Shown in pieces: positions 1 through 64,000 of a stretch of 64,000 nucleotides of DNA (positions are counted from its first letter, which is position 1; each line of letters starts with the position of its first letter). Origin of the DNA: a virus; IMG/VR virus record IMGVR_UViG_3300048582_000084, positions 17,137 through 81,136 of that record. One strand, 5' to 3'. The notes beneath the pieces are model-generated. The model was not told the origin of the DNA, ran no database searches, and worked only from the letters and a program-made list of their open reading frames with translations. The position numbers were made by a program, and so were the translations under genes.

Positions 1-2
1 TG

Positions 3-3000
3 GCTGAAGAAGTGCGGCTCCAGATGGGCGACCGCCTTCCTATTGCTATGGCTGCTCTTAAGGCAGCGATGGAACGCGTCGATGGTGGCATAGTTGACGT
101 CAATAAGCGTTTTGAAGAGGGCACAATCGATGTTCGGCGCTATGCGATGGCGTTTGTTGAAGAAATCAACCGCATGTCGGGTGGGGCTGAGGCTCTACAG
201 CGGACCTCTACCAGCCTTAGCGCCGCTTTCGGTCGCCTAAGCACTGAATTCCTGCGCTTCTCGCAGGCTCTGGGCGAAGGCGGTCTTACCAACGCCACCA
301 TCACCGTGACTGAGAACCTTAGAAACCTCATGGAGACGGCGCGGGAATCCGGCGCTCTGAATGTTCTTGGAGATGTGCTGGAGAAACTTGCTAACAGCAT
401 GAACCTTTTTGTCGCTGCGGGTGTCGCCCTTGGCGCGCTGTTCGCTGGTCGCATGGTTCAGGCCTTGATATCGTTTGCCGCTGCTGCGAGCCCCGTCGTG
501 CGCGTTCTGTCTCTTCTTGCGGGCGGCGCTGTCCTGGCGTTTGAAATGATCGACCGCGTTACTTCTTCAGGTAGGGCCTTTAACACGTTTAACTCTGCCA
601 TGCGTGATTTCAACACGTCCGCAGAGAATGTTCGTGGCACAATCAGCCAGTTCAACAACGTACTGAGCCAGAATACGCAGCAACTTTCGTCTTCTTCTAC
701 CGCCGTCGAGCGGCGGATCGAGGCGCTTCGACGTTTGGGTGAAGGCGAAGCCGAAGCGACTCGCATCGCGGCGGCAGAAGAGCGCCGCCGCATACAAATC
801 CGCGCCGAGTCGATGCGGGCCGATCTGGCTCGCGCGGAAGCTGCACAGGCTACTCAGAACCGGCAGGCTCTCGGACGCACGGGGCGTGCCTTTGTTGATG
901 GATTTAACAACAGCAGGGCCATTGCTAATTCACCGCGCTTTAACAACATTGCCGACGACGCATCCGCGCACGTTGTTGCCCGATACAACGCTGGAATACA
1001 GGTTGTTACAGATTTTACTAGCGGTGTTCTCACCGCTAGGGAGGCTGTGCGTAAGCTTAATGAGACCTTCGCTGATGGCACCATGCCAAGTGAGATTGAC
1101 GCTATTCGACGCGCAATCAACGAAGCTTCTATGTCTGAGCAGTTCACGGCTAGCGAGGAAGCGATCCGGTCTGCCCGCCGCGAACTAGAGAGCATTGACC
1201 GGGCAATCGCAGAATTTGCCGCAAAATACTCGAATGCGATTAACATCCAAATTAACATGGATTTGGTGCGACGCGAACTTGCCGACGCCCCTAACACCGG
1301 CCAGAACGGTCGAAATGTTCAGCCTCTCTCCGGTGTAGATGCTCAGGGCAACCGGACAGGTGTAGACGGCACGACCGCGTCGGAGATTACACGAAACCCA
1401 ACACCAGCCCGCGCGGCACAAGCCGTTCGCACCGCCCTGACCGAACACAACCTCGACCGCACTATCGACGGCGGAAATCGCTTCGGTTTCGACGCTAGGG
1501 CCGTTAGCGACAGAGAGCTTATTACGCAACTACGCGGTAACCCTCTGTTCCGTAACCTTCTACCGGGAGCTTCCGCCGCTCTAGGTCGTGTCAACATAAA
1601 CGAGGGGGGTGGAGGCAACGCAGCCCGACTGGGCAACGCTGTTGGTGAACTGGTTCAGGACATCAACCGCCAAGCCGACGCAGCGGGTGTCGCTGAGGGC
1701 GCCGCGAAGGCCTATGCTGATGCACTCAACCGGCTGAAAGACGCCGCAGCAAACGCGCAGGGCGGGATCGACATCAACGCGGCCAGCACTGAAGTACTGG
1801 CTGCCGTTACTCGTCGTCTTAACTCTGAGTACGAGGCGTTCAACCGCTATGCCGCGCAGGCAATGGCGTCCAACAACGAAGTCGCTGATGCTTATATCCG
1901 TAGTTCTGAGGCAGGTCAGCAGGCCGAACTACGCATTCGCGCCATGACCGAAGCCCGTAAGACGGCTATTGAGTTCGAAGCCGACGGCGTAACTCGCACC
2001 GCTCTCTATAACCAGCGAGTGAACGAACTAATCACGACGCTGGGACAAGCTGAGCAGGCCGAACGCGGTCTCGCCGCAGCGCGCGAAATTAGCCGCAACA
2101 ATGATGAAATCGAAGTCCTTGAAGCCGAAAGCCGTCTAATCGCTTCCAACGCGGACGCCCGCGAGCGCGAGGTCGCGGCAATCCGCGCACGTCAGCAGGC
2201 CCGTGGGTCTGGTCGCGAGGATGCGGCTGGCCTCAGCGCCGCGCGTGTTGTCGAACTTCGGCAGCGGAACGAACTCATGTCTAACTCTTGGAATGAGATG
2301 GGCCGCGTCGCTGAACAAGCCTTCGAACGCGTCGGCTCCGCGATCACGGAAGCCTTCGCCAAGGGCGAAATTCGTGCGGTGAAGTTCAGCAACATCTACC
2401 GTGCCATCGTGTCTGAAATCATTCAGGCTACGCTGCGTATGGCGGTACTGAATCCTATTCTGAACAGCGCTCTTGGTGGCTCTCGCCCTACGATGGCTGG
2501 GCTGTTCCAAGCGCAAGCTTCTGGGGCTGCTTCTAGCGGGTCCGGTAGCTCTGGTATCGTTGGCGGCGCTGCCAGTATTGCTGGTATGGGAACTTCTATC
2601 AACAACTGGTGGAACGGAACTTCCTCGACCTCTGCCGCCCCCGCGTCAGGCGCTTCGGGAGGCTTTGCCGGTCTAGCTGGCATCGGAGCGTCTATCAGCA
2701 ACTGGTGGAATGGTACGCCAGCAACTGCTGCCGCTGCTTCTACCTACATGGGTCCAGGCGCATTGGCTGACGGCGCGGGCTTCCAGGCAGCAGGTGCTGG
2801 CGCCGCTCCAGCCGCCGCCTCGGGCGCAGCGGGCGGTGCTGGTAGCATGCTCGGCGGCATGGCCCTAGGCTTCGGTCTTGGGTCCATGGCTGGCGGTCTT
2901 GTCGCAGGCAACAGCCGTCCACGTCAGCAGAACGCTCAAATCGGCGCTGCTATCGGCGCCGTTGCTCTAGGCCCTATTGGGGGTCTCGCTGGCGGTCTAA

Positions 3001-5387
3001 TCGGCGGCGCTATCGGCCCAGGCAACCCTCGGTCCTTTGGTCACGTCGGCGTCGAGAGCCGCGACGGTCGTCTTGCTATCACAGGCAGCGGCGGAAAAAA
3101 TACTGACGTCGAAGCTCTACTGAGTTCCGCTCGTCGCGAAATTGAGAGCCTGAACGATCAGCTCGATCAGCGCGGCTGGAGCCTCGGCGGCTCGACCTAT
3201 CTCGGCAACGGCGTAGCCGACATCGAGCAGTTCGATACGCTGGGTGAAAGCACGGCACTGCGGCTGCGGACAGGCGACGCTAGGGTAGATGGAGCCATCG
3301 CCCGCGCTGATGGCGCGAGCCTGGAACGCCAGTTTTCGGTTGCCGAACGCGCCCAAAGTTTCGCAGACCAGCTTGACCAAATGACTAACGCGATCAAGGA
3401 CGCCACCAATCCGCTTGGCGGCATCACGCGAGAATTTGACGAGCTATGGGAACAAGCCGACCGTCTGGGCTTTGGTTGGGATCAGGTCACAGAGGCTGCC
3501 AATAACGCGGTCGCTGAATTCAATCGTAACCGCTATCGCGCGAACGAAGACGCCGCTATGGGTTTCGAGGGTCGCGCCGCCGGTACTGATCGTGCCAAGC
3601 AACTAGCCGCTCAGCAGCGTTCTCTTCAAATCGAACAACAGCGGGAGCGTGAAGACCTAGAGCGGGAACTGATGGCTCTAGGCCTAGATGCTCAATGGGT
3701 TGCCAATCTTCGCCCAGAACTTGAGCGCGCGCAGGCTGTAGAGACGGCAGCGATGGTGAAGGCGTGGGAAGCTCTATGGCGCTCTCAGCGCGAAGCTGTT
3801 GAGGGTCTATCGATCCGTGCTGACCGCGCTCGCGCATCGGTCTCTGGTAACGCTATGGACGCGCAGGGTGCAGACCTTCGCGCCTTTGACCTCCAGGCGT
3901 CCGGTGAAATCATTGACACACGACAGGCCCTTCTCGACCTAGGCCTAGCGGCTGACGCCGTTGAAGCGGAAATCCTCAAGCTTATCGCTACGCACGGGCT
4001 GGAGCGGCAGGCTATTGCCGAAACTTACCAAGCCCGGCGCAACGCTATCGCGACGTCGCTCGACGACCGACTGTTCGCGGCAACCACCGACACGCAGGGG
4101 CTTTCCGGAGCCTTGGCCGCGTTCGAACGGGCGGCTTCTCGGGAACGCGAGCAGGCTGCACGCGAGGGTCTTACGAACCTCGTCCAGCTAGAGGCTGTCC
4201 ATGCGGCCGAGCGTGCTGACCTGATCGAAGAGTTCGCCCGTCAATCCGCTGATCGCATCCGTGCGCTGGGCGGGAGCATTCGGTCCTTCTTGGATGGTCT
4301 CAGCACCGACGCGAGCATCACATCGCCTCAGGATCGTCTGGCGGCTGCTCAAGAGCAGTTCGGGCGCGACCTGACGCTGGCGCGCGGCGGCGATGAAGAA
4401 GCTCTCGGGCGGATCACCGGAACAGCGGATACGCTGCTGACTGCGGGTAAGGACATGTACGCGTCCAGCCCGCAGTTTCAGGCCATTCTGTCTATGGTTC
4501 GGTCGAGCCTTGAAAACCTACCCGCCGTCAAGAACTACGACGCGCTTATTTTGGCTGAATTGCAGAGTCTTCGTGACGGTATCGCCGTCGGCGTTGATCT
4601 TGAGGTCTTCCGTGTTATCACGGAAGCTCTGAACGCGCTGTCTCCTGTGGACCGGGAACGCCTTATCCAAGCTGCTACGGTTCTCCGCAACATCACGCAG
4701 ACTGTTCAGACGCCGAACGGCGACTCTCTGATCACTGAAGCCAATATCACGCGGCAGATTCAGCTAGGCTTCGACTACGCTGTGGCTAACCAGTTCTCTT
4801 ATCTGCACAACCTTGCGGATATTCGCATGTTTCTGTCGCATATTCGGGACATGGCTCGCGGCGGCGCTGGTGGTCTGCGTGTTACGACCTATCAGGCCAG
4901 CGGCGCGGCCAATGACGACTACGCTCGCGGATCGTCCAGCCAGATTAACCCACTGTTCAACCCACTTCCGGCGAGAATCGGCGGCGTAGTCCGCAACTAC
5001 GGCGGGCTTCAGTCCGGTGGATGGGTCGGGAACGGCGCATGGAACCGCGACAGTGTCATCGCTGGTTACGCGGGAGGCGGGTCGATCATGCTGGCCGGTG
5101 GTGAACATGTCACGAACGCTGTCCAGGCCGCTCGATATGAGCCCATTTTGAATAGCATCAATACTGGCGACTATAACCCCAACTTCGGGGGAGGCGAGAT
5201 GACAGCTCAGCTCTCCGCTCTAGCCTCTCAAGTTGCGATGCTTAACACTCAGGTCTCTAACCTACGCGAAGAAGCCGCACGTACCGCTGAAGCAGCGGAG
5301 CGAACGGCCGACGCTGCGGAAGATACCGCAAAGACGAACAAGACAATGGCACGAAACGAAAGTGTCGCGGCTCGGAGGGTGGCGTAA
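3..5387 (+). CDS. Tail tape measure protein (5' end cut by window)
   Basis: Very long protein that sets tail length and is packed in the tail tube. The frame is open to the left edge, so the true start lies outside; the first visible GTG (12) is probably internal. The N-terminal part is helical and fits the tape-measure domain. Around residues 830-1020 there is a Gly/Ala/Ser-rich stretch with GG-rich hydrophobic segments, as expected for the membrane-active part. Long helical, coiled-coil-like segments follow. The C-terminus has the usual GGWVGNGAWNRDSV / AGGEHVTNA motif and ends in an Ala/Glu/Arg/Thr coiled coil. The stop overlaps the start of the hub gene (TAATG). The family call is strong from length, composition and C-terminal motif; the exact subfamily is not determined. 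Confidence 0.9.
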   Translation, partial: AEEVRLQMGDRLPIAMAALKAAMERVDGGIVDVNKRFEEGTIDVRRYAMAFVEEINRMSGGAEALQRTSTSLSAAFGRLSTEFLRFSQALGEGGLTNATITVTENLRNLMETARESGALNVLGDVLEKLANSMNLFVAAGVALGALFAGRMVQALISFAAAASPVVRVLSLLAGGAVLAFEMIDRVTSSGRAFNTFNSAMRDFNTSAENVRGTISQFNNVLSQNTQQLSSSSTAVERRIEALRRLGEGEAEATRIAAAEERRRIQIRAESMRADLARAEAAQATQNRQALGRTGRAFVDGFNNSRAIANSPRFNNIADDASAHVVARYNAGIQVVTDFTSGVLTAREAVRKLNETFADGTMPSEIDAIRRAINEASMSEQFTASEEAIRSARRELESIDRAIAEFAAKYSNAINIQINMDLVRRELADAPNTGQNGRNVQPLSGVDAQGNRTGVDGTTASEITRNPTPARAAQAVRTALTEHNLDRTIDGGNRFGFDARAVSDRELITQLRGNPLFRNLLPGASAALGRVNINEGGGGNAARLGNAVGELVQDINRQADAAGVAEGAAKAYADALNRLKDAAANAQGGIDINAASTEVLAAVTRRLNSEYEAFNRYAAQAMASNNEVADAYIRSSEAGQQAELRIRAMTEARKTAIEFEADGVTRTALYNQRVNELITTLGQAEQAERGLAAAREISRNNDEIEVLEAESRLIASNADAREREVAAIRARQQARGSGREDAAGLSAARVVELRQRNELMSNSWNEMGRVAEQAFERVGSAITEAFAKGEIRAVKFSNIYRAIVSEIIQATLRMAVLNPILNSALGGSRPTMAGLFQAQASGAASSGSGSSGIVGGAASIAGMGTSINNWWNGTSSTSAAPASGASGGFAGLAGIGASISNWWNGTPATAAAASTYMGPGALADGAGFQAAGAGAAPAAASGAAGGAGSMLGGMALGFGLGSMAGGLVAGNSRPRQQNAQIGAAIGAVALGPIGGLAGGLIGGAIGPGNPRSFGHVGVESRDGRLAITGSGGKNTDVEALLSSARREIESLNDQLDQRGWSLGGSTYLGNGVADIEQFDTLGESTALRLRTGDARVDGAIARADGASLERQFSVAERAQSFADQLDQMTNAIKDATNPLGGITREFDELWEQADRLGFGWDQVTEAANNAVAEFNRNRYRANEDAAMGFEGRAAGTDRAKQLAAQQRSLQIEQQREREDLERELMALGLDAQWVANLRPELERAQAVETAAMVKAWEALWRSQREAVEGLSIRADRARASVSGNAMDAQGADLRAFDLQASGEIIDTRQALLDLGLAADAVEAEILKLIATHGLERQAIAETYQARRNAIATSLDDRLFAATTDTQGLSGALAAFERAASREREQAAREGLTNLVQLEAVHAAERADLIEEFARQSADRIRALGGSIRSFLDGLSTDASITSPQDRLAAAQEQFGRDLTLARGGDEEALGRITGTADTLLTAGKDMYASSPQFQAILSMVRSSLENLPAVKNYDALILAELQSLRDGIAVGVDLEVFRVITEALNALSPVDRERLIQAATVLRNITQTVQTPNGDSLITEANITRQIQLGFDYAVANQFSYLHNLADIRMFLSHIRDMARGGAGGLRVTTYQASGAANDDYARGSSSQINPLFNPLPARIGGVVRNYGGLQSGGWVGNGAWNRDSVIAGYAGGGSIMLAGGEHVTNAVQAARYEPILNSINTGDYNPNFGGGEMTAQLSALASQVAMLNTQVSNLREEAARTAEAAERTADAAEDTAKTNKTMARNESVAARRVA

Positions 5388-8116
5388 TGCCTTACCTCCT
5401 CCGCGCGCAGCCTTACGATGAGGCTCTCCCAGGTATCCGAAGCCTATATTTCAGTGATGTGGGCTTCACTACCACTCCCGCAGAATCACCCGCGAACGTC
5501 TACTGGGACCGCCGTATTGAGGTTCCTTTGGTAGTTCAGCAGAGCCTATTCTCGGACAGTTCGGTCGGTGGTCGGAGCGAGATCAGCTTCGGTCGCATCA
5601 GTCTGGCTAACGATGACGGCGCTCTAAATGTTCTTGGAGATTACGACTGGGACGGTCGCCTCATTGAGGTACTGTACACAGAAAAAGAACGGCCGGTTTA
5701 TGCTGATTTCATTGCTGTTTTCAGCGGCACCGCCGAGCAGTTTCTTCTTGGTGATATCGTTGAGATTGAGGTCCGAGACCTTCAAATTCTGTTTGAAGAG
5801 CCATTTCAGCCGAGCAAATTCCTTGGAACAGGCGGCGTCGAAGGCCCTACCGAGTACACCGGTCGCCGTAAACCTCACCTTCTCGGGACAAAAAGACAGT
5901 TCACGCCGTTGCCTCTTGATCCCGCAAATCTAGTGTGGTGCTACCACAGCGGTCCAGCAGGCGGCGTCCTGGGAGTTAAGGACTCTGGCGCCGATCTCCC
6001 CTATGCGGGCGACTACCCGAGCTACGCCGCGCTTATCGCTGCGTCCATCCCTGCTGGTCAATATGCGACATGTAATGCTCTTGGACTTCTGCGTTTGAAT
6101 GCTCCACCAATCGGCGTACTCACTATTGATGCTGAGGGTCAGCGCGAAAATCTTCTGATTTCTCCTTTCACGCTGACCCGCACTCAAGCGGGCGGCGCGT
6201 CTTCGACTGCATTGAACAGCGACGGTTTGACTTGGCGCGAGTATGTCGCCAACGCCGCGCGCACGAACGGAACCGCACGCGGTCGCCTTCTTGAGGGCGA
6301 ACGGACCAACGGTATCCGGAACATTCGGGCAGAGGGCACAGCGGGCGCACTTCCTACCAACTGGGCACGCGTCAACGCCGGATCGGGTGTTAATCCTACA
6401 TATTCCGCGATTACAGCGAACGGTATGACAGGACTTCGAATCACATATGTCGGAACCACCGCAGGCGTTCCGGGTACGGAAACTATCGAGTTCGATGGGC
6501 GAACTCCCGGTATTTTCGCCGCGAACGCGGGGGTTCTTATCAACAGCTCGTTTTTCTACCGCCTATCCAGTGGAGCCCTGCCTGTAGGCGCTCCGGTTGT
6601 ACAGAATCGAATTGTTACCTTCAACAATGCTGGCACTGTTATCGCCGCTACTGGTCAAAATTTTACGGCGTTGGATGGTGACATTCGCAGGACTTCCCAC
6701 ACCCACACCCCCGCCGCAGGCGTTGGAGTAAACGGTAGAGCTATCAGCGGTATTCACTTTGGGACGTGGCCCGCGAGTACTGCTGTAAATTTTTCTATCG
6801 ACGTTTTTTGGCCGCAACTTGAGACGGGGTGGTCTGCCTCGTCCCCAATTCTTCCGACAAGCGGCACTCCCGCTTCGGCTACTCGCGGTTCCGATATTGT
6901 TTCTGCTCCTTTGTCTTCCTTGGGTGTACCTTCGACGGGAACATGCACGGTTCTGTGGAGTGGCGTAATTCCACAACAATCCCCGACAGGTTTTGGTCAA
7001 AACCTAGTACAGCTTGAACAAACTGGCTCAGACGCCAACAGCTATAGGCTCCGCAACCCCGCTGCCAGCAACAGTATTGATTTGATGCGAGTCAACGCAG
7101 GCGTTGTTAGCAGCATCTCTCTTGGCACGATGACTCCGGGCACGGCGTTTAGAGCGGGTTTCGTTATCAACGGTTCTGGCCGAATGGCTGGAAGTTTCAA
7201 CGGCGGCGCGGTTCAAGCCGTGACTGGAGGCGTGACGACAGGCCTGACGGACATGCGGGTTGGAAACATTGTCAGCGGACTACAACCGCTGTTCGGTGAT
7301 GTTGCTGTGTTCCGTGTGCTTCCATACGCCCTATCAGACGCGGACCTCCAAACCGCAGTTGCGGCCCTGCCCGTCGTTAATGGGACGCTGAAAACTTTTG
7401 CCGATATCGCCCAGCACAGTATTCTTCGCTCTGTCCCTCTGACCCTCGCAGATTTCAACCCGACGACTGTAAGTGCGCTGAACACTAGCTGTTCGCAAGG
7501 CCTAGGTTACTGGTACGGTGGAGATTCCGAAGAACCACTACGTGGTGTACTGGACACACTCGCGTCGAGTGTGGGCGTTTATTACGGGTTTGACGAGTCG
7601 AGGAAGATTTTCTTCGGACGGTTCGAGGCTCCAGCCGTCACGCCTGACTATGTGTTTAGTGAGCGAGACATTTACGACCTTCAACCTATCCCAGCGGATC
7701 GCCGCCTCAAGACTCAGATCGTAGCGTGGGGAGAGCGCGTCAGGCCTCTGGAAGATCAAGAGATTGCCGGTACCATTACTGGAACCTCACGAACCGCTTT
7801 GATGGAGAAGTGGCGGCTTGAGACCCATACAAGTTCTTCTGTCGCGACAGCTTCCCTACTCGCGCGCGAAGAACGCATTGATAGCTCCTTCGACGTCCTT
7901 GCGGATGCTCAGAACGAAGCGCAGCGCCGTGTTGCGCTCTTTGGTCCACGCCGTCAGGCGTTCACCGTGGAGGTCCCATTCACGCCGAACCTGCGACCAG
8001 GGCATACTGTCGAACTTCAAGACAGTCGCCTCATCGGTGTGGCTAAGCGCTTTCGGGTTCTTAAGATCGAGCGAGACGCGTCCGAGCAGAGAGTTACAAT
8101 GGAAGTTTGGGGATGA
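5387..8116 (+). CDS. Tail hub / baseplate protein with inserted lectin-like domain
   Basis: Translationally coupled to the tape measure gene (TAATG). Residues 1-165 and about 680-909 look like a siphovirus tail hub protein; the last part (RPGHTVELQDSRL, then a beta-rich end) is typical of hub proteins that carry the fibres. Between them, about residues 225-660, is a beta-rich insert that resembles the separate protein at 9724-10983: both have a GEGT/AEGT...PTNW segment, a SSFFYR motif, a WPQ(L/M)E motif, an SPxLP segment and a jellyroll-like C-terminal half. I read this as a concanavalin/LamG-like carbohydrate-binding module placed in the hub. Position and architecture support a tail-tip role; the exact family is inferred. 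Confidence 0.75.
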   Translation: MPYLLRAQPYDEALPGIRSLYFSDVGFTTTPAESPANVYWDRRIEVPLVVQQSLFSDSSVGGRSEISFGRISLANDDGALNVLGDYDWDGRLIEVLYTEKERPVYADFIAVFSGTAEQFLLGDIVEIEVRDLQILFEEPFQPSKFLGTGGVEGPTEYTGRRKPHLLGTKRQFTPLPLDPANLVWCYHSGPAGGVLGVKDSGADLPYAGDYPSYAALIAASIPAGQYATCNALGLLRLNAPPIGVLTIDAEGQRENLLISPFTLTRTQAGGASSTALNSDGLTWREYVANAARTNGTARGRLLEGERTNGIRNIRAEGTAGALPTNWARVNAGSGVNPTYSAITANGMTGLRITYVGTTAGVPGTETIEFDGRTPGIFAANAGVLINSSFFYRLSSGALPVGAPVVQNRIVTFNNAGTVIAATGQNFTALDGDIRRTSHTHTPAAGVGVNGRAISGIHFGTWPASTAVNFSIDVFWPQLETGWSASSPILPTSGTPASATRGSDIVSAPLSSLGVPSTGTCTVLWSGVIPQQSPTGFGQNLVQLEQTGSDANSYRLRNPAASNSIDLMRVNAGVVSSISLGTMTPGTAFRAGFVINGSGRMAGSFNGGAVQAVTGGVTTGLTDMRVGNIVSGLQPLFGDVAVFRVLPYALSDADLQTAVAALPVVNGTLKTFADIAQHSILRSVPLTLADFNPTTVSALNTSCSQGLGYWYGGDSEEPLRGVLDTLASSVGVYYGFDESRKIFFGRFEAPAVTPDYVFSERDIYDLQPIPADRRLKTQIVAWGERVRPLEDQEIAGTITGTSRTALMEKWRLETHTSSSVATASLLAREERIDSSFDVLADAQNEAQRRVALFGPRRQAFTVEVPFTPNLRPGHTVELQDSRLIGVAKRFRVLKIERDASEQRVTMEVWG

Positions 8117-8134
8117 CAAAAAATGTGGTATAAT
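8106..8134 (+). promoter_or_regulatory. Extended -10 promoter before the fibre genes
   Basis: The sequence TGGTATAAT (8126-8134) is a perfect extended -10 element (TGnTATAAT) in the 75-bp gap between the hub gene and the next tail gene. The -35 hexamer 17 bp upstream (TTTGGG, 8106-8111) is poor, as is usual for extended -10 promoters. It could give the fibre genes their own transcript. Confidence 0.55.
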
Positions 8135-8144
8135 CCGGTCCTTA

Positions 8145-8165
8145 GGGCTTAAAGCACTTTAGCCC
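8145..8165. promoter_or_regulatory. Palindrome at the fibre-gene promoter start point
   Basis: GGGCT-T-AAAGCACTTT-AGCCC forms a near-perfect inverted repeat beginning about 10 bp after the -10 element. Its centre AAAGCACTTT differs by one base from the AAAGTACTTT palindrome found seven times elsewhere in the window. It may be an operator or a 5' hairpin in the transcript; there is no T-run, so it is not a terminator. Confidence 0.4.
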
Positions 8166-8191
8166 CTTCATGTTTTCCCCTACCCAACGCT

Positions 8192-9070
8192 ATGCCCCGA
8201 GAGGCGATTTTGTCTAATCTTTCTATATTGTGGCGAAAGCCGACAGATTCTGGGACATTCAGCGGCGGTTCCTGGGCGGCTGGGCTACCGCTAAACAATC
8301 TGAAAACCGCAGACGTAAAGCAGGTTGCTAGGTCAACGAACGCAACCACAGCGTTTACTCAGTTTCGCGTCGATTGCGGCCTACCCATGAACGCTATTTC
8401 TATGTTCGCTGTCCTGAATCACAACATGTCTACTTCAGCTAGAATTAGATATGTAGTCACCAACAGCGAGACGGACGTTGTCCTTGATCGCGTCTATGAC
8501 AGCGGACTAATTCCCGTATGGGTTCCTACAGTCGGGTTTGGAACCCTGCCTTGGGGTGTAATGCCCTGGGACGGTATCTCAACTGATGGGTATCCCGGAG
8601 GCACTATCTGCTTTCATTTGGCGCCCGAACCTTACTATGGACGATACATTTTTATCTACATCGAGGATACGGCGAACCCGTCCGGATACATCGAAATTGG
8701 TAGGTTCCTCGCGGGAGAAGCGTGGTCTCCCGCCATCAACATGTCCTATGGCGCAGCTATTCAAGTTGTCGATCCCTCGGAAAGCCGCAGAACACGCGGC
8801 GGTAGGAAGATTGTCCAAGAGCGACCAAAGTATCGAACCCTCAATCTTACACTAGAGGATCAGAATCAGTACGATTCTCTCAGTGTTGTTTTTGAAATAT
8901 CCCGACAAGTTGGGAAGGGGGGTAACATGCTTGTTGTATATGACGTAGATGACAACTCTTCGATACTTTTCCGTCGCACATTCTACGGTTCTCTTGTCGA
9001 TACTGCCCCCATTTCTCAGACATACTACGATTCTTATTCGACAGAGTTCTCCTTAGAAGAGCTTATCTAA
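8192..9070 (+). CDS. Tail protein, unknown (discoidin-like fold possible)
   Basis: A 292-residue beta-rich protein with many aromatic and Gly residues, lying between the hub and fibre genes, so probably a tail-tip or fibre-linked component. No catalytic motif is visible. The start is uncertain: the ATG at 8192 has no clear ribosome site, while the TTG at 8210 (protein beginning SNLSILWRKP) is preceded by GAGAGGCGAT at good spacing and may be the real start. TTG is also the likely start of the next gene. Confidence 0.75.
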   Translation: MPREAILSNLSILWRKPTDSGTFSGGSWAAGLPLNNLKTADVKQVARSTNATTAFTQFRVDCGLPMNAISMFAVLNHNMSTSARIRYVVTNSETDVVLDRVYDSGLIPVWVPTVGFGTLPWGVMPWDGISTDGYPGGTICFHLAPEPYYGRYIFIYIEDTANPSGYIEIGRFLAGEAWSPAINMSYGAAIQVVDPSESRRTRGGRKIVQERPKYRTLNLTLEDQNQYDSLSVVFEISRQVGKGGNMLVVYDVDDNSSILFRRTFYGSLVDTAPISQTYYDSYSTEFSLEELI

Positions 9071-9103
9071 AATTCACTACACACCTTACTGGAGATTCTT
9101 TAG

Positions 9104-9721
9104 TTGACTTACCCTGTAACTTTCGGCGGGGAGACTTTCGTCGAATCTGATTTCACTGGTTACGCCTACACCAACAACTGGGAGCGTTTTCTGACTGCTT
9201 ATGCCCAGGCCGGTCAGGACGTCGAAGACCTCATTGCAGCAAGCACAGTATCTTTTGAAGGTATCCGTGAGGCGTCCGAAGACGCTAGGGACGCTTCCGC
9301 CGGGTCGGCCGCAGCAGCAGCGGCGTCTCTTGCAGCGGCTCAACTCCTCACAGGAGGCTCGCAAGGCATCGGGCCGGGCGCACTTTCGCTTCCCCGTGGT
9401 ATCGATCTAGGGGATGCGGCTTACTGGGACAGCATGTCACTCGCTGGGCGGTTCATCCTTCAGCAGAACACATCCTATCAGATGGTGCCTCAGGACTTTA
9501 GGAAGCTACTGTTGGGCCTAAGCGGGGCGCCTACATACACACTACCCCTGGCAAGCGATGTTCCCATCGGGTGGTGGGTAGAAGTTAAAGCGCGCGGTAC
9601 CACAATCACGGTTGCCCGAGCCGGGGCGGATACCGTTGACGGTACCACATCTCTTTCTATCACAACTGGTACAGCTCGGCGGATAGTCCGAAGCGGCGCC
9701 ACTTCGTTTGAGTCGATCTAA
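9104..9721 (+). CDS. Small tail fibre-like protein
   Basis: 205 residues, starting at TTG after CTGGAG. The N-terminus is a short globular segment with aromatic residues, followed by an Ala/Glu/Asp/Ser-rich helical region (about 55-85, including GSAAAAAASLAAAQ) typical of trimeric fibre stems, and a beta-rich C-terminal domain (TYTLPLASDVPIGWWVEV, TITVARAGADTVDG) seen at the tips of many phage fibres. Likely a structural fibre protein that forms or caps a short side fibre. Two bases separate it from the next gene. Confidence 0.7.
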   Translation: MTYPVTFGGETFVESDFTGYAYTNNWERFLTAYAQAGQDVEDLIAASTVSFEGIREASEDARDASAGSAAAAAASLAAAQLLTGGSQGIGPGALSLPRGIDLGDAAYWDSMSLAGRFILQQNTSYQMVPQDFRKLLLGLSGAPTYTLPLASDVPIGWWVEVKARGTTITVARAGADTVDGTTSLSITTGTARRIVRSGATSFESI

Positions 9722-9723
9722 AC

Positions 9724-10983
9724 ATGAGCATTATTCGACCATCTCTGATGATGGACTTTTCGGCAACAAACCGCCGTATTCCTCCAACTTTGTCTTTCTC
9801 CCGCACAAGCGGCGCGACGGTCCTAGGAAATGCTGGTTCTTGGAGAGAGGTCCCAGCCAACGTGCCGCGTTTTCAGCACGACCCTATTACTGGGGCCTGC
9901 CTAGGAATTTTGCGGGAAGCTAGCACAACAAACAACAACCGGAACCCTCGCGGCGAGGGAACCGGCGGCACGTCGGGTGCGCCCACTAATTGGGTTGTTG
10001 GTTTGGGTGGTCTCACTCTTACTAAGGTCGGGAATTTCGTAGTTAACGGTGTTGACGTAACTCGCCTCCGCTTGAACGGCACAGCGTCTGGTGTGACGGC
10101 AACGGTGGATTTCGAAACCACAACTGGGATCGTTGCTGCACCTAGCCAGTCTTGGACTAGCAGCTTCTTTTATCGTACTTTTAGCGGTTCTGGTGCCCCC
10201 AACAACTATCGCTTCCGAATGAACGGCAGAACGGCTGCTGGCGCGGGAGTTAGCGGTAACTCGTTTAACACTACGATTTTCTCTCCAACTTCTGTTCTTA
10301 CACGGTACGAGCGCTCGGAGACACTGACTTCGGACGTTTCTATCGAACGAGTGACTAATGGCGTTCAGTTCGACCTAACAAATGGAGCGGCTTACGACTT
10401 CACTTTTGATGTCGGTTGGCCGCAGATGGAGCTAGGCCTTTTCGCGTCTTCCCCCGTTCTTCCTCCAGTTGGCGCACCCGCCGCTACAGCGCGTTCTGCC
10501 GACAGCATCTCGCTAGCCCTAGCTGACTTTGGGCTGGCTTCCCTTCCAGAGTACACGGTAGTTGCTTCCGCGCTTGCGGGGTCGTCTACTATCTCTACTA
10601 ACCAGTCTATCGTTGAGCTGCATAACGGCACTGCGGACGAAGTCATCCAGTTGGTTCGCCGGGGATCAGGCGGCAACGCCCGTGGTTTTGTGATCACCAG
10701 TGGTGTCGAACAGGGACCACTCGACGCAAACCTTATTTCTATTCCTACCGGGGCCGCTTACACGGTAGCGTTCGGTGTCAAGTCCAACGATCTTGCGATC
10801 ACTTTTAACGGCTCTGCTGTGGCCATTGATACCAGCGCTGCTGTACCAACGGTCCTCACTACTATGCACCTAGGTGGCGCCCGCGCCGGTGACCGCGCTA
10901 TTGCGAGTACTTTGCGCCGTGTTGCTGTTTACCCGCGCCGCCTAACAAACGCTCAACTTCAGACGATTGCGGCGGGAGTCTAA
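9724..10983 (+). CDS. Lectin-like tail protein (probable receptor-binding)
   Basis: 419 residues, beta-rich, with the same module as in the hub protein: a GEGTGG...PTNW segment, SSFFYRTFSG, WPQMELG and SSPVLPPVGAPA motifs, then a second half resembling a LamG/concanavalin jellyroll (ITFNGSAV, RRVAVYPRRLTNAQLQ). A C-terminal jellyroll ending in a Y-x-R-x-L-(T/S)xAQL motif is common in phage tail proteins that bind sugars. The location at the end of the tail operon supports a receptor-binding or structural adsorption role. It has no visible enzyme motif. Confidence 0.7.
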   Translation: MSIIRPSLMMDFSATNRRIPPTLSFSRTSGATVLGNAGSWREVPANVPRFQHDPITGACLGILREASTTNNNRNPRGEGTGGTSGAPTNWVVGLGGLTLTKVGNFVVNGVDVTRLRLNGTASGVTATVDFETTTGIVAAPSQSWTSSFFYRTFSGSGAPNNYRFRMNGRTAAGAGVSGNSFNTTIFSPTSVLTRYERSETLTSDVSIERVTNGVQFDLTNGAAYDFTFDVGWPQMELGLFASSPVLPPVGAPAATARSADSISLALADFGLASLPEYTVVASALAGSSTISTNQSIVELHNGTADEVIQLVRRGSGGNARGFVITSGVEQGPLDANLISIPTGAAYTVAFGVKSNDLAITFNGSAVAIDTSAAVPTVLTTMHLGGARAGDRAIASTLRRVAVYPRRLTNAQLQTIAAGV

Positions 10984-10988
10984 TCACT

Positions 10989-11525
10989 ATGCAGTACACT
11001 TACTACCGTTGGGCTGATCGTTCTTCCTGGCTCGCCGCCGCAGATTCCGCTGGTTGGGACCTCGATCACTCGGGGTCTCCGCTAGTTGAGGGTGTAGAAG
11101 CCATCGCAGGGCTCGCTCCTTCACCCGAAGGCGAGCCCTCTGACACGCGTTGGCATCTCGTTCTAGCGACGTCTTCCGAGCTACCGGAAGCCATCACCTC
11201 GGCTGAGCAGCCTACCACTGACGCGCCATTCTGGTGGTCTGGTGTCCCTCGCGAAGTGGCGGCTCCGGTCTCTCTGGCGCTTCCAGACCTAACGGCTAGA
11301 CAGCTACGCCTCGGCCTTCTTCTGGTTCTCGGGATGACTGCCGCCGACGTTGAGTCCCTAATCGAGAGCATCCCAGATGCCACGCAGCGTCAGGTCGCCC
11401 ACATCGAGTGGGAGTACGCTACGACCTACGTTCGGACGCACCCCCTCATTACTACCATTTCGTCTGCTCTAGGGCTGACAGACGCTCAGATTGATTCGGC
11501 TTGGGTATACTCCGCTTCGCTGTAA
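10989..11525 (+). CDS. Tail fibre assembly-type protein
   Basis: 178 residues. The C-terminal half has the pattern LTARQLRLGLL...GMTAADVESLIESIPD...IEWEYAT...HPLI...LGLTDAQIDSAW, which recurs in proteins encoded just after tail fibre genes in many siphoviruses and prophages; their function is generally given as fibre assembly or a small fibre accessory. It is the last plus-strand tail gene and is followed by a strong terminator. The family pattern is seen in the sequence; the role is inferred from position. Confidence 0.65.
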   Translation: MQYTYYRWADRSSWLAAADSAGWDLDHSGSPLVEGVEAIAGLAPSPEGEPSDTRWHLVLATSSELPEAITSAEQPTTDAPFWWSGVPREVAAPVSLALPDLTARQLRLGLLLVLGMTAADVESLIESIPDATQRQVAHIEWEYATTYVRTHPLITTISSALGLTDAQIDSAWVYSASL

Positions 11526-11560
11526 CCATCTGATAAATCTACAAACTCAATCTCGTTCAG

Positions 11561-11593
11561 CCGCACGATCTATGGTCGTGCGGTTTTCTTTTT
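11561..11593 (+). terminator. Terminator of the tail operon
   Basis: Perfect 8-bp stem CCGCACGA/TCGTGCGG with a 7-nt loop, followed by TTTTCTTTTT. It ends the plus-strand structural transcript ahead of the attP region. Confidence 0.9.
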
Positions 11594-11649
11594 GACAATA
11601 AAGAGTGAAATAAAAGCCCGACATACTAAGTATAGTGTCAGTCTGATCG

Positions 11650-11660
11650 AAAGTACTTTA
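11650..11660. repeat. AAAGTACTTTA motif copy 1 (intergenic)
   Basis: The palindrome AAAGTACTTT plus A, in the non-coding stretch between the tail terminator and attP. One of seven exact copies in the window, all with the same flank polarity. Confidence 0.7.
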
Positions 11661-11695
11661 TATGTAGCGCGAAGTAAAAAGCACTCAATAACGGT

Positions 11696-11740
11696 TTTGG
11701 TAAGGGAGAGGTCGAGAGTTCAATCCTCTCCAGCAGCACC
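11696..11740 (+). other. attP core: 3' half of tRNA-Thr(GGT)
   Basis: From the anticodon loop TTGGTAA onwards the sequence reads as a tRNA 3' half: anticodon-stem strand GGGAG, variable loop AGGTC, T-stem GAGAG, T-loop TTCAATC, T-stem CTCTC, acceptor strand CAGCAGC, discriminator A, then CC. The 5' side does not pair and the final CCA is not completed, so it is not a tRNA gene. It lies 94 bp past the 3' end of the integrase gene, the usual place for an attP core that restores a host tRNA gene on integration. The rest of this roughly 300-bp gap has no gene. Confidence 0.8.
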
Positions 11741-11833
11741 TCGGAACCCTTTGAAAAACCTCGGTTTTCTCAGCGGCTCCAATCCGGGTTTATCGTGCAA
11801 AACCCGATATTCAGGTACAAGTATAGAACGCAG

Positions 11834-12895
11834 CTAGAACGCTACAGCACGCATCGCGCCCGCCACGAACTCCGGGGAGTGGTGTCCATAGACGCGCTCC
11901 ACTACGTCCTTCGATGTGCTGGTGAATTTGGCGATTTCTTCGAAGGTCATCCCGGCCTGAACCATCCACGTAATCGCGGTATGTTTCAGCACATGCGCGC
12001 TGATGACCTCGATACCCGCCCGCTCGCACGCAGCCCTTAAAGCGACTTTAACGTCCTTGATCGGTTCCCCTCGGAACTCGATGACAAAAGACGTCTTCGC
12101 GCGCTCCTTGGCCGATTTGAGCGCCTCGATCAGCCTGACGTTTCCAGCGATGGGCGTCCTGCCCCGCCGCTTGTTCCCGACGTCGTCACCAAAATCGAGC
12201 GATTCATGTCCTGGGCGGCTCAGGTCCACGGATGACCAAGGCAGTGTCAAAATCGCCTCGCGGCGCTTGGCGCTCGTCAGTCCGATGAGAATGAACAGGG
12301 CGAGGTGCGGAGGTGCCGCCAGCATGAGGCGGTTCGCTTCTTCCTTCGTGATCCAGCGCGCTCGGCTTGCGCCTGCGGATAGTTCCACCCGGAAGGTCAC
12401 CTCTCGCTCGATCATATGCTCCGACCACGCCCAATTCAGCGCAGCCCGTAGCGACCGAAGCTCCTTGCTGACGGTTGCCTCGCCCACCGGCTGGTCACCG
12501 TAGCGCCCGCCCTTCCGGATCACAGGCTCTTCAAGGCGATCTTCAACGTAGTCGTTGACGACGGTCTGCGTGATGCTGTCCGCGTAGAGCGCTCCAAGAT
12601 GGCGCTTGAGGGGCGCGTAGCAGTACGGAAGCTGGCCAGGGCGCGCGACGGTCGGCGTTCGATACGTCACATAGGCATCGCATAGCTCTGCCACAGTAGG
12701 GCGAGCGGCAAGCTTCGGCTTTCTGTAGTCCTGCGCGAACCGTGTGCGTTGTGCTTCGGCTTCCTTGGGGTCTTTGGTGCCCGTCGCCTTGTCGCGCGTC
12801 TTCCCGGTCTCGGGGTCTGTGTAGCGAATGACGTAGTAACCATCATCGCGCTTCGTTAGATTGAAATTTGGGGACTGAAGTTTGGTCCTGGGCAT
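11834..12895 (-). CDS. int: Tyrosine integrase
   Basis: 353 residues. An N-terminal arm-binding segment (DGYYVIRYTDPETGK) and a SAM-like core-binding domain come before a catalytic domain with Arg in TSAKRREAIL, HVLKHTAITW (the usual HxLR, here with Lys in the Arg place) and the C-terminal ERVYGHHSPEF motif holding the Tyr. The YGHHxP form is common in alphaproteobacterial prophage integrases. It should integrate the phage at a tRNA-Thr gene through the adjacent attP. A good ribosome site, AAGGAGCAAAAATG, supports the start. A hairpin just upstream separates it from the dUTPase group. The Lys in the HxxR position is noteworthy. Confidence 0.9.
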   Translation of the reverse strand: MPRTKLQSPNFNLTKRDDGYYVIRYTDPETGKTRDKATGTKDPKEAEAQRTRFAQDYRKPKLAARPTVAELCDAYVTYRTPTVARPGQLPYCYAPLKRHLGALYADSITQTVVNDYVEDRLEEPVIRKGGRYGDQPVGEATVSKELRSLRAALNWAWSEHMIEREVTFRVELSAGASRARWITKEEANRLMLAAPPHLALFILIGLTSAKRREAILTLPWSSVDLSRPGHESLDFGDDVGNKRRGRTPIAGNVRLIEALKSAKERAKTSFVIEFRGEPIKDVKVALRAACERAGIEVISAHVLKHTAITWMVQAGMTFEEIAKFTSTSKDVVERVYGHHSPEFVAGAMRAVAF

Positions 12896-12909
12896 TTTTG
12901 CTCCTTACT

Positions 12910-12940
12910 AAAATACCCTCGCGGTCTCCCGCGAGGGTAT
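12910..12940 (-). terminator. Terminator after the AbrB-like gene
   Basis: Perfect 12-bp stem (ATACCCTCGCGG and its complement) with a 4-nt loop and a short T-run on the minus strand, just ahead of the integrase ribosome site. Confidence 0.8.
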
Positions 12941-12943
12941 AGC

Positions 12944-13129
12944 TTAATCTACGAGCTTGCGAAGCATAATTCCGCCGTCTGCGGTAACGACGCAGAGAAA
13001 CTCGTCGCCTTCCTTTGCACCGACGATATCGGTGATGATTTCGGGTAGAGGAAAGATTTCCCTACCCTTCTCGTCTTTCTCGACGGTCAGCCGAGTTCGG
13101 AAGTTGTAAGCTAGGCTCCAATGACTCAT
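12944..13129 (-). CDS. AbrB/MazE-like small protein
   Basis: 61 residues with a beta-strand-rich SpoVT/AbrB-like pattern (FPLPEIITDIVGAKEGDEFLCVVTADGGIMLRKL), which resembles the swapped-hairpin DNA-binding fold of MazE and AbrB. Such proteins are small transcription regulators or antitoxins. The start overlaps the dUTPase stop (TAATG), so it is translated with the nucleotide-metabolism group. No toxin partner is visible next to it. The family call rests on a short pattern. Confidence 0.5.
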   Translation of the reverse strand: MSHWSLAYNFRTRLTVEKDEKGREIFPLPEIITDIVGAKEGDEFLCVVTADGGIMLRKLVD

Positions 13130-13569
13130 TACCGTGCCCCCGTGGAGCCAAACGCTCCGTCGCCTCGATCCGTGTCCCCCAGCAGGCCGACTTCCACGAA
13201 TTCCGCCCGCTCAACGCGGGCGAATACCATCTGCGCGATCCGGTCTCCCGCATTAATGACGAAGCTGATATCCCCATGATTGATTAGGACGACACCAATC
13301 TCGCCACGATAGTCGGAGTCGATAGTACCCGGCGAGTTCAGGACAGTGACGCCGTGCTTCAAGGCAAGCCCAGAACGGGGGCGAATCTGCGCTTCGTAGC
13401 TATCAGGAATCTCCAGGCAGATTCCGCACTTCACCAGCGCTCGACTGCCTGGACCGATGATCAGATGTTCGGCTGAAATGAGGTCCATACCCGCAGCGCC
13501 CGCACTGGCGTAGAACGGGTAATTCCACTTTGAAGCATATGCTAGCTGATTGATCTTAACTTGCAGCAT
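13129..13569 (-). CDS. dut: dUTPase
   Basis: dUTP diphosphatase, which turns dUTP into dUMP and pyrophosphate, keeping uracil out of DNA and feeding thymidylate synthesis. At 146 residues it is the usual size for the trimeric family. The conserved motifs are visible: AGMDL (motif 1), [11 protein letters not shown] (2), [13 protein letters not shown] (3), GDRIAQMV (4) and the Gly-rich tail [10 protein letters not shown] (5). Eight bases separate it from the macrodomain gene upstream, and its stop overlaps the next start, so it belongs to one operon with them. Confidence 0.95.
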
Positions 13570-13576
13570 TTACGTT

Positions 13577-14026
13577 TTACCCTTCGTAGTCGTAGACGAC
13601 TGGCTGGTAGCTTGTCGCCGTTTCTTCGATGATTGTCTCAATGATCCGCCAGTTACCGCCGCCGAGACCGGCTCCGATGCGAGGCATGGCAATCTCGGTA
13701 ACTTTCTGAGCCTTGGCTTCGATGTTAATCGTTTCGAAGCACTTATAGATCGACTCGTAGTTGACTTGGCGCTTGTCGGTCCCGTATCCGCCCTGTGTGA
13801 TGGCGTTTAGGATACGTTTCCCGTTCGTCATTCCACCGTCGTAGACGCTACCGAGTTTAAGACCGAAGTTTTCATGCTCTTCGCGGTAGCTCTTATAGGC
13901 CTCGGGAAACTTCTCCCGAATGGTCTTGGCGACGCCACTACCCATGACGCCTAGAGCGTTGCAGCCGTGAACGATAACGCCCTCGGAAGCTTCCGTGACG
14001 TCGCCCTTCTTGTAGATGATCTTCAT
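13577..14026 (-). CDS. Macrodomain protein (ADP-ribose phosphatase/hydrolase-like)
   Basis: 149 residues forming one macrodomain. The ADP-ribose-binding features are present: GDVTE near the N-terminus, HGCNALGVMGSGVAKTIREKFP and the second loop PRIGAGLGGGNW. This pattern is closest to Poa1p/ALC1-type macrodomains, which remove phosphate from ADP-ribose-1''-phosphate (a tRNA repair by-product) or remove ADP-ribose from macromolecules. In a phage with RNA ligases and NAD genes either role would make sense: clearing repair by-products, or reversing ADP-ribosylation by host defences. The start overlaps the metallophosphoesterase stop (ATGA). The substrate cannot be told from sequence. Confidence 0.85.
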   Translation of the reverse strand: MKIIYKKGDVTEASEGVIVHGCNALGVMGSGVAKTIREKFPEAYKSYREEHENFGLKLGSVYDGGMTNGKRILNAITQGGYGTDKRQVNYESIYKCFETINIEAKAQKVTEIAMPRIGAGLGGGNWRIIETIIEETATSYQPVVYDYEG

Positions 14027-14790
14027 ATTTCCACTACCAAATTGGGGTTGAAGTTAGGATTTTCGAAACGCAGGCCCAGGCCGAACCTGTCGGTCGGGTA
14101 TCCGCGAGGGTTCGCAATTACGCGCGTCTTGCCGACCATGTAATCGTGGCTGGAATGGACATGACCGTGGACCCACAGAATCGGCTCGTACTTTAACATC
14201 ATCCATTCAAGGTCGCTGACGAACGCGGGGTTCAGCGGGCTTCCAATGAACTCTGGAGAGATTGACTGAGGCGACGGTGCATGATGCGTCATCACGACTG
14301 TCCTGTAGCTTCGGTACTTCTCCAACTGAACGCTTAGCCAGTCTACGGCTTCGTCGTGTAGGCTGCGCGTGTAGAATGGCGTTAGTCGGGCGTGTTCCTT
14401 ACCAACACCGATCAGCCGATAGTCCGACATTTGCATCGATGCGTATTGCATCGCTGTCACCTGACCGCCGTGGGCGAAATCGGTCCACAAGGTGCAGCAA
14501 AGAAACACCACGTCGTTGATGAGGGTGACCTTCATGTCGAGGAACCGAACGGATTGGTCCCTGTCGGCTTCGAACTCTTTCAGTAGGTCCTCAAGATTTT
14601 CCCCATAGAACTCATGATTCCCTGGAACCGCGAGGACTGGGCTCTTGTACCCAAAGGACTTTAAGGCTTCGATGCCCGCCGTCCCGTTCGCCACGTCGCC
14701 CGCGATCAGATTCACGTCGGCTTCTGGCGGCTTGTACGTCCAAGCGGGTGTGAACTCCAAATGGAGGTCCGACGCAATGTGTATCTTCAT
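14023..14790 (-). CDS. Calcineurin-like metallophosphoesterase
   Basis: 255 residues with all five signature blocks: SDLHLE (metal ligands Asp8, His10), AGDVANG, PGNHEFYG, a THHAP block and GHVHSS near the C-terminus. These bind two metal ions in phosphodiesterases and protein or nucleotide phosphatases. The substrate is unknown. It is coupled by ATGA overlaps to the macrodomain gene downstream and to the HNH gene upstream, which suggests a link to nucleotide or RNA-end processing, but that is inference. Confidence 0.9.
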   Translation of the reverse strand: MKIHIASDLHLEFTPAWTYKPPEADVNLIAGDVANGTAGIEALKSFGYKSPVLAVPGNHEFYGENLEDLLKEFEADRDQSVRFLDMKVTLINDVVFLCCTLWTDFAHGGQVTAMQYASMQMSDYRLIGVGKEHARLTPFYTRSLHDEAVDWLSVQLEKYRSYRTVVMTHHAPSPQSISPEFIGSPLNPAFVSDLEWMMLKYEPILWVHGHVHSSHDYMVGKTRVIANPRGYPTDRFGLGLRFENPNFNPNLVVEI

Positions 14791-15086
14791 TTATTTCTTC
14801 CGAATAATTGCGCGTTTCCGCGAAGGGTGTTTTCTCGTACCGTTACCGGTTCAAGATGGTTTGGATTTACACAGGCTCGATTGCGGCATAGGTGGTCTAG
14901 CAGAAGTCCGCTCGGCACCGGGCCGACGATCTCTTCGTAGAGCGCCCTATGCGCCACGCGGCATCGGCCGTTGACTCGCAGCTTCGCGTAGCCGTTTCCC
15001 GTGTTCCAACCAGAACACACCCAACACCCACTTTCCGGATCGACTTTCATGCGACCGGACAAGCGAGTGTAGATTGATGTTGACAT
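14787..15086 (-). CDS. HNH endonuclease
   Basis: 99 residues. The HNH core is clear: AHRALYEEIVGPVPSGLLLDHLCRN and CVNPNHLEPVTVRENTLRG, with zinc-type Cys residues (CWVCSG). This is the small phage HNH type often found as a free-standing homing endonuclease that nicks or cuts related genomes lacking the gene. It sits between the nucleotide genes, its stop overlaps the metallophosphoesterase start, and a terminator hairpin lies directly before its start. Confidence 0.9.
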   Translation of the reverse strand: MSTSIYTRLSGRMKVDPESGCWVCSGWNTGNGYAKLRVNGRCRVAHRALYEEIVGPVPSGLLLDHLCRNRACVNPNHLEPVTVRENTLRGNAQLFGRNK

Positions 15087-15087
15087 G

Positions 15088-15119
15088 AAAAAGGGGAGGG
15101 CCTTGCGGCTCTCCCCTTT
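15088..15119 (-). terminator. Terminator after the RNR unit
   Basis: Stem AAGGGGAG/CTCCCCTT with a T5 run on the minus strand; it ends the RNR/micro-ORF transcript 2 bp before the HNH start codon. Confidence 0.85.
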
Positions 15120-15124
15120 CTTAT

Positions 15125-15178
15125 TTAGCCGCCGAACTTCTTAATGACGGTCGGCTTGCCGTCTTTCCATCCGCTCAT
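15125..15178 (-). CDS. 17-residue micro-ORF after the RNR gene
   Basis: ATG to TAA encodes MSGWKDGKPTVIKKFGG. It has a good ribosome site (AAGAGGTAAAAT) starting at the stop of the RNR gene and ends just before the terminator. Nothing else explains this 100-bp space. It may be a real small peptide or a leader; no function is known to me. Confidence 0.45.
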   Translation of the reverse strand: MSGWKDGKPTVIKKFGG

Positions 15179-15191
15179 ATTTTACCTCTTC

Positions 15192-17192
15192 TTAGCGAAC
15201 CGGGCAGGCGCCCGTAGCGCACTCGTCACCCGCATCGATTGCATCTTCGGACTGCTCCGACAGCGACTCGATATTGATGAACTTCAGACCAGCCACATAG
15301 GCGTCGTAGACTTCCTTCGTGACAGGCTCTTGGGGAAGGTAGGGATAGCCAAGATCGGCGGCGGTCTTCAGCGGATCAGCCCGCAACAGGAAACTGACTC
15401 CCACGTAGTGGTCCCAGTTCTCCATCAGCCAGTCGATGATGGCTTCAATCTCGCTCGGGTCGTAGGACACGGTGATCGAGCAGTTCTGCTCGACGTAGTT
15501 GTCCATTGCGACCTTGTAACGCTCAAGCTGGCTTACCGCCGACTCAAGGTTGACCTCAAGATCGCCCACCTTCTCAAACTCGACGTCTTCCCAGGCCACA
15601 GGCAGCGTGACCACCCAATCGTAGCCGTTCGGGTGCTGGAAGACCTTGTAGTTGCCATCACGTAGGACAGGCACCAGCGGGTCATGGCGACCGAATGCCA
15701 CATTGTTGAAGATGTACTTCGCCAGCGGCTTGTGGATGCCCTCAGGCGCGTCGTAGCACTTCGACCCAGTGCCTTCCGGCTTGATCGTGGTGACGTTCTT
15801 CGGACGCGGTGTCCCTAGTTCGTCAGCCATGCTGTACGCGCCCATGACAGCCGTGTTCTTCAGCATGCGGTATTCGTAGGGGCCAATGTCCGACCGCGCT
15901 GCGATGCCAGTCAGGCTGACGCCGCACAGGCGCAGGAATTGGTTGTTCTCATGCCACGCGCTCTGGAGGATTTCGTCCTTCAGGTTCACGCAGGTCTGGC
16001 GGTAGTTGGCCCGCGAGATGAGGTAGATCGCTCGCAGTAGGCCAGCGGGGTCATTCTTGAACCTGTTCAGTACAACCGTGACGAGGTTACAGAAGCCCTT
16101 GTTACTGAGCAAAATCTCCGCGCATGGATTTAGGCCAGAGAACCACGGAGCGCGGCTCAGCGCCGCCTCACCATTGATCATGCCCGGCTCCGACCCACCA
16201 GCGGCGAGCATGAGTTCGAACATATGCTTGAGGTCTTCGCGCTTCGGCTTCTTGTAGAAGACCAGGGAGTTGTTCGACTGCCCTCGCTGCATCTGGCCCT
16301 TAGACCAGTAGTCCTTCTTACAGACTGCGAAGTCTTCCCATTCGGGGGAGCCGTATTCGAACAGGCTGATCTGCGCGGAGCGCCGGGTCGAGAGAATCGT
16401 GCCCAGCCAGTTGACGATGTCGTGGATGTCCATCTTACGAAGAAGCTGACCCGCACGCCGGTTCATCAGTTCGCAGATCGCGCGATACGCCACAGCAATC
16501 GTCTCGTCGCCTTGGCTGATCCAGCCATAGCCGCGCAGCCGCACACCGGCAGGACGAATCTCGCTGAAATCTAGGACCAGCTTCTCGGCGGCATACTTGC
16601 CCGCCATCAGCTTACCGACCGACTTCGCCCAGGCCTCCGCAGAGTCGCCCACGCTGATCGTCCACGTCTTGGTCTCGGCATCCCAGGTCTCGACGTTCGT
16701 CTCGCGACCGCGTTCGCCTTCGTTCCACTGCTCAAGCGTGCGCTTGGAGCGAACGACCTCGATGTTGTGGATCGGCTTGGTGAAGCCCGACAATGTGCCT
16801 GTAATAGGCGAGAAGCCAACGCCGCACCCCTGAAGCAGCAGCCACAGGGCGTCCACAACGTCCGCTACGGTCTCGATGTGCGAGAACGCGCAGTTAAAAT
16901 TGGAGGCCTCACGGCGCCTAGCGACTTCAGTGCCGCCAAGCCAGAGGGTTCGGCCTGCAACGCCGACCTTGCGGTCTAGGAGTAGCTGGCGAAGTTCGGT
17001 AAGTTCGGCATCCTGGCTCTTGTTAAGAGGGCGACCTAGGGCTCGCTTCCAAAGCCACCGCTGGTGTTCGACCACCCGGTCGATTGTCTCTTCCCAACTT
17101 TCGAAGACAGTACCTTCGGCGTCGAGCGGGCGGTTGTACGTGCGGCGCGTAATAACCTGCGCGCGAAAAGACGGAGTATAAGTTGTAGTCAT
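15192..17192 (-). CDS. nrdJ: Class II (B12-dependent) ribonucleotide reductase
   Basis: 666 residues. It reduces ribonucleotides to deoxynucleotides using adenosylcobalamin. The match is to the monomeric Lactobacillus-type ribonucleoside-triphosphate reductase: NFNCAFSHIETVADVVDALWLLLQGCGVGFSP near residue 100, the catalytic loop LNPCAEILLSNKGFCNLVTV near 355-375, KPEGTGSK further on, and a C-terminal Cys pair (ECATGACPVR) that relays electrons from a thioredoxin or glutaredoxin. A glutaredoxin gene lies nearby at 19313-19549. It needs host B12 supply but no oxygen. The start has ACAGGACAA upstream. Confidence 0.95.
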   Translation of the reverse strand: MTTTYTPSFRAQVITRRTYNRPLDAEGTVFESWEETIDRVVEHQRWLWKRALGRPLNKSQDAELTELRQLLLDRKVGVAGRTLWLGGTEVARRREASNFNCAFSHIETVADVVDALWLLLQGCGVGFSPITGTLSGFTKPIHNIEVVRSKRTLEQWNEGERGRETNVETWDAETKTWTISVGDSAEAWAKSVGKLMAGKYAAEKLVLDFSEIRPAGVRLRGYGWISQGDETIAVAYRAICELMNRRAGQLLRKMDIHDIVNWLGTILSTRRSAQISLFEYGSPEWEDFAVCKKDYWSKGQMQRGQSNNSLVFYKKPKREDLKHMFELMLAAGGSEPGMINGEAALSRAPWFSGLNPCAEILLSNKGFCNLVTVVLNRFKNDPAGLLRAIYLISRANYRQTCVNLKDEILQSAWHENNQFLRLCGVSLTGIAARSDIGPYEYRMLKNTAVMGAYSMADELGTPRPKNVTTIKPEGTGSKCYDAPEGIHKPLAKYIFNNVAFGRHDPLVPVLRDGNYKVFQHPNGYDWVVTLPVAWEDVEFEKVGDLEVNLESAVSQLERYKVAMDNYVEQNCSITVSYDPSEIEAIIDWLMENWDHYVGVSFLLRADPLKTAADLGYPYLPQEPVTKEVYDAYVAGLKFINIESLSEQSEDAIDAGDECATGACPVR

Positions 17193-17270
17193 TTGTCCTG
17201 TTATTATTCTGATATTTCAAAGGCTTATATGGACCAGCGTAAAGCTGCGGTCCTGCAAAAAGGGGACGGG

Positions 17271-17669
17271 CTAATGCCCGATCCCCGTACCAGCCGACAC
17301 TACTCGCTGCTGGTGAATGCTGTACTCGCGGTCGAACAGCCGCCACTCGTAATTGTCGAGCCCGTGACAGGTCTTGAGATACGTCGCGACCTCTTCCGGC
17401 TCAAAATCGGCACAGGAATACAGGTCGAACTGGAGATTCGACGTCCCATCGAACCTGTCCCAATCATGCCACACCATGTGCGAGGTCGTTAGAAGGACCG
17501 CGCCCGTGTACCCTACATTGTCCTGCTCGTTACACTTCACCACGTTCGGCGGTGAAAGTACTTTCATCCCAACGAGACGGACGATGTTCAGCAGTGTATG
17601 GTAGATATCCGCTTCGGACGTGGGGCTCGTAATGAACCCCTTTAGAATCAAGTGCTTATGTGCAAGCAT
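17271..17669 (-). CDS. Divergent SpeD-family (pyruvoyl decarboxylase-like) protein
   Basis: 132 residues, the size of bacterial AdoMet decarboxylase proenzymes. The block TTSHMVWHDW...FDLYSCADFEPEEV lines up with the SpeD motif ESHxxIHTWPE...VDxFxCG: the Ser that becomes the pyruvoyl group, the proton-donating His five residues later and the later Cys are all present, although the residue before the Ser is Thr rather than Glu and the rest is divergent. Known relatives include AdoMet decarboxylase and neofunctionalised arginine/ornithine decarboxylases. The true substrate is unknown. A canonical SpeD is encoded at 57854-58234. Confidence 0.6.
   Translation of the reverse strand: MLAHKHLILKGFITSPTSEADIYHTLLNIVRLVGMKVLSPPNVVKCNEQDNVGYTGAVLLTTSHMVWHDWDRFDGTSNLQFDLYSCADFEPEEVATYLKTCHGLDNYEWRLFDREYSIHQQRVVSAGTGIGH
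17555..17564. repeat. AAAGTACTTT motif copy 2 (in SpeD-like gene)
   Basis: Palindromic AAAGTACTTT inside the SpeD-like coding sequence; this copy is followed by C instead of A. Confidence 0.6.
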
Positions 17670-17683
17670 GTGGAGTCCTGATA

Positions 17684-17708
17684 GAAACGGGGGCTATTCG
17701 CCCCCGTA
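17684..17708 (-). terminator. Terminator before the SpeD-like gene
   Basis: Stem ACGGGGGC/GCCCCCGT with a 5-nt loop and TTTCT on the minus strand, overlapping the end of the 17694-17972 gene. Confidence 0.8.
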
Positions 17709-17972
17709 TTCGTATTCTTCTGGAAGGTGGTGGAACCCCATAGGAACGGTGTCCCGCCATTGGAGTCGATATATCTCGTCCCCGTTCTCGTCTAAGATGC
17801 CTGTAGGTACAGGGTCTTCGTCGTATAGGGTCTCGATTAGCGTACTTGCTGTCGAAGAATATCCCATGTCTTCGTCGTAGAAAATTTGGATAGCTGTCGA
17901 TCCGCCGCTTGATTGCCCGCCTGCTGCGGCGCTCTTGGCGAGACGCCGTTTGGTTTGGGCAGAGATACTCAC
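17694..17972 (-). CDS. Small acidic protein, unknown
   Basis: 92 residues starting at GTG after AAAGG. A basic N-terminal 15 residues is followed by a low-complexity Gly/Ser linker and an acidic, Tyr-rich C-terminal half. I recognise no family. It lies between the SpeD-like gene and another unknown gene, and its end forms part of a terminator. Confidence 0.55.
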   Translation of the reverse strand: MSISAQTKRRLAKSAAAGGQSSGGSTAIQIFYDEDMGYSSTASTLIETLYDEDPVPTGILDENGDEIYRLQWRDTVPMGFHHLPEEYEYGGE

Positions 17973-18019
17973 GAACTGAGCCTTTCGCGGCTTAGTTCCT
18001 GTGCTTTTGTTTCGAATAC

Positions 18020-18316
18020 TTACGGCTCCAATTCCACCACAACATTTGGGTTGTAGAGTGGACCGGCATAACTCTCTTCAACTTCTTGGACCTCGACCGG
18101 CTTAGGAAGGTCCTCAACAAGAACCATCTTCACTTCGACCACTTCACAGTCGATTGGGGGCTGGTTGCCGTTCCACCGGCACGGCTTGTTCATCCGAGTG
18201 ATAAACGCCCGCATAGGCCCCTTACCAGCGTAGTAAATCGCAGACTGTAGGTCAGGACTCGATGTCCTGTACCCCGTAACAAATTCACCTGTTGCAATGA
18301 CTCTTGCTACAAACAT
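18020..18316 (-). CDS. Conserved-looking small protein, unknown
   Basis: 98 residues with a good ribosome site (TTGAGGTGAAAAATG). A mixed alpha/beta pattern is followed by an acidic, Pro-rich end (VEDLPKPVEVQEVEESYAGPLYNPNVVVELEP). The last residues, YNPNVVVE, resemble the end of the metallophosphoesterase (FNPNLVVEI); whether this means anything is unclear. No family recognised. Confidence 0.6.
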   Translation of the reverse strand: MFVARVIATGEFVTGYRTSSPDLQSAIYYAGKGPMRAFITRMNKPCRWNGNQPPIDCEVVEVKMVLVEDLPKPVEVQEVEESYAGPLYNPNVVVELEP

Positions 18317-18324
18317 TTTTCACC

Positions 18325-18576
18325 TCAAAGCGTTGTTGCGTGTGTGAAAACCGGACACCGAGAATACGGGCACGAATATCCATAGGCGGCATTGTTTTCG
18401 AATTTCACACCGCAGTGCCCACACTGGACACCCTTCTCAACTATAGGCTCTGGAATTGGCGGGATGATTCGATAGCCGTCGGGGGTGATGGTGTACTCTT
18501 CGATACTCCACCAACCCTCTGACCTGACACGCATCGGAGGCGGCGGTACCTTGGAAGGCGAATTAGGCGGCTTCAA
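18325..18576 (-). CDS. Small zinc-ribbon protein, unknown
   Basis: About 83 residues if translation begins at the TTG at 18576, whose TTGA overlaps the thyX stop. The C-terminus has a CGHCGVKFEN...YSCPYSRCPVFTH zinc-ribbon or zinc-finger pattern with Cys/Cys/Cys/Cys spacing. A Pro-rich N-terminus precedes it. An upstream extension would run through thyX in another frame and is rejected. Possibly a DNA- or RNA-binding accessory. Confidence 0.55.
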   Translation of the reverse strand: MKPPNSPSKVPPPPMRVRSEGWWSIEEYTITPDGYRIIPPIPEPIVEKGVQCGHCGVKFENNAAYGYSCPYSRCPVFTHATTL

Positions 18577-19313
18577 GCAGTCAAAACCTTCCAAGATGTC
18601 GGGAACAGCGGCTCGATGATCTTGCCGACTTGGATCGCGAGGTCTTGAATTTCCTTCTGAGCGTGCGGATCGATCCGCTGCTTGTACATACGACCCCACG
18701 CGGCCAGAGAGCCGCTGACGTAGTAGGACGTGTACATCGACTGAGGCAGCACCATACGAGCCTGTTCGGGACACACACCGTCAAGCAACATTTCGCGGTA
18801 TAGCTTCAACGAGGACTCGATGTGCCGCGCGTATTTGCGCTTAATAGAACCTAATGGAAGGCCCGTGAACACGGAATCAGAAGAGCCTTGCTTTTTGTTC
18901 ACAGCGCGCTTGCGCCAATCCTCAGGAACGAAGAACGTCGGGGCGCTGTCCACGTAACGACGGCTGACCTCGTTGTACGAGAAGCCGACCATGTGCTTGA
19001 ACCGCTGACGCGCCACGAAGATCGGGACGGTCTCGCGCAGTGTGATGAAGCAGTGGCTGAACGGCGTCCAGTGGCCGTGCGACGCGAGATAACCGATCAG
19101 CTTCTCGTCTCGTTCCGAGAGCTTGTAGTTTCCGTCGCAGTGATCATCGCTTCGCGCATCAGAGCAAAAGTCCGCCCGAGACGATTTATCCTCGATATCC
19201 TGGCAGTAGCCGCACAAGCCCTTCTCCCACTCGCTCTCCTTATCGAAGGACACACGCGCAGCGTTCACGACTGTTAGGTCTGACCCAACATGCTGAATGT
19301 AAGAGGCTTCCAT
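18573..19313 (-). CDS. thyX: Flavin-dependent thymidylate synthase ThyX
   Basis: 246 residues. It methylates dUMP to dTMP using methylene-tetrahydrofolate and FAD/NADPH. The core is seen: FSHCFITLRETVPIFVARQRFKHMVGFSYNEVSRRYVD, the phage form of the ThyX signature, and SLAAWGRMYKQRIDPHAQKEIQDLA near the C-terminus. An unusual Cys-rich insertion (GLCGYCQDIEDKSSRADFCSD) lies around residues 30-55. The start overlaps the glutaredoxin stop (TAATG). With the dUTPase and RNR it gives the phage its own dTTP route. Confidence 0.93.
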   Translation of the reverse strand: MEASYIQHVGSDLTVVNAARVSFDKESEWEKGLCGYCQDIEDKSSRADFCSDARSDDHCDGNYKLSERDEKLIGYLASHGHWTPFSHCFITLRETVPIFVARQRFKHMVGFSYNEVSRRYVDSAPTFFVPEDWRKRAVNKKQGSSDSVFTGLPLGSIKRKYARHIESSLKLYREMLLDGVCPEQARMVLPQSMYTSYYVSGSLAAWGRMYKQRIDPHAQKEIQDLAIQVGKIIEPLFPTSWKVLTA

Positions 19314-19549
19314 TAGCGCGACGCCAACCACTCTACGAGGTCGGTATAGCCGCCAATCAAGCCATGCTCTTTCGACGCGCCTGCGACGTAAATCTGTGGA
19401 ACGGTCATGAAACCATGCGCCTTGAAGTCGGCCATATGCGCGTTGACGCTTAGGTCGCGAACTTCAAACTCGTACCCAAGGCGTGTCAGCAGAGCCTTAG
19501 CTTTGTCGCACCATGTACAGGACGACTTAGAATAAACGATGAACTTCAT
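19313..19549 (-). CDS. Glutaredoxin
   Basis: 78 residues with the CTWC redox site at positions 11-14, TVPQIYV (cis-Pro loop) and GGYTDL, the full glutaredoxin/NrdH pattern. It probably reduces the class II RNR C-terminal cysteines. It is coupled at both ends: its start codon overlaps the end of the DUF3310 gene and its stop overlaps the thyX start. Confidence 0.92.
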   Translation of the reverse strand: MKFIVYSKSSCTWCDKAKALLTRLGYEFEVRDLSVNAHMADFKAHGFMTVPQIYVAGASKEHGLIGGYTDLVEWLASR

Positions 19550-19893
19550 TATGGGTTTTGAATACCGTCAATACCGTTCGATGCGTAGGCGGCACTAATG
19601 GAGCCTCGGATCAGTTTGTCGGACGCCACTAGGACAGAGGCTTTGGCTTCCGCGAGCCCCTTAGCCTTTTCAGCTTCTTCCCGCTTCGCGCGTTCAATCA
19701 TGACGCCGAGATAGAACTGCGCCTTTGCCAAGTCTTGGGCGCCGCCTTTATGCCGCCACCGCCAGAGGTACTTGAGGATATTACCCTTGAGCCAGCCAAG
19801 AAACTCGTCGGCTGTCATGCTCGCTTCGATGGCCTGAATGGCCTCGATACCGCCCTGCGTATAGTGAGCAGGGTAACTTACTGGATCATTCAT
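19549..19893 (-). CDS. DUF3310 protein
   Basis: 114 residues beginning with the DUF3310 hallmark DPVSYPAHYTQGGIEAIQAIEASMTADEFLGWLKGNILKYLWRW, followed by a helical end. This family is common in phage replication and nucleotide clusters, often next to or fused to nucleotide enzymes; its biochemical role is not settled. It sits between the kinase-like and glutaredoxin genes with overlapping ends. Confidence 0.88.
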   Translation of the reverse strand: MNDPVSYPAHYTQGGIEAIQAIEASMTADEFLGWLKGNILKYLWRWRHKGGAQDLAKAQFYLGVMIERAKREEAEKAKGLAEAKASVLVASDKLIRGSISAAYASNGIDGIQNP

Positions 19894-20425
19894 TCCGTAG
19901 TTTTACTTTCAGTGATTTAGCCGCTTCATCTGCGATGGTGTAAGCTTCCGCAATCATGGACACGGTTTCCCGGTACACGACGCCCCCTCGCTTGAGCGTG
20001 TCTTCGATCTTGGCCGATATCGGCGCTTCGTCGATCTCTCCGTGAACACGCGCTTTGCTCTCAAAGGCGTGGCGACGCGTGACGAAATAATTGAGAGACG
20101 GGTACATGTTGTGATAATGCACACACACGTCGAAGAACGCGGCAGGGAGGTCTTCACCGTAGACGGGCGAAAGTAGAATAGGGCTATCGCAGACGACTAT
20201 ATCTGCGTGTCCCTCACATCGGGCGATCTGCCAATGCTGGCGACCGGCGATGTAGATTTGACACCGAAGTGCCTTGTGCGCCTCGTCGTAGACAGCGAGT
20301 TTCGCGATCTCGTCTGGACACTCGGTAGAGAATTCGGGGTACTTCGTTTTGAGTATCCCCGCGACAAGAAGAGCAAGCGTAGATTTTCCTGCCCCCGGCG
20401 CGCCGAACAGATTTACTACCAGCAT
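19886..20425 (-). CDS. P-loop nucleoside-kinase-like ATPase
   Basis: 179 residues from the ATG at 20425, so the Walker A GAPGAGKST falls near residue 7. Further motifs are a DSPILL block (Walker B-like) and YFVTRRHAFESKARVHGE, which looks like a kinase lid. The pattern fits AAA_28 or deoxynucleoside/nucleotide kinase-like phage proteins. The substrate is probably a nucleoside or nucleotide given the neighbours, but this is inference. An upstream ATG at 20467 is possible but would overlap the previous gene. Confidence 0.7.
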   Translation of the reverse strand: MLVVNLFGAPGAGKSTLALLVAGILKTKYPEFSTECPDEIAKLAVYDEAHKALRCQIYIAGRQHWQIARCEGHADIVVCDSPILLSPVYGEDLPAAFFDVCVHYHNMYPSLNYFVTRRHAFESKARVHGEIDEAPISAKIEDTLKRGGVVYRETVSMIAEAYTIADEAAKSLKVKLRNE

Positions 20426-20426
20426 T

Positions 20427-20612
20427 TTACCCGGACATGATCCCGATAATCTTTCCTGTCTTGTCAAGAACGATATTAACTCGGCTCATGTCAAAATCGG
20501 CCTGAACCGGCGTACCCGGCCAGAGAACGCGGCTGGAATCTGCAAGGCCTGGGGGAAGGTCCGCTAAGACCTTCCCCACATATTCCTTGTACCGCTCGGA
20601 AGCGGGAATCAT
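20427..20612 (-). CDS. Peptidase inhibitor I78-like small protein
   Basis: 61 residues. The C-terminal half, VLWPGTPVQADFDMSRVNIV plus LDKTGKIIGIMSG, follows the I78 inhibitor pattern (R...G..vT.D...dRLNv..d..g.I..v.CG), although the final Cys-Gly is Ser-Gly here. I78 proteins inhibit serine peptidases in the periplasm, but this one has no signal peptide, so it would act in the cytoplasm. The stop is one base before the kinase start, and its start overlaps the SSB-like gene (ATGA). Confidence 0.5.
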   Translation of the reverse strand: MIPASERYKEYVGKVLADLPPGLADSSRVLWPGTPVQADFDMSRVNIVLDKTGKIIGIMSG

Positions 20613-21325
20613 CCGAAGTTCCGTCGCCGCCCGCTGGCAGCGTTGCCCTTCGTGTTCACCTGAACGTCTTCCTCCTCGGCCTCAGCCTCAGCGCCCGAGT
20701 CCTTCGCAGCGTCTAGCTTGGCGATCAGGTCGGCTTCCGAAGCCCACTCCACGATCTTGAAGACCGGCGCGAACTTCTTACCGATGGAATCGCCGTCTTC
20801 GTCCTTCGCTTCGAAGGAGACGTGCTGAAGCTCGATGATGGCAAGCTCGCCGGGGTGCTGAGAGAACGCCTTACCGAAGTCCCGGATCAGATTGGCGACC
20901 GAGATGTTGCCGCCCTTGGACGACGTCTTGAACTGGAACTGAGTGCCGTCCTCGATGTCGCGCATCTCAAACGAGGCCTGTTCGCGCCAGCCGTCCTGCT
21001 TCTTCTTGTAGGGGCCATGGTCGGTCAGGCTGCCCTTGGCAGGCGGCTTGCCCTCAACAACGCGGACCATGATTTCTTCCATCACTTCCTTGTTGTTCCA
21101 GCAAATCCAACCACGCTTGAATTCGTTCGGGTTCAGCGCGAGGCGCGTGCCCTTCTGGAGTTCTTCGGCGTCCTTGCCGAAGCTGTAGATACCCGTGTTG
21201 CCGTCAAACTTGAGGTACAGAGCGCCCGAAGACGCGCCCATGTCATCGGCGGCGTCGAGGAACGGGTTGTGACCGGCAGCGGTCATGGCACCATTCGGCG
21301 CAACAGCGGGGAGATTCGTAGTCAT
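20609..21325 (-). CDS. Probable single-stranded DNA-binding protein
   Basis: 238 residues. It has a beta-rich centre (WREQASFEMRDIEDGTQFQFKTSS, AIIELQHVSFEAKDEDGD) and a highly acidic tail (EAEAEEEDVQ) followed by a short basic end, GRRRNFG. Large size, central OB-like pattern and acidic C-terminal tail resemble phage SSBs that recruit replication partners by the tail. No direct signature can be pointed to, so the call is by architecture. It heads the operon that runs to thyX. Confidence 0.5.
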   Translation of the reverse strand: MTTNLPAVAPNGAMTAAGHNPFLDAADDMGASSGALYLKFDGNTGIYSFGKDAEELQKGTRLALNPNEFKRGWICWNNKEVMEEIMVRVVEGKPPAKGSLTDHGPYKKKQDGWREQASFEMRDIEDGTQFQFKTSSKGGNISVANLIRDFGKAFSQHPGELAIIELQHVSFEAKDEDGDSIGKKFAPVFKIVEWASEADLIAKLDAAKDSGAEAEAEEEDVQVNTKGNAASGRRRNFG

Positions 21326-21404
21326 ATTAGTACTTGTTAACCTTGTGCTTAGTATCTTGGTAGAGGGACGCCTTAGGCGTCGTAATGCAGGAACTTAGCC
21401 TGTC

Positions 21405-21448
21405 AAAAAGCGGCGAAAGGGGGTAATTATACTCCCTTTCGTTCGCTT
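21405..21448 (-). terminator. Terminator of the Rnl5 gene
   Basis: Long stem (AGCG..CGAAAGGG with CCCTTTCG..CGCT) ending in a T5 run on the minus strand. It closes the RNA ligase transcript. A second small palindrome, GACGCCTAAGGCGTC (about 21367-21381), lies in the leader of the SSB-like gene. Confidence 0.8.
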
Positions 21449-21463
21449 CATTGAACTACTTTA

Positions 21464-22651
21464 TCACTGGAATTCGGTGATATTTCCCTTGCGCGTCAGA
21501 TATTCGCCAGAGACGTTCTTGAGAATCTTCCGCCCGAAGCGGTGGACGTTTTCCTCCGTGGCGGAAGTGATGACGACACCTTCTCGAATGTGACCACCAC
21601 CGAGTGTGGTCTTGCCGTCAGTCAAGGACAGCATCGTCTCTCGATTGAACGGGCCTCGGTAGAGGACCGGCACAGTCGGGATGCCAAGGCGGTCGAGTAG
21701 GCTGTACTTGTCGGCGGCATCAATGAACCGACCGCCCTGGGGCGTGCCAACCCATAGGTCGAACGCACGGAAAGTCGGACTGCTGTGACCATAGCCCAGG
21801 TCCTGCACGCCGATTCCATAGACCTCACCGAAGAGGAATATCGGCGTCTCGGGCGGCGCCAGCCCCAGGTCGTACAGACCCTCCGCAAGGCGCTCTGTGA
21901 CGGTCGCGGCTAGGGCACTGTCGCTGGTCATCCCGTGGAACGCCTTCAGGTACACGTTGTCGGCGGGGGTGCCATCATCGTTCACCCATTTGAAGACGTT
22001 CCCACGCGCGCCGAGACCCTTCGAATAGACGAAGACGTCATCCGGAAGATCGGGGTGCATCAGCCCAGGGAAGTAGGCGAAGCAGCACATCGTCCCGTGT
22101 AGCTTCTCGGTGATGACGACTTCATCCCCGTCCTTGAAGATGTTCGGGTACTTCTTCCAGTTTTCGAAGTCGTACCGGACAGTCTTCTCGGGACCGACGT
22201 AGGCGCAGTTCCCATAGAACCGCTTCCGCAGTGCCGGGTCCATCGCTTCCATGGGGTCGTACTTCTTGACGCCAAGGAATTCGGTGACGTCGTCGCCTTC
22301 GGAGACCTCGACGGCCTGAAGATTTCCAGCACCCCGTACTACATGGCAGGAGTGATCCACCATTTCGTTGACCTGATACACGATCCCCTGGCTCAGACAG
22401 CCGCGCAGCTTGATCGCCTTGATGCGGTTCTTCTGCGAGCCGGATAGCTTACCGACCAGATTGAGCCTTTCGATCAGCCACTCAGGTAGAACGGAGGCCT
22501 CGGGTAGATAGACCGCGAGGTCGCCGGGCTTGAACGAGCCCTTAGCAACGATGCTACGGTACTCTCCGACAACGGCGAGTTCGATCTTGTCGGCGCCCTC
22601 GACGGGCTCGATGGCGCTGATACGCTCCACCGTCACTACAAAGTCAGACAT
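21464..22651 (-). CDS. RNA ligase, Deinococcus Rnl5 type
   Basis: 395 residues. An N-terminal OB-type domain (VERISAIEPVEGADKIE...GDLAVYLPEASVLPEWL) precedes a nucleotidyltransferase domain. The lysine of motif I is in EKLHGTMCCF (about residue 180); other motifs are VFVYSKGLGARG, PIFLFGEVYG and a late IREGVVI. The KxHG motif with an N-terminal OB domain is the mark of DraRnl/Rnl5 ligases, which join 3'-OH/5'-phosphate RNA nicks and tolerate damaged ends. The leader AAGGATCATAAAATG supports the start. It forms its own transcription unit bounded by hairpins. It likely works with Pnkp (26788) to mend cut RNA. Confidence 0.88.
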   Translation of the reverse strand: MSDFVVTVERISAIEPVEGADKIELAVVGEYRSIVAKGSFKPGDLAVYLPEASVLPEWLIERLNLVGKLSGSQKNRIKAIKLRGCLSQGIVYQVNEMVDHSCHVVRGAGNLQAVEVSEGDDVTEFLGVKKYDPMEAMDPALRKRFYGNCAYVGPEKTVRYDFENWKKYPNIFKDGDEVVITEKLHGTMCCFAYFPGLMHPDLPDDVFVYSKGLGARGNVFKWVNDDGTPADNVYLKAFHGMTSDSALAATVTERLAEGLYDLGLAPPETPIFLFGEVYGIGVQDLGYGHSSPTFRAFDLWVGTPQGGRFIDAADKYSLLDRLGIPTVPVLYRGPFNRETMLSLTDGKTTLGGGHIREGVVITSATEENVHRFGRKILKNVSGEYLTRKGNITEFQ

Positions 22652-22658
22652 TTTATGA

Positions 22659-22676
22659 TCCTTAATTTGGTTGCAA
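22659..22676. repeat. Repeated leader sequence (copy 1)
   Basis: TCCTTAATTTGGTTGCAA, directly upstream of the Rnl5 start; an exact 18-bp copy is found at 23159-23176. On the minus strand it links a hairpin to the AAGGAT ribosome site. Confidence 0.7.
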
Positions 22677-22701
22677 AAAGACCCACCTCGCGGCGGGTCT
22701 A
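22675..22701 (-). terminator. Terminator after the 22709 membrane gene
   Basis: Stem GACCC/GGGTC (extended, Gly-Cys rich) with T5 on the minus strand, followed by the repeated leader. Confidence 0.8.
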
Positions 22702-22708
22702 TATTCTC

Positions 22709-23149
22709 TCAGATACTCAGTACACGCTTCGCGATGATCAGACGTGGATCGTACAGCGCGGCCCAATTCCAGACGTCGAAGACGCTACTAGCGCCGACAA
22801 TTACTAGGGTGAAGCAGAGAAGAGCAGCGAAGATTGACACCACTCCCACGACGGCTCGTGATTCCTCTTTCTCGGCTTGATTTTCTTTCGCGGCCCTATA
22901 TTCGATGTAGTCCGCGTAATCTGATCGATCTACTGCTGGGTTCTTTTTACTTGCATACAAGGCTCCTCGATATGACGCATATCCAAAGCCGATACCCAGG
23001 CACATGAGAAATGCGCCCCACACAACCGCACTAATGTGCTGGACAATGATAGCTGTCATCGCGAGTGCGAAGACTTCAGGCCCAACTTGGGCAGCAAGCT
23101 CGGCAAGCTTCTCGCCCCAGCGCTCAATCAACTGAATTGCTTGATCCAT
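22709..23149 (-). CDS. Two-span membrane protein, unknown
   Basis: 146 residues. Hydrophobic segments at about 24-60 (FALAMTAIIVQHISAVVWGA and further residues) and 100-125 (VVGVVSIFAALLCFTLVIVG) flank a charged central loop rich in Asp, Glu and Lys. It could be a holin-like or inner-membrane accessory, but there is no lysis gene beside it. Ribosome site AAGGATGACAGAACATG. Flanked by terminators, so a single-gene unit. Confidence 0.65.
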   Translation of the reverse strand: MDQAIQLIERWGEKLAELAAQVGPEVFALAMTAIIVQHISAVVWGAFLMCLGIGFGYASYRGALYASKKNPAVDRSDYADYIEYRAAKENQAEKEESRAVVGVVSIFAALLCFTLVIVGASSVFDVWNWAALYDPRLIIAKRVLSI

Positions 23150-23158
23150 GTTCTGTCA

Positions 23159-23176
23159 TCCTTAATTTGGTTGCAA
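23159..23176. repeat. Repeated leader sequence (copy 2)
   Basis: Exact copy of the 18-bp leader at 22659-22676, again between a hairpin and the AAGGAT ribosome site of the next gene. Confidence 0.7.
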
Positions 23177-23202
23177 TAAGGAGACCCGAAGGTCTCCTTA
23201 TA
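23175..23202 (-). terminator. Hairpin after the 23206 gene
   Basis: Stem ATAAGGAGACC/GGTCTCCTTAT, loop CGAA. The T-run is only two bases, so it may be a weak terminator or an mRNA-end hairpin. Confidence 0.6.
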
Positions 23203-23205
23203 GGT

Positions 23206-23535
23206 TCACGGAACCGTGATTTTTGGTTTCCACAGCCTAGCGAACTTCAGTACGTTCGGAATCTCAGAGTCTGCACAGGGTAGCAGAATCGCGCAGCTTT
23301 TGATTCCGTCTAGGGTCTTGTTTTCGTGGCCGAGATAGGTCCAAGGAAGCATAGCGATCTTGTCGAATTCGCGCCGGTTTACCCGAACCACACACTTCTT
23401 GAAGCTGTTATTCAGCCAATACTGATAGTCAGCATTTTTGGAGAACACTAGATGGGCGCCCAAAACTGAATGGGCGACCAGTGTCGGTGCCATGAAGTCC
23501 GGAAACTCATCCAACACCGCGATATACATTTTCAT
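23206..23535 (-). CDS. Small protein, possibly peptidyl-tRNA hydrolase II-like
   Basis: 109 residues, alpha/beta. MYIAVLDEFPDFMAPTLVAHSVLGA and FKKCVVRVNRREFDKI vaguely recall PTH2-type peptidyl-tRNA hydrolases (a strand, a His-containing helix, then K-C-V). The key PTH2 residues cannot be assigned with certainty. It lies directly downstream of the Rnl1 gene, 12 bp away, so a role near tRNA repair would fit, but this is speculation. Confidence 0.5.
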   Translation of the reverse strand: MKMYIAVLDEFPDFMAPTLVAHSVLGAHLVFSKNADYQYWLNNSFKKCVVRVNRREFDKIAMLPWTYLGHENKTLDGIKSCAILLPCADSEIPNVLKFARLWKPKITVP

Positions 23536-23547
23536 TCTTAAAGTCCT

Positions 23548-24711
23548 TTAACCGTTCAGATCGACTGGAGTTGCGGTCCAAGGCTCGACGCCTCCCAACA
23601 AGGCGAGAAATTCGCGCGCCTTGGTCGTTGAAGACACTTGCTTTAGGGCATGCTGACGCAGTGCCTCCAAAGGATCGGCCCCATCGTAGATTCGGAAGCA
23701 GATCGATGTAGCGAACTGGTAATTGGAGAACTTGTCCCGCACGTACTGTGCGAAAGCCTTCCGGTCTCGGTGAACGAAGGAGGGAGAATTAACTGCCCCG
23801 TTACGGATGATGGCAGCGACGATCCTGAGCCGCCAGTTCAGCGCATCGCGCCACGCCAGCAGCCGCTTCGCCTCGTCCTCAGGCAACAGAGCCGACACAT
23901 CATCGACCTTGTTCTCTAGTACGAGCCGAAGGACGTCCTTTTCCCACAACAGCCCCGAGCGAGCCCGGTGCGCTGCGACGTAGTCGTCGGCCTTCAGCTT
24001 GATGAGTTGCTGGCCCACGCGAACGACATAGCCCTCCGTGTCCTTCAGCGCCTTCGTGTGTTCCACGAACGCGTTGATGTCTTGGATGGCGTTCCCGAAG
24101 ATACGGACGGCGCCAACTCCCAGTTTATTCAGCGTTTCTGCGAACGGGGCGGTGTCCGCATACGTGCCGGTGTCGTTCATTCTTACGGCGAGAAGTGTGA
24201 GGTTCTCGCTCGCGTAGCGAACAACGATCTGGTTGAGGGGCGACGTGAATTCGAAGATAGGCGTTGCGCCTCCACGAAGAACACCTTCGCACCATGCTAG
24301 GACAAACTCACCGAGCGGCAGTCGCTTGCACGCCGCCAGCGCCATCTTCGCCTGCTCGGTGACGCCTGCCCTGGTCATGAAGACCAGTTCGTCGTTAACC
24401 ATCGCCGGGTGGATCATTGACCCGTCCAGCTTCTCCATGATCACAGCGTCGTCCCAAGACGTCGGGATTTCGGCGGGCTTCTCATGGAGGTTGAAGAACT
24501 TGTGGAACGGGCGGGCGATCAGCTTACCGTCGAGGTCGAACTTGAGACCCCGGCACTCGCGGCGGATCGGGCAGTCGAAAGAATCCGAATCCGCGTAGTT
24601 GTAGTCGATGAACATGTAGCCGTCTCGTTTACCGACCACGAATTCATCGCGTTCAGCAATCGCGGGTAGCACGTCATTGATGTGGTGGATCACGGGAAAA
24701 TCATAGGGCAT
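23548..24711 (-). CDS. rnlA: T4 Rnl1-type RNA ligase
   Basis: 387 residues from the ATG at 24711, which has a strong AGGAGAAGAACC ribosome site; the longer frame upstream has none. Motif I is EKLDGSM (Lys near residue 100), preceded by RECRGLKFD and FHKFFNLHE, exactly the T4 RnlA layout. Motif III-like FEFTSP and motif IV EGYVVRVG follow, with EGYVVRVGQQLIKLKADDYV (motifs IV-V). The family seals tRNA cut in the anticodon loop after Pnkp has healed the ends. Together with Rnl5 and Pnkp it forms a tRNA-repair set that defeats anticodon nucleases. Confidence 0.93.
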   Translation of the reverse strand: MPYDFPVIHHINDVLPAIAERDEFVVGKRDGYMFIDYNYADSDSFDCPIRRECRGLKFDLDGKLIARPFHKFFNLHEKPAEIPTSWDDAVIMEKLDGSMIHPAMVNDELVFMTRAGVTEQAKMALAACKRLPLGEFVLAWCEGVLRGGATPIFEFTSPLNQIVVRYASENLTLLAVRMNDTGTYADTAPFAETLNKLGVGAVRIFGNAIQDINAFVEHTKALKDTEGYVVRVGQQLIKLKADDYVAAHRARSGLLWEKDVLRLVLENKVDDVSALLPEDEAKRLLAWRDALNWRLRIVAAIIRNGAVNSPSFVHRDRKAFAQYVRDKFSNYQFATSICFRIYDGADPLEALRQHALKQVSSTTKAREFLALLGGVEPWTATPVDLNG

Positions 24712-24742
24712 TGGTTCTTCTCCTGAGTGGGTTTTGGTTTTC

Positions 24743-24770
24743 AAAAAAAGAGAGCCTAATCGGGCTCTCC
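24743..24770 (-). terminator. Terminator after the DNA ligase
   Basis: Stem GAGAGCC/GGGCTCTC with a T7 run on the minus strand, overlapping the last codons of the ligase and ahead of the Rnl1 ribosome site. Confidence 0.85.
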
Positions 24771-25631
24771 TATATCAATCGGGTCTCTAAATCCTTGAAA
24801 CGAAGGAATGCGTGGCTTGTTCTTCGTACCATCTGGTTGGTATCGAAACTTCACCGTCTTTCCGAGATAGTCAGAGCGGTTGTCCCAGATTTCTTGGCGC
24901 AACTTTGCGTCGAATCCTGTACCTAGATTGAAGAGCCCAAACTGTGAGTTTTCAAGAATTAACGAACCCATCGTTCCGGCTGGAACAAGGTTCTTCTTGG
25001 AAGAGCTGCGCTTAGTCCGCCCAAAGGCGTCTTTGATCGCTTCGTTTTCGTTGTGCATAAGTTCTTCGAAACCGACAACGACCGCTTCGTCGTCCTTGAA
25101 GTTCTTAAGTTTCAGGAGGATACCTTCTCGTTCCGTAGAACGCCCGAACTTGTAGTAGCTTCGCGGTGAGCGGATCATCGACCCTTCGAAGTTTTGCGAC
25201 AGATCGACGTGGAGATTAACGACCTCGTCCCAAGACGACGCTTCGTATTGCGGAGTAACGATGAGAAACTTGATTCCAATAGCCGCCGATACTCGGCGCC
25301 TCAAGATCGCCAATCGCGCTGTGAAGATCAGTAGCGGATCAGTGAAATCATCGAACACATAAAACGTGAAGTTTGGCTCACCAGCTTCGCGCATGACGTT
25401 GCCGGTCGTCTCTTGAAATGTGTCTCCAGCAATAAGTTCTCCGTCGAAACCGCTAAACTCTGGCCTGGACAGCGTCGTCCTGATGAAGTGGTTGGGGATC
25501 GGCTTCAGTGTGCGGCTGACAAGCTGACCATCGATAACGAGGGCACGAATGCCGTCGAGTTTGGGGGACACGTAAACCGGGAAGGTCAGCTTCGCCGGGT
25601 CTGTCAATTCTGCTGCAAGAAGGGGTTTCAT
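24756..25631 (-). CDS. ATP-dependent DNA ligase
   Basis: 291 residues. Motif I SPKLDGIRA (nucleophile Lys about residue 24), motif III FDGELIAG, motif IV EGSMIRSP and motif V ILLKLKNFKDDEAVVVG are clear, followed by a small OB domain (GTMGSLILE...KTVKFRYQPDG). Size and layout are of the T7/T3-like minimal phage ligases. It seals Okazaki fragments and repair nicks. The start is the ATG at 25631 (a TTG sits just before it); the ribosome site lies inside the preceding terminator stem (AAGGTGGG). Confidence 0.93.
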   Translation of the reverse strand: MKPLLAAELTDPAKLTFPVYVSPKLDGIRALVIDGQLVSRTLKPIPNHFIRTTLSRPEFSGFDGELIAGDTFQETTGNVMREAGEPNFTFYVFDDFTDPLLIFTARLAILRRRVSAAIGIKFLIVTPQYEASSWDEVVNLHVDLSQNFEGSMIRSPRSYYKFGRSTEREGILLKLKNFKDDEAVVVGFEELMHNENEAIKDAFGRTKRSSSKKNLVPAGTMGSLILENSQFGLFNLGTGFDAKLRQEIWDNRSDYLGKTVKFRYQPDGTKNKPRIPSFQGFRDPIDIGEPD

Positions 25632-25632
25632 C

Positions 25633-25655
25633 AAAAACCCACCTTTCGGTGGGTC
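25633..25655 (-). terminator. Terminator before the DNA ligase
   Basis: Stem ACCCACC/GGTGGGT, loop TTTC, T5 on the minus strand. Its 3' arm also serves as ribosome site for the ligase, so folding could affect translation. Confidence 0.8.
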
Positions 25656-25660
25656 TTGAG

Positions 25661-25981
25661 TCAGCGAGCTGTCATGAACTCACCCCGGTCGATGCGTCGC
25701 CGCATGCTTCCTGGGATGTTGGTCTTCGGATAGGTCTTCTTGCTGACGCGATGGAACAGGCGGCGAGGGATCATAGATGCCTCACCGTTCGTCTTGAGGG
25801 GCGCGGGCTCCATGACACCACCGACCGTCAGCGCGGTCAGCTTGTTGTCGCGGCGAACCTGCTTCGCGCGGTTGCGGCGGGAAGCGCGGTACGTGCGCGC
25901 AGATCGGGCAGCAGACGCCTTGCCAGAGGCCAGCCGCGCGCGAGCGCGCTTAGAAGACCGATAGGCGACGGGGCGAGGCAT
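25661..25981 (-). CDS. Small very basic protein, unknown
   Basis: 106 residues, with a very Arg/Lys/Ala/Ser-rich N-terminal half (RSSKRARARLASGKASAARS) and another basic end. It probably binds nucleic acid through charge. Its ATG overlaps the stop of the preceding gene (TAATG). No family recognised. Confidence 0.65.
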   Translation of the reverse strand: MPRPVAYRSSKRARARLASGKASAARSARTYRASRRNRAKQVRRDNKLTALTVGGVMEPAPLKTNGEASMIPRRLFHRVSKKTYPKTNIPGSMRRRIDRGEFMTAR

Positions 25982-26325
25982 TAGGTGCCATCCTTTCGAA
26001 TAATCTCAGCAAGGCCCCGAAGCAATTCCAACTGCGCCTCTGCGTCGAGCATTGCGCGCCGCTTAGTTTCTGCAACGGCGTTATCGAAGGCGTCTTGATC
26101 CACCACGCGGGCCGAGACGATTTCTTCGGTAGCAATCACCATTTCGCCGTCGAGGGAGATGAGTCGATGGCTGGAGTTATCAGGGTCGTTGTAGCGCCGA
26201 GTCCCGATCTTGGGCGCGAGGCTTTCTAGCTGTTCTAGCGCCGCTTCTTGGGTGCCAAACGTAAGTCTGTGAGAAATCGGCGTGTACTTACCTGTGACGA
26301 TTTCTAGGTAGAAAGTAGTCACCAT
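25981..26325 (-). CDS. Small protein, unknown
   Basis: 114 residues, alpha/beta N-terminal half (TTFYLEIVTGKYTPISHRLTF) and helical C-terminal half. The start overlaps the stop of the 26325-26579 gene, the stop overlaps the next start, so it belongs to the same unit. No family recognised. Confidence 0.6.
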   Translation of the reverse strand: MVTTFYLEIVTGKYTPISHRLTFGTQEAALEQLESLAPKIGTRRYNDPDNSSHRLISLDGEMVIATEEIVSARVVDQDAFDNAVAETKRRAMLDAEAQLELLRGLAEIIRKDGT

Positions 26326-26579
26326 CAGTTTGACTCCTTAATCATAGGTTCGTAGGTCATGGCGAAAATATCAGGCTTGCACGGGTAACACTCACCCTGG
26401 ACGCCTCGGATAACCCAATCCGACGGCGATGCCGTCATTGAGCCCTCAAGCGTGTGGATCACCAGGGTTTCGTATTCGCTGCTCTCCCATTCAGCGTCCC
26501 GTAGAATGTGATGAAGGTCAGCCAACGCCGCCTCGGAGATGTCTTCTCCCGCAGGCGGTAGTTGGACTGCCTCAATCAC
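26325..26579 (-). CDS. Conserved phage protein, unknown
   Basis: 84 residues. The C-terminal segment SDWVIRGVQGECYPCKPDIFAMTYEPM is a pattern found in many unrelated phage genomes (WIIRG..GE.YPCKPDIF..TYE); no biochemical role is known to me. Located in a run of overlapping small genes downstream of Pnkp. Confidence 0.75.
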   Translation of the reverse strand: MIEAVQLPPAGEDISEAALADLHHILRDAEWESSEYETLVIHTLEGSMTASPSDWVIRGVQGECYPCKPDIFAMTYEPMIKESN

Positions 26580-26605
26580 GACAGGCTTCTTTCGGTAGAA
26601 GGGAA

Positions 26606-26791
26606 TTAGCCGTCCCTCCGCGTGACACCGAGCCAGTTATCCAGCGCGCCCTCTTCAATCGAACGGCGGCGTGAAAAACTATCGAGATAGGCAGCGGCGG
26701 CTTCCGGATTGTACTTCCGGATCAGGCTCGCGATATAGCGAGCCTGCGCGAGCGTCTTCACCTTCACAGGCGGTTCAGCCATAGTATTCAT
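26606..26791 (-). CDS. Small helical protein, unknown
   Basis: 61 residues, helical and basic. Its start overlaps the Pnkp stop (ATGA), so it is translated with Pnkp. No family recognised. Confidence 0.6.
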   Translation of the reverse strand: MNTMAEPPVKVKTLAQARYIASLIRKYNPEAAAAYLDSFSRRRSIEEGALDNWLGVTRRDG

Positions 26792-27774
26792 TTTTGGTCC
26801 TTAGTTTTTCTGAGGTCAGTGACGTGGATATTCTTCAATCCATCCCCGTTGAGGATGTCCTTCAAGGCGCTCTTCATCATCTTGTGGTGACGCTCGACCA
26901 GGGTCTCTCCGTCTTTGACGACGTCGAGACGCCACCCGCCATCGCGCATCTTGTCCGACAGCGGTCGGTCGATGACGATGTACTCCACAACCGTTTTCGC
27001 AGGCGCGAGAGCAACGGACGCGAGGCGGTCCTTGCGACGAAGATGCGTCGCATCGATAATCGTGGGGAGACCGTACTTGAGGCGGGTCTTCACAAGGTCA
27101 TGGACGTAGCTGAACACCCGCGCGTTCTGCGACTGGTCGCGAAAGTCCCCGAGCATTTCGGCGCGGACCTTGTCCGACGAAACGACCGACCCCTCGGTCC
27201 CAGAGAACTGGGTCAGATAGGAAGTCTTCCCCGCCCCGCTCGGGCCGACCATGAGACGCAACAGGATTTCCTGTGGCTTCGGCGTGTAGGCGAATCCAGC
27301 AGGCGATGTGTCGAAGTCGCCGGGCGCGCACTGGAACACGGTAATCCCGTTCTCGCGCCACATGTCCACAACACGCTGACGGTCATCCACGACGAACCAG
27401 ATGTCGTGGCCCTCGGCGCGGAGCGCATCGAGCATTTCGCGCTTGATGATGCTGTCCTCACGGCTGTCCTTGGCAGGACGCATGCGGAGGTCGAGCGACC
27501 TCAGAAGCCCGCCGTAGACGTGCTTGTTGAGCCACTCCACAGTCGTCTGGCGATGTTCCTCGCCGCGTCCCGAGCAGAACACAACGCGGAACTTACCGGC
27601 GCAATCGAACAGCAGGAACTGGCAGAACGAGACCACATCTTCGATGGGCGGGTCCTTGTCCATCTCTGCGAAGAACAAGTCCCAACGCTTCGGCTTATTC
27701 GCAACATGGTGGCGGCGGTGTTCGACACACGCGAGCGTGCCATCGATATCAAAGATGACGGTCTTCATTCTCAT
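26788..27774 (-). CDS. pnkp: Polynucleotide phosphatase/kinase (Pnkp), phosphatase first
   Basis: 328 residues. The N-terminal half is a HAD phosphatase (VIFDIDGTLACVEHRR, SGRGEEHR, VVDDRQRVVDMW), the 3'-phosphatase type of T4 Pnkp. The C-terminal half is a P-loop kinase with GPSGAGKTSY (about residue 183), SSDKVRAEM and IIDATHLRRKDR. In T4 Pnkp the kinase comes first, so the domain order is reversed; it resembles the order in animal PNKP. The enzyme removes 2',3'-cyclic or 3' phosphates and adds 5' phosphates, preparing cut RNA (or DNA) for the Rnl1 and Rnl5 ligases. The start follows AGGAGCCAAAAATG. Confidence 0.92.
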   Translation of the reverse strand: MRMKTVIFDIDGTLACVEHRRHHVANKPKRWDLFFAEMDKDPPIEDVVSFCQFLLFDCAGKFRVVFCSGRGEEHRQTTVEWLNKHVYGGLLRSLDLRMRPAKDSREDSIIKREMLDALRAEGHDIWFVVDDRQRVVDMWRENGITVFQCAPGDFDTSPAGFAYTPKPQEILLRLMVGPSGAGKTSYLTQFSGTEGSVVSSDKVRAEMLGDFRDQSQNARVFSYVHDLVKTRLKYGLPTIIDATHLRRKDRLASVALAPAKTVVEYIVIDRPLSDKMRDGGWRLDVVKDGETLVERHHKMMKSALKDILNGDGLKNIHVTDLRKTKDQK

Positions 27775-27794
27775 TTTTGGCTCCTGATTTATGT

Positions 27795-27818
27795 CTTCTC
27801 TATGAGGGTAGAGTATTC
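27795..27818. repeat. AGGGT-GAGTATTC element, copy 1
   Basis: TTCTCT followed after 3 bases by AGGGTAGAGTATTC (one base different from the other copies). It sits between the Pnkp ribosome site and the end of the 27820 gene. Four copies of this element occur in the window. Confidence 0.6.
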
Positions 27819-27819
27819 C

Positions 27820-28272
27820 CTACTTGGTCCCGTCGAATTGGTGAGGGTACTTGTCCCTGAAGCGCATGGCCTGGATTGTCTGTACGGCGGTCTCAGTCTT
27901 CAACTGCTTCACCACCTCGTCTTTTGGCGCGACGACCCAAGTCTGCCCCCGCGCGCCGCGCCGAGTTACCCGCTTATTGTCAAAACGGTCTAGTACATGC
28001 TTCTTAATCCTTGTCGCCATCAATCGGCTTTGGACAGGAATGATTTCGGCACAAACAATGGTGGGATTGACACATCGGATATCTTCGACACGCTTCTCCG
28101 CATTTTTCGAAAGACCTACACGACATTCGCCGTGCTTTGTAGCGGCCACGTATATGTAGGTGGGTAGGGCGTCTTTGCGGTACATTTTAGCTTTCCGCTC
28201 AAGATCTTTCACCGTACTAATCTGTAAGTTTTGTTTGCGTGGTGTGATGTACAATTTTGTCTCCTTAGTCAA
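27820..28272 (-). CDS. GIY-YIG-like (T5orf172/Mug113) protein
   Basis: 150 residues. TYIYVAATKHGECRVGLSKNAEKRVEDI matches the T5orf172/Mug113 pattern (iYvi...kvGiS.n...R...l), a branch of the GIY-YIG nuclease superfamily. Catalytic Arg (KRVEDI) and Tyr are visible; basic N- and C-terminal tails suggest nucleic-acid binding. It might be a homing-type nuclease or a helper in DNA processing. It lies between the Cas4-like nuclease and Pnkp. Confidence 0.65.
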   Translation of the reverse strand: MTKETKLYITPRKQNLQISTVKDLERKAKMYRKDALPTYIYVAATKHGECRVGLSKNAEKRVEDIRCVNPTIVCAEIIPVQSRLMATRIKKHVLDRFDNKRVTRRGARGQTWVVAPKDEVVKQLKTETAVQTIQAMRFRDKYPHQFDGTK

Positions 28273-28296
28273 AAGGGAGGCCCGAAGGCCTCCCTA
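28271..28296 (-). terminator. Terminator after the Cas4-like gene
   Basis: Stem GGGAGGCC/GGCCTCCC, loop CGAA, T4 on the minus strand. Confidence 0.8.
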
Positions 28297-28301
28297 CTTA
28301 C

Positions 28302-29381
28302 CTATTCGTCCTTCGGACTCCGCACCGTCAAGCGCTCGCTTGGCGAGCCCTCGACCATGTAGTCCGCGAGGTCGATGCCAGTGTCCTCAACAACGCGATC
28401 CATATCGACGCTCTTGCGTCCCGCCATCTTCGTCCACGACACGGACGAGCCGTCCGAAAGATTTGCCCACCTTTTGCCGATCCCGATCAGGAAGGTCTTG
28501 ATGGCTTCCTGGGCTGCGGCCTTGTCGGTCTTTGCCGCCTTCTCTCGCGCAGACGCGTCGCGCTCTCGCACGACCAGTGTGGTCAGGGTCTGTTCGTCGT
28601 TCAGGGCGAGGTCGGATCGACGCTTCTTCGTCCCCGGCGTTTCCTCTGGAATGCGCCCTACCTGGGCCAGCGAGCATTGCTGCTGAAACGGGCAGTAGTC
28701 GCACTCAGCACCACCACGAAGCTTGCCTTCTGCGGCAAGGGCCTTGGCCTCGGTGGCCTCGTAGACGAGGTCTGCTCGCTTCTTGCACGCCTCATAGATC
28801 GCTGGATCGCGCTTGATGACGAACGGACGGACGTCGTCCAGCCAGGACGCGTTGATGTAGAGAATGACGGCATAGTTGGGACGATGGTTCGTCGTTTCCC
28901 ACACCAAGCCCATCTGCTGTTGCACCTGACCGGCGTGAACCGGCTTGGGCTCCTTTAGATCGAGACGCGAATCGAAGGTCTTGATTTCGACTAGGATTTC
29001 GTCGCCTTCGATGTCGTCAATCCCGTAGTCCTTGAGGGCATCCCTCGGAAGGCCGGTGATCAGCCCGTCAGGCGTCGCGGATAGTCGGTCCTTGATCAGG
29101 GTGACTTGGTCGTCGCCCGCCCACAAGATGTGGGCGTCATCGGGAAGCTGCGACCGCAGCGCCGGGACCACGTAGTGGGCTTCCAGAAGGCTTCCGCGCG
29201 TCGTCGCGCCATAGCTCTCCTTGAAGTCGGGATCAGGCTTGTAGCCTCGCTTCACGAAGAACGTGCGCCGAATGCACTGGAACTGCTCCGATGCACCGAC
29301 CGTCTTGGAGCGGTCATGCTCCCATACGCGTTTGTTGCTGTCGGCGTGGCCGTCAAATACGCGCTTAAAATTCAAACTCAA
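28302..29381 (-). CDS. Cas4/RecB-type PD-(D/E)XK exonuclease
   Basis: 359 residues. The nuclease core is present: RGSLLEAHYV, LSATPDGLI (Asp), ILVEIKTFD (the E-x-K motif), QVQQQMGLV (QxxxY-like), and an iron-sulphur-type Cys cluster, the last three Cys in ECDYCPFQQQC with a fourth Cys, possibly at CIRRTFF, near the N-terminus. Such phage proteins degrade or process DNA ends for recombination. It is coupled by overlap to the 29378 gene. Confidence 0.85.
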   Translation of the reverse strand: MSLNFKRVFDGHADSNKRVWEHDRSKTVGASEQFQCIRRTFFVKRGYKPDPDFKESYGATTRGSLLEAHYVVPALRSQLPDDAHILWAGDDQVTLIKDRLSATPDGLITGLPRDALKDYGIDDIEGDEILVEIKTFDSRLDLKEPKPVHAGQVQQQMGLVWETTNHRPNYAVILYINASWLDDVRPFVIKRDPAIYEACKKRADLVYEATEAKALAAEGKLRGGAECDYCPFQQQCSLAQVGRIPEETPGTKKRRSDLALNDEQTLTTLVVRERDASAREKAAKTDKAAAQEAIKTFLIGIGKRWANLSDGSSVSWTKMAGRKSVDMDRVVEDTGIDLADYMVEGSPSERLTVRSPKDE

Positions 29382-29818
29382 GGTAGTTTAAGCTCTTTCA
29401 GCGCTGCCTCAAAAGTCGTTTGGGCAGCGTCCGCTGTAGTGAATGCGCTCTCCGGATATCGAATCAGCGTTTTCGCCGCCTGCGTGACCGGGACGAAAAG
29501 TACTTTATCGATGGGGAGAGCAGCGCAGGCGATGATATCAATGTCGTCCTGCGTGTAATGGGTAAGGCTCACCGCGTGGCTGTTCTTGTTGGCGTATCTG
29601 CCGCGCGCAGTGATGAACTTGAAACTACCGCCGTCGCGGTACTGCGTAGACTTCGTCTGGATTCGGACAGATTTCCCATCCACGAAGGCCAGTACGTCGA
29701 AGGAAAACCCTTCTCCTGCCTCCATGGATGAAATACCCAACTTCCGAAGTGTGTAGAGGACCAACGCGACACCTTGAGCCCCGACGAGGGCGTAGTTCTT
29801 AGGCGCTAGTTTCGTCAG
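29378..29818 (-). CDS. PD-(D/E)XK endonuclease-like protein
   Basis: About 146 residues if translation begins at the CTG at 29818, whose CTGA overlaps the stop of the exonuclease gene; no ATG/GTG/TTG lies close, and longer frames run deep into the exonuclease gene. FDVLAFVDGKSVRIQTKST is the D...(V/I)Q-x-K core of the small PD-(D/E)XK family used by Holliday-junction resolvases and intron-type nucleases. The start is uncertain; the core is clear. AAAGTACTTT lies inside the gene. Confidence 0.6.
   Translation of the reverse strand: MTKLAPKNYALVGAQGVALVLYTLRKLGISSMEAGEGFSFDVLAFVDGKSVRIQTKSTQYRDGGSFKFITARGRYANKNSHAVSLTHYTQDDIDIIACAALPIDKVLFVPVTQAAKTLIRYPESAFTTADAAQTTFEAALKELKLP
29497..29507. 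repeat. AAAGTACTTTA motif copy 3
   Basis: Exact AAAGTACTTTA within the PD-(D/E)XK-like gene. Confidence 0.6.
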
Positions 29819-30390
29819 GGGTCCATTCCATAATGGCGGCAAAGAGCGCCGTAAACCTTGATAGTTGCGCGCACGTCCACAAGAGCGTCGTGTGCGCCAT
29901 CGAAGTCTTCCTGAAAGAAGAACTTGTGGCACTCGGACAGGCTAGGGAACTTGTAAGCGTCGTTCACGTATGGGTTTCGATTTGGTAGTTTCAATACGGG
30001 CTTTGCAGCGCGCATGGTACAGAGCGGAGGTTTACCTTCGAAAGGTTTTGCCTCGCTCTTGATCCGCGCCAGGGCGTTCTCGATAACCGGGACGTCGTAC
30101 TCGGCGTTGTGGATGACAAACTTTGTTGCAACGCCCGTGAGAGCGAGGAACACAGACATCACGTCAGGGAGAGCCAGACCTTCGGCTTCGGCCTTGGCGT
30201 GGCTGATTCCGTGAATTGCGGCAACCTCGTCCGAAATAGTCCAGTACGTCGGGTAAACGATGTTGTTGAGAGCGACGATTTCGTTGAGGTCGTCGTCTGT
30301 TAGGACAGCAGCCAACTGCACGATATCAGGCAGCGGCTGGCGGGGTTTGATCTTACCCGTTGTTTCTGTGTCGAAAAAGAGAATAGGCAT
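29815..30390 (-). CDS. DnaQ-like 3'-5' exonuclease
   Basis: 191 residues. Exonuclease motifs: ExoI FFDTETTG (D, E), ExoII HNAEYDVPVI, ExoIII HDALVDVRAT. Phage versions help proofreading, RNA primer removal or DNA degradation. The DNA polymerase of this phage has its own exonuclease domain, so this is an added activity. Located with the other nucleases. Confidence 0.9.
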   Translation of the reverse strand: MPILFFDTETTGKIKPRQPLPDIVQLAAVLTDDDLNEIVALNNIVYPTYWTISDEVAAIHGISHAKAEAEGLALPDVMSVFLALTGVATKFVIHNAEYDVPVIENALARIKSEAKPFEGKPPLCTMRAAKPVLKLPNRNPYVNDAYKFPSLSECHKFFFQEDFDGAHDALVDVRATIKVYGALCRHYGMDP

Positions 30391-30396
30391 CTCGGC

Positions 30397-30522
30397 CTAC
30401 TTCTTCTTTAGGAGGAAGGCGAGGAGAATAATCCCCCCGCCCGCCACCAGAGCTACAGACGCAAGCTGCAACACGAAGATCACCCCCAGGACCGCGAGCG
30501 CGGCTTCTGGGATTTGGGTCAT
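30397..30522 (-). CDS. 41-residue membrane protein
   Basis: Starts at the ATG at 30522 overlapping the upstream stop (ATGA). One long hydrophobic span (AALAVLGVIFVLQLASVALV and following) with a KKK end. Probably a small inner-membrane protein paired with the next gene. Confidence 0.6.
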   Translation of the reverse strand: MTQIPEAALAVLGVIFVLQLASVALVAGGGIILLAFLLKKK

Positions 30523-30776
30523 GCCTTTACCGTGGATGCCTTGAAGAAGCCGCCCACGAAGCCGAGCATAGCGCCGAGTTGCCACATTTCCAGCTTCTGC
30601 ATTCCGAGCGCGTTCAGGAATTCCCGAGACGTCTCGTCGAAGAAGAATCCGATCACCGCGCCCGCGAACGCGCCGAAGAGCGGCATGATCAGCGGGAGTA
30701 GCACTGCCGCGACAGCGACGCCTAGGGCGCTAAGTACAAATATCATAAATTTTTCCATGTAGTTTGCTTTCTTCAT
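30519..30776 (-). CDS. Small membrane protein, unknown
   Basis: 85 residues; two hydrophobic segments (FVLSALGVAVAAVLLPLIMP with FGAFAGAVIGFFF, and a weaker GAMLGFVGGFF). The layout could suit a holin-like or superinfection-related protein, but there is no proof. It begins just 4 bp after the DNA polymerase stop. Confidence 0.6.
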   Translation of the reverse strand: MKKANYMEKFMIFVLSALGVAVAAVLLPLIMPLFGAFAGAVIGFFFDETSREFLNALGMQKLEMWQLGAMLGFVGGFFKASTVKA

Positions 30777-30780
30777 TGTT

Positions 30781-32892
30781 TCAGTGGCAATCAGCCCAGT
30801 TCAGGCCGACCTTGAATTCACAATCAAGAGGACAAAGGAATTCGAAATGCTTCTCGACTTCCTTGATTGCCTCTTTAACTGCTGTTCCGATTCGGCGGAT
30901 TTCCGGCGACTTCCCCCAGAACCAGTCCTGAAGATGCTTGGCCTTGTGCGCCTTGATCTTCTTTTCATCTTCCCAGGTCGAGTAGTCGGTATCGTTCTTA
31001 TATTCACACAACATGTTGTATGTCGATTCCGCGCGCACCGCTATTTGTAGCTCGTCGTGGAAATAGCCAAGGATCGCGAAGTCGCCGTCCCAGCCGTGTT
31101 TCCATCCCGTGCCGAGAAGCTTCTCCTCCAAAAGAACGGACCACTTCTTAGCCACCAACGCGCCTGCCGATTGAAGGGACGTATTGAGGGCCTTGTGTTC
31201 ACTGCGAACGTGCAGTCGCCCGCCGTCGAGGGCTGGAATCCAGCCGTTTCGGGTGACCTGTTTGTTGAGGCGTTTGACCACTTCGCCGTATGCAGGAACC
31301 GCCTTCATGAAATTCTTCTTGATGCGTCTTCCGGCCTCGGAACCTTGGTCGATGATACTACCTAGCTTGGCGTCCCCCGCGCCGTATAATAGGGCGTACA
31401 GCGTAGTTTTTGCGTTGTCCCGTGTAGGGACGCCGAAAGCTTTCTGGTTCTCGCTGTGAACGTCGCCCTCGATGACAATGCGGGCGTACTCGCCGCCATC
31501 GAATTCGGCCAGGACGTCCGCGAAGCACCTAATCTCGATACCCGACAAGTCGGTTCCGAATTGCAGCCAGCCCTTAGGAACATGCCACAGCTTCCGCATC
31601 TCGACGCCGTAGGGCGACCGCACAGCGGGGCACTGAGACATGTTAGGCTTGGCGTGCGTGACGCGGCGGGTGACTGCGCCTAGGCCGTTTACGGACCCAT
31701 GGACCTTGCCGTCTCTGACGAGTTTCAGCCAGCCGTTCTTGCCCTCGGCAAGCTGACCAATACGCTTCTGAACGAGGAAGTAGTCCGCGAGGTACTTGGC
31801 CTCAGGAACCGTCGTGACGAGCTTGTCGTAGAGTTCCTGTTCGGACTCTTCGATGCCGTCTTCGTCTTCGTCCAGCTCGCCCACAAGGTCGCGTAGAACG
31901 TCCTCGCTGACTTTGGGCTTGCCGGTGTCGGTGAACTGTTTCGGCTTCCAACCGTAGCCCCGTTGCAGGCGGTCAGCGATTTGATCGCGGCTGCCTGGAT
32001 TGAATTCTTCCAGCTTGACAGGACAGAAGGGTGCGCCCGCTGTGCGTGAGGCCTTCAGCGGGTCCTTGTAGTTGAGCGTTTTCTGTGGGGTGATGGTACT
32101 AGCTTCACGCCACGCCATAGGGCGGTCTCGATTGTCCTTCTCCCACTTTTCAGCCTTCCACCAGGGGCGGAACTGAGAAAGTAGGAAGCCTTCGATCTGT
32201 GCTTTCTCTTCGCTGAGTCGGGCGTAGAGCGCCTTCGCCTCTTCCTCGTTGAAGGGGAAGCCGTTGTGTTCGATCTTCGTCAGAAGATTGGCGAACTGAT
32301 GCTCCAGCCGAATTGCTTCCTGGCTGTAGTTCATTCGTGCAATCTGGCGTTCGACATACCGCCACAGCTCGACGTTCACGACGACGTCCTGGCGGGCGTA
32401 GGTCTCCATCTCAGGAGTCCAAACCGCCCAGTCCTCGATGCCGCCTTCTCCGAATTCGGCCTTGTGTACGCCGATGCGGTAGCCCCAAGCCTTGAGCGAG
32501 TGCATGCCGATCAGTTTGCCGGGGAGCGAACCCTTCCGGAACTTGACGAAGTCGTCGTCCTTGATGTCGGAGAACAGTAGCCGCGTCAGGATCAATGTGT
32601 CGCGGATTAGTCCGGACACTTCAAACCAAGGGTACAAGTCCTCAAGCGTGGGGATATCATAGCCGATCAAATTGTGCCCTACCAACAGATCAGCACTCAT
32701 TAGCAAGCGAAGGCCGTCTTCGATCCAACCGTCGCATGGGGCTACTTCGGCGGCTCGGTGTAATTGAACGTCTGCCCTATTTCGAAAGACCATCTCTTTA
32801 TCTGAGTCAATGTCACGGACGATAAGGAGGTGAACCTTGGTAACACTTCTCCGCAGCCCGTCCGCTTCAATATCCCATGTTAGGCGCTTCAT
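30781..32892 (-). CDS. Family A DNA polymerase
   Basis: 703 residues, T7-like size. The N-terminal 3'-5' exonuclease begins LTWDIEADGL, with a NLIGYDIPTL motif and a Y-x-x-x-D (YARQDVVVNV). The polymerase part has DLSGIEIRCFAD (motif A), TTLYALLYGAGD (motif B) and YFHDELQIAV (motif C). There is no 5' nuclease domain. This is the replicative polymerase, working with the primase/ATPase at 54220. It is followed by small membrane-protein genes. Confidence 0.95.
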   Translation of the reverse strand: MKRLTWDIEADGLRRSVTKVHLLIVRDIDSDKEMVFRNRADVQLHRAAEVAPCDGWIEDGLRLLMSADLLVGHNLIGYDIPTLEDLYPWFEVSGLIRDTLILTRLLFSDIKDDDFVKFRKGSLPGKLIGMHSLKAWGYRIGVHKAEFGEGGIEDWAVWTPEMETYARQDVVVNVELWRYVERQIARMNYSQEAIRLEHQFANLLTKIEHNGFPFNEEEAKALYARLSEEKAQIEGFLLSQFRPWWKAEKWEKDNRDRPMAWREASTITPQKTLNYKDPLKASRTAGAPFCPVKLEEFNPGSRDQIADRLQRGYGWKPKQFTDTGKPKVSEDVLRDLVGELDEDEDGIEESEQELYDKLVTTVPEAKYLADYFLVQKRIGQLAEGKNGWLKLVRDGKVHGSVNGLGAVTRRVTHAKPNMSQCPAVRSPYGVEMRKLWHVPKGWLQFGTDLSGIEIRCFADVLAEFDGGEYARIVIEGDVHSENQKAFGVPTRDNAKTTLYALLYGAGDAKLGSIIDQGSEAGRRIKKNFMKAVPAYGEVVKRLNKQVTRNGWIPALDGGRLHVRSEHKALNTSLQSAGALVAKKWSVLLEEKLLGTGWKHGWDGDFAILGYFHDELQIAVRAESTYNMLCEYKNDTDYSTWEDEKKIKAHKAKHLQDWFWGKSPEIRRIGTAVKEAIKEVEKHFEFLCPLDCEFKVGLNWADCH

Positions 32893-32894
32893 TT

Positions 32895-33446
32895 TTACTT
32901 ATTAACCCCAGTGTATTTGGCGAATGCTCCGTGATGCGTGATTGCCGCTTCTGCGTATGCTGCGGCAGCCTCTTCGGCACTATCGAAATGGCCTAGGAAG
33001 CGCTGTTTACCGCCGTGATATATGCAGGCTCGCCATTTGTCCCGTTCAGCGCGAAAAGTTACACCCTTAATTCCGCTCTTCGAATCTTTGTGATGGCGCC
33101 TATTATGTATGTTCTGAGTCCGTGAGGCTTCGCGCAGATTAGACGGCCTGTTGTTGGTGGGATTGCCGTCGATATGGTCGATTTCATCCGCTGGCCATCT
33201 GCCGTTCTCAAGAGCGAAAACTATTCGGTGTGCAAGGTGGTGGACGCCGCTTATACTAACGATGACGAACCCGTGTGTTTTATCTTTGTGCCCCGCTACT
33301 TGTCCCGCGAAGCGTGTATTCCATGTCTTTACGTGCCTACTATGTCCCGACCTTATTTTCCAAATCAGAGTCCCAGTTGTTTTATCTAGGTCCAGCCTCG
33401 TTCTTATGTAGGCGATAGCTTGTGGTGTTTCGTCTTTCTTTGGCAT
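32895..33446 (-). CDS. HNH endonuclease with AP2-like domain
   Basis: 183 residues. The HNH part is EIDHIDGNPTNNRPSNLREASRTQNIHN; the C-terminal AP2-like DNA-binding part is IKGVTFRAERDKWRACIYHGGKQRFLGHFDSAEEAAAAYAEAAITHHG. This pairing is a known type of phage free-standing homing endonuclease. It starts at ATG 33446, or at TTG 33461 with AGGAG just upstream inside the terminator. It lies 2 bp before the polymerase gene, a usual target neighbour. Confidence 0.9.
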   Translation of the reverse strand: MPKKDETPQAIAYIRTRLDLDKTTGTLIWKIRSGHSRHVKTWNTRFAGQVAGHKDKTHGFVIVSISGVHHLAHRIVFALENGRWPADEIDHIDGNPTNNRPSNLREASRTQNIHNRRHHKDSKSGIKGVTFRAERDKWRACIYHGGKQRFLGHFDSAEEAAAAYAEAAITHHGAFAKYTGVNK

Positions 33447-33447
33447 T

Positions 33448-33473
33448 AAAAGGAGACCCAAAGGTCTCCTTTA
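33448..33473 (-). terminator. Terminator after the lipoprotein gene
   Basis: Stem AAAGGAGACC/GGTCTCCTTT with T4 on the minus strand, between the lipoprotein end and the HNH start. Confidence 0.8.
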
Positions 33474-33476
33474 TAG

Positions 33477-33998
33477 TCACTGCGCCGCAGAGGGAACGAC
33501 GGACACGATGACCGGCTCAACGCGCAGACGAATCGGCTGAGTCGAGTAGAAGTAAGCACCAGACCACTGCCGATACTCACCGTTGGTGTTCCAGTAGTAG
33601 ATGTACGGGTTAGACGAGCCGTAAGTCCCCTCGTCAGAGGGCGCCTGCCGGGTCACGTACTGCGTACCGTTACCGGTACTGTGGCCGGTCACCCGATCTG
33701 GCTGAGTCAGGCGCTTGCTACCCGACGTCACCTTGCCACGGACGCCCTCGTACATGATGGGAGCGCCAGCCTCATTGAAGAGGACGATGAAGCCGAGCAG
33801 GTTCGGATTGGCTGTCAGTTCCAGCCGCCTGCGGACGTTGTCGATTTCCGCATTGTCGGTGAAGGAGATTGAGTTGGCAGCCTGTTGCGCCGCCTGCGCC
33901 TGCCGGTCGCGCGCGGTCGGTGCTGGGGCCTCCGGAACGCACGCCGAGAGGGCGAACATCAGCGGAGCGGCGAGCAGTAGAACGATGAGCTTCTTCAT
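33477..33998 (-). CDS. Phage-encoded lipoprotein
   Basis: 173 residues with a signal peptide (MKKLIVLLLAAPLMFA) and the lipobox LSAC, Cys at position 20. The mature part has a Gln/Ala-rich linker, then a beta-rich domain (NLLGFIVLFNEAGAPIMYEGVRGK) ending in VEPVIVSVVPSAAQ. Lipoproteins made by phages often block superinfection by shielding the receptor or act in the envelope. It is paired with the 34005 membrane protein (6 bp gap). Function not shown by sequence. Confidence 0.75.
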   Translation of the reverse strand: MKKLIVLLLAAPLMFALSACVPEAPAPTARDRQAQAAQQAANSISFTDNAEIDNVRRRLELTANPNLLGFIVLFNEAGAPIMYEGVRGKVTSGSKRLTQPDRVTGHSTGNGTQYVTRQAPSDEGTYGSSNPYIYYWNTNGEYRQWSGAYFYSTQPIRLRVEPVIVSVVPSAAQ

Positions 33999-34004
33999 GG
34001 GGGC

Positions 34005-34403
34005 TTACTCACAGAGTTGGGCGTCGAGTTCGACCGGGGCGGTTTGCCCCCGGAAGATCGCGCGGTTGGTCATGGTGGAACGAGCGTTGTAGGTCTGCGC
34101 CAGATCGCGACAGGCCTGTTGAACGGCAGCCATCTCGATACGGAGACGGCGCTTCTCAGCGTCGTTGGTCTCACTGCTTAGGAAGCCCTTGAATTGGGCG
34201 ACCTGACGCGTGCGGGTCTGGAACGTGCCGTTCGCTTGGTGGAACCATTCGTAGTTGGTGATGATGTTGTCGGTCTCCAGCGTGCGCTGAATGACTCGAC
34301 CGGGCGCCGTAGCGACGGATGAGAACGTCCCCGCCATGTTGAGCGCGATAACCAGGGCGACCAGGGCGAGAATCCCACCCAGTGCCCATCCGATGATCTT
34401 CAT
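34005..34403 (-). CDS. Single-span membrane protein
   Basis: 132 residues. An N-terminal transmembrane anchor (IIGWALGGILALVALVIALN) is followed by a helical domain, including NIITNYEWFHQANGTFQTRT, with two Cys near the C-terminal half. It sits directly upstream of the lipoprotein in one unit; together they may act across the envelope. Confidence 0.7.
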   Translation of the reverse strand: MKIIGWALGGILALVALVIALNMAGTFSSVATAPGRVIQRTLETDNIITNYEWFHQANGTFQTRTRQVAQFKGFLSSETNDAEKRRLRIEMAAVQQACRDLAQTYNARSTMTNRAIFRGQTAPVELDAQLCE

Positions 34404-34437
34404 TAAGTATTCAATCTCCGTAGTTGAGTTGTTGACG

Positions 34438-34463
34438 AAAAGGAACCGCCTAAGCGGTTCCTA
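34438..34463 (-). terminator. Terminator after the 34461 gene
   Basis: Stem AGGAACCGC/GCGGTTCCT with T4 on the minus strand. Confidence 0.8.
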
Positions 34464-34685
34464 ATCCCGCTTCGCCCGAATGATCGTGAAGTTGAGTCGA
34501 GACAGGTTGATGTTGCCGTCCAGCCAGACTACCAGCCCGGCGATCCATACAATCACCAGCACGCCGAGCAAGGTGGAGAGCTTAATATCCATCCCGTCAG
34601 AGAGCATGCGGCGGATCGTGGCTACGACACCGAAGACCCACATGCAGAGAATCAAGATCAAGACTAAAGTGCCAAGGATGGTCAT
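34461..34685 (-). CDS. Small two-span membrane protein
   Basis: 74 residues; two hydrophobic segments (ILGTLVLILILCMWVFGVVA and LLGVLVIVWIAGLVVWL) and a basic end. No family recognised. Transcribed after the Nampt gene. Confidence 0.65.
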   Translation of the reverse strand: MTILGTLVLILILCMWVFGVVATIRRMLSDGMDIKLSTLLGVLVIVWIAGLVVWLDGNINLSRLNFTIIRAKRD

Positions 34686-34710
34686 TTCTTTTCCTTATTT
34701 TGTGTGTGTG

Positions 34711-34737
34711 AAAAGGAACCGCTTTCGCGATTCCTAA
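34711..34737 (-). terminator. Imperfect hairpin after the Nampt gene
   Basis: GGAACCGC..GCGATTCC with one mismatch and T4 on the minus strand; a weaker terminator. Confidence 0.6.
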
Positions 34738-34740
34738 TCA

Positions 34741-36135
34741 TTACATACGGTTCGACCGCGCGCGGATATCCGCGAACGTCTGGTCATTGAGTGCGGTGCC
34801 GTTCCCGAACACCGGGTCCAGTACGTCATCCAAGTCTAGGATATCGCCCCCAAACTTATCGACAGTTGTGTACTCGCCGGTCCACCTGTCGCGGACGAGC
34901 GCTAGTCTGCCCGTCTTCGACCGCTTGCCGGGGTCTGTGACCGGGTCCTTCTGCACGTCGCGCCATTGTCCGTTCGCACGGATGGCGCTGCACTTCATCG
35001 CGAACTTCTGCGTGTCACGGTTGATGCCCTGTAGAAGAGCGCCACCCATGCCGAACGCGATGTTGTCGGCAGAGAATCCAGTCTTGGTCAGCTCTTGTAG
35101 AATCGAGGTAATCGAATCCGCATTGATGCCGTCGCCCTGGATGACACGGACGTTGTTCAGGACGTGGTAGCCCTTACTGTTCGTTGTGTACCCAAACTTC
35201 GACGCGAGACGCGCCACCGCCACGACGGGTGTCAGCACGGGATCGCCGCTGTCAGGCCGGATCACGACCGTGGCGCCGCTATTGACGACGTCCTCGCGGA
35301 GCTTGTCGCCCCAGAGATTGTCGATAGCGTTCCAGAGGTCGTAGGAGTCGCTCACCACAGCGACGAGGCTTCCAGGCTTGGCGAACTTCCAGAGCATGTT
35401 TCTGTACGCATGCTCTTCGTTACTCCTACCCCACGAAGTGATCGTGGAGTGTTCCGAAGCAGGGATCGAGAACCCCGCCATGCCAGCCTTGTAGAAGCGG
35501 TTGGCAGCGAGAACACCCTCGACGGTGTCGGAGCCCATGAAGTTGACGAGGTGAGCAGCACCACCAATGGCCGCGCTCTCTGCACTCGACACACCCCTCG
35601 CGCCGAAGTCGTGAAGCTTGAACGGGAGCTGTCCCTCAGGATCGTCCGACGTCTCTGTTAGTGTCTTCCGGATGATCTGCTTGATATGCCAGGACTGCGT
35701 CGCGACCGTCGTCGGATACCAGACCGCTCGCAGGAGCGCCGTCTCAAGATACGACGTCAGCCAGAAGCACTTCGGGTCCGTGTTAACGACGGTCGCCAGC
35801 ACGTTCTTCGTCGGGACCACCAAGCCTTCCGGCACCGCGCGAATCAGCACGGGCAGGAATCCGTCGTGGGCCTTGACGATGTAGTCCCAACCTTCGCGGT
35901 TGAACGGAAGACCATGCGCCTGGAAAAAGGTTTCGGCTTCGTCCACGTCCTTGGCGGAAATGGGCTTCAGCAGGTATCGCTTGATGAACATCTGAAGACC
36001 GAAGAACAGGGTACGGTCGTGGGCGCCGCCGCGAGACTCGATATACGAGTAGACGTACTCGGTGCCGGGCGGGTACTGGACGAAGTGGGAGGACTTATAA
36101 GAGTCCACCATCAGAAGAATGTTGTCGTTGTACAT
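34741..36135 (-). CDS. nadV: Nicotinamide phosphoribosyltransferase (Nampt)
   Basis: 464 residues, the normal length for Nampt. It joins nicotinamide with PRPP to give NMN, the first step of NAD salvage. Typical blocks are visible: DSYKSSHFVQYPPGTEYVYS, the VVIRPDSGDP segment (PRPP/nicotinate site), VIQGDGIN and AFGMGGALLQGINRDTQKFAMK. With the NMNAT-Nudix enzyme at 36957-38024 it makes the two-step pathway called NARP2, known in phages to restore NAD after host defences use it up. Ribosome site GAGGAG, spacer long. Start clear. Confidence 0.94.
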   Translation of the reverse strand: MYNDNILLMVDSYKSSHFVQYPPGTEYVYSYIESRGGAHDRTLFFGLQMFIKRYLLKPISAKDVDEAETFFQAHGLPFNREGWDYIVKAHDGFLPVLIRAVPEGLVVPTKNVLATVVNTDPKCFWLTSYLETALLRAVWYPTTVATQSWHIKQIIRKTLTETSDDPEGQLPFKLHDFGARGVSSAESAAIGGAAHLVNFMGSDTVEGVLAANRFYKAGMAGFSIPASEHSTITSWGRSNEEHAYRNMLWKFAKPGSLVAVVSDSYDLWNAIDNLWGDKLREDVVNSGATVVIRPDSGDPVLTPVVAVARLASKFGYTTNSKGYHVLNNVRVIQGDGINADSITSILQELTKTGFSADNIAFGMGGALLQGINRDTQKFAMKCSAIRANGQWRDVQKDPVTDPGKRSKTGRLALVRDRWTGEYTTVDKFGGDILDLDDVLDPVFGNGTALNDQTFADIRARSNRM

Positions 36136-36223
36136 TGTGGATAAGAACTCCTCTATCCGGTTATGAGTCCCGTCTTTCGAGGACCCAAAAAACAGCGGAA
36201 GAGTACTTCGATACCATAAATTA

Positions 36224-36232
36224 TGTTACAAT
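36224..36232 (+). promoter_or_regulatory. Extended -10 promoter for a leaderless gene
   Basis: TGTTACAAT matches TGnTATAAT with one change. Its last base lies 6 bases before the ATG at 36239 of the GIY-YIG gene, so the transcript should start at or next to the start codon. No ribosome site is present. This supports a leaderless mRNA. Confidence 0.55.
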
Positions 36233-36238
36233 AATTGT

Positions 36239-37021
36239 ATGATTACAAAATACGGATTTATCTACATCACTACTAATACGGCTAATGGTAAGCAGTACAT
36301 AGGCAAGCGTTCGTACATGAAAAACGGGTGGGAGCGTTATCTCGGCTCAGGGAAGCTTCTGCTTCGGGCAATTCGAAAGTACGGGAGGACGTCATTCAGC
36401 CGGGAAATTATCTACGAGTCCTTCTCCAAAGAAGACTTAGATGCCGCCGAAAGGTCGGTCATCCGCAGTCTCAGCGCTGTTGAATCAGAGGCGTTCTATA
36501 ATCTCTCTCCCGGTGGGAGTGGGACATCGTTTGGGTTTATGGGTAAGAAGCATAGTGCCGATACTAGGGCTCGGATGTGCGCTTCAGCCAGGAAGGAAAA
36601 CTCCAGACGGCAGATTACCGATAAACTTCGGAAGGCCACATCGGAGAATGGTAAAAATTCTATTGGAAAGCTTATCGCATATCGTAGAAGTATTGGCTAT
36701 CAGACCGGTGCGGAACACCCAAGGAGTATACCAGTCACCGTCGATGGTGTTCTGTACAACTCAGTGTCTGCGGCCAAAGAAGCAGGGTATCGCTACAAAG
36801 ACATCAAAGCACTTATCGCGGGGGAAGTTAGCGAGATCGACACTAGTACAAAAGGGCGCGGCCCAGCGAAGGCAGCGCACCTATTTGGCGTACATTATCA
36901 ATCAATAGCAGCAGCCTGCCGAGCGCTGGGGCTGACGCGCAGAGAAGTTAAGGCTCTCACAGAGAACGCCACATACACATCAGAATATCTTGGTGGTCCT
37001 CAAACATCATCGACCGCTTGA
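36239..37021 (+). CDS. GIY-YIG homing endonuclease
   Basis: 260 residues on the plus strand, opposite to all neighbours. The GIY-YIG domain is FIYITTNTANGKQYIGKRS...GSGKLLLRAIRKYGRTSFSREII with the later catalytic Glu (LDAAERSVI). It is followed by a GKKHSADTRARM segment (a NUMOD3-like DNA-binding piece) and one or two helix-turn-helix pieces (SVSAAKEAGYRYKDIKALI, QSIAAACRALGLTRREVKAL). This is a free-standing homing endonuclease inserted between the two NAD genes. It overlaps the 3' end of the NMNAT-Nudix gene by 65 bp tail to tail. Confidence 0.92.
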   Translation: MITKYGFIYITTNTANGKQYIGKRSYMKNGWERYLGSGKLLLRAIRKYGRTSFSREIIYESFSKEDLDAAERSVIRSLSAVESEAFYNLSPGGSGTSFGFMGKKHSADTRARMCASARKENSRRQITDKLRKATSENGKNSIGKLIAYRRSIGYQTGAEHPRSIPVTVDGVLYNSVSAAKEAGYRYKDIKALIAGEVSEIDTSTKGRGPAKAAHLFGVHYQSIAAACRALGLTRREVKALTENATYTSEYLGGPQTSSTA

Positions 37022-38024
37022 CGTGGTTGATGTGCCACCACTGCGCCTTACTTGCGTCGCTGGACGCCTTGACCGCTGGCAGTCCATCGCCGTGCGGCGG
37101 TAGGTGGATCAGCGAGGCATGTGTGATCGTGCGACCGCGTAGCGACCGACCTGGGTCATCGAAGACTTTGGTGGTTACGACGTTTCCGCGAAGTACGGCT
37201 TCGGGAACCTTGAGACGCGTCTCTTCGCGAAGCTCGCGGATCGTCGCATCGAGGATGCGCTCGCCTTGGTCTAGGAAGCCCCCAGGAAGCGCCCAGAGAC
37301 CCCTGCCCGGCTCAGCCCGGCGCTCGACCAGTAGGATGTGACTGGACTGCACCACGACCGCGTCCACCGTCACGAAGGTTGGTGGGTATGGGGCGGATGC
37401 CCAAGACGCTCGGTACTTATCGATGAAGGCCTTCTCGGCTTCAAGCTGCTCCCGTGCCGGTGTCCAGTAGAAGCTGCCATCAGCTTCAACGTCCGTGCTG
37501 AGGAACTTCTGGACGCCTACCGGGAGGTAGTCCCACAGCCCCGCGCTGTTCCATTTGGACGAGAAGTAGGCGTTGCGGAAATCAGTCGCGCTGATGGGCT
37601 TGCCCTTCTGCGTGTGCTGTCCGGCCTCCACGAACTTCCATTGAGGAAACATTCGCACATGGGATGCGCCTGCATCCTTGTCGTGACCGACATGGATGAC
37701 GGTAGGGAGGTGTTCGGAATCCGCGCTGAGGATGATGTCGTCAACCGCAGCGACTACCGCCGCTTCCCAGGCACCGTCGTTGTAGACGGAATCCTCAATA
37801 GGAACGAAGGTGACGTGCTTGTTTTCGAAATCGGTCAGGCAGGCGCGAATCATGGTCTCGCGCTCTTCATGCGTAAACGGGTTCTTGACAGTTCGCGGGC
37901 CGAAGCTGGACCCGAGAATGACGATAACGTGGGAAGCCAACGATAGCGCCTGAGTTAGGACGTGAAAGTGGCCAAGATGAAAGGGCTGAAAACGCCCAAT
38001 GTAAACTGCATAGTCTGCTCGCAT
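36957..38024 (-). CDS. nadM: NMN adenylyltransferase-Nudix bifunctional enzyme
   Basis: 355 residues. Residues 1-170 are a nucleotidyltransferase (YIGRFQPFHLGHFHVL with the HxGH site, then ISATDFRNA) of the NadM type that turns NMN plus ATP into NAD. Residues 205-355 are a Nudix hydrolase (GGFLDQGERILDATIRELREE; the last Gly of the Nudix box is Arg). This fusion is known in Synechocystis and Francisella; the Nudix half often acts on ADP-ribose. With Nampt it completes the nicotinamide-to-NAD route. A Nudix that cleaves ADP-ribose would give ribose-5-P for PRPP, but this is inference. Confidence 0.94.
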   Translation of the reverse strand: MRADYAVYIGRFQPFHLGHFHVLTQALSLASHVIVILGSSFGPRTVKNPFTHEERETMIRACLTDFENKHVTFVPIEDSVYNDGAWEAAVVAAVDDIILSADSEHLPTVIHVGHDKDAGASHVRMFPQWKFVEAGQHTQKGKPISATDFRNAYFSSKWNSAGLWDYLPVGVQKFLSTDVEADGSFYWTPAREQLEAEKAFIDKYRASWASAPYPPTFVTVDAVVVQSSHILLVERRAEPGRGLWALPGGFLDQGERILDATIRELREETRLKVPEAVLRGNVVTTKVFDDPGRSLRGRTITHASLIHLPPHGDGLPAVKASSDASKAQWWHINHVKRSMMFEDHQDILMCMWRSL

Positions 38025-38074
38025 AGCAATACTCCATTGCTTAGTTTGGCGACCGCCCGTCTATCGTGACGGTC

Positions 38075-38100
38075 AAAAGGAGACCGGAAGGTCTCCTTTA
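38075..38100 (-). terminator. Terminator after the RlaP-like gene
   Basis: Stem AAAGGAGACC/GGTCTCCTTT, T4 on the minus strand. Confidence 0.85.
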
Positions 38101-38101
38101 T

Positions 38102-38989
38102 TTACCGATACTTACTCAGCAGCCCGTCGATATCTCGGACCAACTGATCTATCGACGGGTCGCGCTGAACTACGACCGCCATCGAGCCGTAGTAGTTCTC
38201 AAGGCAGTCGAGAAGTAAGGCCTTGAGCGCGCGTTCGTTTGCCTGCTCCGGAAGTTTGGATTCGGCGTACTGCTTCTCCAAAGAATGCTCCTTCTCAGTG
38301 AAGTAGCGCTCCAAATCTTCGAACTTCCAGTCACCACGTCGGATCGACTTTAGCTGCTCGCGGTTGCGTTCGATGTCGAGGTCGCCCTCGACGAGGATTT
38401 GCTCGACCTCGTTCAAGAGTCGTACAGTGTGGTAGGCATACTTCAGATCGTAGCCGTGTTCTGCAATCGACTCTGCGCGGGCTGGATTAAGCGACGCGGT
38501 CTTGTCCCTAATCTTGCCCATCTGCCCGTAGGCATAGCCCTTGAACTTCGGCCAGCAGCCTTTATGCAAGAACTCGCGGCGGCGTTCACGGACCATCTCC
38601 GCAACCGGTGTCGTGTGAAGGACACAGCGGCGTGGCGTGAACAGGCTGTTTAGCATGTTCGGATTATTGTCCATGCAAAGCTGAAAGTACTTTACGATGG
38701 AGAAGACCGCGAAGTCGTAGGTCTGGTCCTTGCCGTCCGGATTCTTGATGTGGTGATGTTGCCACTGTTCGAATCGCTTGGGCTGTTCTCCGAAGCCTGG
38801 AATGACGCCCTGTAGGTGGGGGAAGATGTCCTCCTTGGGAGGAACGCAGAATCCGTAGATATCCATGTCGGACGTGTCGGCCGAGACGCCGTAAGCGTTG
38901 CTGCCCATCATCGTCAGGTATGCTGTCTGGCCTGGGAGCCACTTCGGTGGGTGGGCGGCTCCAGCAGCCACCAGTTTGTCGAGGATCAT
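38102..38989 (-). CDS. RlaP-like nucleotidyltransferase
   Basis: 295 residues from the ATG at 38989. The polymerase-beta core motif is MGSNAYGVSADTSDMDIYGF (G-S followed by D-x-D), the hallmark of RlaP/YcgL-type predicted nucleotidyltransferases (PF10127). In comparative genomics RlaP proteins are tied to RNA-repair operons with RNA ligases, Nudix and macrodomain proteins. They are thought to add nucleotides to damaged RNA ends. Here it is close to the NMNAT-Nudix gene and a second Nudix gene. The family call is good; the reaction is not proven. Confidence 0.8.
   Translation of the reverse strand: MILDKLVAAGAAHPPKWLPGQTAYLTMMGSNAYGVSADTSDMDIYGFCVPPKEDIFPHLQGVIPGFGEQPKRFEQWQHHHIKNPDGKDQTYDFAVFSIVKYFQLCMDNNPNMLNSLFTPRRCVLHTTPVAEMVRERRREFLHKGCWPKFKGYAYGQMGKIRDKTASLNPARAESIAEHGYDLKYAYHTVRLLNEVEQILVEGDLDIERNREQLKSIRRGDWKFEDLERYFTEKEHSLEKQYAESKLPEQANERALKALLLDCLENYYGSMAVVVQRDPSIDQLVRDIDGLLSKYR
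38684..38694. repeat. AAAGTACTTTA motif copy 4
   Basis: Exact AAAGTACTTTA inside the RlaP-like gene. Confidence 0.6.
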
Positions 38990-39009
38990 TTTCTTTAGCC
39001 CTGTTGTGC

Positions 39010-39044
39010 AAAAAAGAGGGCAACCCAAACTGGATTGCCCTCTC
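39010..39044 (-). terminator. Terminator before the RlaP-like gene
   Basis: Stem AGAGGGCAA/TTGCCCTCT and a T6 run on the minus strand, 20 bp ahead of the RlaP start. Confidence 0.85.
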
Positions 39045-39050
39045 AACCCG

Positions 39051-39248
39051 TCACAACCGGTCGCGGATAGCGCGCAGTAGCCTCGCCAACACGCGAGAGT
39101 CGATGATCGTCTTGTAGTCGTTGTGCTTGTGCGCCGTACTCACCAGATCGTCGTAGTGACCGGCTTTGACCGCCTGGATGAGGCGAGTCTCTTCCCAGCG
39201 GCGTGTCTCTTCTTCTGCGGCTTCGCGCTGGTCGTCGTAGTGCCCCAT
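39051..39248 (-). CDS. Small charged helical protein
   Basis: 65 residues; the ATG at 39248 overlaps the Nudix stop (TGATG) and has GAGGTG upstream. Highly charged helix (REAAEEETRRWEETRL), with two HYDD motifs. No family recognised. Confidence 0.6.
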   Translation of the reverse strand: MGHYDDQREAAEEETRRWEETRLIQAVKAGHYDDLVSTAHKHNDYKTIIDSRVLARLLRAIRDRL

Positions 39249-39712
39249 CAGCACGCACCTCGCGCGTCGATAGCCTTGAACCCATACTCGATCAGGACTG
39301 GAATATCGGTCTCGCTGAGAGTCAGGCTCATGGGGAGCAACCAGCGAAGGTTGGGCATCAGGTCGAGGTCCGGACGAACCAGTACATCGCCGTCGAAGAT
39401 GCGAACTTCTTCACTCTCGGGAGAACGAACTTCATCGAGGATCGATGGCGGGAGAATGGTGACGAAGCAGTCGATCTCAAATCCAGCCTGTTTGTCCCGT
39501 AGAATAGCGAACTTCTGCCATACGGTGTGGAAAATCGACACACCGGTCTCTTCGCGGAACTCGCGAGCCATTGCGGCATGAGGGTCCTCGCCCGGTTCGA
39601 TCTTACCGCCGACGCCGTTCCATTTCCCTGCCATCCAATCAGGACGGTCTTTCTTAATTAGGGTCACACGAATGTCGTAATCGAAGGCAAAACCTAGTAC
39701 ATAGTGTTGCAT
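39248..39712 (-). CDS. Nudix hydrolase
   Basis: 154 residues with a complete Nudix box, GGKIEPGEDPHAAMAREFREETGV, following GKWNGV as in MutT-type (d)NTP or nucleotide-sugar pyrophosphatases. It may clean damaged or special nucleotides, or decap RNA; the substrate is not visible. Next to the RlaP-like gene, in line with the RNA-repair/NAD neighbourhood. Confidence 0.9.
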   Translation of the reverse strand: MQHYVLGFAFDYDIRVTLIKKDRPDWMAGKWNGVGGKIEPGEDPHAAMAREFREETGVSIFHTVWQKFAILRDKQAGFEIDCFVTILPPSILDEVRSPESEEVRIFDGDVLVRPDLDLMPNLRWLLPMSLTLSETDIPVLIEYGFKAIDARGAC

Positions 39713-39734
39713 CTAAAGTCCTTTAAGTTTGTAG

Positions 39735-39758
39735 AAAGGGAGGCCCGAAGGCCTCCCT
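39735..39758 (-). terminator. Terminator after rIIB
   Basis: Stem GGGAGGCC/GGCCTCCC, loop CGAA; T-run of three on the minus strand. Confidence 0.75.
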
Positions 39759-39765
39759 CAGTCAA

Positions 39766-40950
39766 TCACCAGCGCGAAAGCTGCCAGCGCTTGCTACCAG
39801 ATACGATGTGGACATTCACGACGCGTGCGCCGTCTTCCCAAACGTCAGCAGTTTCGAAGAATTCATCCTCGTCAGGCTGGCAGTCTGCGGCCCACTCGAC
39901 TGTGACAGTCTCAGTCATGAGGTCCCCATCTTCATCAAGCCACCGGATTTGACCCGTCCAGTCTGCCACTTCCTCCATGCAGGAGGCCTTGAAATCCTCA
40001 ATGGCTTCCTCAAGGTCCTCCAGACAGGTCGCGTATTCCTGATCTTCACCATCGACGGTGAAGTGGGCGACCCACTCGTCGTCGTAATCAAGGGCGAAAC
40101 GCACGACGACGCCGTGGATATCTCGGATCACGTCCGTCTCATCTGCCTCCAGAGTACCTCCGGAGGTGAGGTCGGACTCGGCACGCGGCGCGAAGTTCGC
40201 TTCGCTCATGACAGCCGACGAGAAGATCGTAGCCACATCGGCCGGGGCGACCTCACCGATCACGCGGTAACCCGCGCAGCGCATCTTCGCGTTGTTGTAG
40301 TCGCGAGGAATGGCGACCACATCGGCAGGATCGACCTCAACGATGACCACGCGGTCGCCGTTGGAGTAGCTACCAAAGTGCGGCAGATACGACGCCGAGC
40401 AGACGTGCAAGCCGTGCGAACAGGTCTGGTCAGGGTTCTCGTCCACCTGATTGCGCGGGATGCGGAGCGTCTGCCCCACCGCGTTCAGCATGGTGCCGCT
40501 GTGAATGTCGTAGTAATCCTTCCGGACCTTCTTGTAGGCAAGGAACTTACCATCCGGCGTGATCGGAATGTTGGTAGCCTCAAGGAAGTCGTAGAGGCCC
40601 GTCACCGCACGGTTAGACGGGTTGTTCATCAGGCGCTCAAGGAAGTTGGTGAGCGGGCTGATATCGAAGCCCTCGGACAGCATGCTGAGCATGCGACGCG
40701 ACAGCGTCGAGTGTAGCGGCTTTCCGTCGAAGAAGACGGTGTCGTTGGTGATCGTCACCCGACCGGCGCTCTTGGTCTGGATCGCCTGCGGAATGTCGAA
40801 CATCTTGGCGAGCTTGGCCTTGTCGGCGGCGCCAGCCTTCAGGTAGTCCTTGATATCCGCGAAGTTCGGGTGCGAAGTCTTGGCAACGTAGGTCTTGCCG
40901 TCAACGATGACGGTGATCGAGGCGCTGCCGATGATAAACGGAACAGTCAT
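39766..40950 (-). CDS. rIIB: rIIB-like protein
   Basis: 394 residues from the ATG at 40950 with CGGAGAATAAA upstream; longer frames lack a ribosome site. LDFLEATNIPITPDGKFLAYKKVR-type segments (here YDFLEATNIPITPDGKFLAYKK), CSHGLHVCSASYLPHFG and VVAIPRDYNNAKMRCAGYRV match the T4 rIIB family. In T4, rIIA/rIIB protect infection against RexAB exclusion and affect lysis. The C-terminal 140 residues are acidic with EDLEEAIEDFK. It lies 3' to rIIA as in T4. Confidence 0.88.
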   Translation of the reverse strand: MTVPFIIGSASITVIVDGKTYVAKTSHPNFADIKDYLKAGAADKAKLAKMFDIPQAIQTKSAGRVTITNDTVFFDGKPLHSTLSRRMLSMLSEGFDISPLTNFLERLMNNPSNRAVTGLYDFLEATNIPITPDGKFLAYKKVRKDYYDIHSGTMLNAVGQTLRIPRNQVDENPDQTCSHGLHVCSASYLPHFGSYSNGDRVVIVEVDPADVVAIPRDYNNAKMRCAGYRVIGEVAPADVATIFSSAVMSEANFAPRAESDLTSGGTLEADETDVIRDIHGVVVRFALDYDDEWVAHFTVDGEDQEYATCLEDLEEAIEDFKASCMEEVADWTGQIRWLDEDGDLMTETVTVEWAADCQPDEDEFFETADVWEDGARVVNVHIVSGSKRWQLSRW

Positions 40951-41009
40951 TTTATTCTCCGTAATAGGGGGTTTGGGAGTGGGGAGAGACACGGCTCTCC
41001 CCACCAAGA

Positions 41010-43301
41010 TCAAGCTGCGATGGTGGTAGACGACGCAGCGGTAGTTTGAACGATAGCGGCAGTCTTCGCTGCGGCACGGGTTGCGTGCAACAAGTCGATA
41101 GCCTCAATGTACTCCAAGATTGGTGCGAGGTCGGCAGAAGACCCGCGAGTGAGTGTATAGTGGTCGTACTTACGCAAGATGGGGTAAGACCTGTTGCACG
41201 CCTGAATCTTACTAATCAGTGTGGCGAGCTTAGGCGAGTTGTTGACCCGAGACTGCGCCTTACTTCTCACATTGGAGACGTCGTAACCCAAATCATTAAA
41301 GGCGACGAGTGTACGCGCATAGGGTGCAGCAAGCGCATTGAGCCACTTCTCGGTGTTCTCGATCCCGAGATTCGGGATGGCGCTGTGGATATCGTAAAGA
41401 TTCCCCCGCTTGGAGTTCTGGACGACTCCCACAAGCGTCTGGTTCACACGCAACAGAGTACACCAGTTGTCTCCGCGTAGCATGTTAGCGAGAGACTGGT
41501 TTTCCCCCTCAACTGTAAGCTTGTCTTCCAGCGTAGTGACATGGGGAGCCAGGGTCGCGGACCACTCGGTCCAGCTTCCGCTGTCTTCCACACGCTTCTG
41601 GTAGACCACACTGACTACGTAGAGGGGCTTAGTTGAGTCAACGAACCCGGCAGCGTGAAGGCCATGCAGCCCATTGAGGAAGGTGCTGATTTGGGCCTTG
41701 ATTTTACGCGGACCCAAGTCTTGGATTATCGATTCGCGCATGAACACGTAGTAAGCATCACCGTCCAGTTGGACGACCTTCTCCGGTTCAAGGGCGTAGC
41801 CGTCCTTACCAAGCTTGGCTTCACGAACCTTGACCTCTTCCTTCTTCGTCGTGCCACGCTTGGGAGCGCTGGCGCGAGGCGTCATGACAGGGGCCGGTAG
41901 ATCGCGCGTCCACGTCACCATCGTCGCTGGAGGGTTGCCCATCGCATCGAGGATAGCCTTGTGGTCCGCTTCATCCGCGAGGACGAAGAGGATGGCGCTG
42001 CCGTTGTTGGCTACACGCTTGTAGTGTTCCATGATGCGGCGCCCTTCGTGGGTTGGGCGCTTCTCGGCAACAGTGAAGTAGATGGATAGGGTTTCGTTGC
42101 CGTAATCCCACAGCATCCGACTGCCGCTGGAACGCGAGTCCCCGTCGATGTAGACGGACGAGTTGAGGCGTCGCAGGCGGTAGTATTCCCAGAAGTATGG
42201 AGAGAACTTGATTCCCTTTGCGTCCAGATCAGTAATGATCCGGGACATAGAGAAGTTGTCGCAGTTCGTCGTGCCCTTCCACTTGGTGCCAGCAATCAGC
42301 CGCACCAGCGAGATGGGAAGGTTCGACTTTTGAGACAGTTCTCTAAGCTTCTTGCCCGCCTCCCAAAGCGTGGGAGCGTCCTTGATCGACTTACCGTAGT
42401 GTTCGTGGACGTCCTTGGACACGCTGTTGAGGCGTGCAACGATGTTCGCACACGTAGGGGCGTCATAGGACAGAGACTCGCGAGAGGCTGCGACGTCGAG
42501 GCTGCCAATCGGGAAGTCGATCAGCAGCGGCGCGTTCAGTAGTGCCACGTACTCAGGTGGAAGCTGACTGATCGAGGAGGCCGACAGCGGGTAGACCACG
42601 CAGCCCTGGCGAGCGCGAGCGCCGCCGTGGGACTGAAGAAGCTGCCAGCCCTTGCCAGAGGCGAGGGTAACAGGCTTCATCAACGTGATCTGGTTCCCCT
42701 CGATCTTTGGGAAGGTCGGGAACCACTGAAGAATCGAAGCCGCCTTGTCCCGGAACCCGGTGACGTCCTTCTGCTCGATGGTCATCTGGAATTCGACGCC
42801 CTGCGGCTCCGTCGAGGGCTGGCGGTCCATCAGCGCGATGCTGGGGACACCGTCCTTGGCGAAGTACGCGGTGTAGACGCGCCGTTCGCCGTCCTTCCAC
42901 ACCGTGATGGTGAAGGAATCGACCAGCGAGAACGGGGACTTCGACCCCAGGCCGAACGCGCCGACTTGGTTGTTCGACGTGTCCTTGGACGATTCGAAGA
43001 CCGTGCTGAGCAGACGCATCGTCTGTTCGTGCGTCATGGAGACGCCGAAGTCGCGAACCTTGAAGGTGGGGTCGAAGATGGTCGGCAAGCGGACGACGAA
43101 CGGGACGTCGCCCTTGCCGATTGCAAGATGCGCGTCGTAGGCGTTCGTGCAGAGTTCGCGGATAACCGCCGCGACCTTGTCGGCGTACAGCCCGTCGATC
43201 AGAATCTTGAATGCCTTACCCGACGCGCGGATCGTGAAATCGCGGGTCTCGGTCAGGTTGGCGGTCTCAAATGCGCCGCCAGTCGAAGTGTTGAGTTTCA
43301 T
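41010..43301 (-). CDS. rIIA: rIIA-like GHKL ATPase
   Basis: 763 residues, the length of T4 rIIA. The N-terminal GHKL ATP-binding fold is clear: VIRELCTNAYDAH (N box), FKVRDFGVSMTHEQ (G1) and QVGAFGLGSKSPF (G2). The rest is typical for rIIA. With rIIB it forms a membrane-associated pair that guards against prophage-type exclusion systems. Start preceded by CAGGAGCCAAACCC. 60 bp to rIIB. Confidence 0.92.
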   Translation of the reverse strand: MKLNTSTGGAFETANLTETRDFTIRASGKAFKILIDGLYADKVAAVIRELCTNAYDAHLAIGKGDVPFVVRLPTIFDPTFKVRDFGVSMTHEQTMRLLSTVFESSKDTSNNQVGAFGLGSKSPFSLVDSFTITVWKDGERRVYTAYFAKDGVPSIALMDRQPSTEPQGVEFQMTIEQKDVTGFRDKAASILQWFPTFPKIEGNQITLMKPVTLASGKGWQLLQSHGGARARQGCVVYPLSASSISQLPPEYVALLNAPLLIDFPIGSLDVAASRESLSYDAPTCANIVARLNSVSKDVHEHYGKSIKDAPTLWEAGKKLRELSQKSNLPISLVRLIAGTKWKGTTNCDNFSMSRIITDLDAKGIKFSPYFWEYYRLRRLNSSVYIDGDSRSSGSRMLWDYGNETLSIYFTVAEKRPTHEGRRIMEHYKRVANNGSAILFVLADEADHKAILDAMGNPPATMVTWTRDLPAPVMTPRASAPKRGTTKKEEVKVREAKLGKDGYALEPEKVVQLDGDAYYVFMRESIIQDLGPRKIKAQISTFLNGLHGLHAAGFVDSTKPLYVVSVVYQKRVEDSGSWTEWSATLAPHVTTLEDKLTVEGENQSLANMLRGDNWCTLLRVNQTLVGVVQNSKRGNLYDIHSAIPNLGIENTEKWLNALAAPYARTLVAFNDLGYDVSNVRSKAQSRVNNSPKLATLISKIQACNRSYPILRKYDHYTLTRGSSADLAPILEYIEAIDLLHATRAAAKTAAIVQTTAASSTTIAA

Positions 43302-43338
43302 GTTAGAGGGTTTGGCTCCTGAGTTTGGGTTGAATTAC

Positions 43339-43361
43339 AAAAAGGACCCGAAGGTCCTTTT
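43339..43361 (-). terminator. Terminator before rIIA
   Basis: Stem AAAGGACC/GGTCCTTT, T5 on the minus strand, 40 bp ahead of rIIA. Confidence 0.85.
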
Positions 43362-43368
43362 CTTGATT

Positions 43369-43393
43369 TTCTCTCTAGGAGGGTTGAGTATTC
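43369..43393. repeat. AGGGTTGAGTATTC element, copy 2
   Basis: TTCTCT then, after 5 bases, AGGGTTGAGTATTC. The whole 25-bp stretch is identical to that at 60661-60685. It follows the end of the zinc-ribbon endonuclease gene. Confidence 0.75.
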
Positions 43394-43399
43394 GGCTGC

Positions 43400-44557
43400 T
43401 CAGAGGTTTGACAGACCTCCTAAGTGTTCGACCCGTGTCCAATAATCTTTCACACTTACCGTGTGTATGTTCTTACCTTTAGCAAGTAGATAAAGAGGTT
43501 GGTCCGCTCCGAATGTACTTCTAATCGCAGTCTCTACTGCCTCTCTCAAAACACCGTTTTTCAGACAGGAAAAATGGATTCGAATAAGAGGTATTTGATT
43601 CTTAACGCAGAACGCGTCTTTTTCCCTATCTGAGGGGAGCGTTCTAGATGCCAGCCTCCCTTTCTCTCCCCATAACGGCGCACCATCAGAAAAATGCTGC
43701 TGGCCGTCGAATTCGATCATCATCCCGTCCTGTAACCTGAAATCGAATTTGCGAAGTCTTTCGCCTATTCTAACCGAAAACTCTTTCTGAAAGTTTATAC
43801 CTTCTTCGATTAGAAAATTCTCGATAATAGTCTCGCCCCTGCTCTGCTTTGGGTGACACCCAGGACAGCGCGCAGTACCTTCGTCGATAGCGGTCATTTG
43901 GCGCCTACACGGTGTTAGGCAGAGCATACATTCATAGAACCCATACACCGATCCATCGGTTCGTATAAACCTGAAGCCCATATCCGTCGCGCGAGTTTTT
44001 CGCCTGTTTTCGACGCATCTGTCACATCTGAACTCACCTCTACGGACTGAATCCCTCTTTCGGTTTACGACGAGGTCGCACTTCAGACATGCGTACTCGG
44101 ACCTAGCCCGGTCAATACGGCGGATATGCTGAAGGCCGACTTTAGCCGCCTCGTCCCGCCACCGTGTACCTTCGCATCCGGGGCACTGCACGCTGGCGCT
44201 CTTTATACACGAACGCTCGCGTTCGAATTGTTCACTACAGGTAAGGCACTCGTACAGAGCCTTCCCATGCTTTTTGTTTTCCACATAACGTAGACCGAGA
44301 CGGGCCGCTGCGTCTTCGCGCTTTAGTATCACACATGTAGGACACTTTGTTTCTCCACGTCTCATGGACGAGCGCGAGGCCGTCAGTTCAGCCGTGCAAG
44401 CGCGACACTTATACGCACCAGACGCGCTGCCTACAGATGCTATAAAATTGAAGTTGTTTGCGGCTGCTTCTTCCCGCCAAATCGCAGTTTTATTCGATCC
44501 ATTTTTAGCTGAATCGGTAAGCACATTAGGGGGTAGACCTGTCTGACATGACAGCAT
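43400..44557 (-). CDS. Zinc-ribbon, EDxHD/VSR-like endonuclease
   Basis: 385 residues. The first 240 hold four or more repeats of a CxxC...CPxC zinc-ribbon module, each about 45-55 residues (YKCRACTAEL...KCPTC; YECLTCSEQF...QCPGC; YACLKCDLVV...RCDRC; YECMLCLTPC...RCPGC). The C-terminal part is a nuclease fold with FDFRLQDGMMIEFDGQQHF and DREKDAFCVKNQIPLIRI, as in VSR-like/EDxHD phage homing endonucleases. It is lodged between the helicase and rIIA. The start overlaps the helicase end by 32 bp. Confidence 0.82.
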   Translation of the reverse strand: MLSCQTGLPPNVLTDSAKNGSNKTAIWREEAAANNFNFIASVGSASGAYKCRACTAELTASRSSMRRGETKCPTCVILKREDAAARLGLRYVENKKHGKALYECLTCSEQFERERSCIKSASVQCPGCEGTRWRDEAAKVGLQHIRRIDRARSEYACLKCDLVVNRKRDSVRRGEFRCDRCVENRRKTRATDMGFRFIRTDGSVYGFYECMLCLTPCRRQMTAIDEGTARCPGCHPKQSRGETIIENFLIEEGINFQKEFSVRIGERLRKFDFRLQDGMMIEFDGQQHFSDGAPLWGEKGRLASRTLPSDREKDAFCVKNQIPLIRIHFSCLKNGVLREAVETAIRSTFGADQPLYLLAKGKNIHTVSVKDYWTRVEHLGGLSNL

Positions 44558-45920
44558 CGATATTTGCCTGTTTCTCTACAAGTTTGTTTGCAATCGTTGC
44601 GTCCAAACTACCCCCAAGAACAAGGTAAGAAATGTTACAGGGAAGGGTTTGGCTAATCCTGTGGACGCGATCCGCACATTGTAACATGCTTGCAGGGACA
44701 TAATCCAGTTCCGCAAATACAACGGTACGGCTCTTAGTCAGCGTCAGTCCCACACCTGCGGCGCGAATCTGACCGATGAACACCATAGGTTGCCCATCCG
44801 CCTGGAACGCATCCACGGCGGGTTGCCTAAGTTTCTCGGGGGTATCTCCGGTGATGGTTACCGCATCGTCTCCGAAATGGTCCGTCAGCGCAAGAGAAAT
44901 AGCCTTATGATACGTGAAGACGACGACTTTCTCGCCCTGCTCAACAAGGTTCTCAACGAACGACACGACCATCGGGAGCTTCTTCAACGCGACTTCCTGG
45001 CGGGTCGCTGCGAGGTCGGTCATGATCTGAACGCGGTCAGGTGCCTTTTCTTTGGCGAGCCGTTCGACCTGTTCGTCGAAATCCTCGGCCTCCAGATCGA
45101 CACCGCTTTGCGCCAGTTTGGCGAATAGTTCGGCCTCACGTTTCAGCAGCTTATCGACGCCCAAACCATCAGTCGGAAGTTCGATGACGCTGTGAAGCTT
45201 CGGAGGAAGGTTCAGCAGGTCTTTGTCATGTCGAATCATGAAGGAGGCGCGCAGCTTGTCGCCAAGTTCTTCAAGGTTCGAAGCACCAGAGACGTCGAGG
45301 CCCCACGGGCTTCGCCACGCCTTGCAGTAGCGCTTGACGAACGAGAAGTAGTCCTTCCCAAGACCCTTGGGATCAGCGACCTGACAGAAATTCCACAGAT
45401 CGATGGGGCGGTTGGTCATCGGCGTGCCGGTGAGCAGCACAAGCCGCTTGTACGGAATACCAATGATCGGCTTTCGCTTCGCCTTCTTGCCGAAGATCAG
45501 CTTCGTGCGCTTCGCGTCTGGATTCTTGGCGTAGTGCGCTTCGTCCAGAACGACGAAGTCCCAGGTCTTCGCAATCAGCAGAGCGTGGTGCTTGTCAATG
45601 AGGTCGTAGTTAATAACAACGACATCGCCATCGAGAGCGACCGTCTTTGAGTTCACAATTTGCACGACTATGTGGTCATGGACCGTGTACTTGTTCCACT
45701 CTCTCTGCCAGTTCAGCTTAAGAGACGCGGGGCAGACGATAAGGACGCGCTTGGGTTGGAAGCAGTTCATCAGCGCGATAGTGCTGAAGGTCTTGCCCAA
45801 GCCTGGAGCGTCCGCTATTAAAGTTACTTTACGTCCCGCCGCGAACCGTACATTTTCGTCTTGGTGCTTCATTAGAGCGACGCCGTCGGGGAGCGGGACG
45901 ACGTAGTCGTCCGGTAGCAT
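44526..45920 (-). CDS. SNF2-type DNA helicase/ATPase
   Basis: 464 residues. Helicase motifs: ADAPGLGKTFST (I), LIVCPASLKLNWQREW (Ia), VLDEAHYAKN (II, DEAH), LLTGTPMTNRP (III), VVVFTYHKAI (IV), and GVGLTLTKSRTVVF...CADRVHRISQ (V-VI). It is a small SNF2-family translocase of the kind phages use in replication, recombination or as anti-defence motors. The start has a weak ribosome site; the end abuts the homing endonuclease. Confidence 0.92.
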   Translation of the reverse strand: MLPDDYVVPLPDGVALMKHQDENVRFAAGRKVTLIADAPGLGKTFSTIALMNCFQPKRVLIVCPASLKLNWQREWNKYTVHDHIVVQIVNSKTVALDGDVVVINYDLIDKHHALLIAKTWDFVVLDEAHYAKNPDAKRTKLIFGKKAKRKPIIGIPYKRLVLLTGTPMTNRPIDLWNFCQVADPKGLGKDYFSFVKRYCKAWRSPWGLDVSGASNLEELGDKLRASFMIRHDKDLLNLPPKLHSVIELPTDGLGVDKLLKREAELFAKLAQSGVDLEAEDFDEQVERLAKEKAPDRVQIMTDLAATRQEVALKKLPMVVSFVENLVEQGEKVVVFTYHKAISLALTDHFGDDAVTITGDTPEKLRQPAVDAFQADGQPMVFIGQIRAAGVGLTLTKSRTVVFAELDYVPASMLQCADRVHRISQTLPCNISYLVLGGSLDATIANKLVEKQANIDAVMSDRSTP

Positions 45921-45927
45921 TCCAGCC

Positions 45928-46314
45928 TTAGTTACGCCTTCGTGGGCGATGAATTGTCGTTATCTCGACACGCGCGATCCCTCGCTCCGTCATCTGGAGG
46001 CGGTCTGCGGTCCCCCGACTGACGTCGAGAATTCGCCCGCGAATGTAGGGTCCGCGATCCGTGATCGTGACAATGACGGATGTGTCATTGGCGAGATTAC
46101 GGACGTGGATGCGTGTACCGAGAGGAAGGGTGCGGTGGGCAGCCGTAAGCGCCCACTGGTTGAAAGGTTGACCATTCGCCATCAGCTTTCCGTGATGGTT
46201 TGATCCGTACCAACTAGCTGCCCCGCGCTCTCGCGCGGTCGCCTCACTTGGAGCCGACAGCAAGATCGCGGTCGCTGCGATGAGGCAGCGGAGTGTCTTG
46301 ATGCAGGTTTTCAT
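45928..46314 (-). CDS. RlpA-like exported protein
   Basis: 128 residues from the ATG at 46314, giving a signal peptide MKTCIKTLRCLIAATAILLS with a likely cut after EATA. The mature part is a double-psi beta-barrel: GAASWYGSNHHGKLMANGQPFN, AAHRTLPLGTRIHVRNLAN, VIVTITDRGPYIRGRILDVSR, with the catalytic-type Asp and His of RlpA lytic transglycosylases. It may weaken peptidoglycan at entry or lysis. No holin is next to it. Confidence 0.85.
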   Translation of the reverse strand: MKTCIKTLRCLIAATAILLSAPSEATARERGAASWYGSNHHGKLMANGQPFNQWALTAAHRTLPLGTRIHVRNLANDTSVIVTITDRGPYIRGRILDVSRGTADRLQMTERGIARVEITTIHRPRRRN

Positions 46315-46315
46315 G

Positions 46316-46338
46316 AAAAGGAACCCGCTAGGGTTCCG
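46316..46338 (-). terminator. Hairpin at the RlpA start
   Basis: Stem GGAACCC/GGGTTCC and T4 on the minus strand, ending 2 bp before the chosen start codon. Confidence 0.7.
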
Positions 46339-46349
46339 ATCCATCACCA

Positions 46350-46607
46350 TCAGGTGGTGGTGTGATACTCAACGACACGGCGCTTGGCGGCGGGCGACAG
46401 AGAGAGCGTCGCGTCCTCGATCAGGTCAAGGACGTCCTGAAGGAGTACCTCGGCTGCGAGCCTAGCGGCGTGGGCCTCGCCATTTCGTCCGTCAGCCAGA
46501 CGGACGTGCATGTTGAGGAAGCATTCATCGAGGCCTTCGTGTAGCGAATTCGATGCCATAGCCATTGCCACGGCACAGCGAAGGTCTTGCTCTGTAGTTG
46601 CGGTCAT
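46350..46607 (-). CDS. Small helical protein, unknown
   Basis: 85 residues, helical, Ala-rich (AARLAAEVLLQDVLDLIEDATL). Good ribosome site CAGGAAACAAATG. No family recognised. It lies 3' to the tRNA group. Confidence 0.6.
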   Translation of the reverse strand: MTATTEQDLRCAVAMAMASNSLHEGLDECFLNMHVRLADGRNGEAHAARLAAEVLLQDVLDLIEDATLSLSPAAKRRVVEYHTTT

Positions 46608-46649
46608 TTGTTTCCTGAGTAGGTGTCTGGATATTATATTGGTGGGGTA

Positions 46650-46738
46650 TGGTGGGCGATGTAGGATTCGAACCTACTCACTCCCTAAGGAGAACAGATT
46701 TACAGTCTGTCGCGACTCTCCAACTTCGCCGCTCGCCC
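46650..46738 (-). tRNA. tRNA-Tyr(GTA)
   Basis: Anticodon arm ACAGA-CTGTAAA-TCTGT, long variable arm, T-loop TTCGAAT and encoded CCA. Acceptor GGGCGAG/ATCGCCC has a mismatch at the seventh pair. Confidence 0.9.
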
Positions 46739-46747
46739 GAAAGGGGA

Positions 46748-46978
46748 TTAGTATTTGCGCCTGTTTGCCACCCGTTCGGCGGTTCGGTAGCACTCACCGA
46801 AGAGTGCTTGGCAGTATAGTTCTAGGCTCTTCTCGTTTCGCCACAGCGTGCGCCGCCTGGGAGATCGAGTGTTCCTTTGGGGGACAGCCACGCGCGCCAT
46901 CGCCCGATCCTGAAGAACGGTAACGAGGCACCGGAATCGGCGCTTGCGGTGCCGAGAGATTTCGTATCGGTAGATCAT
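46748..46978 (-). CDS. Small very basic protein
   Basis: 76 residues, rich in Arg (RRRTLWRNEKS). The start overlaps the DUF1289 stop (ATGA), which supports translation. No family recognised; probably binds nucleic acid. Confidence 0.5.
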   Translation of the reverse strand: MIYRYEISRHRKRRFRCLVTVLQDRAMARVAVPQRNTRSPRRRTLWRNEKSLELYCQALFGECYRTAERVANRRKY

Positions 46979-47145
46979 CGACTCAATAAATCCTTCATGA
47001 TGATGTCTCGTTCGTCGTCAGTCATACCGCCCCACTTCGCGATTTCCGCTAGGGTGCGTTTGCAGCCGATGCAGCGTTTGGTGCCGTCTTCGATGCGCTC
47101 GATCTGACATAGACGGGTGCAGGGGGAGATCATTACTAGTTCCAT
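46975..47145 (-). CDS. DUF1289 protein
   Basis: 56 residues from the ATG at 47145. ISPCTRLCQIERIEDGTKRCIGCKRTLAEIAKWGGMTDDERD is the DUF1289 signature with four Cys (metal-binding type). Bacterial members are small Fe-S or zinc proteins of unknown function. Its presence in the tRNA block suggests a host-derived cassette. Confidence 0.85.
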   Translation of the reverse strand: MELVMISPCTRLCQIERIEDGTKRCIGCKRTLAEIAKWGGMTDDERDIIMKDLLSR

Positions 47146-47151
47146 AAAAGG

Positions 47152-47174
47152 AAAAGGAGACCTTCCGGTCTCCC
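47152..47174 (-). terminator. Terminator of the tRNA array
   Basis: Stem GGAGACC/GGTCTCC (loop TTCC... closing) followed by TTTTCCTTTT on the minus strand. Confidence 0.85.
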
Positions 47175-47184
47175 CTCCACGAAC

Positions 47185-47261
47185 TGGTCTGCACGACAAG
47201 AGTTGAACTTGCGACCCTCGCGTCCCAAACGCGATGCTCTACCGGGCTGAGCTACATGCAG
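47185..47261 (-). tRNA. tRNA-Pro(TGG)
   Basis: Acceptor CTGCATG/CGTGCAG, anticodon arm TCGCG-TTTGGGA-CGCGA, T-loop TTCAACT and encoded CCA. Confidence 0.92.
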
Positions 47262-47269
47262 TAATTGAT

Positions 47270-47344
47270 TGGCTGCCCGCTGAGGGGTCGAACCTCTGCC
47301 TCAGGGACCAAAGCCCCGCGTTCTGCCAGCTAAACTATCGGGCA
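47270..47344 (-). tRNA. tRNA-Gln(TTG)
   Basis: Acceptor TGCCCGA/GCGGGCA with a mismatch at the last pair, anticodon loop CTTTGGT (TTG), T-loop TTCGACC, encoded CCA. Confidence 0.9.
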
Positions 47345-47353
47345 CTATGAAAT

Positions 47354-47447
47354 TGGCGGAAGGAGTAGGATTCGAACCTACGCGGGCACTTCACAGCACA
47401 CCGACCGCTTTCCAGGCGGTTGCAATAGTCCACTCTGCCATCCTTCC
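47354..47447 (-). tRNA. tRNA-Ser(GGA)
   Basis: Acceptor GGAAGGA/TCCTTCC, anticodon arm ACCGC-CTGGAAA-GCGGT, long variable arm typical of tRNA-Ser, discriminator G, encoded CCA. Confidence 0.93.
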
Positions 47448-47452
47448 TGAAA

Positions 47453-47528
47453 TGGCTCGGGAGGGAGGGTTCGAACCTCCAACCACGCGATTAACAGTCG
47501 CGGGCTCTGCCAGTTGAGCTACTCCCGA
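47453..47528 (-). tRNA. tRNA-Asn(GTT)
   Basis: Acceptor TCGGGAG/CTCCCGA, anticodon arm CGCGA-CTGTTAA-TCGCG, T-loop TTCGAAC, encoded CCA. Confidence 0.93.
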
Positions 47529-47532
47529 TAAT

Positions 47533-47607
47533 TGGTATCCCTAGGCGGATTTGAACCGCCGTTCTCGGATTGAAAATCCGGCGTCCTGACCACTAGACGA
47601 TAGGGAC
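47533..47607 (-). tRNA. tRNA-Glu(TTC)
   Basis: Acceptor GTCCCTA/TAGGGAT with end wobble, anticodon loop TTTTCAA (TTC), T-loop TTCAAAT, encoded CCA. Confidence 0.92.
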
Positions 47608-47610
47608 ATA

Positions 47611-47684
47611 TGGTGCCGGTTGCAGGAATCGAACCCGCGTGGCCGCGTTACAAAGGCGGTGCTTCGCCACTAAGCTAAACCGGC
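47611..47684 (-). tRNA. tRNA-Thr(TGT)
   Basis: Acceptor GCCGGTT/AACCGGC, anticodon loop TTTGTAA (TGT), T-loop TTCGATT, encoded CCA. The pair closing the anticodon loop is C-C mismatched. Note that the integration site is another Thr tRNA (GGT). Confidence 0.9.
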
Positions 47685-47715
47685 AAGAGCCCGAGTTTAT
47701 GGCCAAGGCTCAATC

Positions 47716-47726
47716 AAAGTACTTTA
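47716..47726. repeat. AAAGTACTTTA motif copy 5
   Basis: Exact AAAGTACTTTA at the stop codon of the 47724 gene, in front of the tRNA array. Confidence 0.65.
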
Positions 47727-47969
47727 CTCGGTGGTGTAAGACTCGCCGCCCGTAGTAGTGACCATCACGGTGGAGACGTAGTCGAAGCCAGCCGCGATCA
47801 GAAACCGACGGAACTGTTCAAGTACGTCGGGGAGATAGGCACCCTCAGGATGAAACGAGTCAATGTTCGCGCTGAACACCGTGACCCCGCCGCTGTTGTC
47901 GAAAGAATATGCGAAGCTGAACGCCTCGCCGCTAGTGTCCTTGCTCAGGTCGATAAGATCGTCGCCCAT
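47724..47969 (-). CDS. Small protein, unknown
   Basis: 81 residues, acidic, alpha/beta (FSFAYSFDNSGGVTVFSANIDSF, then YLPDVLEQFRRFLIAAGF). No family recognised. Between TerL and the tRNA array. Confidence 0.6.
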   Translation of the reverse strand: MGDDLIDLSKDTSGEAFSFAYSFDNSGGVTVFSANIDSFHPEGAYLPDVLEQFRRFLIAAGFDYVSTVMVTTTGGESYTTE

Positions 47970-47985
47970 AAGAAGTTCTATGTCC

Positions 47986-49386
47986 TTAGTAAATTCCGCC
48001 GAGCTTCTTCATGCCGCGTCGGATGTTGTTACCGCGCGCCCATCGGAGGGCGTGCGTGCAAGAGTCAACAATGTCGTCCTTGGTCCCGTTTGGAAATTCC
48101 AAAAGCTCGCGCTCTACCTCGGGTAGTAGTTCATGGTGCTTCGGAAGAAGTACTGCACCGCTTTCGAACAGTGGACTGACTTCGTCAAAGCGGAACTCCT
48201 TGGACTTGTTGTACGGATTGATAGCAATAAGGGGAGCAGCCATCTTGCCTTGATAGGCCTGAATGAGGCTTTTCCCCGCGCCCGCGTCTTCGATGAGAAT
48301 GGCGCTCGACTTTGTGCGGCGCGCAAACTCGTCTATCAGCTTGACCAATTCAGCAAACTCGACGCGGGCGCGGATGATATCCGTCAAAAAATACCGCTTG
48401 TCGAAGGTCTCGATCCAAGCCGTTCCCACCGTGTAGTCCGACCGGGCGTTTGCGCTGTTGGCCGTGTCGAATGACACGAAGCGCCTCTTAACCATGTTGT
48501 CGGGCGGGAGGTCTTCCCAGTAGCGAAACCAATCTTCCTTCAGTACTCCGTCCCCGTCGTGGACAGGGTTGCACTGGTACATCGTGTTCCAGATGCGGGC
48601 AGGCGTGTTTGCCTTACGAACGATCAGGGACTCGATGGTGTGGTAGTCTGGCCAGAGGGCTTCACCTTCTGCACGGCCTAGTGGGTCGTTCTCCGGATCA
48701 TCGCAGATCGCGGGGAGGATAACGGTGTCCCACTTTTCGCCGCCTCTGGTGGCTGCCTCAATGAGTTCACCGACGATGTCGGCGGGGTGGAAGCGCGTGA
48801 TGACGAGGACGATGTTGCCCCCCGGCAGAAGGCGTGGCGCGAGGTCGCCCTTCCACCACTGGCTTACCTCTTCACGGTGGGCCTTGGAGTAGGCATCCTT
48901 GATCGAAGGGTACAAGTCGTCCGCGATGATGCGCGTGCCCCGGATACCCGAGATGCCACCACCCGCCCCCTTCGCAATGTAGTGCCCTGGCGTGCCGGGG
49001 CGCTGCGGGACCAGCGTGAAGTGGTCTGAGGCTCGGCTGTCCTGCGAGATGTGGGTATTGGGGAATAGAGCCTTGTATCGGTCGGTCTGGAGGATGCCGC
49101 GCACCTTACGGGCGATGGACTTCTCAACGAAATCCTGAGTGTGGCCTGCGGCGATGATCCGCTCATGTGGATTCTGGCCAAAAATGTAGGCGGGCGCAGC
49201 AATCGAACTGTAGACCGACTTGCCGTGACCCATTGGCATGGAGACGATCAACCGGCCGTTCTCGCCGTTGATGAAGCTCGCCTCCAGCTTGTTGATCATT
49301 AGCTGATGGTGGCGCGCTGGATGCCACTCAGGGTCAACGTATTCCGCGAAAGCTGCGAGGTCTTTCGGCGCATCTTCGGCAAGCAT
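47986..49386 (-). CDS. terL: Terminase large subunit (TerL)
   Basis: About 466 residues from the ATG at 49386; the frame is open further up to 49614 but that would overlap TerS by 164 bp. The ATPase half has SMPMGHGKSVYSS (Walker A), RIIADDLYPS (Walker B) and VLVITRFHPADIVGEL (coupling motif). The nuclease half has FVSFDTANS (first Asp), ILIEDAGAGKSLIQ and DDIVDSCTHAL (last Asp). It packages DNA into the head and cuts it. The start is the less certain part. Confidence 0.92.
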   Translation of the reverse strand: MLAEDAPKDLAAFAEYVDPEWHPARHHQLMINKLEASFINGENGRLIVSMPMGHGKSVYSSIAAPAYIFGQNPHERIIAAGHTQDFVEKSIARKVRGILQTDRYKALFPNTHISQDSRASDHFTLVPQRPGTPGHYIAKGAGGGISGIRGTRIIADDLYPSIKDAYSKAHREEVSQWWKGDLAPRLLPGGNIVLVITRFHPADIVGELIEAATRGGEKWDTVILPAICDDPENDPLGRAEGEALWPDYHTIESLIVRKANTPARIWNTMYQCNPVHDGDGVLKEDWFRYWEDLPPDNMVKRRFVSFDTANSANARSDYTVGTAWIETFDKRYFLTDIIRARVEFAELVKLIDEFARRTKSSAILIEDAGAGKSLIQAYQGKMAAPLIAINPYNKSKEFRFDEVSPLFESGAVLLPKHHELLPEVERELLEFPNGTKDDIVDSCTHALRWARGNNIRRGMKKLGGIY

Positions 49387-49450
49387 CGAATTGTATTGAG
49401 ATTCGGCCCGCTCAATCAAAAAAGCCAGAGCGTCTAGCTGTCCAGCAGGC

Positions 49451-49996
49451 TCACTCGCGTTCGATAGGGATTGAAGCCAGGAGCGCTGTTGTGGGTTCAA
49501 TGACTTCAGCGAACCCGTCGATTTCAAGTCGGACAGGGCTTGGTCCTGCAAGGCTTTCAAGCGCTTGATTGAGGCCCTCAATGTTAATCGTTGTGTTTGT
49601 CGTGGTGTGTACATTGTCGTTTTTATCGACTGTCAGGTGCCGCTTCTCGACAAACATGCCAAAAAGTTCCCCGCCCAAGTCTTTGTAGGTTTTCGCGGCG
49701 ATGTCGTACTTGCCCGCCTCTTTCGCCTTCGTGGCGGTATCGAGCATATGACGAATGATGTAGGTCGGGGTCAGCCCCGTGTCCTTGAGGAATTCACCGA
49801 GTTCTTCCTCGGTGTTGCTCTGCATTTCTTTGACGAGTTCATCGACGCGCTTAGAGACGTCGGGCCGCTTGCGAAATGCGGTGGCGTTTCCGGTATTCCG
49901 GCGATATCCGGCGCGAACGTAGGCGTCGATGGTGGAGAGCCCTCGCGCGCATAGCTGCGCGAACTTCTCTCGTTTGGGGTCAGGCAGTACGGGCAA
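49451..49996 (-). CDS. terS: Terminase small subunit (TerS)
   Basis: 181 residues. The N-terminal helix-turn-helix region KREKFAQLCARGLSTIDAYVRAGYRRNTGNATAFRKRPDVSKRV follows the Terminase_2 pattern (eaFaq...G.s...Ayr.AGY..n...a.rl...p.V..Ri). The C-terminal half is helical with an oligomer-type beta strand (NVHTTTNTTINIEGL). It selects the DNA for TerL. The stop is 64 bp before TerL's chosen ATG. Confidence 0.85.
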   Translation of the reverse strand: MPVLPDPKREKFAQLCARGLSTIDAYVRAGYRRNTGNATAFRKRPDVSKRVDELVKEMQSNTEEELGEFLKDTGLTPTYIIRHMLDTATKAKEAGKYDIAAKTYKDLGGELFGMFVEKRHLTVDKNDNVHTTTNTTINIEGLNQALESLAGPSPVRLEIDGFAEVIEPTTALLASIPIERE

Positions 49997-49997
49997 T

Positions 49998-50495
49998 TTA
50001 GGTCTTCAGCTTCAGGTTAGAGATCGAGTACCCCGCCACCACGGCTCCGTAGAGGGCGATGAGTGCCGCCTCGGCCCGGTCGGTGTGCTTCACCAGCTTC
50101 CACGCGGGAGCGCCGCAGGGGAGCAACTGAGAGGCCCTGGCGACCGTCTGCTTCTTGTCGGCTGTGCAGCCCATGCGAGGCTTCCACACACTGGGCGAAA
50201 CCTCGGTGACAGGGAGTCCGCAGGCGCCTGCTGCGCCCAGGACGATCCCGCTCGACCGCCCGAAGGAGAAGGACGACGAGACGCCCATCTGCGGGGACGA
50301 GTGAACCTGCTCCAAAAAAACAGTGTCGGGGATATACTTGTTAAGGATGGCACCGACCAAGACCGGATCGACGTGCCGCTTGTTGTTCTTTTCCTTCGTG
50401 GGCATGTCTTCAATCTGAAGAGTCTGTGCCGCGATATCAATGAAAGCAAACGCGCCGTTTAGTCCTGGGTCGATGCCACAGATTAGTGTGGACAT
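49998..50495 (-). CDS. RuvC-like Holliday junction resolvase
   Basis: 165 residues. RuvC/RNase H-fold acids: CGIDPGLNGAFAF (Asp1), TVFLEQVHSSP (Glu), and KHTDRAEAALIALYG (the last Asp/Glu region). Phages use it to resolve branched DNA before packaging, in line with its place directly before TerS. It has its own promoter upstream. Confidence 0.88.
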   Translation of the reverse strand: MSTLICGIDPGLNGAFAFIDIAAQTLQIEDMPTKEKNNKRHVDPVLVGAILNKYIPDTVFLEQVHSSPQMGVSSSFSFGRSSGIVLGAAGACGLPVTEVSPSVWKPRMGCTADKKQTVARASQLLPCGAPAWKLVKHTDRAEAALIALYGAVVAGYSISNLKLKT

Positions 50496-50521
50496 CGGGA
50501 TAATACTTCCTTGTTACCATA

Positions 50522-50550
50522 AGTATACAATGTTTATGTAATGGCAACAA
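50522..50550 (-). promoter_or_regulatory. Sigma70-type promoter for ruvC-terS-terL
   Basis: On the minus strand: -35 TTGTTG (50550-50545), 17-bp spacer, -10 TATACT (50527-50522), in an AT-rich gap. Start point about 7 bp later, some 20 bp before the RuvC-like start. The clearest host-type promoter in the window. Confidence 0.75.
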
Positions 50551-50573
50551 GCATTGAAAGCTTTAAGTAGTGC

Positions 50574-50605
50574 AAAAACCTCCGAGACGCGACGCGTCCG
50601 GAGGT
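50574..50605 (-). terminator. Terminator after the 50613 gene
   Basis: Stem CCTCCG/CGGAGG enclosing a GACGCG-type inner stem, T5 on the minus strand. Confidence 0.85.
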
Positions 50606-50612
50606 CTGTGAG

Positions 50613-50951
50613 TCACTTTTTACTAGGAAAAGGAACGATGTTCTCACCCAGGGGAAGACTCGGCACGGGTTCGCCAGAGGTTTTCTCTTCAGAGGGTTGA
50701 GTATTCGTGACGCCCGTCTTAGCGGCTTCGTAGGCCTTCAAGGCCTCATCGACGGTCGCAAGGATTGCATCAGGCGAATGCCCGCGATGGGCGAGACGCT
50801 GCGCGAGTAGGACCAACAGCCCAGATTCTGGGGAGACGGTCAAATTGTGCGCCAGAGCAAATTCATCCAGCGTCGGGAAGATACGAGACGCGATGAGTAC
50901 CGCAATCTTTTGGTGTTCTGTAATACTCGATTGAGACAATCTAAATCTCAA
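50613..50951 (-). CDS. Small protein, unknown
   Basis: 112 residues; helical N-terminal part (HQKIAVLIASRIFPTLDEFALA) and a Pro/Ser-rich tail. A copy of the TTCTCT/GAGTATTC element is inside its coding sequence. No family recognised. Confidence 0.6.
   Translation of the reverse strand: MRFRLSQSSITEHQKIAVLIASRIFPTLDEFALAHNLTVSPESGLLVLLAQRLAHRGHSPDAILATVDEALKAYEAAKTGVTNTQPSEEKTSGEPVPSLPLGENIVPFPSKK
50683..50706. repeat. AGGGTTGAGTATTC element, copy 3 (in coding sequence)
   Basis: TTCTCT, 4 bases, AGGGTTGAGTATTC inside the 50613-50951 gene. It shows that the element is tolerated in a reading frame. Confidence 0.65.
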
Positions 50952-50984
50952 GGGGGTGGAGGCTAAGCCCCCTACCCCTTCATG

Positions 50985-51452
50985 TTATTGTTTCGCACCT
51001 TCAGGAGTTAGCGGCACCAGTATTGGTGCGTATCCGCCTGTGGACGGGTCACGGGTGCCGTCTGGCAGCCGTGTTCGTTCGAACCGAAGGTAGTAGAAGT
51101 AGGTATGGCCGTACTGAGCCAGGACGCTGCCTGTCAGGACGACAGCCAGCGAGTCGCCGCCAGCGACGGCTAGGAAATCCTTGTCAGGATTGAACGTAGC
51201 CAACCGAGCGCGGATTTGCTCGTAGGCATTGCCGGGTCGGAAGCTGGCGACCTGACCCCGCTCGATCAGAACGGAGACCCTCCCCCACCAGCTTAGCGGG
51301 GAGATGTCGATGACTTTCCCGCCGTACTTCGGGATCGTCGGCTCCTGAATCAGATAGACTACCGAGTCATGCTGCGGGTGCTTCCCCTCCCTCACAGGCG
51401 CGGGCGCGCGGTTGGGGAGTGAAAGTGTTGCCCTAGGTGTCATGGTAGACAT
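50985..51452 (-). CDS. Conserved phage protein, unknown
   Basis: 155 residues, beta-rich (VVYLIQEPTIPKYGGKVIDI, FLAVAGGDSLAVVLTGSVLAQ, HTYFYYLRFERTRLPDG). The WWGRVSVLIERGQV block looks conserved in phages, but I know of no function. In a run of accessory genes. Confidence 0.65.
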   Translation of the reverse strand: MSTMTPRATLSLPNRAPAPVREGKHPQHDSVVYLIQEPTIPKYGGKVIDISPLSWWGRVSVLIERGQVASFRPGNAYEQIRARLATFNPDKDFLAVAGGDSLAVVLTGSVLAQYGHTYFYYLRFERTRLPDGTRDPSTGGYAPILVPLTPEGAKQ

Positions 51453-51470
51453 CGGTGCCTCCTTATTTTG

Positions 51471-51899
51471 CTACCTGTTTATCTGCCGTAGTAGCCTTTG
51501 GGCGCGGTTCCGGATCAGCGTACTTAGGTACTCAACATCCGTTTCGCCTGCGTCGACGCTGTAGTACAGCGCCGTTGTGACAGGGACAACGTAGTCTTCG
51601 GAAGCCAGGGTTTCAAGCGCTTCTTCGTAGGTGAAACCTTCCTCGTCCATAATGTCATCGACTACAGAGCGGAAGGCGCGTCGCAATGAGAAGGTATTCA
51701 TGTCGCCGTCAGAGCGGTATCGGTCGATAGCCTCGTCAACCGCCTCGGCGTAGTCTTCGTCGTTCAAGTTTAGCGTCCTTAGTGTGCGGGTAAAGAAGTA
51801 GTCAAAGCCGTAATACTCAAGAATGGCTGACAAAACCTCCACCGAAGCGGGGGTATAGGAAACAGCCGAATCGTCAGTTGTGCGGTATGCCGCAAGCAT
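51471..51899 (-). CDS. Acidic protein, unknown
   Basis: 142 residues, acidic, helical, rich in Asp/Glu and Tyr (YYGFDYFFTRTLRTLNLNDE). No family recognised. High negative charge could hint at a DNA mimic, but nothing else supports this. Confidence 0.65.
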   Translation of the reverse strand: MLAAYRTTDDSAVSYTPASVEVLSAILEYYGFDYFFTRTLRTLNLNDEDYAEAVDEAIDRYRSDGDMNTFSLRRAFRSVVDDIMDEEGFTYEEALETLASEDYVVPVTTALYYSVDAGETDVEYLSTLIRNRAQRLLRQINR

Positions 51900-51952
51900 T
51901 TTTCACTCCTTAATATGTACAAAAAGCAGCCAGCGCCGGTTGAGGGCGACAG

Positions 51953-52126
51953 CTACTCTTCGTCGTTCATTCCATAGTTGGATTCCATGAAGTCGTTAAA
52001 TGTTTCCAGCGACATAGCACCATCACGAAGAGAGCGCCAATGGGCGACGACTTCATCCAGTTCTGCTGTCACAGCAAGAGTCTCAATCCGGTGATCTATG
52101 TCATCACCGGCAGTCGGTTGGTTCAT
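51953..52126 (-). CDS. Small acidic protein, unknown
   Basis: 57 residues; the ATG at 52126 overlaps the upstream stop (ATGA). Acidic, helical, ending NYGMNDEE. No family recognised. Confidence 0.55.
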   Translation of the reverse strand: MNQPTAGDDIDHRIETLAVTAELDEVVAHWRSLRDGAMSLETFNDFMESNYGMNDEE

Positions 52127-52314
52127 TTCCAGCCCCTTGAGGTTTGCATGTGTTCCCATCCCCTAGCGAGAGGATCGGTGTCCGGAGCCTCACGCGGTTC
52201 GCGCATGAGTTCCATTAGGAATTCCTTGATATCTGCCACAGAAGGTGGCGGGGTATTGTTACGCATTTTTTGGTATACTGTAGTCTTTTTCGGGCTGTTG
52301 GAGGGCTTAGGCAT
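52123..52314 (-). CDS. Small protein, unknown
   Basis: 63 residues from the ATG at 52314; Pro-rich N-terminus, then ADIKEFLMELMREPRE. Coupled to the 51953 gene. No family recognised. Confidence 0.5.
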   Translation of the reverse strand: MPKPSNSPKKTTVYQKMRNNTPPPSVADIKEFLMELMREPREAPDTDPLARGWEHMQTSRGWK

Positions 52315-52351
52315 ATCGCGTAGGTTCCCTGAGATTAGACTCAATCGGGCG

Positions 52352-52750
52352 CTACACGGTTTTGATGAGTCTATCCACCCACATGATCGTGAGGATTATG
52401 ATAGATTCAGTCTGGTCGGAGACGAGACACACTATAGCAGCAGTGCGGCCATTCGGCATGGTTAGTGATAGGTTCGCCTTCCATTCTCCTGGCTGGGCTC
52501 CCCTGTCTACTCGGTACGGATAACCTGATGTAACCAGTTTGATTACATCATTATACGAGAATCCTCGCTGTTTTAGACGATCCCTACCAGCATGCGCGGA
52601 AAGGATGGGCTGGTTCCCGTCTCTCAGCCGACGCCTGATCTCTCTGGCGACAGTTTGAGGGGCAGGCTGAGCCCCCAGAATGGAGACAGGCGCGCGCGTA
52701 GGCGTAGGCGTAGGCTTCAGGCACTCCTTTGCGGCTTGAGCGGTGATCAA
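52352..52750 (-). CDS. DUF4258 protein
   Basis: About 132 residues from a TTG at 52750 (CGGAG upstream); the frame is open to 52807 but that part crosses the preceding terminator. LSAHAGRDRLKQRGFSYNDVIKLV...GEWKANLSL...AAIVCLV...IIILTIMWV fits DUF4258, a BrnT/RelE-related fold found in toxins and free-standing proteins. Whether it is toxic is unknown; no antitoxin is beside it. Confidence 0.6.
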   Translation of the reverse strand: MITAQAAKECLKPTPTPTRAPVSILGAQPAPQTVAREIRRRLRDGNQPILSAHAGRDRLKQRGFSYNDVIKLVTSGYPYRVDRGAQPGEWKANLSLTMPNGRTAAIVCLVSDQTESIIILTIMWVDRLIKTV

Positions 52751-52799
52751 GGCACGGATACTCCGTGTCGGATATGACTGGCTCTCTCTTGGCCAGACC

Positions 52800-52830
52800 A
52801 AAAACACGCGCCGTAGCTGTGGCGCGTGTT
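52800..52830 (-). terminator. Terminator after the 52838 gene
   Basis: Stem ACACGCGCC/GGCGCGTGT, T5 on the minus strand. Confidence 0.85.
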
Positions 52831-52837
52831 CGGTGGC

Positions 52838-53494
52838 TCAGTGAGGCCTGCCTTGACGGTAGTAGACGTTCGGGACTCTCTTGGTAGCGACAGCGTCGAT
52901 GTGGCTCTTGGAGGCCTCAAGAAGGCGTTCCTCGACCTCCTGAAGGTCAACGATGGCAGGGCGGCAGAGGTAGACCCCCTCCCACCTAACGACCGCCATC
53001 AGGACGTCCAGCGGCTTCATCGGGTCAGCCTCTTCATCGACAACAGCCTCTGGAATGGGGATCAGCATGACTCCCTCAGGGTGCATCGGATTCTCAGCCA
53101 AGACGTCCATAACGTGCGGTGCATTCACCAGTAGGATATGCTCTGCGATGCGGAGGTCTGTGCCCCCTAGGAATGTCTGCATATGGACGGTCAGCTCAAG
53201 CTGCGCCGAATGCAGCGCCATGAGCTTGCTGTTCACGACTGACGCGACGTAGGCCGAGAACGACGGGGCGACGTTGTCCTTGGGAGCGCAGGCTTCGATA
53301 AGCCAGCTACGGAGTTCGTCCGTCTCAAGGGACGGAAGCTCGTCAACTGTGGAAGCACCTTCGTCTTCGGGATTGCTCTCTGCGGCCTCTTCCGACAGGC
53401 GGATCAACCCAGATAGGTAGACCGCAGTCATCTCATCCACCGCGTTCTCGACAGCCTTGTCGAGAGGCACGAAGACGGGCTTTAGCTCGCTCAC
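52838..53494 (-). CDS. Acidic helical protein, unknown
   Basis: 218 residues, acidic, with an N-terminal helical part, a Glu/Asp-rich linker near residues 38-58 and a mixed C-terminal part. No recognised motif. The start overlaps the 53491 gene (ATGA). Possibly a virion or regulatory accessory; nothing firm. Confidence 0.65.
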   Translation of the reverse strand: MSELKPVFVPLDKAVENAVDEMTAVYLSGLIRLSEEAAESNPEDEGASTVDELPSLETDELRSWLIEACAPKDNVAPSFSAYVASVVNSKLMALHSAQLELTVHMQTFLGGTDLRIAEHILLVNAPHVMDVLAENPMHPEGVMLIPIPEAVVDEEADPMKPLDVLMAVVRWEGVYLCRPAIVDLQEVEERLLEASKSHIDAVATKRVPNVYYRQGRPH

Positions 53495-53676
53495 GGCGTG
53501 AACTTCGAAATGACTTCGCTCAGTTCCTCAGCCATCCCCATCGAGATGACAACTTCTGTGCCATCTTGCGAGAAAGCGAGTACGGGGTTTCCGTGTTCGT
53601 CTTCCTGCAAAGACACGGAAACCTCCGCGATGTTACCTTCGTCGTCGGTCACGCTGTAGTTTGTCTTAATACCCAT
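53491..53676 (-). CDS. Small acidic beta-rich protein
   Basis: 61 residues from the ATG at 53676; IKTNYSVTDDEGNIAEVSVS, then PVLAFSQDGTEVVISM. The longer open frame upstream lies inside the 53693 gene and is rejected. No family recognised. Confidence 0.6.
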   Translation of the reverse strand: MGIKTNYSVTDDEGNIAEVSVSLQEDEHGNPVLAFSQDGTEVVISMGMAEELSEVISKFTP

Positions 53677-53692
53677 TGTAAGTCTCTGATTT

Positions 53693-54172
53693 CTATAGGT
53701 TTTTGACCCAGACTGGTGCCGAGCGCTTCGTCCACTGATGAAGGTGCGCCTTACCGAGACGGTAATAGTTCCGGTACGCGGTGAGGGGGTCTGGATGTTT
53801 GTATTCCTCAGGCATGGCCTGAGGAGGTTCCGTGAGGGGGCCTGGGGCCAGGTTCCTCGGCGGGTCGGAGAGTAGGGTCCACACACGCGATGTGCCGTGT
53901 GTCCTGCCATAGCGGTGCCGGTATTCGTCCAACAAACCGACCAGCATGAGAGCCGCGAAAGCGTAGTTGCTGCGGTTCTCGCGGACCCACACTGTGCAGG
54001 GGTGGTTGGCGTAGGCGGGTTTGTAGATTCCCGAGCGCGCCTCTGCGCCGTCTATGACGTGATGCGCTGTGGAGAGCATCTGCGCCAGTTCAAGAGGCAT
54101 CTTCACGACGTGCCTATCTACATGGAATAGGCACGCACGAATTGGGTTGTGGTCGATGTAGAAGAGGTTCAT
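53693..54172 (-). CDS. Conserved phage protein (pyrimidine-dimer-glycosylase-like?)
   Basis: 159 residues. Begins MNLFYIDHNPIRACLFHVDRHVVKMPLELAQML, followed by HPCTVWVRENRSNYAFAALMLVGLL and PPQAMPEEYK. This pattern is widespread in phages and resembles families with an N-terminal His-rich core; some databases link it to DNA-glycosylase-like proteins. I am sure it is a real conserved family, not of its function. Confidence 0.7.
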   Translation of the reverse strand: MNLFYIDHNPIRACLFHVDRHVVKMPLELAQMLSTAHHVIDGAEARSGIYKPAYANHPCTVWVRENRSNYAFAALMLVGLLDEYRHRYGRTHGTSRVWTLLSDPPRNLAPGPLTEPPQAMPEEYKHPDPLTAYRNYYRLGKAHLHQWTKRSAPVWVKNL

Positions 54173-54174
54173 GT

Positions 54175-54203
54175 AAAAACACCACGACGTAGTGTCGTGG
54201 TGT
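54175..54203 (-). terminator. Terminator after the primase gene
   Basis: Stem ACCACGAC/GTCGTGGT, T5 on the minus strand, just after the AAAGTACTTT motif. Confidence 0.85.
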
Positions 54204-54208
54204 TCTCA

Positions 54209-54219
54209 AAAGTACTTTA
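54209..54219. repeat. AAAGTACTTTA motif copy 6
   Basis: Exact copy, directly after the primase stop codon and before its terminator. Confidence 0.65.
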
Positions 54220-57200
54220 TCAATCCAATCGGGTAAGCTGCCAGCGGGACTTGTTGGCGTACTTTGTCGCCGGTTCGATTCTGACCTGTACTCGGTCGCC
54301 GTGTTCGTCTTCAATCGTAAAGATGCGGTTCTTCAACTTTACGAGGTACTTACCAAACGAGATTTTCTGCTGGTTCGGAGCCCCCGGTTGGATGGGGAGA
54401 GGAATCTCTTCATCTTCGAAAATGTTGAATAGCCCCTCGCCGTCAGTTCCGCCACCGACAGTGACAGGCTTCGCTGCGTAAGTATCCCACCAAATGGAAA
54501 CAAGCTGCTTGATTGCATTCCCTTCCTCGTCGGAATCGTCGCGGAGTTCTCCGTCGTTGGTCAGGAAGCCGTCGTAGCCGCAGCACTTTAGGATGCCGCC
54601 CATCACGCGAGACCAGGGCTCAAACGAACCCTTAACCGTCTCAGGTTCTGGGCGTCCTTTGGCGATCCAGTTCTGGATCAGAGTCAGGCAGGCCCAAATG
54701 AGTTCTGCGCGATTTGCCCTAACCCATCCTTCAAGGTCTTTGTGCTTGAAGTTTGCCCGAAGCTCGGGGCGCTCCACCTTGGCATCCAATCGGATGCGAA
54801 CGCAGCGGCGCGCGATCTCGTTGGACAACGTAGGGTTATTGCCCGCGAAAATCCAAGTGTGTCGAACCGGAACCCTCACCGTCTTCGTTTCGCCTAGGAG
54901 GCGATCCGTCCACATCGAAGTGGTGACAGCAGACGCGAGAGCCGACGAGTCAACACGATAGTTGATGTTGTCGAGGTAGAAAGTCGGCGCCGCTTCCAGC
55001 AAGACGCTGGTGATGCGCTTTCGGATTTCGTCCTCGGAGCGCGTTTCTGTCTGGGCAACCGCATCTTCGCCAGTAGAAATCAGCGAGTAGATGTTGACCA
55101 GCTTCGACGCGCCAGTTCCCGGAGTCGGCTTCACGATCAGGTAGATGGGTGTCGATCCGCCGCCGATTAGCTGGCGAGCGAACGGCTGGAGGACCATGCA
55201 AAGAGCGTGCGCCCTCTCCGATTGACCGCCGTGGGGACCGTCGAAGGGAAAGTCCACCAGGGCGTTGCCCATGAGTAGGTCGAGCGCCTTTGCTACCTCA
55301 CCTTCGGAAGGGATATCCGAGATAGGTCGGATGGTCAGCCCGTTCGACGGTTCAAAGAACAGTTGGCTGCTCTTGTCGTAACCCGGCGTTGTTGTGATCT
55401 TTCCGTCCGGCCCGAATACCGGAGCCGTCACGATACCGGTTAGAATAGGAAACGGCGGTGAAGGGTTGGCAAGAATGTCGTTGACGACTGAATTAGGCGG
55501 TTCAGTTTCCTTCATCCCCTCCCCCTTCTCGACCATATAACGGGCGACGCGCGCTAGTTCGTAGCGAAGTTCGTTCGGCCCCATCCGCTGGACACGGGGG
55601 TGGTCCTGTTCGTCGTAGGAAATGCGGTTGATGCTTCCTGCGCTGCGGAATATGAATGGGTCTTTGTCGTTGTAAACCTTCAACGCGTTGAGGGCTTTCT
55701 TGACGGACTCAAGGTGGTCTGTCTCGACAAAGATCGTCACACGATCAGTTATTTTTTGCTCTTCTGCTTTTCGGCGCTTGTCGAGTTGCTGAGCCTTCTG
55801 AGTCTTGGCCTTTTCTTTCTCTTCGTCGCGCTCTGCGCGATGGGCTTCCTTCGCCTGTTTCTGGCGAGCTTCCTCAGCCTCCAGCTTCAGACGGCGGAAT
55901 TCCTTGACGTAATTCTTGTAGACGACGTCGAGGGCAGAACGACCCATCGGAATGTGAAGGTCGTCGCGAAGTCGGCGCGCAAGGGCGTTGAGGGACTCAG
56001 CAGCCTTGATGGGAGGCGTATCGGACTCGGCAAGCCAACGCACGTAGGCGTCGGCTGCCGCACCGTTAGTGACGTCGGTTAGCGCAATTTCATCGGCCGG
56101 TTTAGGGTCCTCGATGGCAGGCGCGGGGTCACTGCCCTCCATCTCGATCAGAAACGCATCATCGGTCAGTACGCCCTCGGGCAGCCATTCCTGCGATATC
56201 ATTTCTGCTACGAAGCTGAGACGGTCCCGTCCTGTGCAGGAATCGTGCATACACTTGATGACGAATCCGCCACCGGGGCTCTCGCCCGCGTTGGTGACGA
56301 AGGTGCCACTACCACCGAAGGCGGTGTGCTGCGATTCGAACGGGCACTCGATGTGCCGGATCGAGTCGTGATCCTTCTCCGTCCTCAGGACGTTCGGGGC
56401 GTATTCTTGCAGGGCATCGTGGATGAGGAACCGGTCGGCGTTCTTAGCCGCCCAGGTCTTCAGATACCGGGGAACGTCGCTTTCCGTGTCCGCGCCCATT
56501 GCGGCGGCTGCGTCGAGAAACGCGTTGCGGGACGGGTGGGGCTTCGGTAGCGCAAAGATGTCGATGGCTTTTCCGGGGTGAACAACAGCCTCGTAGAGGG
56601 CGTCTTTCTCCCTACGAGGTAGGTAGAACAACCGTGAGGTGTCCGTGCAGGACTTATCCACCACAATACCCAACCACGAAGCGAGAGACATGTAAGCTGT
56701 CTCCCAAGCCTTCAACGCCTCAGCCTGAAGCTCCCAATCCCAAACGGACCAGGGGCGAGCCAGCACGAAGATCAGCCGGTTCTTATCCATCGCTGGATGC
56801 TCGACAATGATGACCTTGCCACTATCGGAGGTCATCTCTTCAGCTACGATTCTTGCCTGTTCAGCCACTTCTGGTAGATATCGCTTCTTAGCGACAAGGT
56901 ACTCAGAAATGGTTGCGCCCTCATGTGCCCGAGCGTAGGTGATCCAATCGTCATTCTTGACTTCTGTCTGGTCCTTCCCATGTGAATGGGTCGTGTACCG
57001 GATACAGAACACGCCACGTTCGCGAACGATCTGGTCGATCTCCGTCGATGGCATACCGTTGTCTACGTCGATTCCAACGACGAACAGTTTCTCCATTGCC
57101 CGTGCATTACGCACCCCGCCTTTGGCCTGCCCCTGCAAGAAGCAGGCGCCGTCCTTCGGGCCGATTGTGTGTTGCGTCAGGCCCTGGACGAGTTCGCTCA

Positions 57201-57315
57201 GGGTGTAGTCTCTATTCTTCCACTCGCCGGGTTTCGCACTCTTGTTGCTACCCTTAGCGAGAGTCGCCTTCCAGTCAGGCGGAATGTCAGTTAGGTATGG
57301 TGTATTCGTACTCAC
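54220..57315 (-). CDS. Replicative primase/ATPase (D5-like)
   Basis: 1031 residues. The N-terminal part has FVVGIDVDNG and later HPAMDKNRLIFVLARP, as in archaeo-eukaryotic-type primase or related polymerase domains; then a Cys-containing segment (IECPFESQH...IKCMHDSCTG) that resembles a zinc-binding region. A long charged coiled coil (about 455-530) leads to the ATPase half: PTPGTGASKLVN (Walker A-like), PTFYLDNIN (Walker B-like), IFAGNNPTLSNEIARRCVRIRL (sensor and arginine finger). This is the superfamily 3-like/D5-type phage primase-helicase layout. It would open and prime DNA for the family A polymerase. Confidence 0.75.
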   Translation of the reverse strand: MSTNTPYLTDIPPDWKATLAKGSNKSAKPGEWKNRDYTLSELVQGLTQHTIGPKDGACFLQGQAKGGVRNARAMEKLFVVGIDVDNGMPSTEIDQIVRERGVFCIRYTTHSHGKDQTEVKNDDWITYARAHEGATISEYLVAKKRYLPEVAEQARIVAEEMTSDSGKVIIVEHPAMDKNRLIFVLARPWSVWDWELQAEALKAWETAYMSLASWLGIVVDKSCTDTSRLFYLPRREKDALYEAVVHPGKAIDIFALPKPHPSRNAFLDAAAAMGADTESDVPRYLKTWAAKNADRFLIHDALQEYAPNVLRTEKDHDSIRHIECPFESQHTAFGGSGTFVTNAGESPGGGFVIKCMHDSCTGRDRLSFVAEMISQEWLPEGVLTDDAFLIEMEGSDPAPAIEDPKPADEIALTDVTNGAAADAYVRWLAESDTPPIKAAESLNALARRLRDDLHIPMGRSALDVVYKNYVKEFRRLKLEAEEARQKQAKEAHRAERDEEKEKAKTQKAQQLDKRRKAEEQKITDRVTIFVETDHLESVKKALNALKVYNDKDPFIFRSAGSINRISYDEQDHPRVQRMGPNELRYELARVARYMVEKGEGMKETEPPNSVVNDILANPSPPFPILTGIVTAPVFGPDGKITTTPGYDKSSQLFFEPSNGLTIRPISDIPSEGEVAKALDLLMGNALVDFPFDGPHGGQSERAHALCMVLQPFARQLIGGGSTPIYLIVKPTPGTGASKLVNIYSLISTGEDAVAQTETRSEDEIRKRITSVLLEAAPTFYLDNINYRVDSSALASAVTTSMWTDRLLGETKTVRVPVRHTWIFAGNNPTLSNEIARRCVRIRLDAKVERPELRANFKHKDLEGWVRANRAELIWACLTLIQNWIAKGRPEPETVKGSFEPWSRVMGGILKCCGYDGFLTNDGELRDDSDEEGNAIKQLVSIWWDTYAAKPVTVGGGTDGEGLFNIFEDEEIPLPIQPGAPNQQKISFGKYLVKLKNRIFTIEDEHGDRVQVRIEPATKYANKSRWQLTRLD

Positions 57316-57378
57316 TCAGTACTCCAAAGTCGAAGTTAGTCGAGGAATTGTCCTCTGATTTTTCAAAAAGGTGGTCAA

Positions 57379-57624
57379 ATGAAGCTGGCTAGAAAAGTCA
57401 TTGAGGCGGTCGAAGAAAGCCGAATCGAGCTATTCTACGCGGATCGTGGCATGACGAATTATTGGAACAAGCGCCGCGATAAAGGCGAACTGCGTTACTT
57501 CACTGGATGGTATTGGTACATTAAGGGGAAGAACGGAAAAGTCGAATCGGATGAGAACGGGCCATTCAAGTCGAGAATGGCCGCGATCAAGGACTGCTTC
57601 CAGCGGATGCAAATGCGAGTATAG
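57379..57624 (+). CDS. Small basic protein, unknown (plus strand)
   Basis: 81 residues, on the opposite strand to its neighbours, with a good ribosome site (AAGGTGGTCAAATG). Tyr/Trp-rich core, YFTGWYWYIKGKNGKVESDENGPFKS, and a helical basic end. Looks like a small nucleic-acid-binding or regulatory protein. It ends 15 bp before the tRNA-Leu gene (tail to tail). Confidence 0.65.
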   Translation: MKLARKVIEAVEESRIELFYADRGMTNYWNKRRDKGELRYFTGWYWYIKGKNGKVESDENGPFKSRMAAIKDCFQRMQMRV

Positions 57625-57638
57625 GGGGTTGGTCTGGT

Positions 57639-57723
57639 TGGTGCGGGCGGAGGGATTCGAACCCCCACGGATTTCTCCACTGAAACCTAAATCCAGCGTG
57701 TCTGCCAGTTCCACCACGCCCGC
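57639..57723 (-). tRNA. tRNA-Leu(TAG)
   Basis: Acceptor GCGGGCG/CGCCCGC, anticodon arm CTGGA-TTTAGGT-TTCAG, long variable arm, T-loop TTCGAAT, encoded CCA. It stands apart from the array of seven tRNA genes. Confidence 0.93.
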
Positions 57724-57831
57724 AGGGGGTGAGGGCGGCGATGCTAGTTACCTCGGCTACGACCAGCAAGGCGCGTACCTTCTGTGTGTTCGTTCAGGCT
57801 CTACCGCTTACGTCTTCACCGTAAGGTCCTC

Positions 57832-57856
57832 AAAAAGGAACCCTTCCGGGTTCCTA
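57832..57856 (-). terminator. Terminator after speD
   Basis: Stem AGGAACCC/GGGTTCCT with T5 on the minus strand. Confidence 0.85.
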
Positions 57857-58234
57857 AAAGTCGCAACGAAGGCGCTCAGTAACCTCCGTGAAAGCGCAGA
57901 AGCCTTCACGAATGACAGGCTCAGCACGCCACGGATTGCAGTCGCCGCAGACGAAGATGTCAACGGCAGCCATCTCAAACTCGGGCCATGTGTGGATCGA
58001 AATGTGACTTTCCGCCAGGATCAGAACGCCAGTCACGCCGCTGCCTTCACCGAAGTGATGGAAGTGGCCGCTGAGGATGGTTGCACCTGTCGCGGCGGCG
58101 GCTTGACGCAAGATGTGTTCAACATCTACAGGCGACGCTAGAAGCTCCGGGTCGGCGCGTCGGAGGTCGATCAGTAGGTGCGTGCCGAGATACCGCAACC
58201 CATCACGCCACACGAAAGACGGCGTGTGGTTCAC
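57854..58234 (-). CDS. speD: SpeD: AdoMet decarboxylase-family proenzyme
   Basis: 126 residues from a GTG at 58234 whose GTGA overlaps the upstream stop; the longer open frame upstream is a shadow. The catalytic segment LILAESHISIHTWPEF contains the Glu-Ser self-cleavage site and the essential His; AAVDIFVCGD contains the active Cys. The family makes its pyruvoyl group by self-cleavage and decarboxylates S-adenosylmethionine for spermidine synthesis; some phage and bacterial members have changed to arginine or ornithine. Which one applies here cannot be read from the motif alone. Confidence 0.9.
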   Translation of the reverse strand: MNHTPSFVWRDGLRYLGTHLLIDLRRADPELLASPVDVEHILRQAAAATGATILSGHFHHFGEGSGVTGVLILAESHISIHTWPEFEMAAVDIFVCGDCNPWRAEPVIREGFCAFTEVTERLRCDF

Positions 58235-58509
58235 CAACGGTCGTAGTCCGTGACGTCGAGCGTCTGACCTGTGTGGGCCTCGCGAACAGTGAGGCTGGAA
58301 CCGATCCCCGAAGTCCGACTGAAGATGAACTCCAGGGTCGGAAACGGTGGGAGCGTCGGGACCGACGTGATGCCGATCAACTGACGTCGGGTGATCAGTT
58401 GGCTGGGGTCGATCTTGTCGAGCCACGCGTCGATCTTGTCTTGCTGTCCTCGGGTCACAAAGAACATTTCAACAAGTCGCTCTGGGATATCATACTCTAC
58501 GGTGGTCAT
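58231..58509 (-). CDS. Small protein in the speD unit, unknown
   Basis: 92 residues from the ATG at 58509 with AGGAGACAAAATG. TRGQQDKIDAWLDKIDPSQL, then a beta-rich segment (LEFIFSRTSGIGSSLTVREA). Coupled to speD by GTGA overlap. No family recognised. Confidence 0.65.
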   Translation of the reverse strand: MTTVEYDIPERLVEMFFVTRGQQDKIDAWLDKIDPSQLITRRQLIGITSVPTLPPFPTLEFIFSRTSGIGSSLTVREAHTGQTLDVTDYDRW

Positions 58510-58531
58510 TTTGTCTCCTGAATGTGTAGGT

Positions 58532-58558
58532 AAAACGCCGCCCCGAAGGGCGGCGCTT
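58532..58558 (-). terminator. Terminator after the 58565 gene
   Basis: Stem CGCCGCC/GGCGGCG, loop CCGAA-type, T4 on the minus strand; almost the same hairpin occurs at 58867-58892. Confidence 0.85.
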
Positions 58559-58564
58559 TGTTGG

Positions 58565-58783
58565 CTAGCGGACGTTCTGTTGGCACCAGCGCAGAGCATC
58601 CTGACGTGCCGCCCACATTGGGGCGCCATTGCGTCGGACGATTTCCTGCGCGACCTGATCGATGCACCGGGATAGTTGGATATCGCGGCGGTCGTTTTCG
58701 GCCTGAGTCGGCGGGCGCTGCTGGGCAAATACGTCGAATGAGAAAGTGCAGACGAGAAGCGTAGAAAGAATGAGTAGACGCAT
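58565..58783 (-). CDS. Small secreted protein
   Basis: 72 residues with a signal peptide (MRLLILSTLLVCTFSFDVFA) and a short charged helical mature part with two Cys (SRCIDQVAQ, RWCQQNVR) that could form a disulphide. Probably periplasmic. No family recognised. Confidence 0.7.
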   Translation of the reverse strand: MRLLILSTLLVCTFSFDVFAQQRPPTQAENDRRDIQLSRCIDQVAQEIVRRNGAPMWAARQDALRWCQQNVR

Positions 58784-58866
58784 AGGTGTGTTCCTTCATA
58801 TGTAAGACGGATCAGTCATCCGCAAGTCTACACTATATGAAGGTGAAACGACAGCGCAAGCCAATC

Positions 58867-58892
58867 AAAACGCCGCCCCGAAGGGCGGCGTG
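58867..58892 (-). terminator. Terminator after the second recombinase
   Basis: Stem CGCCGCC/GGCGGCG, T4 on the minus strand. Copy of the hairpin at 58532. Confidence 0.85.
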
Positions 58893-58895
58893 ATT

Positions 58896-59846
58896 TCAAA
58901 GCAGGTTATCACCCGCGTGGTTCTTGAAGCGCTCAGCGACACGGACGTAGCCGAGAGTTGTCTGAATCGAGGCATGGCGGGCGTGGTGACTGATTGCCGA
59001 CATGTCCTTTCCAGCAAGCGCTGAGGCGGTGCAGAAGCCTGCCCGCAAGCTGTGCGGACTGATCTTCCCTCCCAGCCCCGCCCGCTCCACCGCTTTCGCG
59101 AGGATGAGGCGAATCGCTTCTTCGCTGAGGGCTTCGCTCCCAACCGAACCGTTCTTCAAGACGCGTCGGAAGACGCTGCCGGAAGAGATGTTGGAAGCCT
59201 GAAGCCACGCAGCGATGGCGCGGACGGGGCACATAAGCTGGTTCTTGGCGTAAGGGATGGACACTTCAGCCCCCTTCCCTTCCTGATCCGTCTTGGATCG
59301 GTCGAGTTTGACGACGACGCCTTCGGAAACGAATTCAAGGTTCTCCACCGAGATCGCAGTGATCTCGGAGCGTCGAAAGGCGCCCGCGAAGCCAATCAAC
59401 AGGATCGCCTTGTCGCGAAGGCCCGAAACATCGAGACCAGTGGTCGAGACCAAGCTGGCCAGATGCTCAGGGAGAATGGCTTCCGCCTTCTCGACCTTGC
59501 GGGTCGAGGATCGGCGGATGCCAGCCATTACTTCGGCCAGGATCGGGTCTTGCCAGTTGAGAACAAGACGGGCGCGGTCGTGAAAGTACTTTACCGCCGA
59601 AAGGTGCGACGTCACCGTCGAAACCGCCTTGCCAGACTTCGCGAGCGAGGCGAGGTACACGGCAACGAACTGGATGCTGCTCGGGAGCGGGCTTGTCCCA
59701 TGCTCCGCGCAGAAAGCCAGGAAGGTCTTCCAGCTTGACGTGTATTGCTTGACGGTTCCGCTGGCGCGGCTGGCGGCGGCGTAATCGAGCGTGTCCTCAA
59801 TCAGCGAGGTGAGCGCTGCCGTGGGGTTGGTGACGGTGAGGGACAT
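58896..59846 (-). CDS. Second tyrosine recombinase
   Basis: 316 residues from the ATG at 59846 (GGACGAG upstream). Complete catalytic set: Arg in AFRRSEITAI, HSLRAGF (HxxR), ARHASIQTT (H) and LGYVR (Tyr). The N-terminal SAM-like core-binding domain (TVKQYTSSWKTFLAFCAEHG) is also present, but there is no arm-binding domain. This is the Cre/XerC-like simple form, often used to resolve dimers rather than integrate. Distinct from the integrase at 11834. Confidence 0.92.
   Translation of the reverse strand: MSLTVTNPTAALTSLIEDTLDYAAASRASGTVKQYTSSWKTFLAFCAEHGTSPLPSSIQFVAVYLASLAKSGKAVSTVTSHLSAVKYFHDRARLVLNWQDPILAEVMAGIRRSSTRKVEKAEAILPEHLASLVSTTGLDVSGLRDKAILLIGFAGAFRRSEITAISVENLEFVSEGVVVKLDRSKTDQEGKGAEVSIPYAKNQLMCPVRAIAAWLQASNISSGSVFRRVLKNGSVGSEALSEEAIRLILAKAVERAGLGGKISPHSLRAGFCTASALAGKDMSAISHHARHASIQTTLGYVRVAERFKNHAGDNLL
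59583..59593. repeat. AAAGTACTTTA motif copy 7
   Basis: Exact copy, inside the second recombinase gene. Confidence 0.65.
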
Positions 59847-59877
59847 CGGTTTTCTCGTCCTTTGGTTGTGAAAATTG

Positions 59878-59906
59878 CAAAAGACGCATCCCGAAGGATG
59901 CGTCTC
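59878..59906 (-). terminator. Terminator before the second recombinase
   Basis: Stem AGACGCATCC/GGATGCGTCT, T-run on the minus strand. Confidence 0.85.
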
Positions 59907-59911
59907 TGTAC

Positions 59912-60034
59912 TCACTCGGCGGGCGGCTTGTCTTTCCGACGCTCATCGAATCGCTTCTTCGCGGGAAGCAGCCCGAAGCGCACGACGATGAAGATCACCA
60001 GAACAACCGAGAATACGGCTTCTGCGACCATCAT
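59912..60034 (-). CDS. 40-residue membrane protein
   Basis: ATG overlaps the upstream stop (ATGA). One hydrophobic span (AVFSVVLVIFIVVRFGLL), then a charged tail (KKRFDERRKDKPP). A typical phage membrane micro-protein. Confidence 0.6.
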   Translation of the reverse strand: MMVAEAVFSVVLVIFIVVRFGLLPAKKRFDERRKDKPPAE

Positions 60035-60390
60035 GCGGCGACGGCGACCTCCTTACGAGGCTTCGGGCGGTTCGGAGCTTGCGGCTGCTCCACGCGGGGG
60101 CGCCGCTTCACGCCGAGCATCGCCAGGACGGTATCGACAGTCGGTCGGGTCGGGTAGGTAGCCGCGATGACCCACACGGTCGGTTCGGTGATGTGCGGCT
60201 GGCGCAGGAAGTCGGCCCACTCGGCATCCGTGAAGGTCATCATGCGGGTGCCCTCGATGTCGTGGCGATCCATCATGCCCAAGTCGAGCAGGCTCTTGCG
60301 GGTCCAGACGAGCCACGCGCCGTCGAGCTTGCGCTGGACGAGGTCGAAAAGCTGGCCGTTGTTCTGGTTGGAAATAGGATGCGTGTTCAT
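60031..60390 (-). CDS. Small protein, unknown
   Basis: 119 residues. FTDAEWADFLRQPHITEPTVWVI and a Pro/Arg-rich basic tail (KRRPRVEQPQAPNRPKPRKE). Possibly DNA-binding through the tail. No family recognised. Coupled with the 40-residue membrane gene. Confidence 0.6.
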   Translation of the reverse strand: MNTHPISNQNNGQLFDLVQRKLDGAWLVWTRKSLLDLGMMDRHDIEGTRMMTFTDAEWADFLRQPHITEPTVWVIAATYPTRPTVDTVLAMLGVKRRPRVEQPQAPNRPKPRKEVAVAA

Positions 60391-60423
60391 GTGTTCTGTT
60401 CCGTAATTGGAAGGTTGTAGTGC

Positions 60424-60446
60424 AAAAAGAACCCCGAAGGGTTCTT
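60424..60446 (-). terminator. Terminator after the 60445 gene
   Basis: Stem AGAACCC/GGGTTCT with T5 on the minus strand. Confidence 0.8.
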
Positions 60447-60645
60447 AGGTCGGGTTTACAACCATCACGAACAATAGAAAGTCTGTGATGAACTTCGACA
60501 GAAGAACGACTAAGCCCGTAATGAAGAGGGCGCAAAACCCGCCCACGATGGGTTCTCCGGACGTATCGCGCAAGGATCGATAGAGATAGCAGAACGAAAT
60601 AGCGGCAAACAGGATGGCGGCGATGGCGAGGTTGAGGGTTACCAT
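60445..60645 (-). CDS. Small membrane protein, unknown
   Basis: 66 residues, two hydrophobic spans (LNLAIAAILFAAISFCYLY and FCALFITGLVVLLSKFI with a final FLLFVMVV). No family recognised. It begins 16 bp after a copy of the AGGGTTGAGTATTC element (transcription direction). Confidence 0.6.
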   Translation of the reverse strand: MVTLNLAIAAILFAAISFCYLYRSLRDTSGEPIVGGFCALFITGLVVLLSKFITDFLLFVMVVNPT

Positions 60646-60660
60646 GTGGTGGTAGATACC

Positions 60661-60685
60661 TTCTCTCTAGGAGGGTTGAGTATTC
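60661..60685. repeat. AGGGTTGAGTATTC element, copy 4
   Basis: 25 bp identical to the copy at 43369-43393; it overlaps the stop codon of the 60684 gene. Confidence 0.75.
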
Positions 60686-61316
60686 AGGCGTTGATCCAGG
60701 CAGCATCGTGATCGACGTTGCTGTCGAAAATGGCGAACTCGACCTCGACCTTCCCGACGTCGAACGAGAAGTACCGGAGCGCGGATACAGTCGCCTCGAC
60801 ATCATCCTGAAATGACCCTGCCGTGGTCTGGTAGTCTCGGAGAGTCAGCATCATGATGGGGTCTCCCGTAGCGGCTCGCTTGAACACGTTGCGGCTGAGG
60901 TGCGCGTCCATGCTCTCTGCGATGCTCCGCAGTTTCTGAAAACGCCCATCCGGCACAACGACCTGAATGTGGCTTTCGAAATAGCGGTTCTCAGGCATCT
61001 TGGGCCGGTCCAACAACGAAGATGCTGCCGGATGCCAAGGCACGGTCTCGACCTTTGTTCGGACGACGTCGAAGCCAAAAGCCATCATAGCGTGCTGGAG
61101 CAGGTATAGGTGTTGGGGGACGTCCTTGGTCGCCGCCGAAATGCGAGACGACGTCATGACGTCTTCCAGCACGGTGGTCCCTGTTCGGTCCTGAAGATCG
61201 AGGATGATCGGCTTGACGCCCATCTCCACACAGGCCGCTCGGAACGCCTCGATGGATTCCGGCTTTCGGACAGTCAGGTGAATCTCAAAAGGATAGGTAA
61301 CTAGGTCGGGCTGCAA
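60684..61316 (-). CDS. Conserved alpha/beta protein, unknown
   Basis: 210 residues with two similar halves: FEIHLTVRKPESIEAFR and FESHIQVVVPDGRFQKL, each a strand with a His followed by a helix. That suggests a duplicated fold, perhaps distantly like 2H phosphoesterases, but the second half lacks the HxT/S motif. MDAHLSRNVFKRA is another striking segment. Function unknown. Confidence 0.65.
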   Translation of the reverse strand: MQPDLVTYPFEIHLTVRKPESIEAFRAACVEMGVKPIILDLQDRTGTTVLEDVMTSSRISAATKDVPQHLYLLQHAMMAFGFDVVRTKVETVPWHPAASSLLDRPKMPENRYFESHIQVVVPDGRFQKLRSIAESMDAHLSRNVFKRAATGDPIMMLTLRDYQTTAGSFQDDVEATVSALRYFSFDVGKVEVEFAIFDSNVDHDAAWINA

Positions 61317-61339
61317 GGTTAGGCTCCTGAGTTTGTTTC

Positions 61340-61366
61340 AAAAAGGGGCCACCTTTCGGTGGTCCC
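61340..61366 (-). terminator. Terminator after the DUF2828 gene
   Basis: Stem GGGGCCACC/GGTGGTCCC, loop TTTC, T5 on the minus strand. Confidence 0.85.
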
Positions 61367-61371
61367 TTACA

Positions 61372-62793
61372 TCAGCCGACCTTGTAGCGGTCGTTCATGA
61401 TGGCGTTCAGCATGATGTCCTCGGGCGTGAAGTTGTCACCATTCAGCAGCGCCTTCAGCAGCGCAGGCGAGTAGCCGCCCACCAGGGCCGTGCCGTCGTC
61501 CCGAATGGTCACCGGGTTGTTGCCCAGGCGAGCGTTCAGGTTCCAGAACACGATCTGCGGCATCGCGTATCCGGCCTTCGCATAGGCCTTGCGGACCATG
61601 TCGAGCGCGGTAGCATTGTCGCATGCCTTATCGAACTCCATATCCGACAGGATCAGGAGCTTGCGCGGCATGTCCTGCGGCGCGACGTTGTTCGCGACGG
61701 CGATTTCCAGAATCTTCCGGAACGCCGCATCGATGTTGGTCGAACCCATGAAGTTGTCATTGATCTTCGCCAGCTTCGCCTTGAGCGACATCGTGTCAGC
61801 AAGCTGCACGACGCGGGTCGAGGACGAGAAGGTGAAGACGAGGTTCTTGAAGGCACCCGTCTGGCGTTCGGCGGTATAGAGGCCGAGCGCCATCGCCGTG
61901 TCGCGGCAAGTGACCGACGACTTGCTTTCCCTTCCGCCGAGAGGGCAGCACATCGAACCGGAGAGGTCGATGAGGGGCAGAATCCCCGCGTCGCTGCCCA
62001 GGTAGTCGGGCAGGGAACGCCACTGCGCCTCGGCCACGACCGTGTCGCCACGGCGATACCCGGAGATGACGTCGTGCGGGAAGATCGCGGACGCGTTCAC
62101 CTTCGCGGTGCCATCGTTCTTGACCAATGCAGCCTTGTAGGCCGCATAGGCCTCGACGGCGCGCTTGTTGAACGCCTTCTGGTAACGCTTCGCCGCGACC
62201 GACGGGACGTGGCTGAAGTTGATGCTGTCCCATTCGCGGGCGCACATCTTCTGCTCGACCGTGTCGGACAGCCCGACGATCAGCTTCCGGTATCCCTTCG
62301 GCGTCAGTCCGAGAGCCTTGCGAAGGGCTTCGGCATCGGCACCCTTGCGGGGCATCCACTTCGCCGCCAGTCGGTCACCGTTGGTGAGCCCCTGGTCGAT
62401 GAAGGCGAACGCGAAGTCTCGGGCGGCGTCGCCGACTGCAAACAGATCGTCCCAACGGCCGACCTCGGGCGTCTTGGTGACGACCAGGGCAGCGTCGTTT
62501 GCGTTGATCTGGGACAGCCAGGACAGCAGGTAGCGGAAGGTCTGACGCTCGCCAGCGCCGCCGCGAATGTCGCGGAGCCAGAGCAGGGTACGCAACGCGT
62601 ACTCGCGGTTCTCCGCATATGCGCGCTGGAAGAGGATGAGGGCCTGGGCCTCCTTGCCACGCATGGCCGGGGCCTGGGCGAAGAAGTCCACGCACGCGCT
62701 GTGCGTCGTGAGGTTGGTGGCGGCACCGTTCGTGGTGCGGCTGAGATTGGAGCCAGCCCCGTTGGAGCGGGCGGCGGCGGATGCAAAGGTCAT
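61372..62793 (-). CDS. DUF2828 / von Willebrand A protein (Ro60-like layout)
   Basis: 473 residues. The N-terminal half fits DUF2828: TTNGAATNLTTHSACVDFFAQAPAMRG, then LRTLLWLRDIRGGAGERQTFR. The C-terminal half is a vWA domain with the metal site LIDLSGSM (DxSxS), a GSTNID Thr and LLILSDMEFD. Helical repeat plus vWA is the architecture of Ro60/TROVE proteins, which bind misfolded RNA and Y RNA. DUF2828 itself has no proven role known to me. It lies next to a structured non-coding region (63127-63790). Good ribosome site AGGAGACTTAACCC. Confidence 0.82.
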   Translation of the reverse strand: MTFASAAARSNGAGSNLSRTTNGAATNLTTHSACVDFFAQAPAMRGKEAQALILFQRAYAENREYALRTLLWLRDIRGGAGERQTFRYLLSWLSQINANDAALVVTKTPEVGRWDDLFAVGDAARDFAFAFIDQGLTNGDRLAAKWMPRKGADAEALRKALGLTPKGYRKLIVGLSDTVEQKMCAREWDSINFSHVPSVAAKRYQKAFNKRAVEAYAAYKAALVKNDGTAKVNASAIFPHDVISGYRRGDTVVAEAQWRSLPDYLGSDAGILPLIDLSGSMCCPLGGRESKSSVTCRDTAMALGLYTAERQTGAFKNLVFTFSSSTRVVQLADTMSLKAKLAKINDNFMGSTNIDAAFRKILEIAVANNVAPQDMPRKLLILSDMEFDKACDNATALDMVRKAYAKAGYAMPQIVFWNLNARLGNNPVTIRDDGTALVGGYSPALLKALLNGDNFTPEDIMLNAIMNDRYKVG

Positions 62794-62883
62794 TGGGTTA
62801 AGTCTCCTGAGTGGGTTGGTAGCAGGCTGCTCCCTTTGCTTCAGAGTTAAGGTCTGATGGGATGTGTGCTGTGGGCAGCCTTC

Positions 62884-62909
62884 AAAAAAAGACCCCTTGC
62901 GGGGGTCTC
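62884..62909 (-). terminator. Terminator after the 62908 gene
   Basis: Stem GACCCC/GGGGTC with T7 on the minus strand. Confidence 0.85.
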
Positions 62910-63102
62910 AGTCCAAGTATTCTCTATCATCTTCCGGCTCAACCGGAGACGGCGTCTGCCCGGCAGCGCGCTCGATGTCGTCCGCAATCTCGTACAGTCG
63001 AGCGCGGATGTCGTTGCTGCGGTCGTTTGGGCGATGGTCGGGCGCTGGATAGGTGTCGCGAATCCACTGCGCGTGGGCGAGGAGTTGGGCGGTGGTGGGC
63101 AT
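62908..63102 (-). CDS. Small helical protein, unknown
   Basis: 64 residues, helical (AQLLAHAQWIRDTYPAPD, IRARLYEIADDIERAAG) with an acidic tail. Next to the DUF2828 gene and following the structured RNA region. No family recognised. Confidence 0.55.
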   Translation of the reverse strand: MPTTAQLLAHAQWIRDTYPAPDHRPNDRSNDIRARLYEIADDIERAAGQTPSPVEPEDDREYLD

Positions 63103-63126
63103 GGTAAGTCCTTGATGGGGTTCGGT

Positions 63127-63148
63127 AAAAAAGCCCCCAGGGCCTTAC
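63127..63148 (-). terminator. Terminator of the structured region
   Basis: Stem GCCC/GGGC (AGGCCC...GGGCT) followed by T6 on the minus strand. Confidence 0.7.
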
Positions 63149-63282
63149 ACCAAAGGGCTCCGCGCCCCCACCGCCAGCCTTGCGGTTCCTCCGGATTATG
63201 AGTCCGGTGTGCTTTCTATCGTTGACGCGATGTGGCCTAGGCCTGCTGCCTTTCGGCGGGACTGCTTACCCGTCAAAGTAAG
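63149..63282 (-). ncRNA. tRNA-Met-like structured RNA candidate
   Basis: On the minus strand, AGAAAGCACACCGGACTCATAA followed by TCCGG has the D-arm end and anticodon arm of a tRNA-Met (stem CCGGA/TCCGG, loop CTCATAA). Then comes a 5-bp stem ACCGC/GCGGT with a 7-nt loop AAGGCTG in the T-arm place, but there is no TTCRA loop, no pairing acceptor and no CCA. Not a working tRNA. It is bounded by terminators on both sides, as expected for a small RNA unit. Confidence 0.4.
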
Positions 63283-63283
63283 C

Positions 63284-63316
63284 AAAAACCCATCAGACAT
63301 TTCTGTCATGATGGGT
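63284..63316 (-). terminator. Strong terminator inside the structured region
   Basis: Stem CCCATCA/TGATGGG with a further GACA/TGTC pairing, T5 on the minus strand. Confidence 0.85.
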
Positions 63317-63428
63317 CTGGAAGATCGCTCCTAGTGACGCTGGACCTTCAAAGCGGTCCCCCTCTTGTTCGGTCGGGGGCTCTGACTCTCTTGCGAGTAC
63401 CTAGCCCCGTTATCGCGCGATTCGGAGC
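63317..63428 (-). ncRNA. Second small RNA candidate
   Basis: About 110 nt between two terminators, with a hairpin GGGGCT...AGCCCC (inner ACTC-GCAA-GAGT) and a GGACC/GGTCC hairpin. No credible ORF with a ribosome site. It may be a structured small RNA. Confidence 0.35.
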
Positions 63429-63453
63429 AAAACGGGAGCCCTGGGGCTCCCGT
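63429..63453 (-). terminator. Terminator inside the structured region
   Basis: Stem CGGGAGCC/GGCTCCCG, T4 on the minus strand. Confidence 0.85.
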
Positions 63454-63787
63454 ACTATTACTACGCATGCTGTTGGCCGGTTTCGATACCGACTTAGGAT
63501 TTACGAACCTGTTTTGTGGGTTTGCCGACACCGGACAGTCGTCTTCTAAGTTCTTGCGAACAAGGTAGCCACCACATTTTACTCAGCGATGTCTTGACCA
63601 TCTAGGGATTCGGGCATCGCCTTGCTGCGTGTCCTTCCACGCCGCAACAGCAGAAACGTCCCTTTCGGGACGTTCAGGATACGCATTTTTACGCGTGCTT
63701 CTACTGCACCACCGCCGCGCATGTGCGGCGACCAGGGATTGCACCTGGGTCTCGCCCTCCAAATGGTTATAGTTGCTGTAGGTATCC
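63454..63787 (-). ncRNA. Structured non-coding stretch with tRNA-like arms
   Basis: About 330 nt without a convincing gene. Minus-strand hairpins: CCAGG-TGCAATC-CCTGG (like a T-arm with one loop change, followed by TCGCCGC-A), CGCCGC/GCGGCG, AACGTCCC-GAAA-GGGACGTT (8 bp, stable tetraloop) and CTTG-TTCG-CAAG. Order and loops suggest a folded RNA or worn tRNA genes. The ORFs that can be drawn here lack ribosome sites. Confidence 0.4.
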
Positions 63788-63809
63788 AAAAAGAGCCCGA
63801 AGGCTCTTA
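63788..63809 (-). terminator. Terminator after the right-edge gene
   Basis: Stem AGAGCC/GGCTCT, loop CGAA, T5 on the minus strand. Confidence 0.85.
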
Positions 63810-63820
63810 GCTCTTAGTTG

Positions 63821-64000
63821 TCAGAAACGCTCCATGTACGAGACGTCCTCGACTCGAACCCAGAATCCATCAGTGTAGAAAGTCACCGAATGCGCGAACA
63901 TGGAAGCGAAGGAGTTCCAAGCCTGTTCCGCAGTCGCGTCGTCAGTCGCTGAGAGGTCGAGTTCCTTGATAAGCCCGCTCTTGAAGAAGAAACGGACGGA
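63821..64000 (-). CDS. C-terminal part of an unknown gene (cut by window)
   Basis: An open frame enters from the right edge and ends at TGA (63821-63823), giving at least 59 residues: it includes LIKELDLSATDDATAEQAWN, a Phe-rich segment and a final DVSYMERF. Followed by a terminator, which supports it as a real gene. The start is outside the window. Confidence 0.6.
   Translation of the reverse strand, partial: SVRFFFKSGLIKELDLSATDDATAEQAWNSFASMFAHSVTFYTDGFWVRVEDVSYMERF

What the first reader, a model, noticed from the sequence alone, without database searches (positions are those of the whole stretch)
61372..63790. Ro60-like DUF2828-vWA protein beside a structured, tRNA-like non-coding region
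Seen: a helical-repeat/vWA protein with DxSxS site, and within 350 bp to 1 kb upstream on the same strand a 650-nt gene-free stretch with three internal terminators, a tRNA-Met-like anticodon arm and T-arm-like hairpins. Known: bacterial Ro60 proteins work with Y RNAs, whose YrlA class contains a tRNA-like module, and some phages carry Ro60/Y RNA. Inference: this may be a distant Ro60/Y RNA pair in which DUF2828 takes the TROVE role.
Basis: partly seen in the sequence, partly recalled or inferred. Interest (0 to 1): 0.75.

Follow-up and report, generated by a model that had tools for sequence, protein, structure and literature searches.

The report
Phage Ro60-like protein with Y-like RNAs
This phage encodes a ring-type RNA-binding protein resembling Ro60 beside a small RNA that imitates part of a transfer RNA; hundreds of phages carry the protein, and many carry similar RNAs marked by one shared short motif.

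Summary
The protein at 61372-62793(-) has no TROVE match (it is DUF2828/DUF7788, phrog_850), but its predicted structure matches Ro60/TROVE structures best, over its whole length. One RNA in the gap, 63676-63788(-), is Y-like: a terminal stem with a CAGCAA signature encloses a circularly permuted tRNA-like core. The window RNA scores best of both strands; a covariance model built without it finds it at E 3e-5; a relative (72% protein identity) has its orthologue with compensatory stem changes. A second copy, 62824-62881, lies in the gene's own leader, as in 27 of 41 loci, suggesting autoregulation. The 'tRNA-Met' hairpin and other units at 63127-63650 are unsupported. Phage Ro60/Y RNA pairs are already reported; the CAGCAA code (TROVE-type phages use GGUUACUUC) and leader copies make this a variant. 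RNA binding and function are inferred.

The parts
61372..62793 (-). Ro60-like protein, 473 aa (DUF2828/DUF7788, phrog_850): helical-repeat part plus vWA part with full MIDAS
63676..63788 (-). Y-like RNA 1: terminal stem GGATAC (63782-63787) with GTATCC (63677-63682), CAGCAA at 63773-63778, permuted tRNA-like core inside
   Evidence: 29.2 bits, best of 64 kb on both strands; orthologue in L077
63732..63748 (-). T-arm-like hairpin CCAGG-UGCAAUC-CCUGG of RNA 1
63712..63731 (-). acceptor-stem-like hairpin of RNA 1 (UCGCCGC with GCGGCGG, closed by a loop)
   Evidence: compensatory changes in the orthologue
63695..63709 (-). D-arm-like hairpin of RNA 1 (GUGC-AGUAGAA-GCAC)
62824..62881 (-). leader copy: stem AGGCUGC with GCAGCCU, CCACAGCAC tag, ending 31 nt before the ATG of the Ro-like gene
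   Evidence: 19.8 bits; 27 of 41 loci have a leader copy; orthologue in L077
63789..63808 (-). terminator-like hairpin AAGAGCC-UUCG-GGCUCUU directly before RNA 1
   Evidence: read; folded; same arrangement in L077
63655..63674 (-). strong hairpin AACGUCCC-GAAA-GGGACGUU directly after RNA 1, possible terminator
   Evidence: read
62889..62909 (-). terminator-like hairpin directly before the leader copy
63127..63650 (-). other hairpin-bounded units, including the tRNA-Met-like hairpin 63191-63207; nature unresolved, not shown to be Y RNAs

Best explanation
The locus encodes a phage Ro60-type ribonucleoprotein. Shown by comparison of sequences and of a predicted structure: the DUF2828/DUF7788 protein has the Ro60 fold, and it lies with RNAs that share a terminal stem, a CAGCAA tag and, in some, a permuted tRNA-like core as in YrlA Y RNAs. 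Inferred: the protein recognises the stem and CAGCAA, and the other end of the RNA is an exchangeable module; in RNA 1 it imitates a tRNA and would tether or decoy a tRNA-handling enzyme (such as an exonuclease, a modifying enzyme or an anticodon nuclease) in RNA quality control or repair during infection. Also inferred: the copy in the gene's own leader lets free protein bind its mRNA near the ribosome site and limit its own synthesis.
For: Top five PDB fold matches all Ro60/TROVE, E 7e-11 to 1e-6. CAGCAA next to a stem in 87 of 255 cases against 171 of 6727 anagram words. RNA 1 is the best place of the window, 29.2 bits, shuffles at most 21.9. Permuted-tRNA descriptor 0.11 expected per 64-kb strand. 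Covariance model built without the window: E 2.7e-5. Orthologous RNA and leader with compensatory changes in a relative with a 72% identical protein. YrlA model hits the core of the mycobacteriophage Finnry RNA beside the same protein type. Leader copies in 27 of 41 loci. Two RNA ligases in the same contig. Abundant RNA regions upstream of the homologous gene reported for Listeria phage CKA15 (PMC12282133).
Against: No binding or expression data for this phage. RNA 1 alone slightly prefers another fold (-39.1 against -37.0 kcal/mol) and its T- and D-loops are not canonical. Neither Rfam tRNA nor YrlA matches it. Some loci with the protein showed no copy in the stretch examined. No TROVE match in the protein. 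The most active CKA15 region given by coordinates does not coincide with CAGCAA copies.
Confidence: 0.78

Rival explanations
1. The CAGCAA stems are mainly cis-acting elements (leader autoregulation, processing or termination sites) that the protein binds to control phage transcripts; the tRNA-like core is passenger sequence taken from nearby tRNA genes.
For: Leader copies are the most regular feature (27 of 41); in two KVP40-type loci the stem covers the start codon; many copies are minimal 50-60 nt hairpins without a module; arrays lie in tRNA clusters.
Against: Copies lie far upstream or downstream of the gene in several phages, are bounded by terminators here and in L077, and the permuted core recurs with base pairs kept across unrelated phages and with the same order as YrlA.
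Confidence: 0.13
2. The RNA stretch is decayed tRNA genes and terminators, and its place beside the Ro-like gene is coincidence.
For: tRNA-Met-like hairpin at 63191-63207 without a tRNA match; a tRNA cluster elsewhere in the window.
Against: The order T-arm, acceptor, D-arm is permuted; the terminal stem and tag are shared with many phages; the orthologue keeps the helices. Only the 63127-63650 units could fit this reading.
Confidence: 0.04
3. The protein is a vWA chaperone or virion factor unrelated to Ro60 in function; the RNAs serve something else.
For: The CKA15 homologue is found in purified virions (PMC12282133); vWA proteins with chaperone partners are known in jumbo phages (PMC7824862).
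Against: Fold matches to Ro60 cover both parts while unrelated vWA proteins match only the vWA part at E above 1e-3; the RNA family tracks the gene.
Confidence: 0.05

Closest known systems
Bacterial Ro60 (Rsr) with Y/YrlA RNA (Deinococcus, Salmonella; Chen et al. 2013 and 2014 as cited in PMC7790460)
   Same: Ro60 fold with vWA; RNA with terminal stem and tRNA-like module encoded beside the gene
   Different: Protein is DUF2828/DUF7788 without a TROVE match; stem carries CAGCAA; leader copy. Cellular Rsr loci could not be fetched here, so their stems were not compared
TROVE-type phage Ro60 with YrlA (Thermus phiLo structure 9l5y; Xanthomonas Olaya, Gordonia Neville, Caulobacter CcrColossus, Streptomyces Alone3)
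   Same: Same predicted fold and same permuted tRNA-like core
   Different: RNA signature is GGUUACUUC-type, no CAGCAA stems in six loci; proteins match TROVE
'Ro-like RNA binding protein' of cluster L mycobacteriophages (Finnry)
   Same: Same protein family; CAGCAA-stem RNAs, one with a core hit by YrlA
   Different: About a third identical; array lies downstream; canonical T- and D-loops
Listeria phage CKA15 (P100-like) CKA15_055 and its abundant upstream RNAs (PMC12282133)
   Same: Same protein family; authors propose Y RNAs; a P100-like relative has three CAGCAA copies upstream
   Different: The most abundant region given by coordinates (26236-26727) is another RNA without the tag
IMGVR_UViG_3300043414_000781 (L077)
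   Same: 72% identical protein, orthologous RNA 1 and leader copy
   Different: Seven tagged RNAs, three with permuted cores, against two recognised in the window

Membership tests
Ro60/TROVE proteins | TROVE domain profile (PF05731) | tested here: not met
   no match in the protein or contig
Ro60/TROVE proteins | Fold: helical-repeat ring part followed by vWA | tested here: met
   AlphaFold2 model pLDDT 81; Foldseek top five all Ro60/TROVE over about full length, TM 0.39-0.60
Ro60/TROVE proteins | MIDAS metal site DxSxS, T, D in the vWA part | tested here: met
   invariant in 22 sequences
Ro60/TROVE proteins | Binds Y RNA and misfolded RNA ends | not testable with these tools
   needs binding assays
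YrlA Y RNA (RF02553) | Score at the Rfam cut-off | tested here: not met
   no match to RNA 1 at E<=10; Finnry core 39.5 bits, cut-off 69
YrlA Y RNA (RF02553) | tRNA-like module in the order T-arm, closed acceptor stem, D-arm inside a terminal stem | tested here: met
YrlA Y RNA (RF02553) | tRNA-type T- and D-loop nucleotides | tested here: not met
   T-loop UGCAAUC, D-loop AGUAGAA; the orthologue has UUUGAUU
YrlA Y RNA (RF02553) | Terminal signature as in TROVE-type phages (GGUUACUUC) | tested here: not met
   absent; CAGCAA instead
CAGCAA-stem RNAs of DUF2828-type phages (defined in this work) | Stem of 6-9 bp, about 3 nt, CAGCAA, 3' strand | tested here: met
   29.2 bits for RNA 1, 19.8 for the leader copy, which has CAGCAC
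tRNA (RF00005) | Cloverleaf matched by the tRNA models | tested here: not met
   no ARAGORN gene in the gap and no Rfam tRNA match in 62750-64000

The most novel reading that the evidence does not exclude
DUF2828/DUF7788 proteins are a second Ro60 lineage of phages with its own Y RNA code (stem plus CAGCAA), arrays of interchangeable modules (none, tRNA-like, nested tRNA halves, larger unclassified folds) and a copy in the gene's own leader, sometimes over the start codon, for feedback control; TROVE-type phages use another signature with the same tRNA-like module.
Probability: 0.5. Interest if true: 0.7.

Novelty: new variant of a known kind. Interest (0 to 1): 0.6.

Why it matters
Ro60 and Y RNAs occur from bacteria to humans, but their bacterial role is studied in few species, and many phage proteins of this family are still named hypothetical. 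A simple signature makes Y-like RNAs recognisable beside several hundred phage genes, including Felixounavirus, P100-like and mycobacterial laboratory phages, so what a phage uses a Ro60 particle for, and whether the protein controls its own leader, becomes directly testable. Two different stem signatures with one shared tRNA-like module suggest that the module carries the common function.

Tried and rejected
Rfam at the gathering score on the window and at E<=10 on its end gave no tRNA or YrlA match there. ARAGORN, also relaxed, gave nothing credible in the gap. Nucleotide searches of phages matched only the coding part. Exact pieces of RNA 1, the tRNA-Met-like hairpin and another unit have no match in IMG/VR. 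A TROVE search of the contig was empty. The search of cellular genomes found no relative, so TROVE-type phages served as comparison instead of bacterial Rsr loci. RtcB is absent here and present in only 2 of 26 related records, so a general RtcB link was dropped. The other 17 kb of the record gave no further permuted core and no tagged copy above the chance range. Reading the 63127-63650 units as diverged Y RNAs was tried by eye and dropped for lack of the signature.

Full report
Setting. The window is the last 64 kb of an 81-kb virus record. The gene 61372-62793 and the RNAs discussed are on the minus strand.

The protein. Pfam gives DUF7788 (2e-42) and DUF2828 (8e-25), with the Ro60 vWA model below its cut-off (6e-4). 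PHROGs gives phrog_850, 'RNA-binding protein' (9e-139). tblastn finds relatives in 681 phage records, already named 'Ro-like RNA binding protein' in mycobacteriophages. TROVE is absent from the contig. A profile of 24 relatives ranks vertebrate Ro60 first among solved sequences, weakly (E 0.007). AlphaFold2 on window and IMG/VR sequences gives pLDDT 81, pTM 0.76. Foldseek puts five Ro60/TROVE structures on top (E 7.3e-11 to 1.3e-6), including Ro60 of Thermus phage phiLo and Deinococcus Rsr; the matches after them are vWA-only at E above 1e-3. The MIDAS residues are invariant. The Ro60 fold is well supported, but it is a prediction.

The RNA family. Many relatives have gaps of 400-1000 nt upstream of the gene. 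These contain repeats of one plan: a stem of about 7 bp, about 3 nt, CAGCAA, a variable middle, the 3' strand, then usually GU. Over 51 loci, 87 of 255 CAGCAA words have, within 300 nt, an exact complement of the 7 nt at fixed distance before them, against 171 of 6727 for the other anagrams. The family is seen in phages of enterobacteria, Listeria, Campylobacter, Staphylococcus, Vibrio, Aeromonas, Enterococcus, Sinorhizobium and Mycobacterium. Many copies are 50-60 nt long. Some enclose a tRNA-like core in the order T-arm, acceptor stem closed by a loop, D-arm: a circularly permuted tRNA opened at the anticodon arm. Clear examples are JH2 (L047:5001-5053), Finnry (L052:4041-4096), L002, L003, L017, L028 and L030. 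In register with three TROVE-phage cores and the window core, 98% of cells pair and 14 of 17 pairs show changes on both sides, while sliding the partners drops pairing to about 42%. Most of these sequences were picked with a pairing rule and padded by hand into register, so these counts lean towards the structure.

The window's copies. A weight matrix plus stem score trained on 84 copies gives 63676-63788(-) 29.2 bits, the best of both strands; the next place has 20.7, and forty shuffled 64-kb sequences have maxima of 14.4 on average and 21.9 at most. A permuted-tRNA descriptor finds one place on the minus strand, inside the same RNA, where chance gives 0.11. The descriptor admits the T-loop variant that I had already seen in the window and L007. 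A covariance model built without the window finds 63695-63748 at 21.3 bits, E 2.7e-5; its other significant hits in the window overlap true tRNA genes, mostly the junction of neighbours, where the end of one tRNA and the start of the next imitate a permuted tRNA. The second copy, 62824-62881, lies in the leader (19.8 bits). Leader copies occur in 27 of 41 loci, against 0 to 6 for anagram words. Stenotrophomonas phage DLP6 shares the CCACAGCAC variant, and in L049 and L059 (Vibrio phages) the stem's 3' strand contains the start codon.

Orthology. A search with the window's RNA ligase uncovered a closer relative (IMGVR_UViG_3300043414_000781) whose Ro-like protein is 72% identical. Upstream of that gene are seven tagged RNAs (42.5 to 19.6 bits), three with permuted cores (36.0, 27.2, 26.7 bits), several directly after a UUCG hairpin with a U-run. 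One aligns with window RNA 1 over its length and one with the leader. The terminal, acceptor and leader stems differ by changes on both sides that keep pairing; the D-arm stem is identical. No model was trained on this relative.

What is weak. RNA 1 in isolation slightly prefers another fold (-39.1 against -37.0 kcal/mol), and its T- and D-loops are not canonical. The other units in 63127-63650, including the tRNA-Met-like hairpin, have no support beyond being hairpins. Not every locus with the protein showed a copy; some loci are cut short and only a few kb were read.

Relation to known systems. YrlA (RF02553) hits, below Rfam's cut-off but significant, lie beside TROVE-type Ro60 genes of Xanthomonas, Gordonia, Caulobacter and Streptomyces phages, and the core part of the same model hits Finnry's RNA beside a DUF2828 gene. 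The two protein types differ in the RNA signature: no CAGCAA stem in six TROVE loci against 34 of 51 DUF2828-type loci, while GGUUACUUC-type words recur only in the TROVE set. Likely Y RNAs near Ro60 in bacteria and phages were reported by Chen et al. 2014 (cited in PMC7790460 and PMC12282133); I recall its abstract but could not read it. The Listeria phage CKA15 study reports three very abundant RNA regions upstream of its Ro-like gene, suggests Y RNAs, and finds the protein in purified virions. The kind is therefore known; the CAGCAA code, the leader copies and the breadth of the arrays are what this work adds, subject to that unread paper.

Mechanism. Shown: predicted fold, gene-RNA neighbourhood, RNA architecture, conservation by compensation. 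Inferred: the protein holds the CAGCAA stem and the module end recruits or imitates. In Deinococcus, Y RNA tethers Rsr to PNPase (PMC7790460). With two RNA ligases in the same contig, RNA quality control or repair is the likeliest setting. The leader copy most simply means feedback by the protein on its own translation.

Noticed in passing
window 21464-22651(-) and 23548-24744(-): Two RNA ligases (PF09414 type with PHA02142 OB fold; T4 Rnl1 type PF09511) and a DNA-ligase-like gene at 24756-25634; RtcB is absent.
   Followed up: partly
L058:2135-2377 (Vibrio phage vB_VpaP-MS02): One CAGCAA-stem RNA appears to hold two nested tRNA-like units made of exchanged tRNA halves, with a second CAGCAA inside.
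   Followed up: partly
L049:2427-2466 and L059:2428-2466: In two Vibrio phages the 3' strand of the leader stem contains the start codon of the Ro-like gene.
   Followed up: partly
L009:2849-3249, L005:1775-2010, L003:1264-1749: Larger CAGCAA-stem RNAs (160-250 nt) with other conserved inner folds, not tRNA-like; at least two further module classes.
   Followed up: no
L062 (Listeria phage cka15), record 26236-26727: The most abundant RNA region of CKA15 lies upstream of the Ro-like gene but no CAGCAA-stem copy was found in the equivalent stretch of L051; a different ncRNA.
   Followed up: partly
window 63191-63207(-): Perfect anticodon-arm-like hairpin CCGGA-CUCAUAA-UCCGG followed by a 5-bp hairpin with a 7-nt loop, without a tRNA match; possibly a decayed tRNA.
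   Followed up: partly
window 46650-47684(-) and 57639-57723(-): Cluster of seven tRNA genes and a single tRNA-Leu near the integrase gene 58896-59915; the head-to-tail junctions give false hits to the permuted-tRNA model.
   Followed up: no
L065:5381-5613 (Streptomyces phage Alone3): A manA RNA match of 47.8 bits, below its cut-off of 55.2, in the tRNA region of a TROVE-type phage.
   Followed up: no
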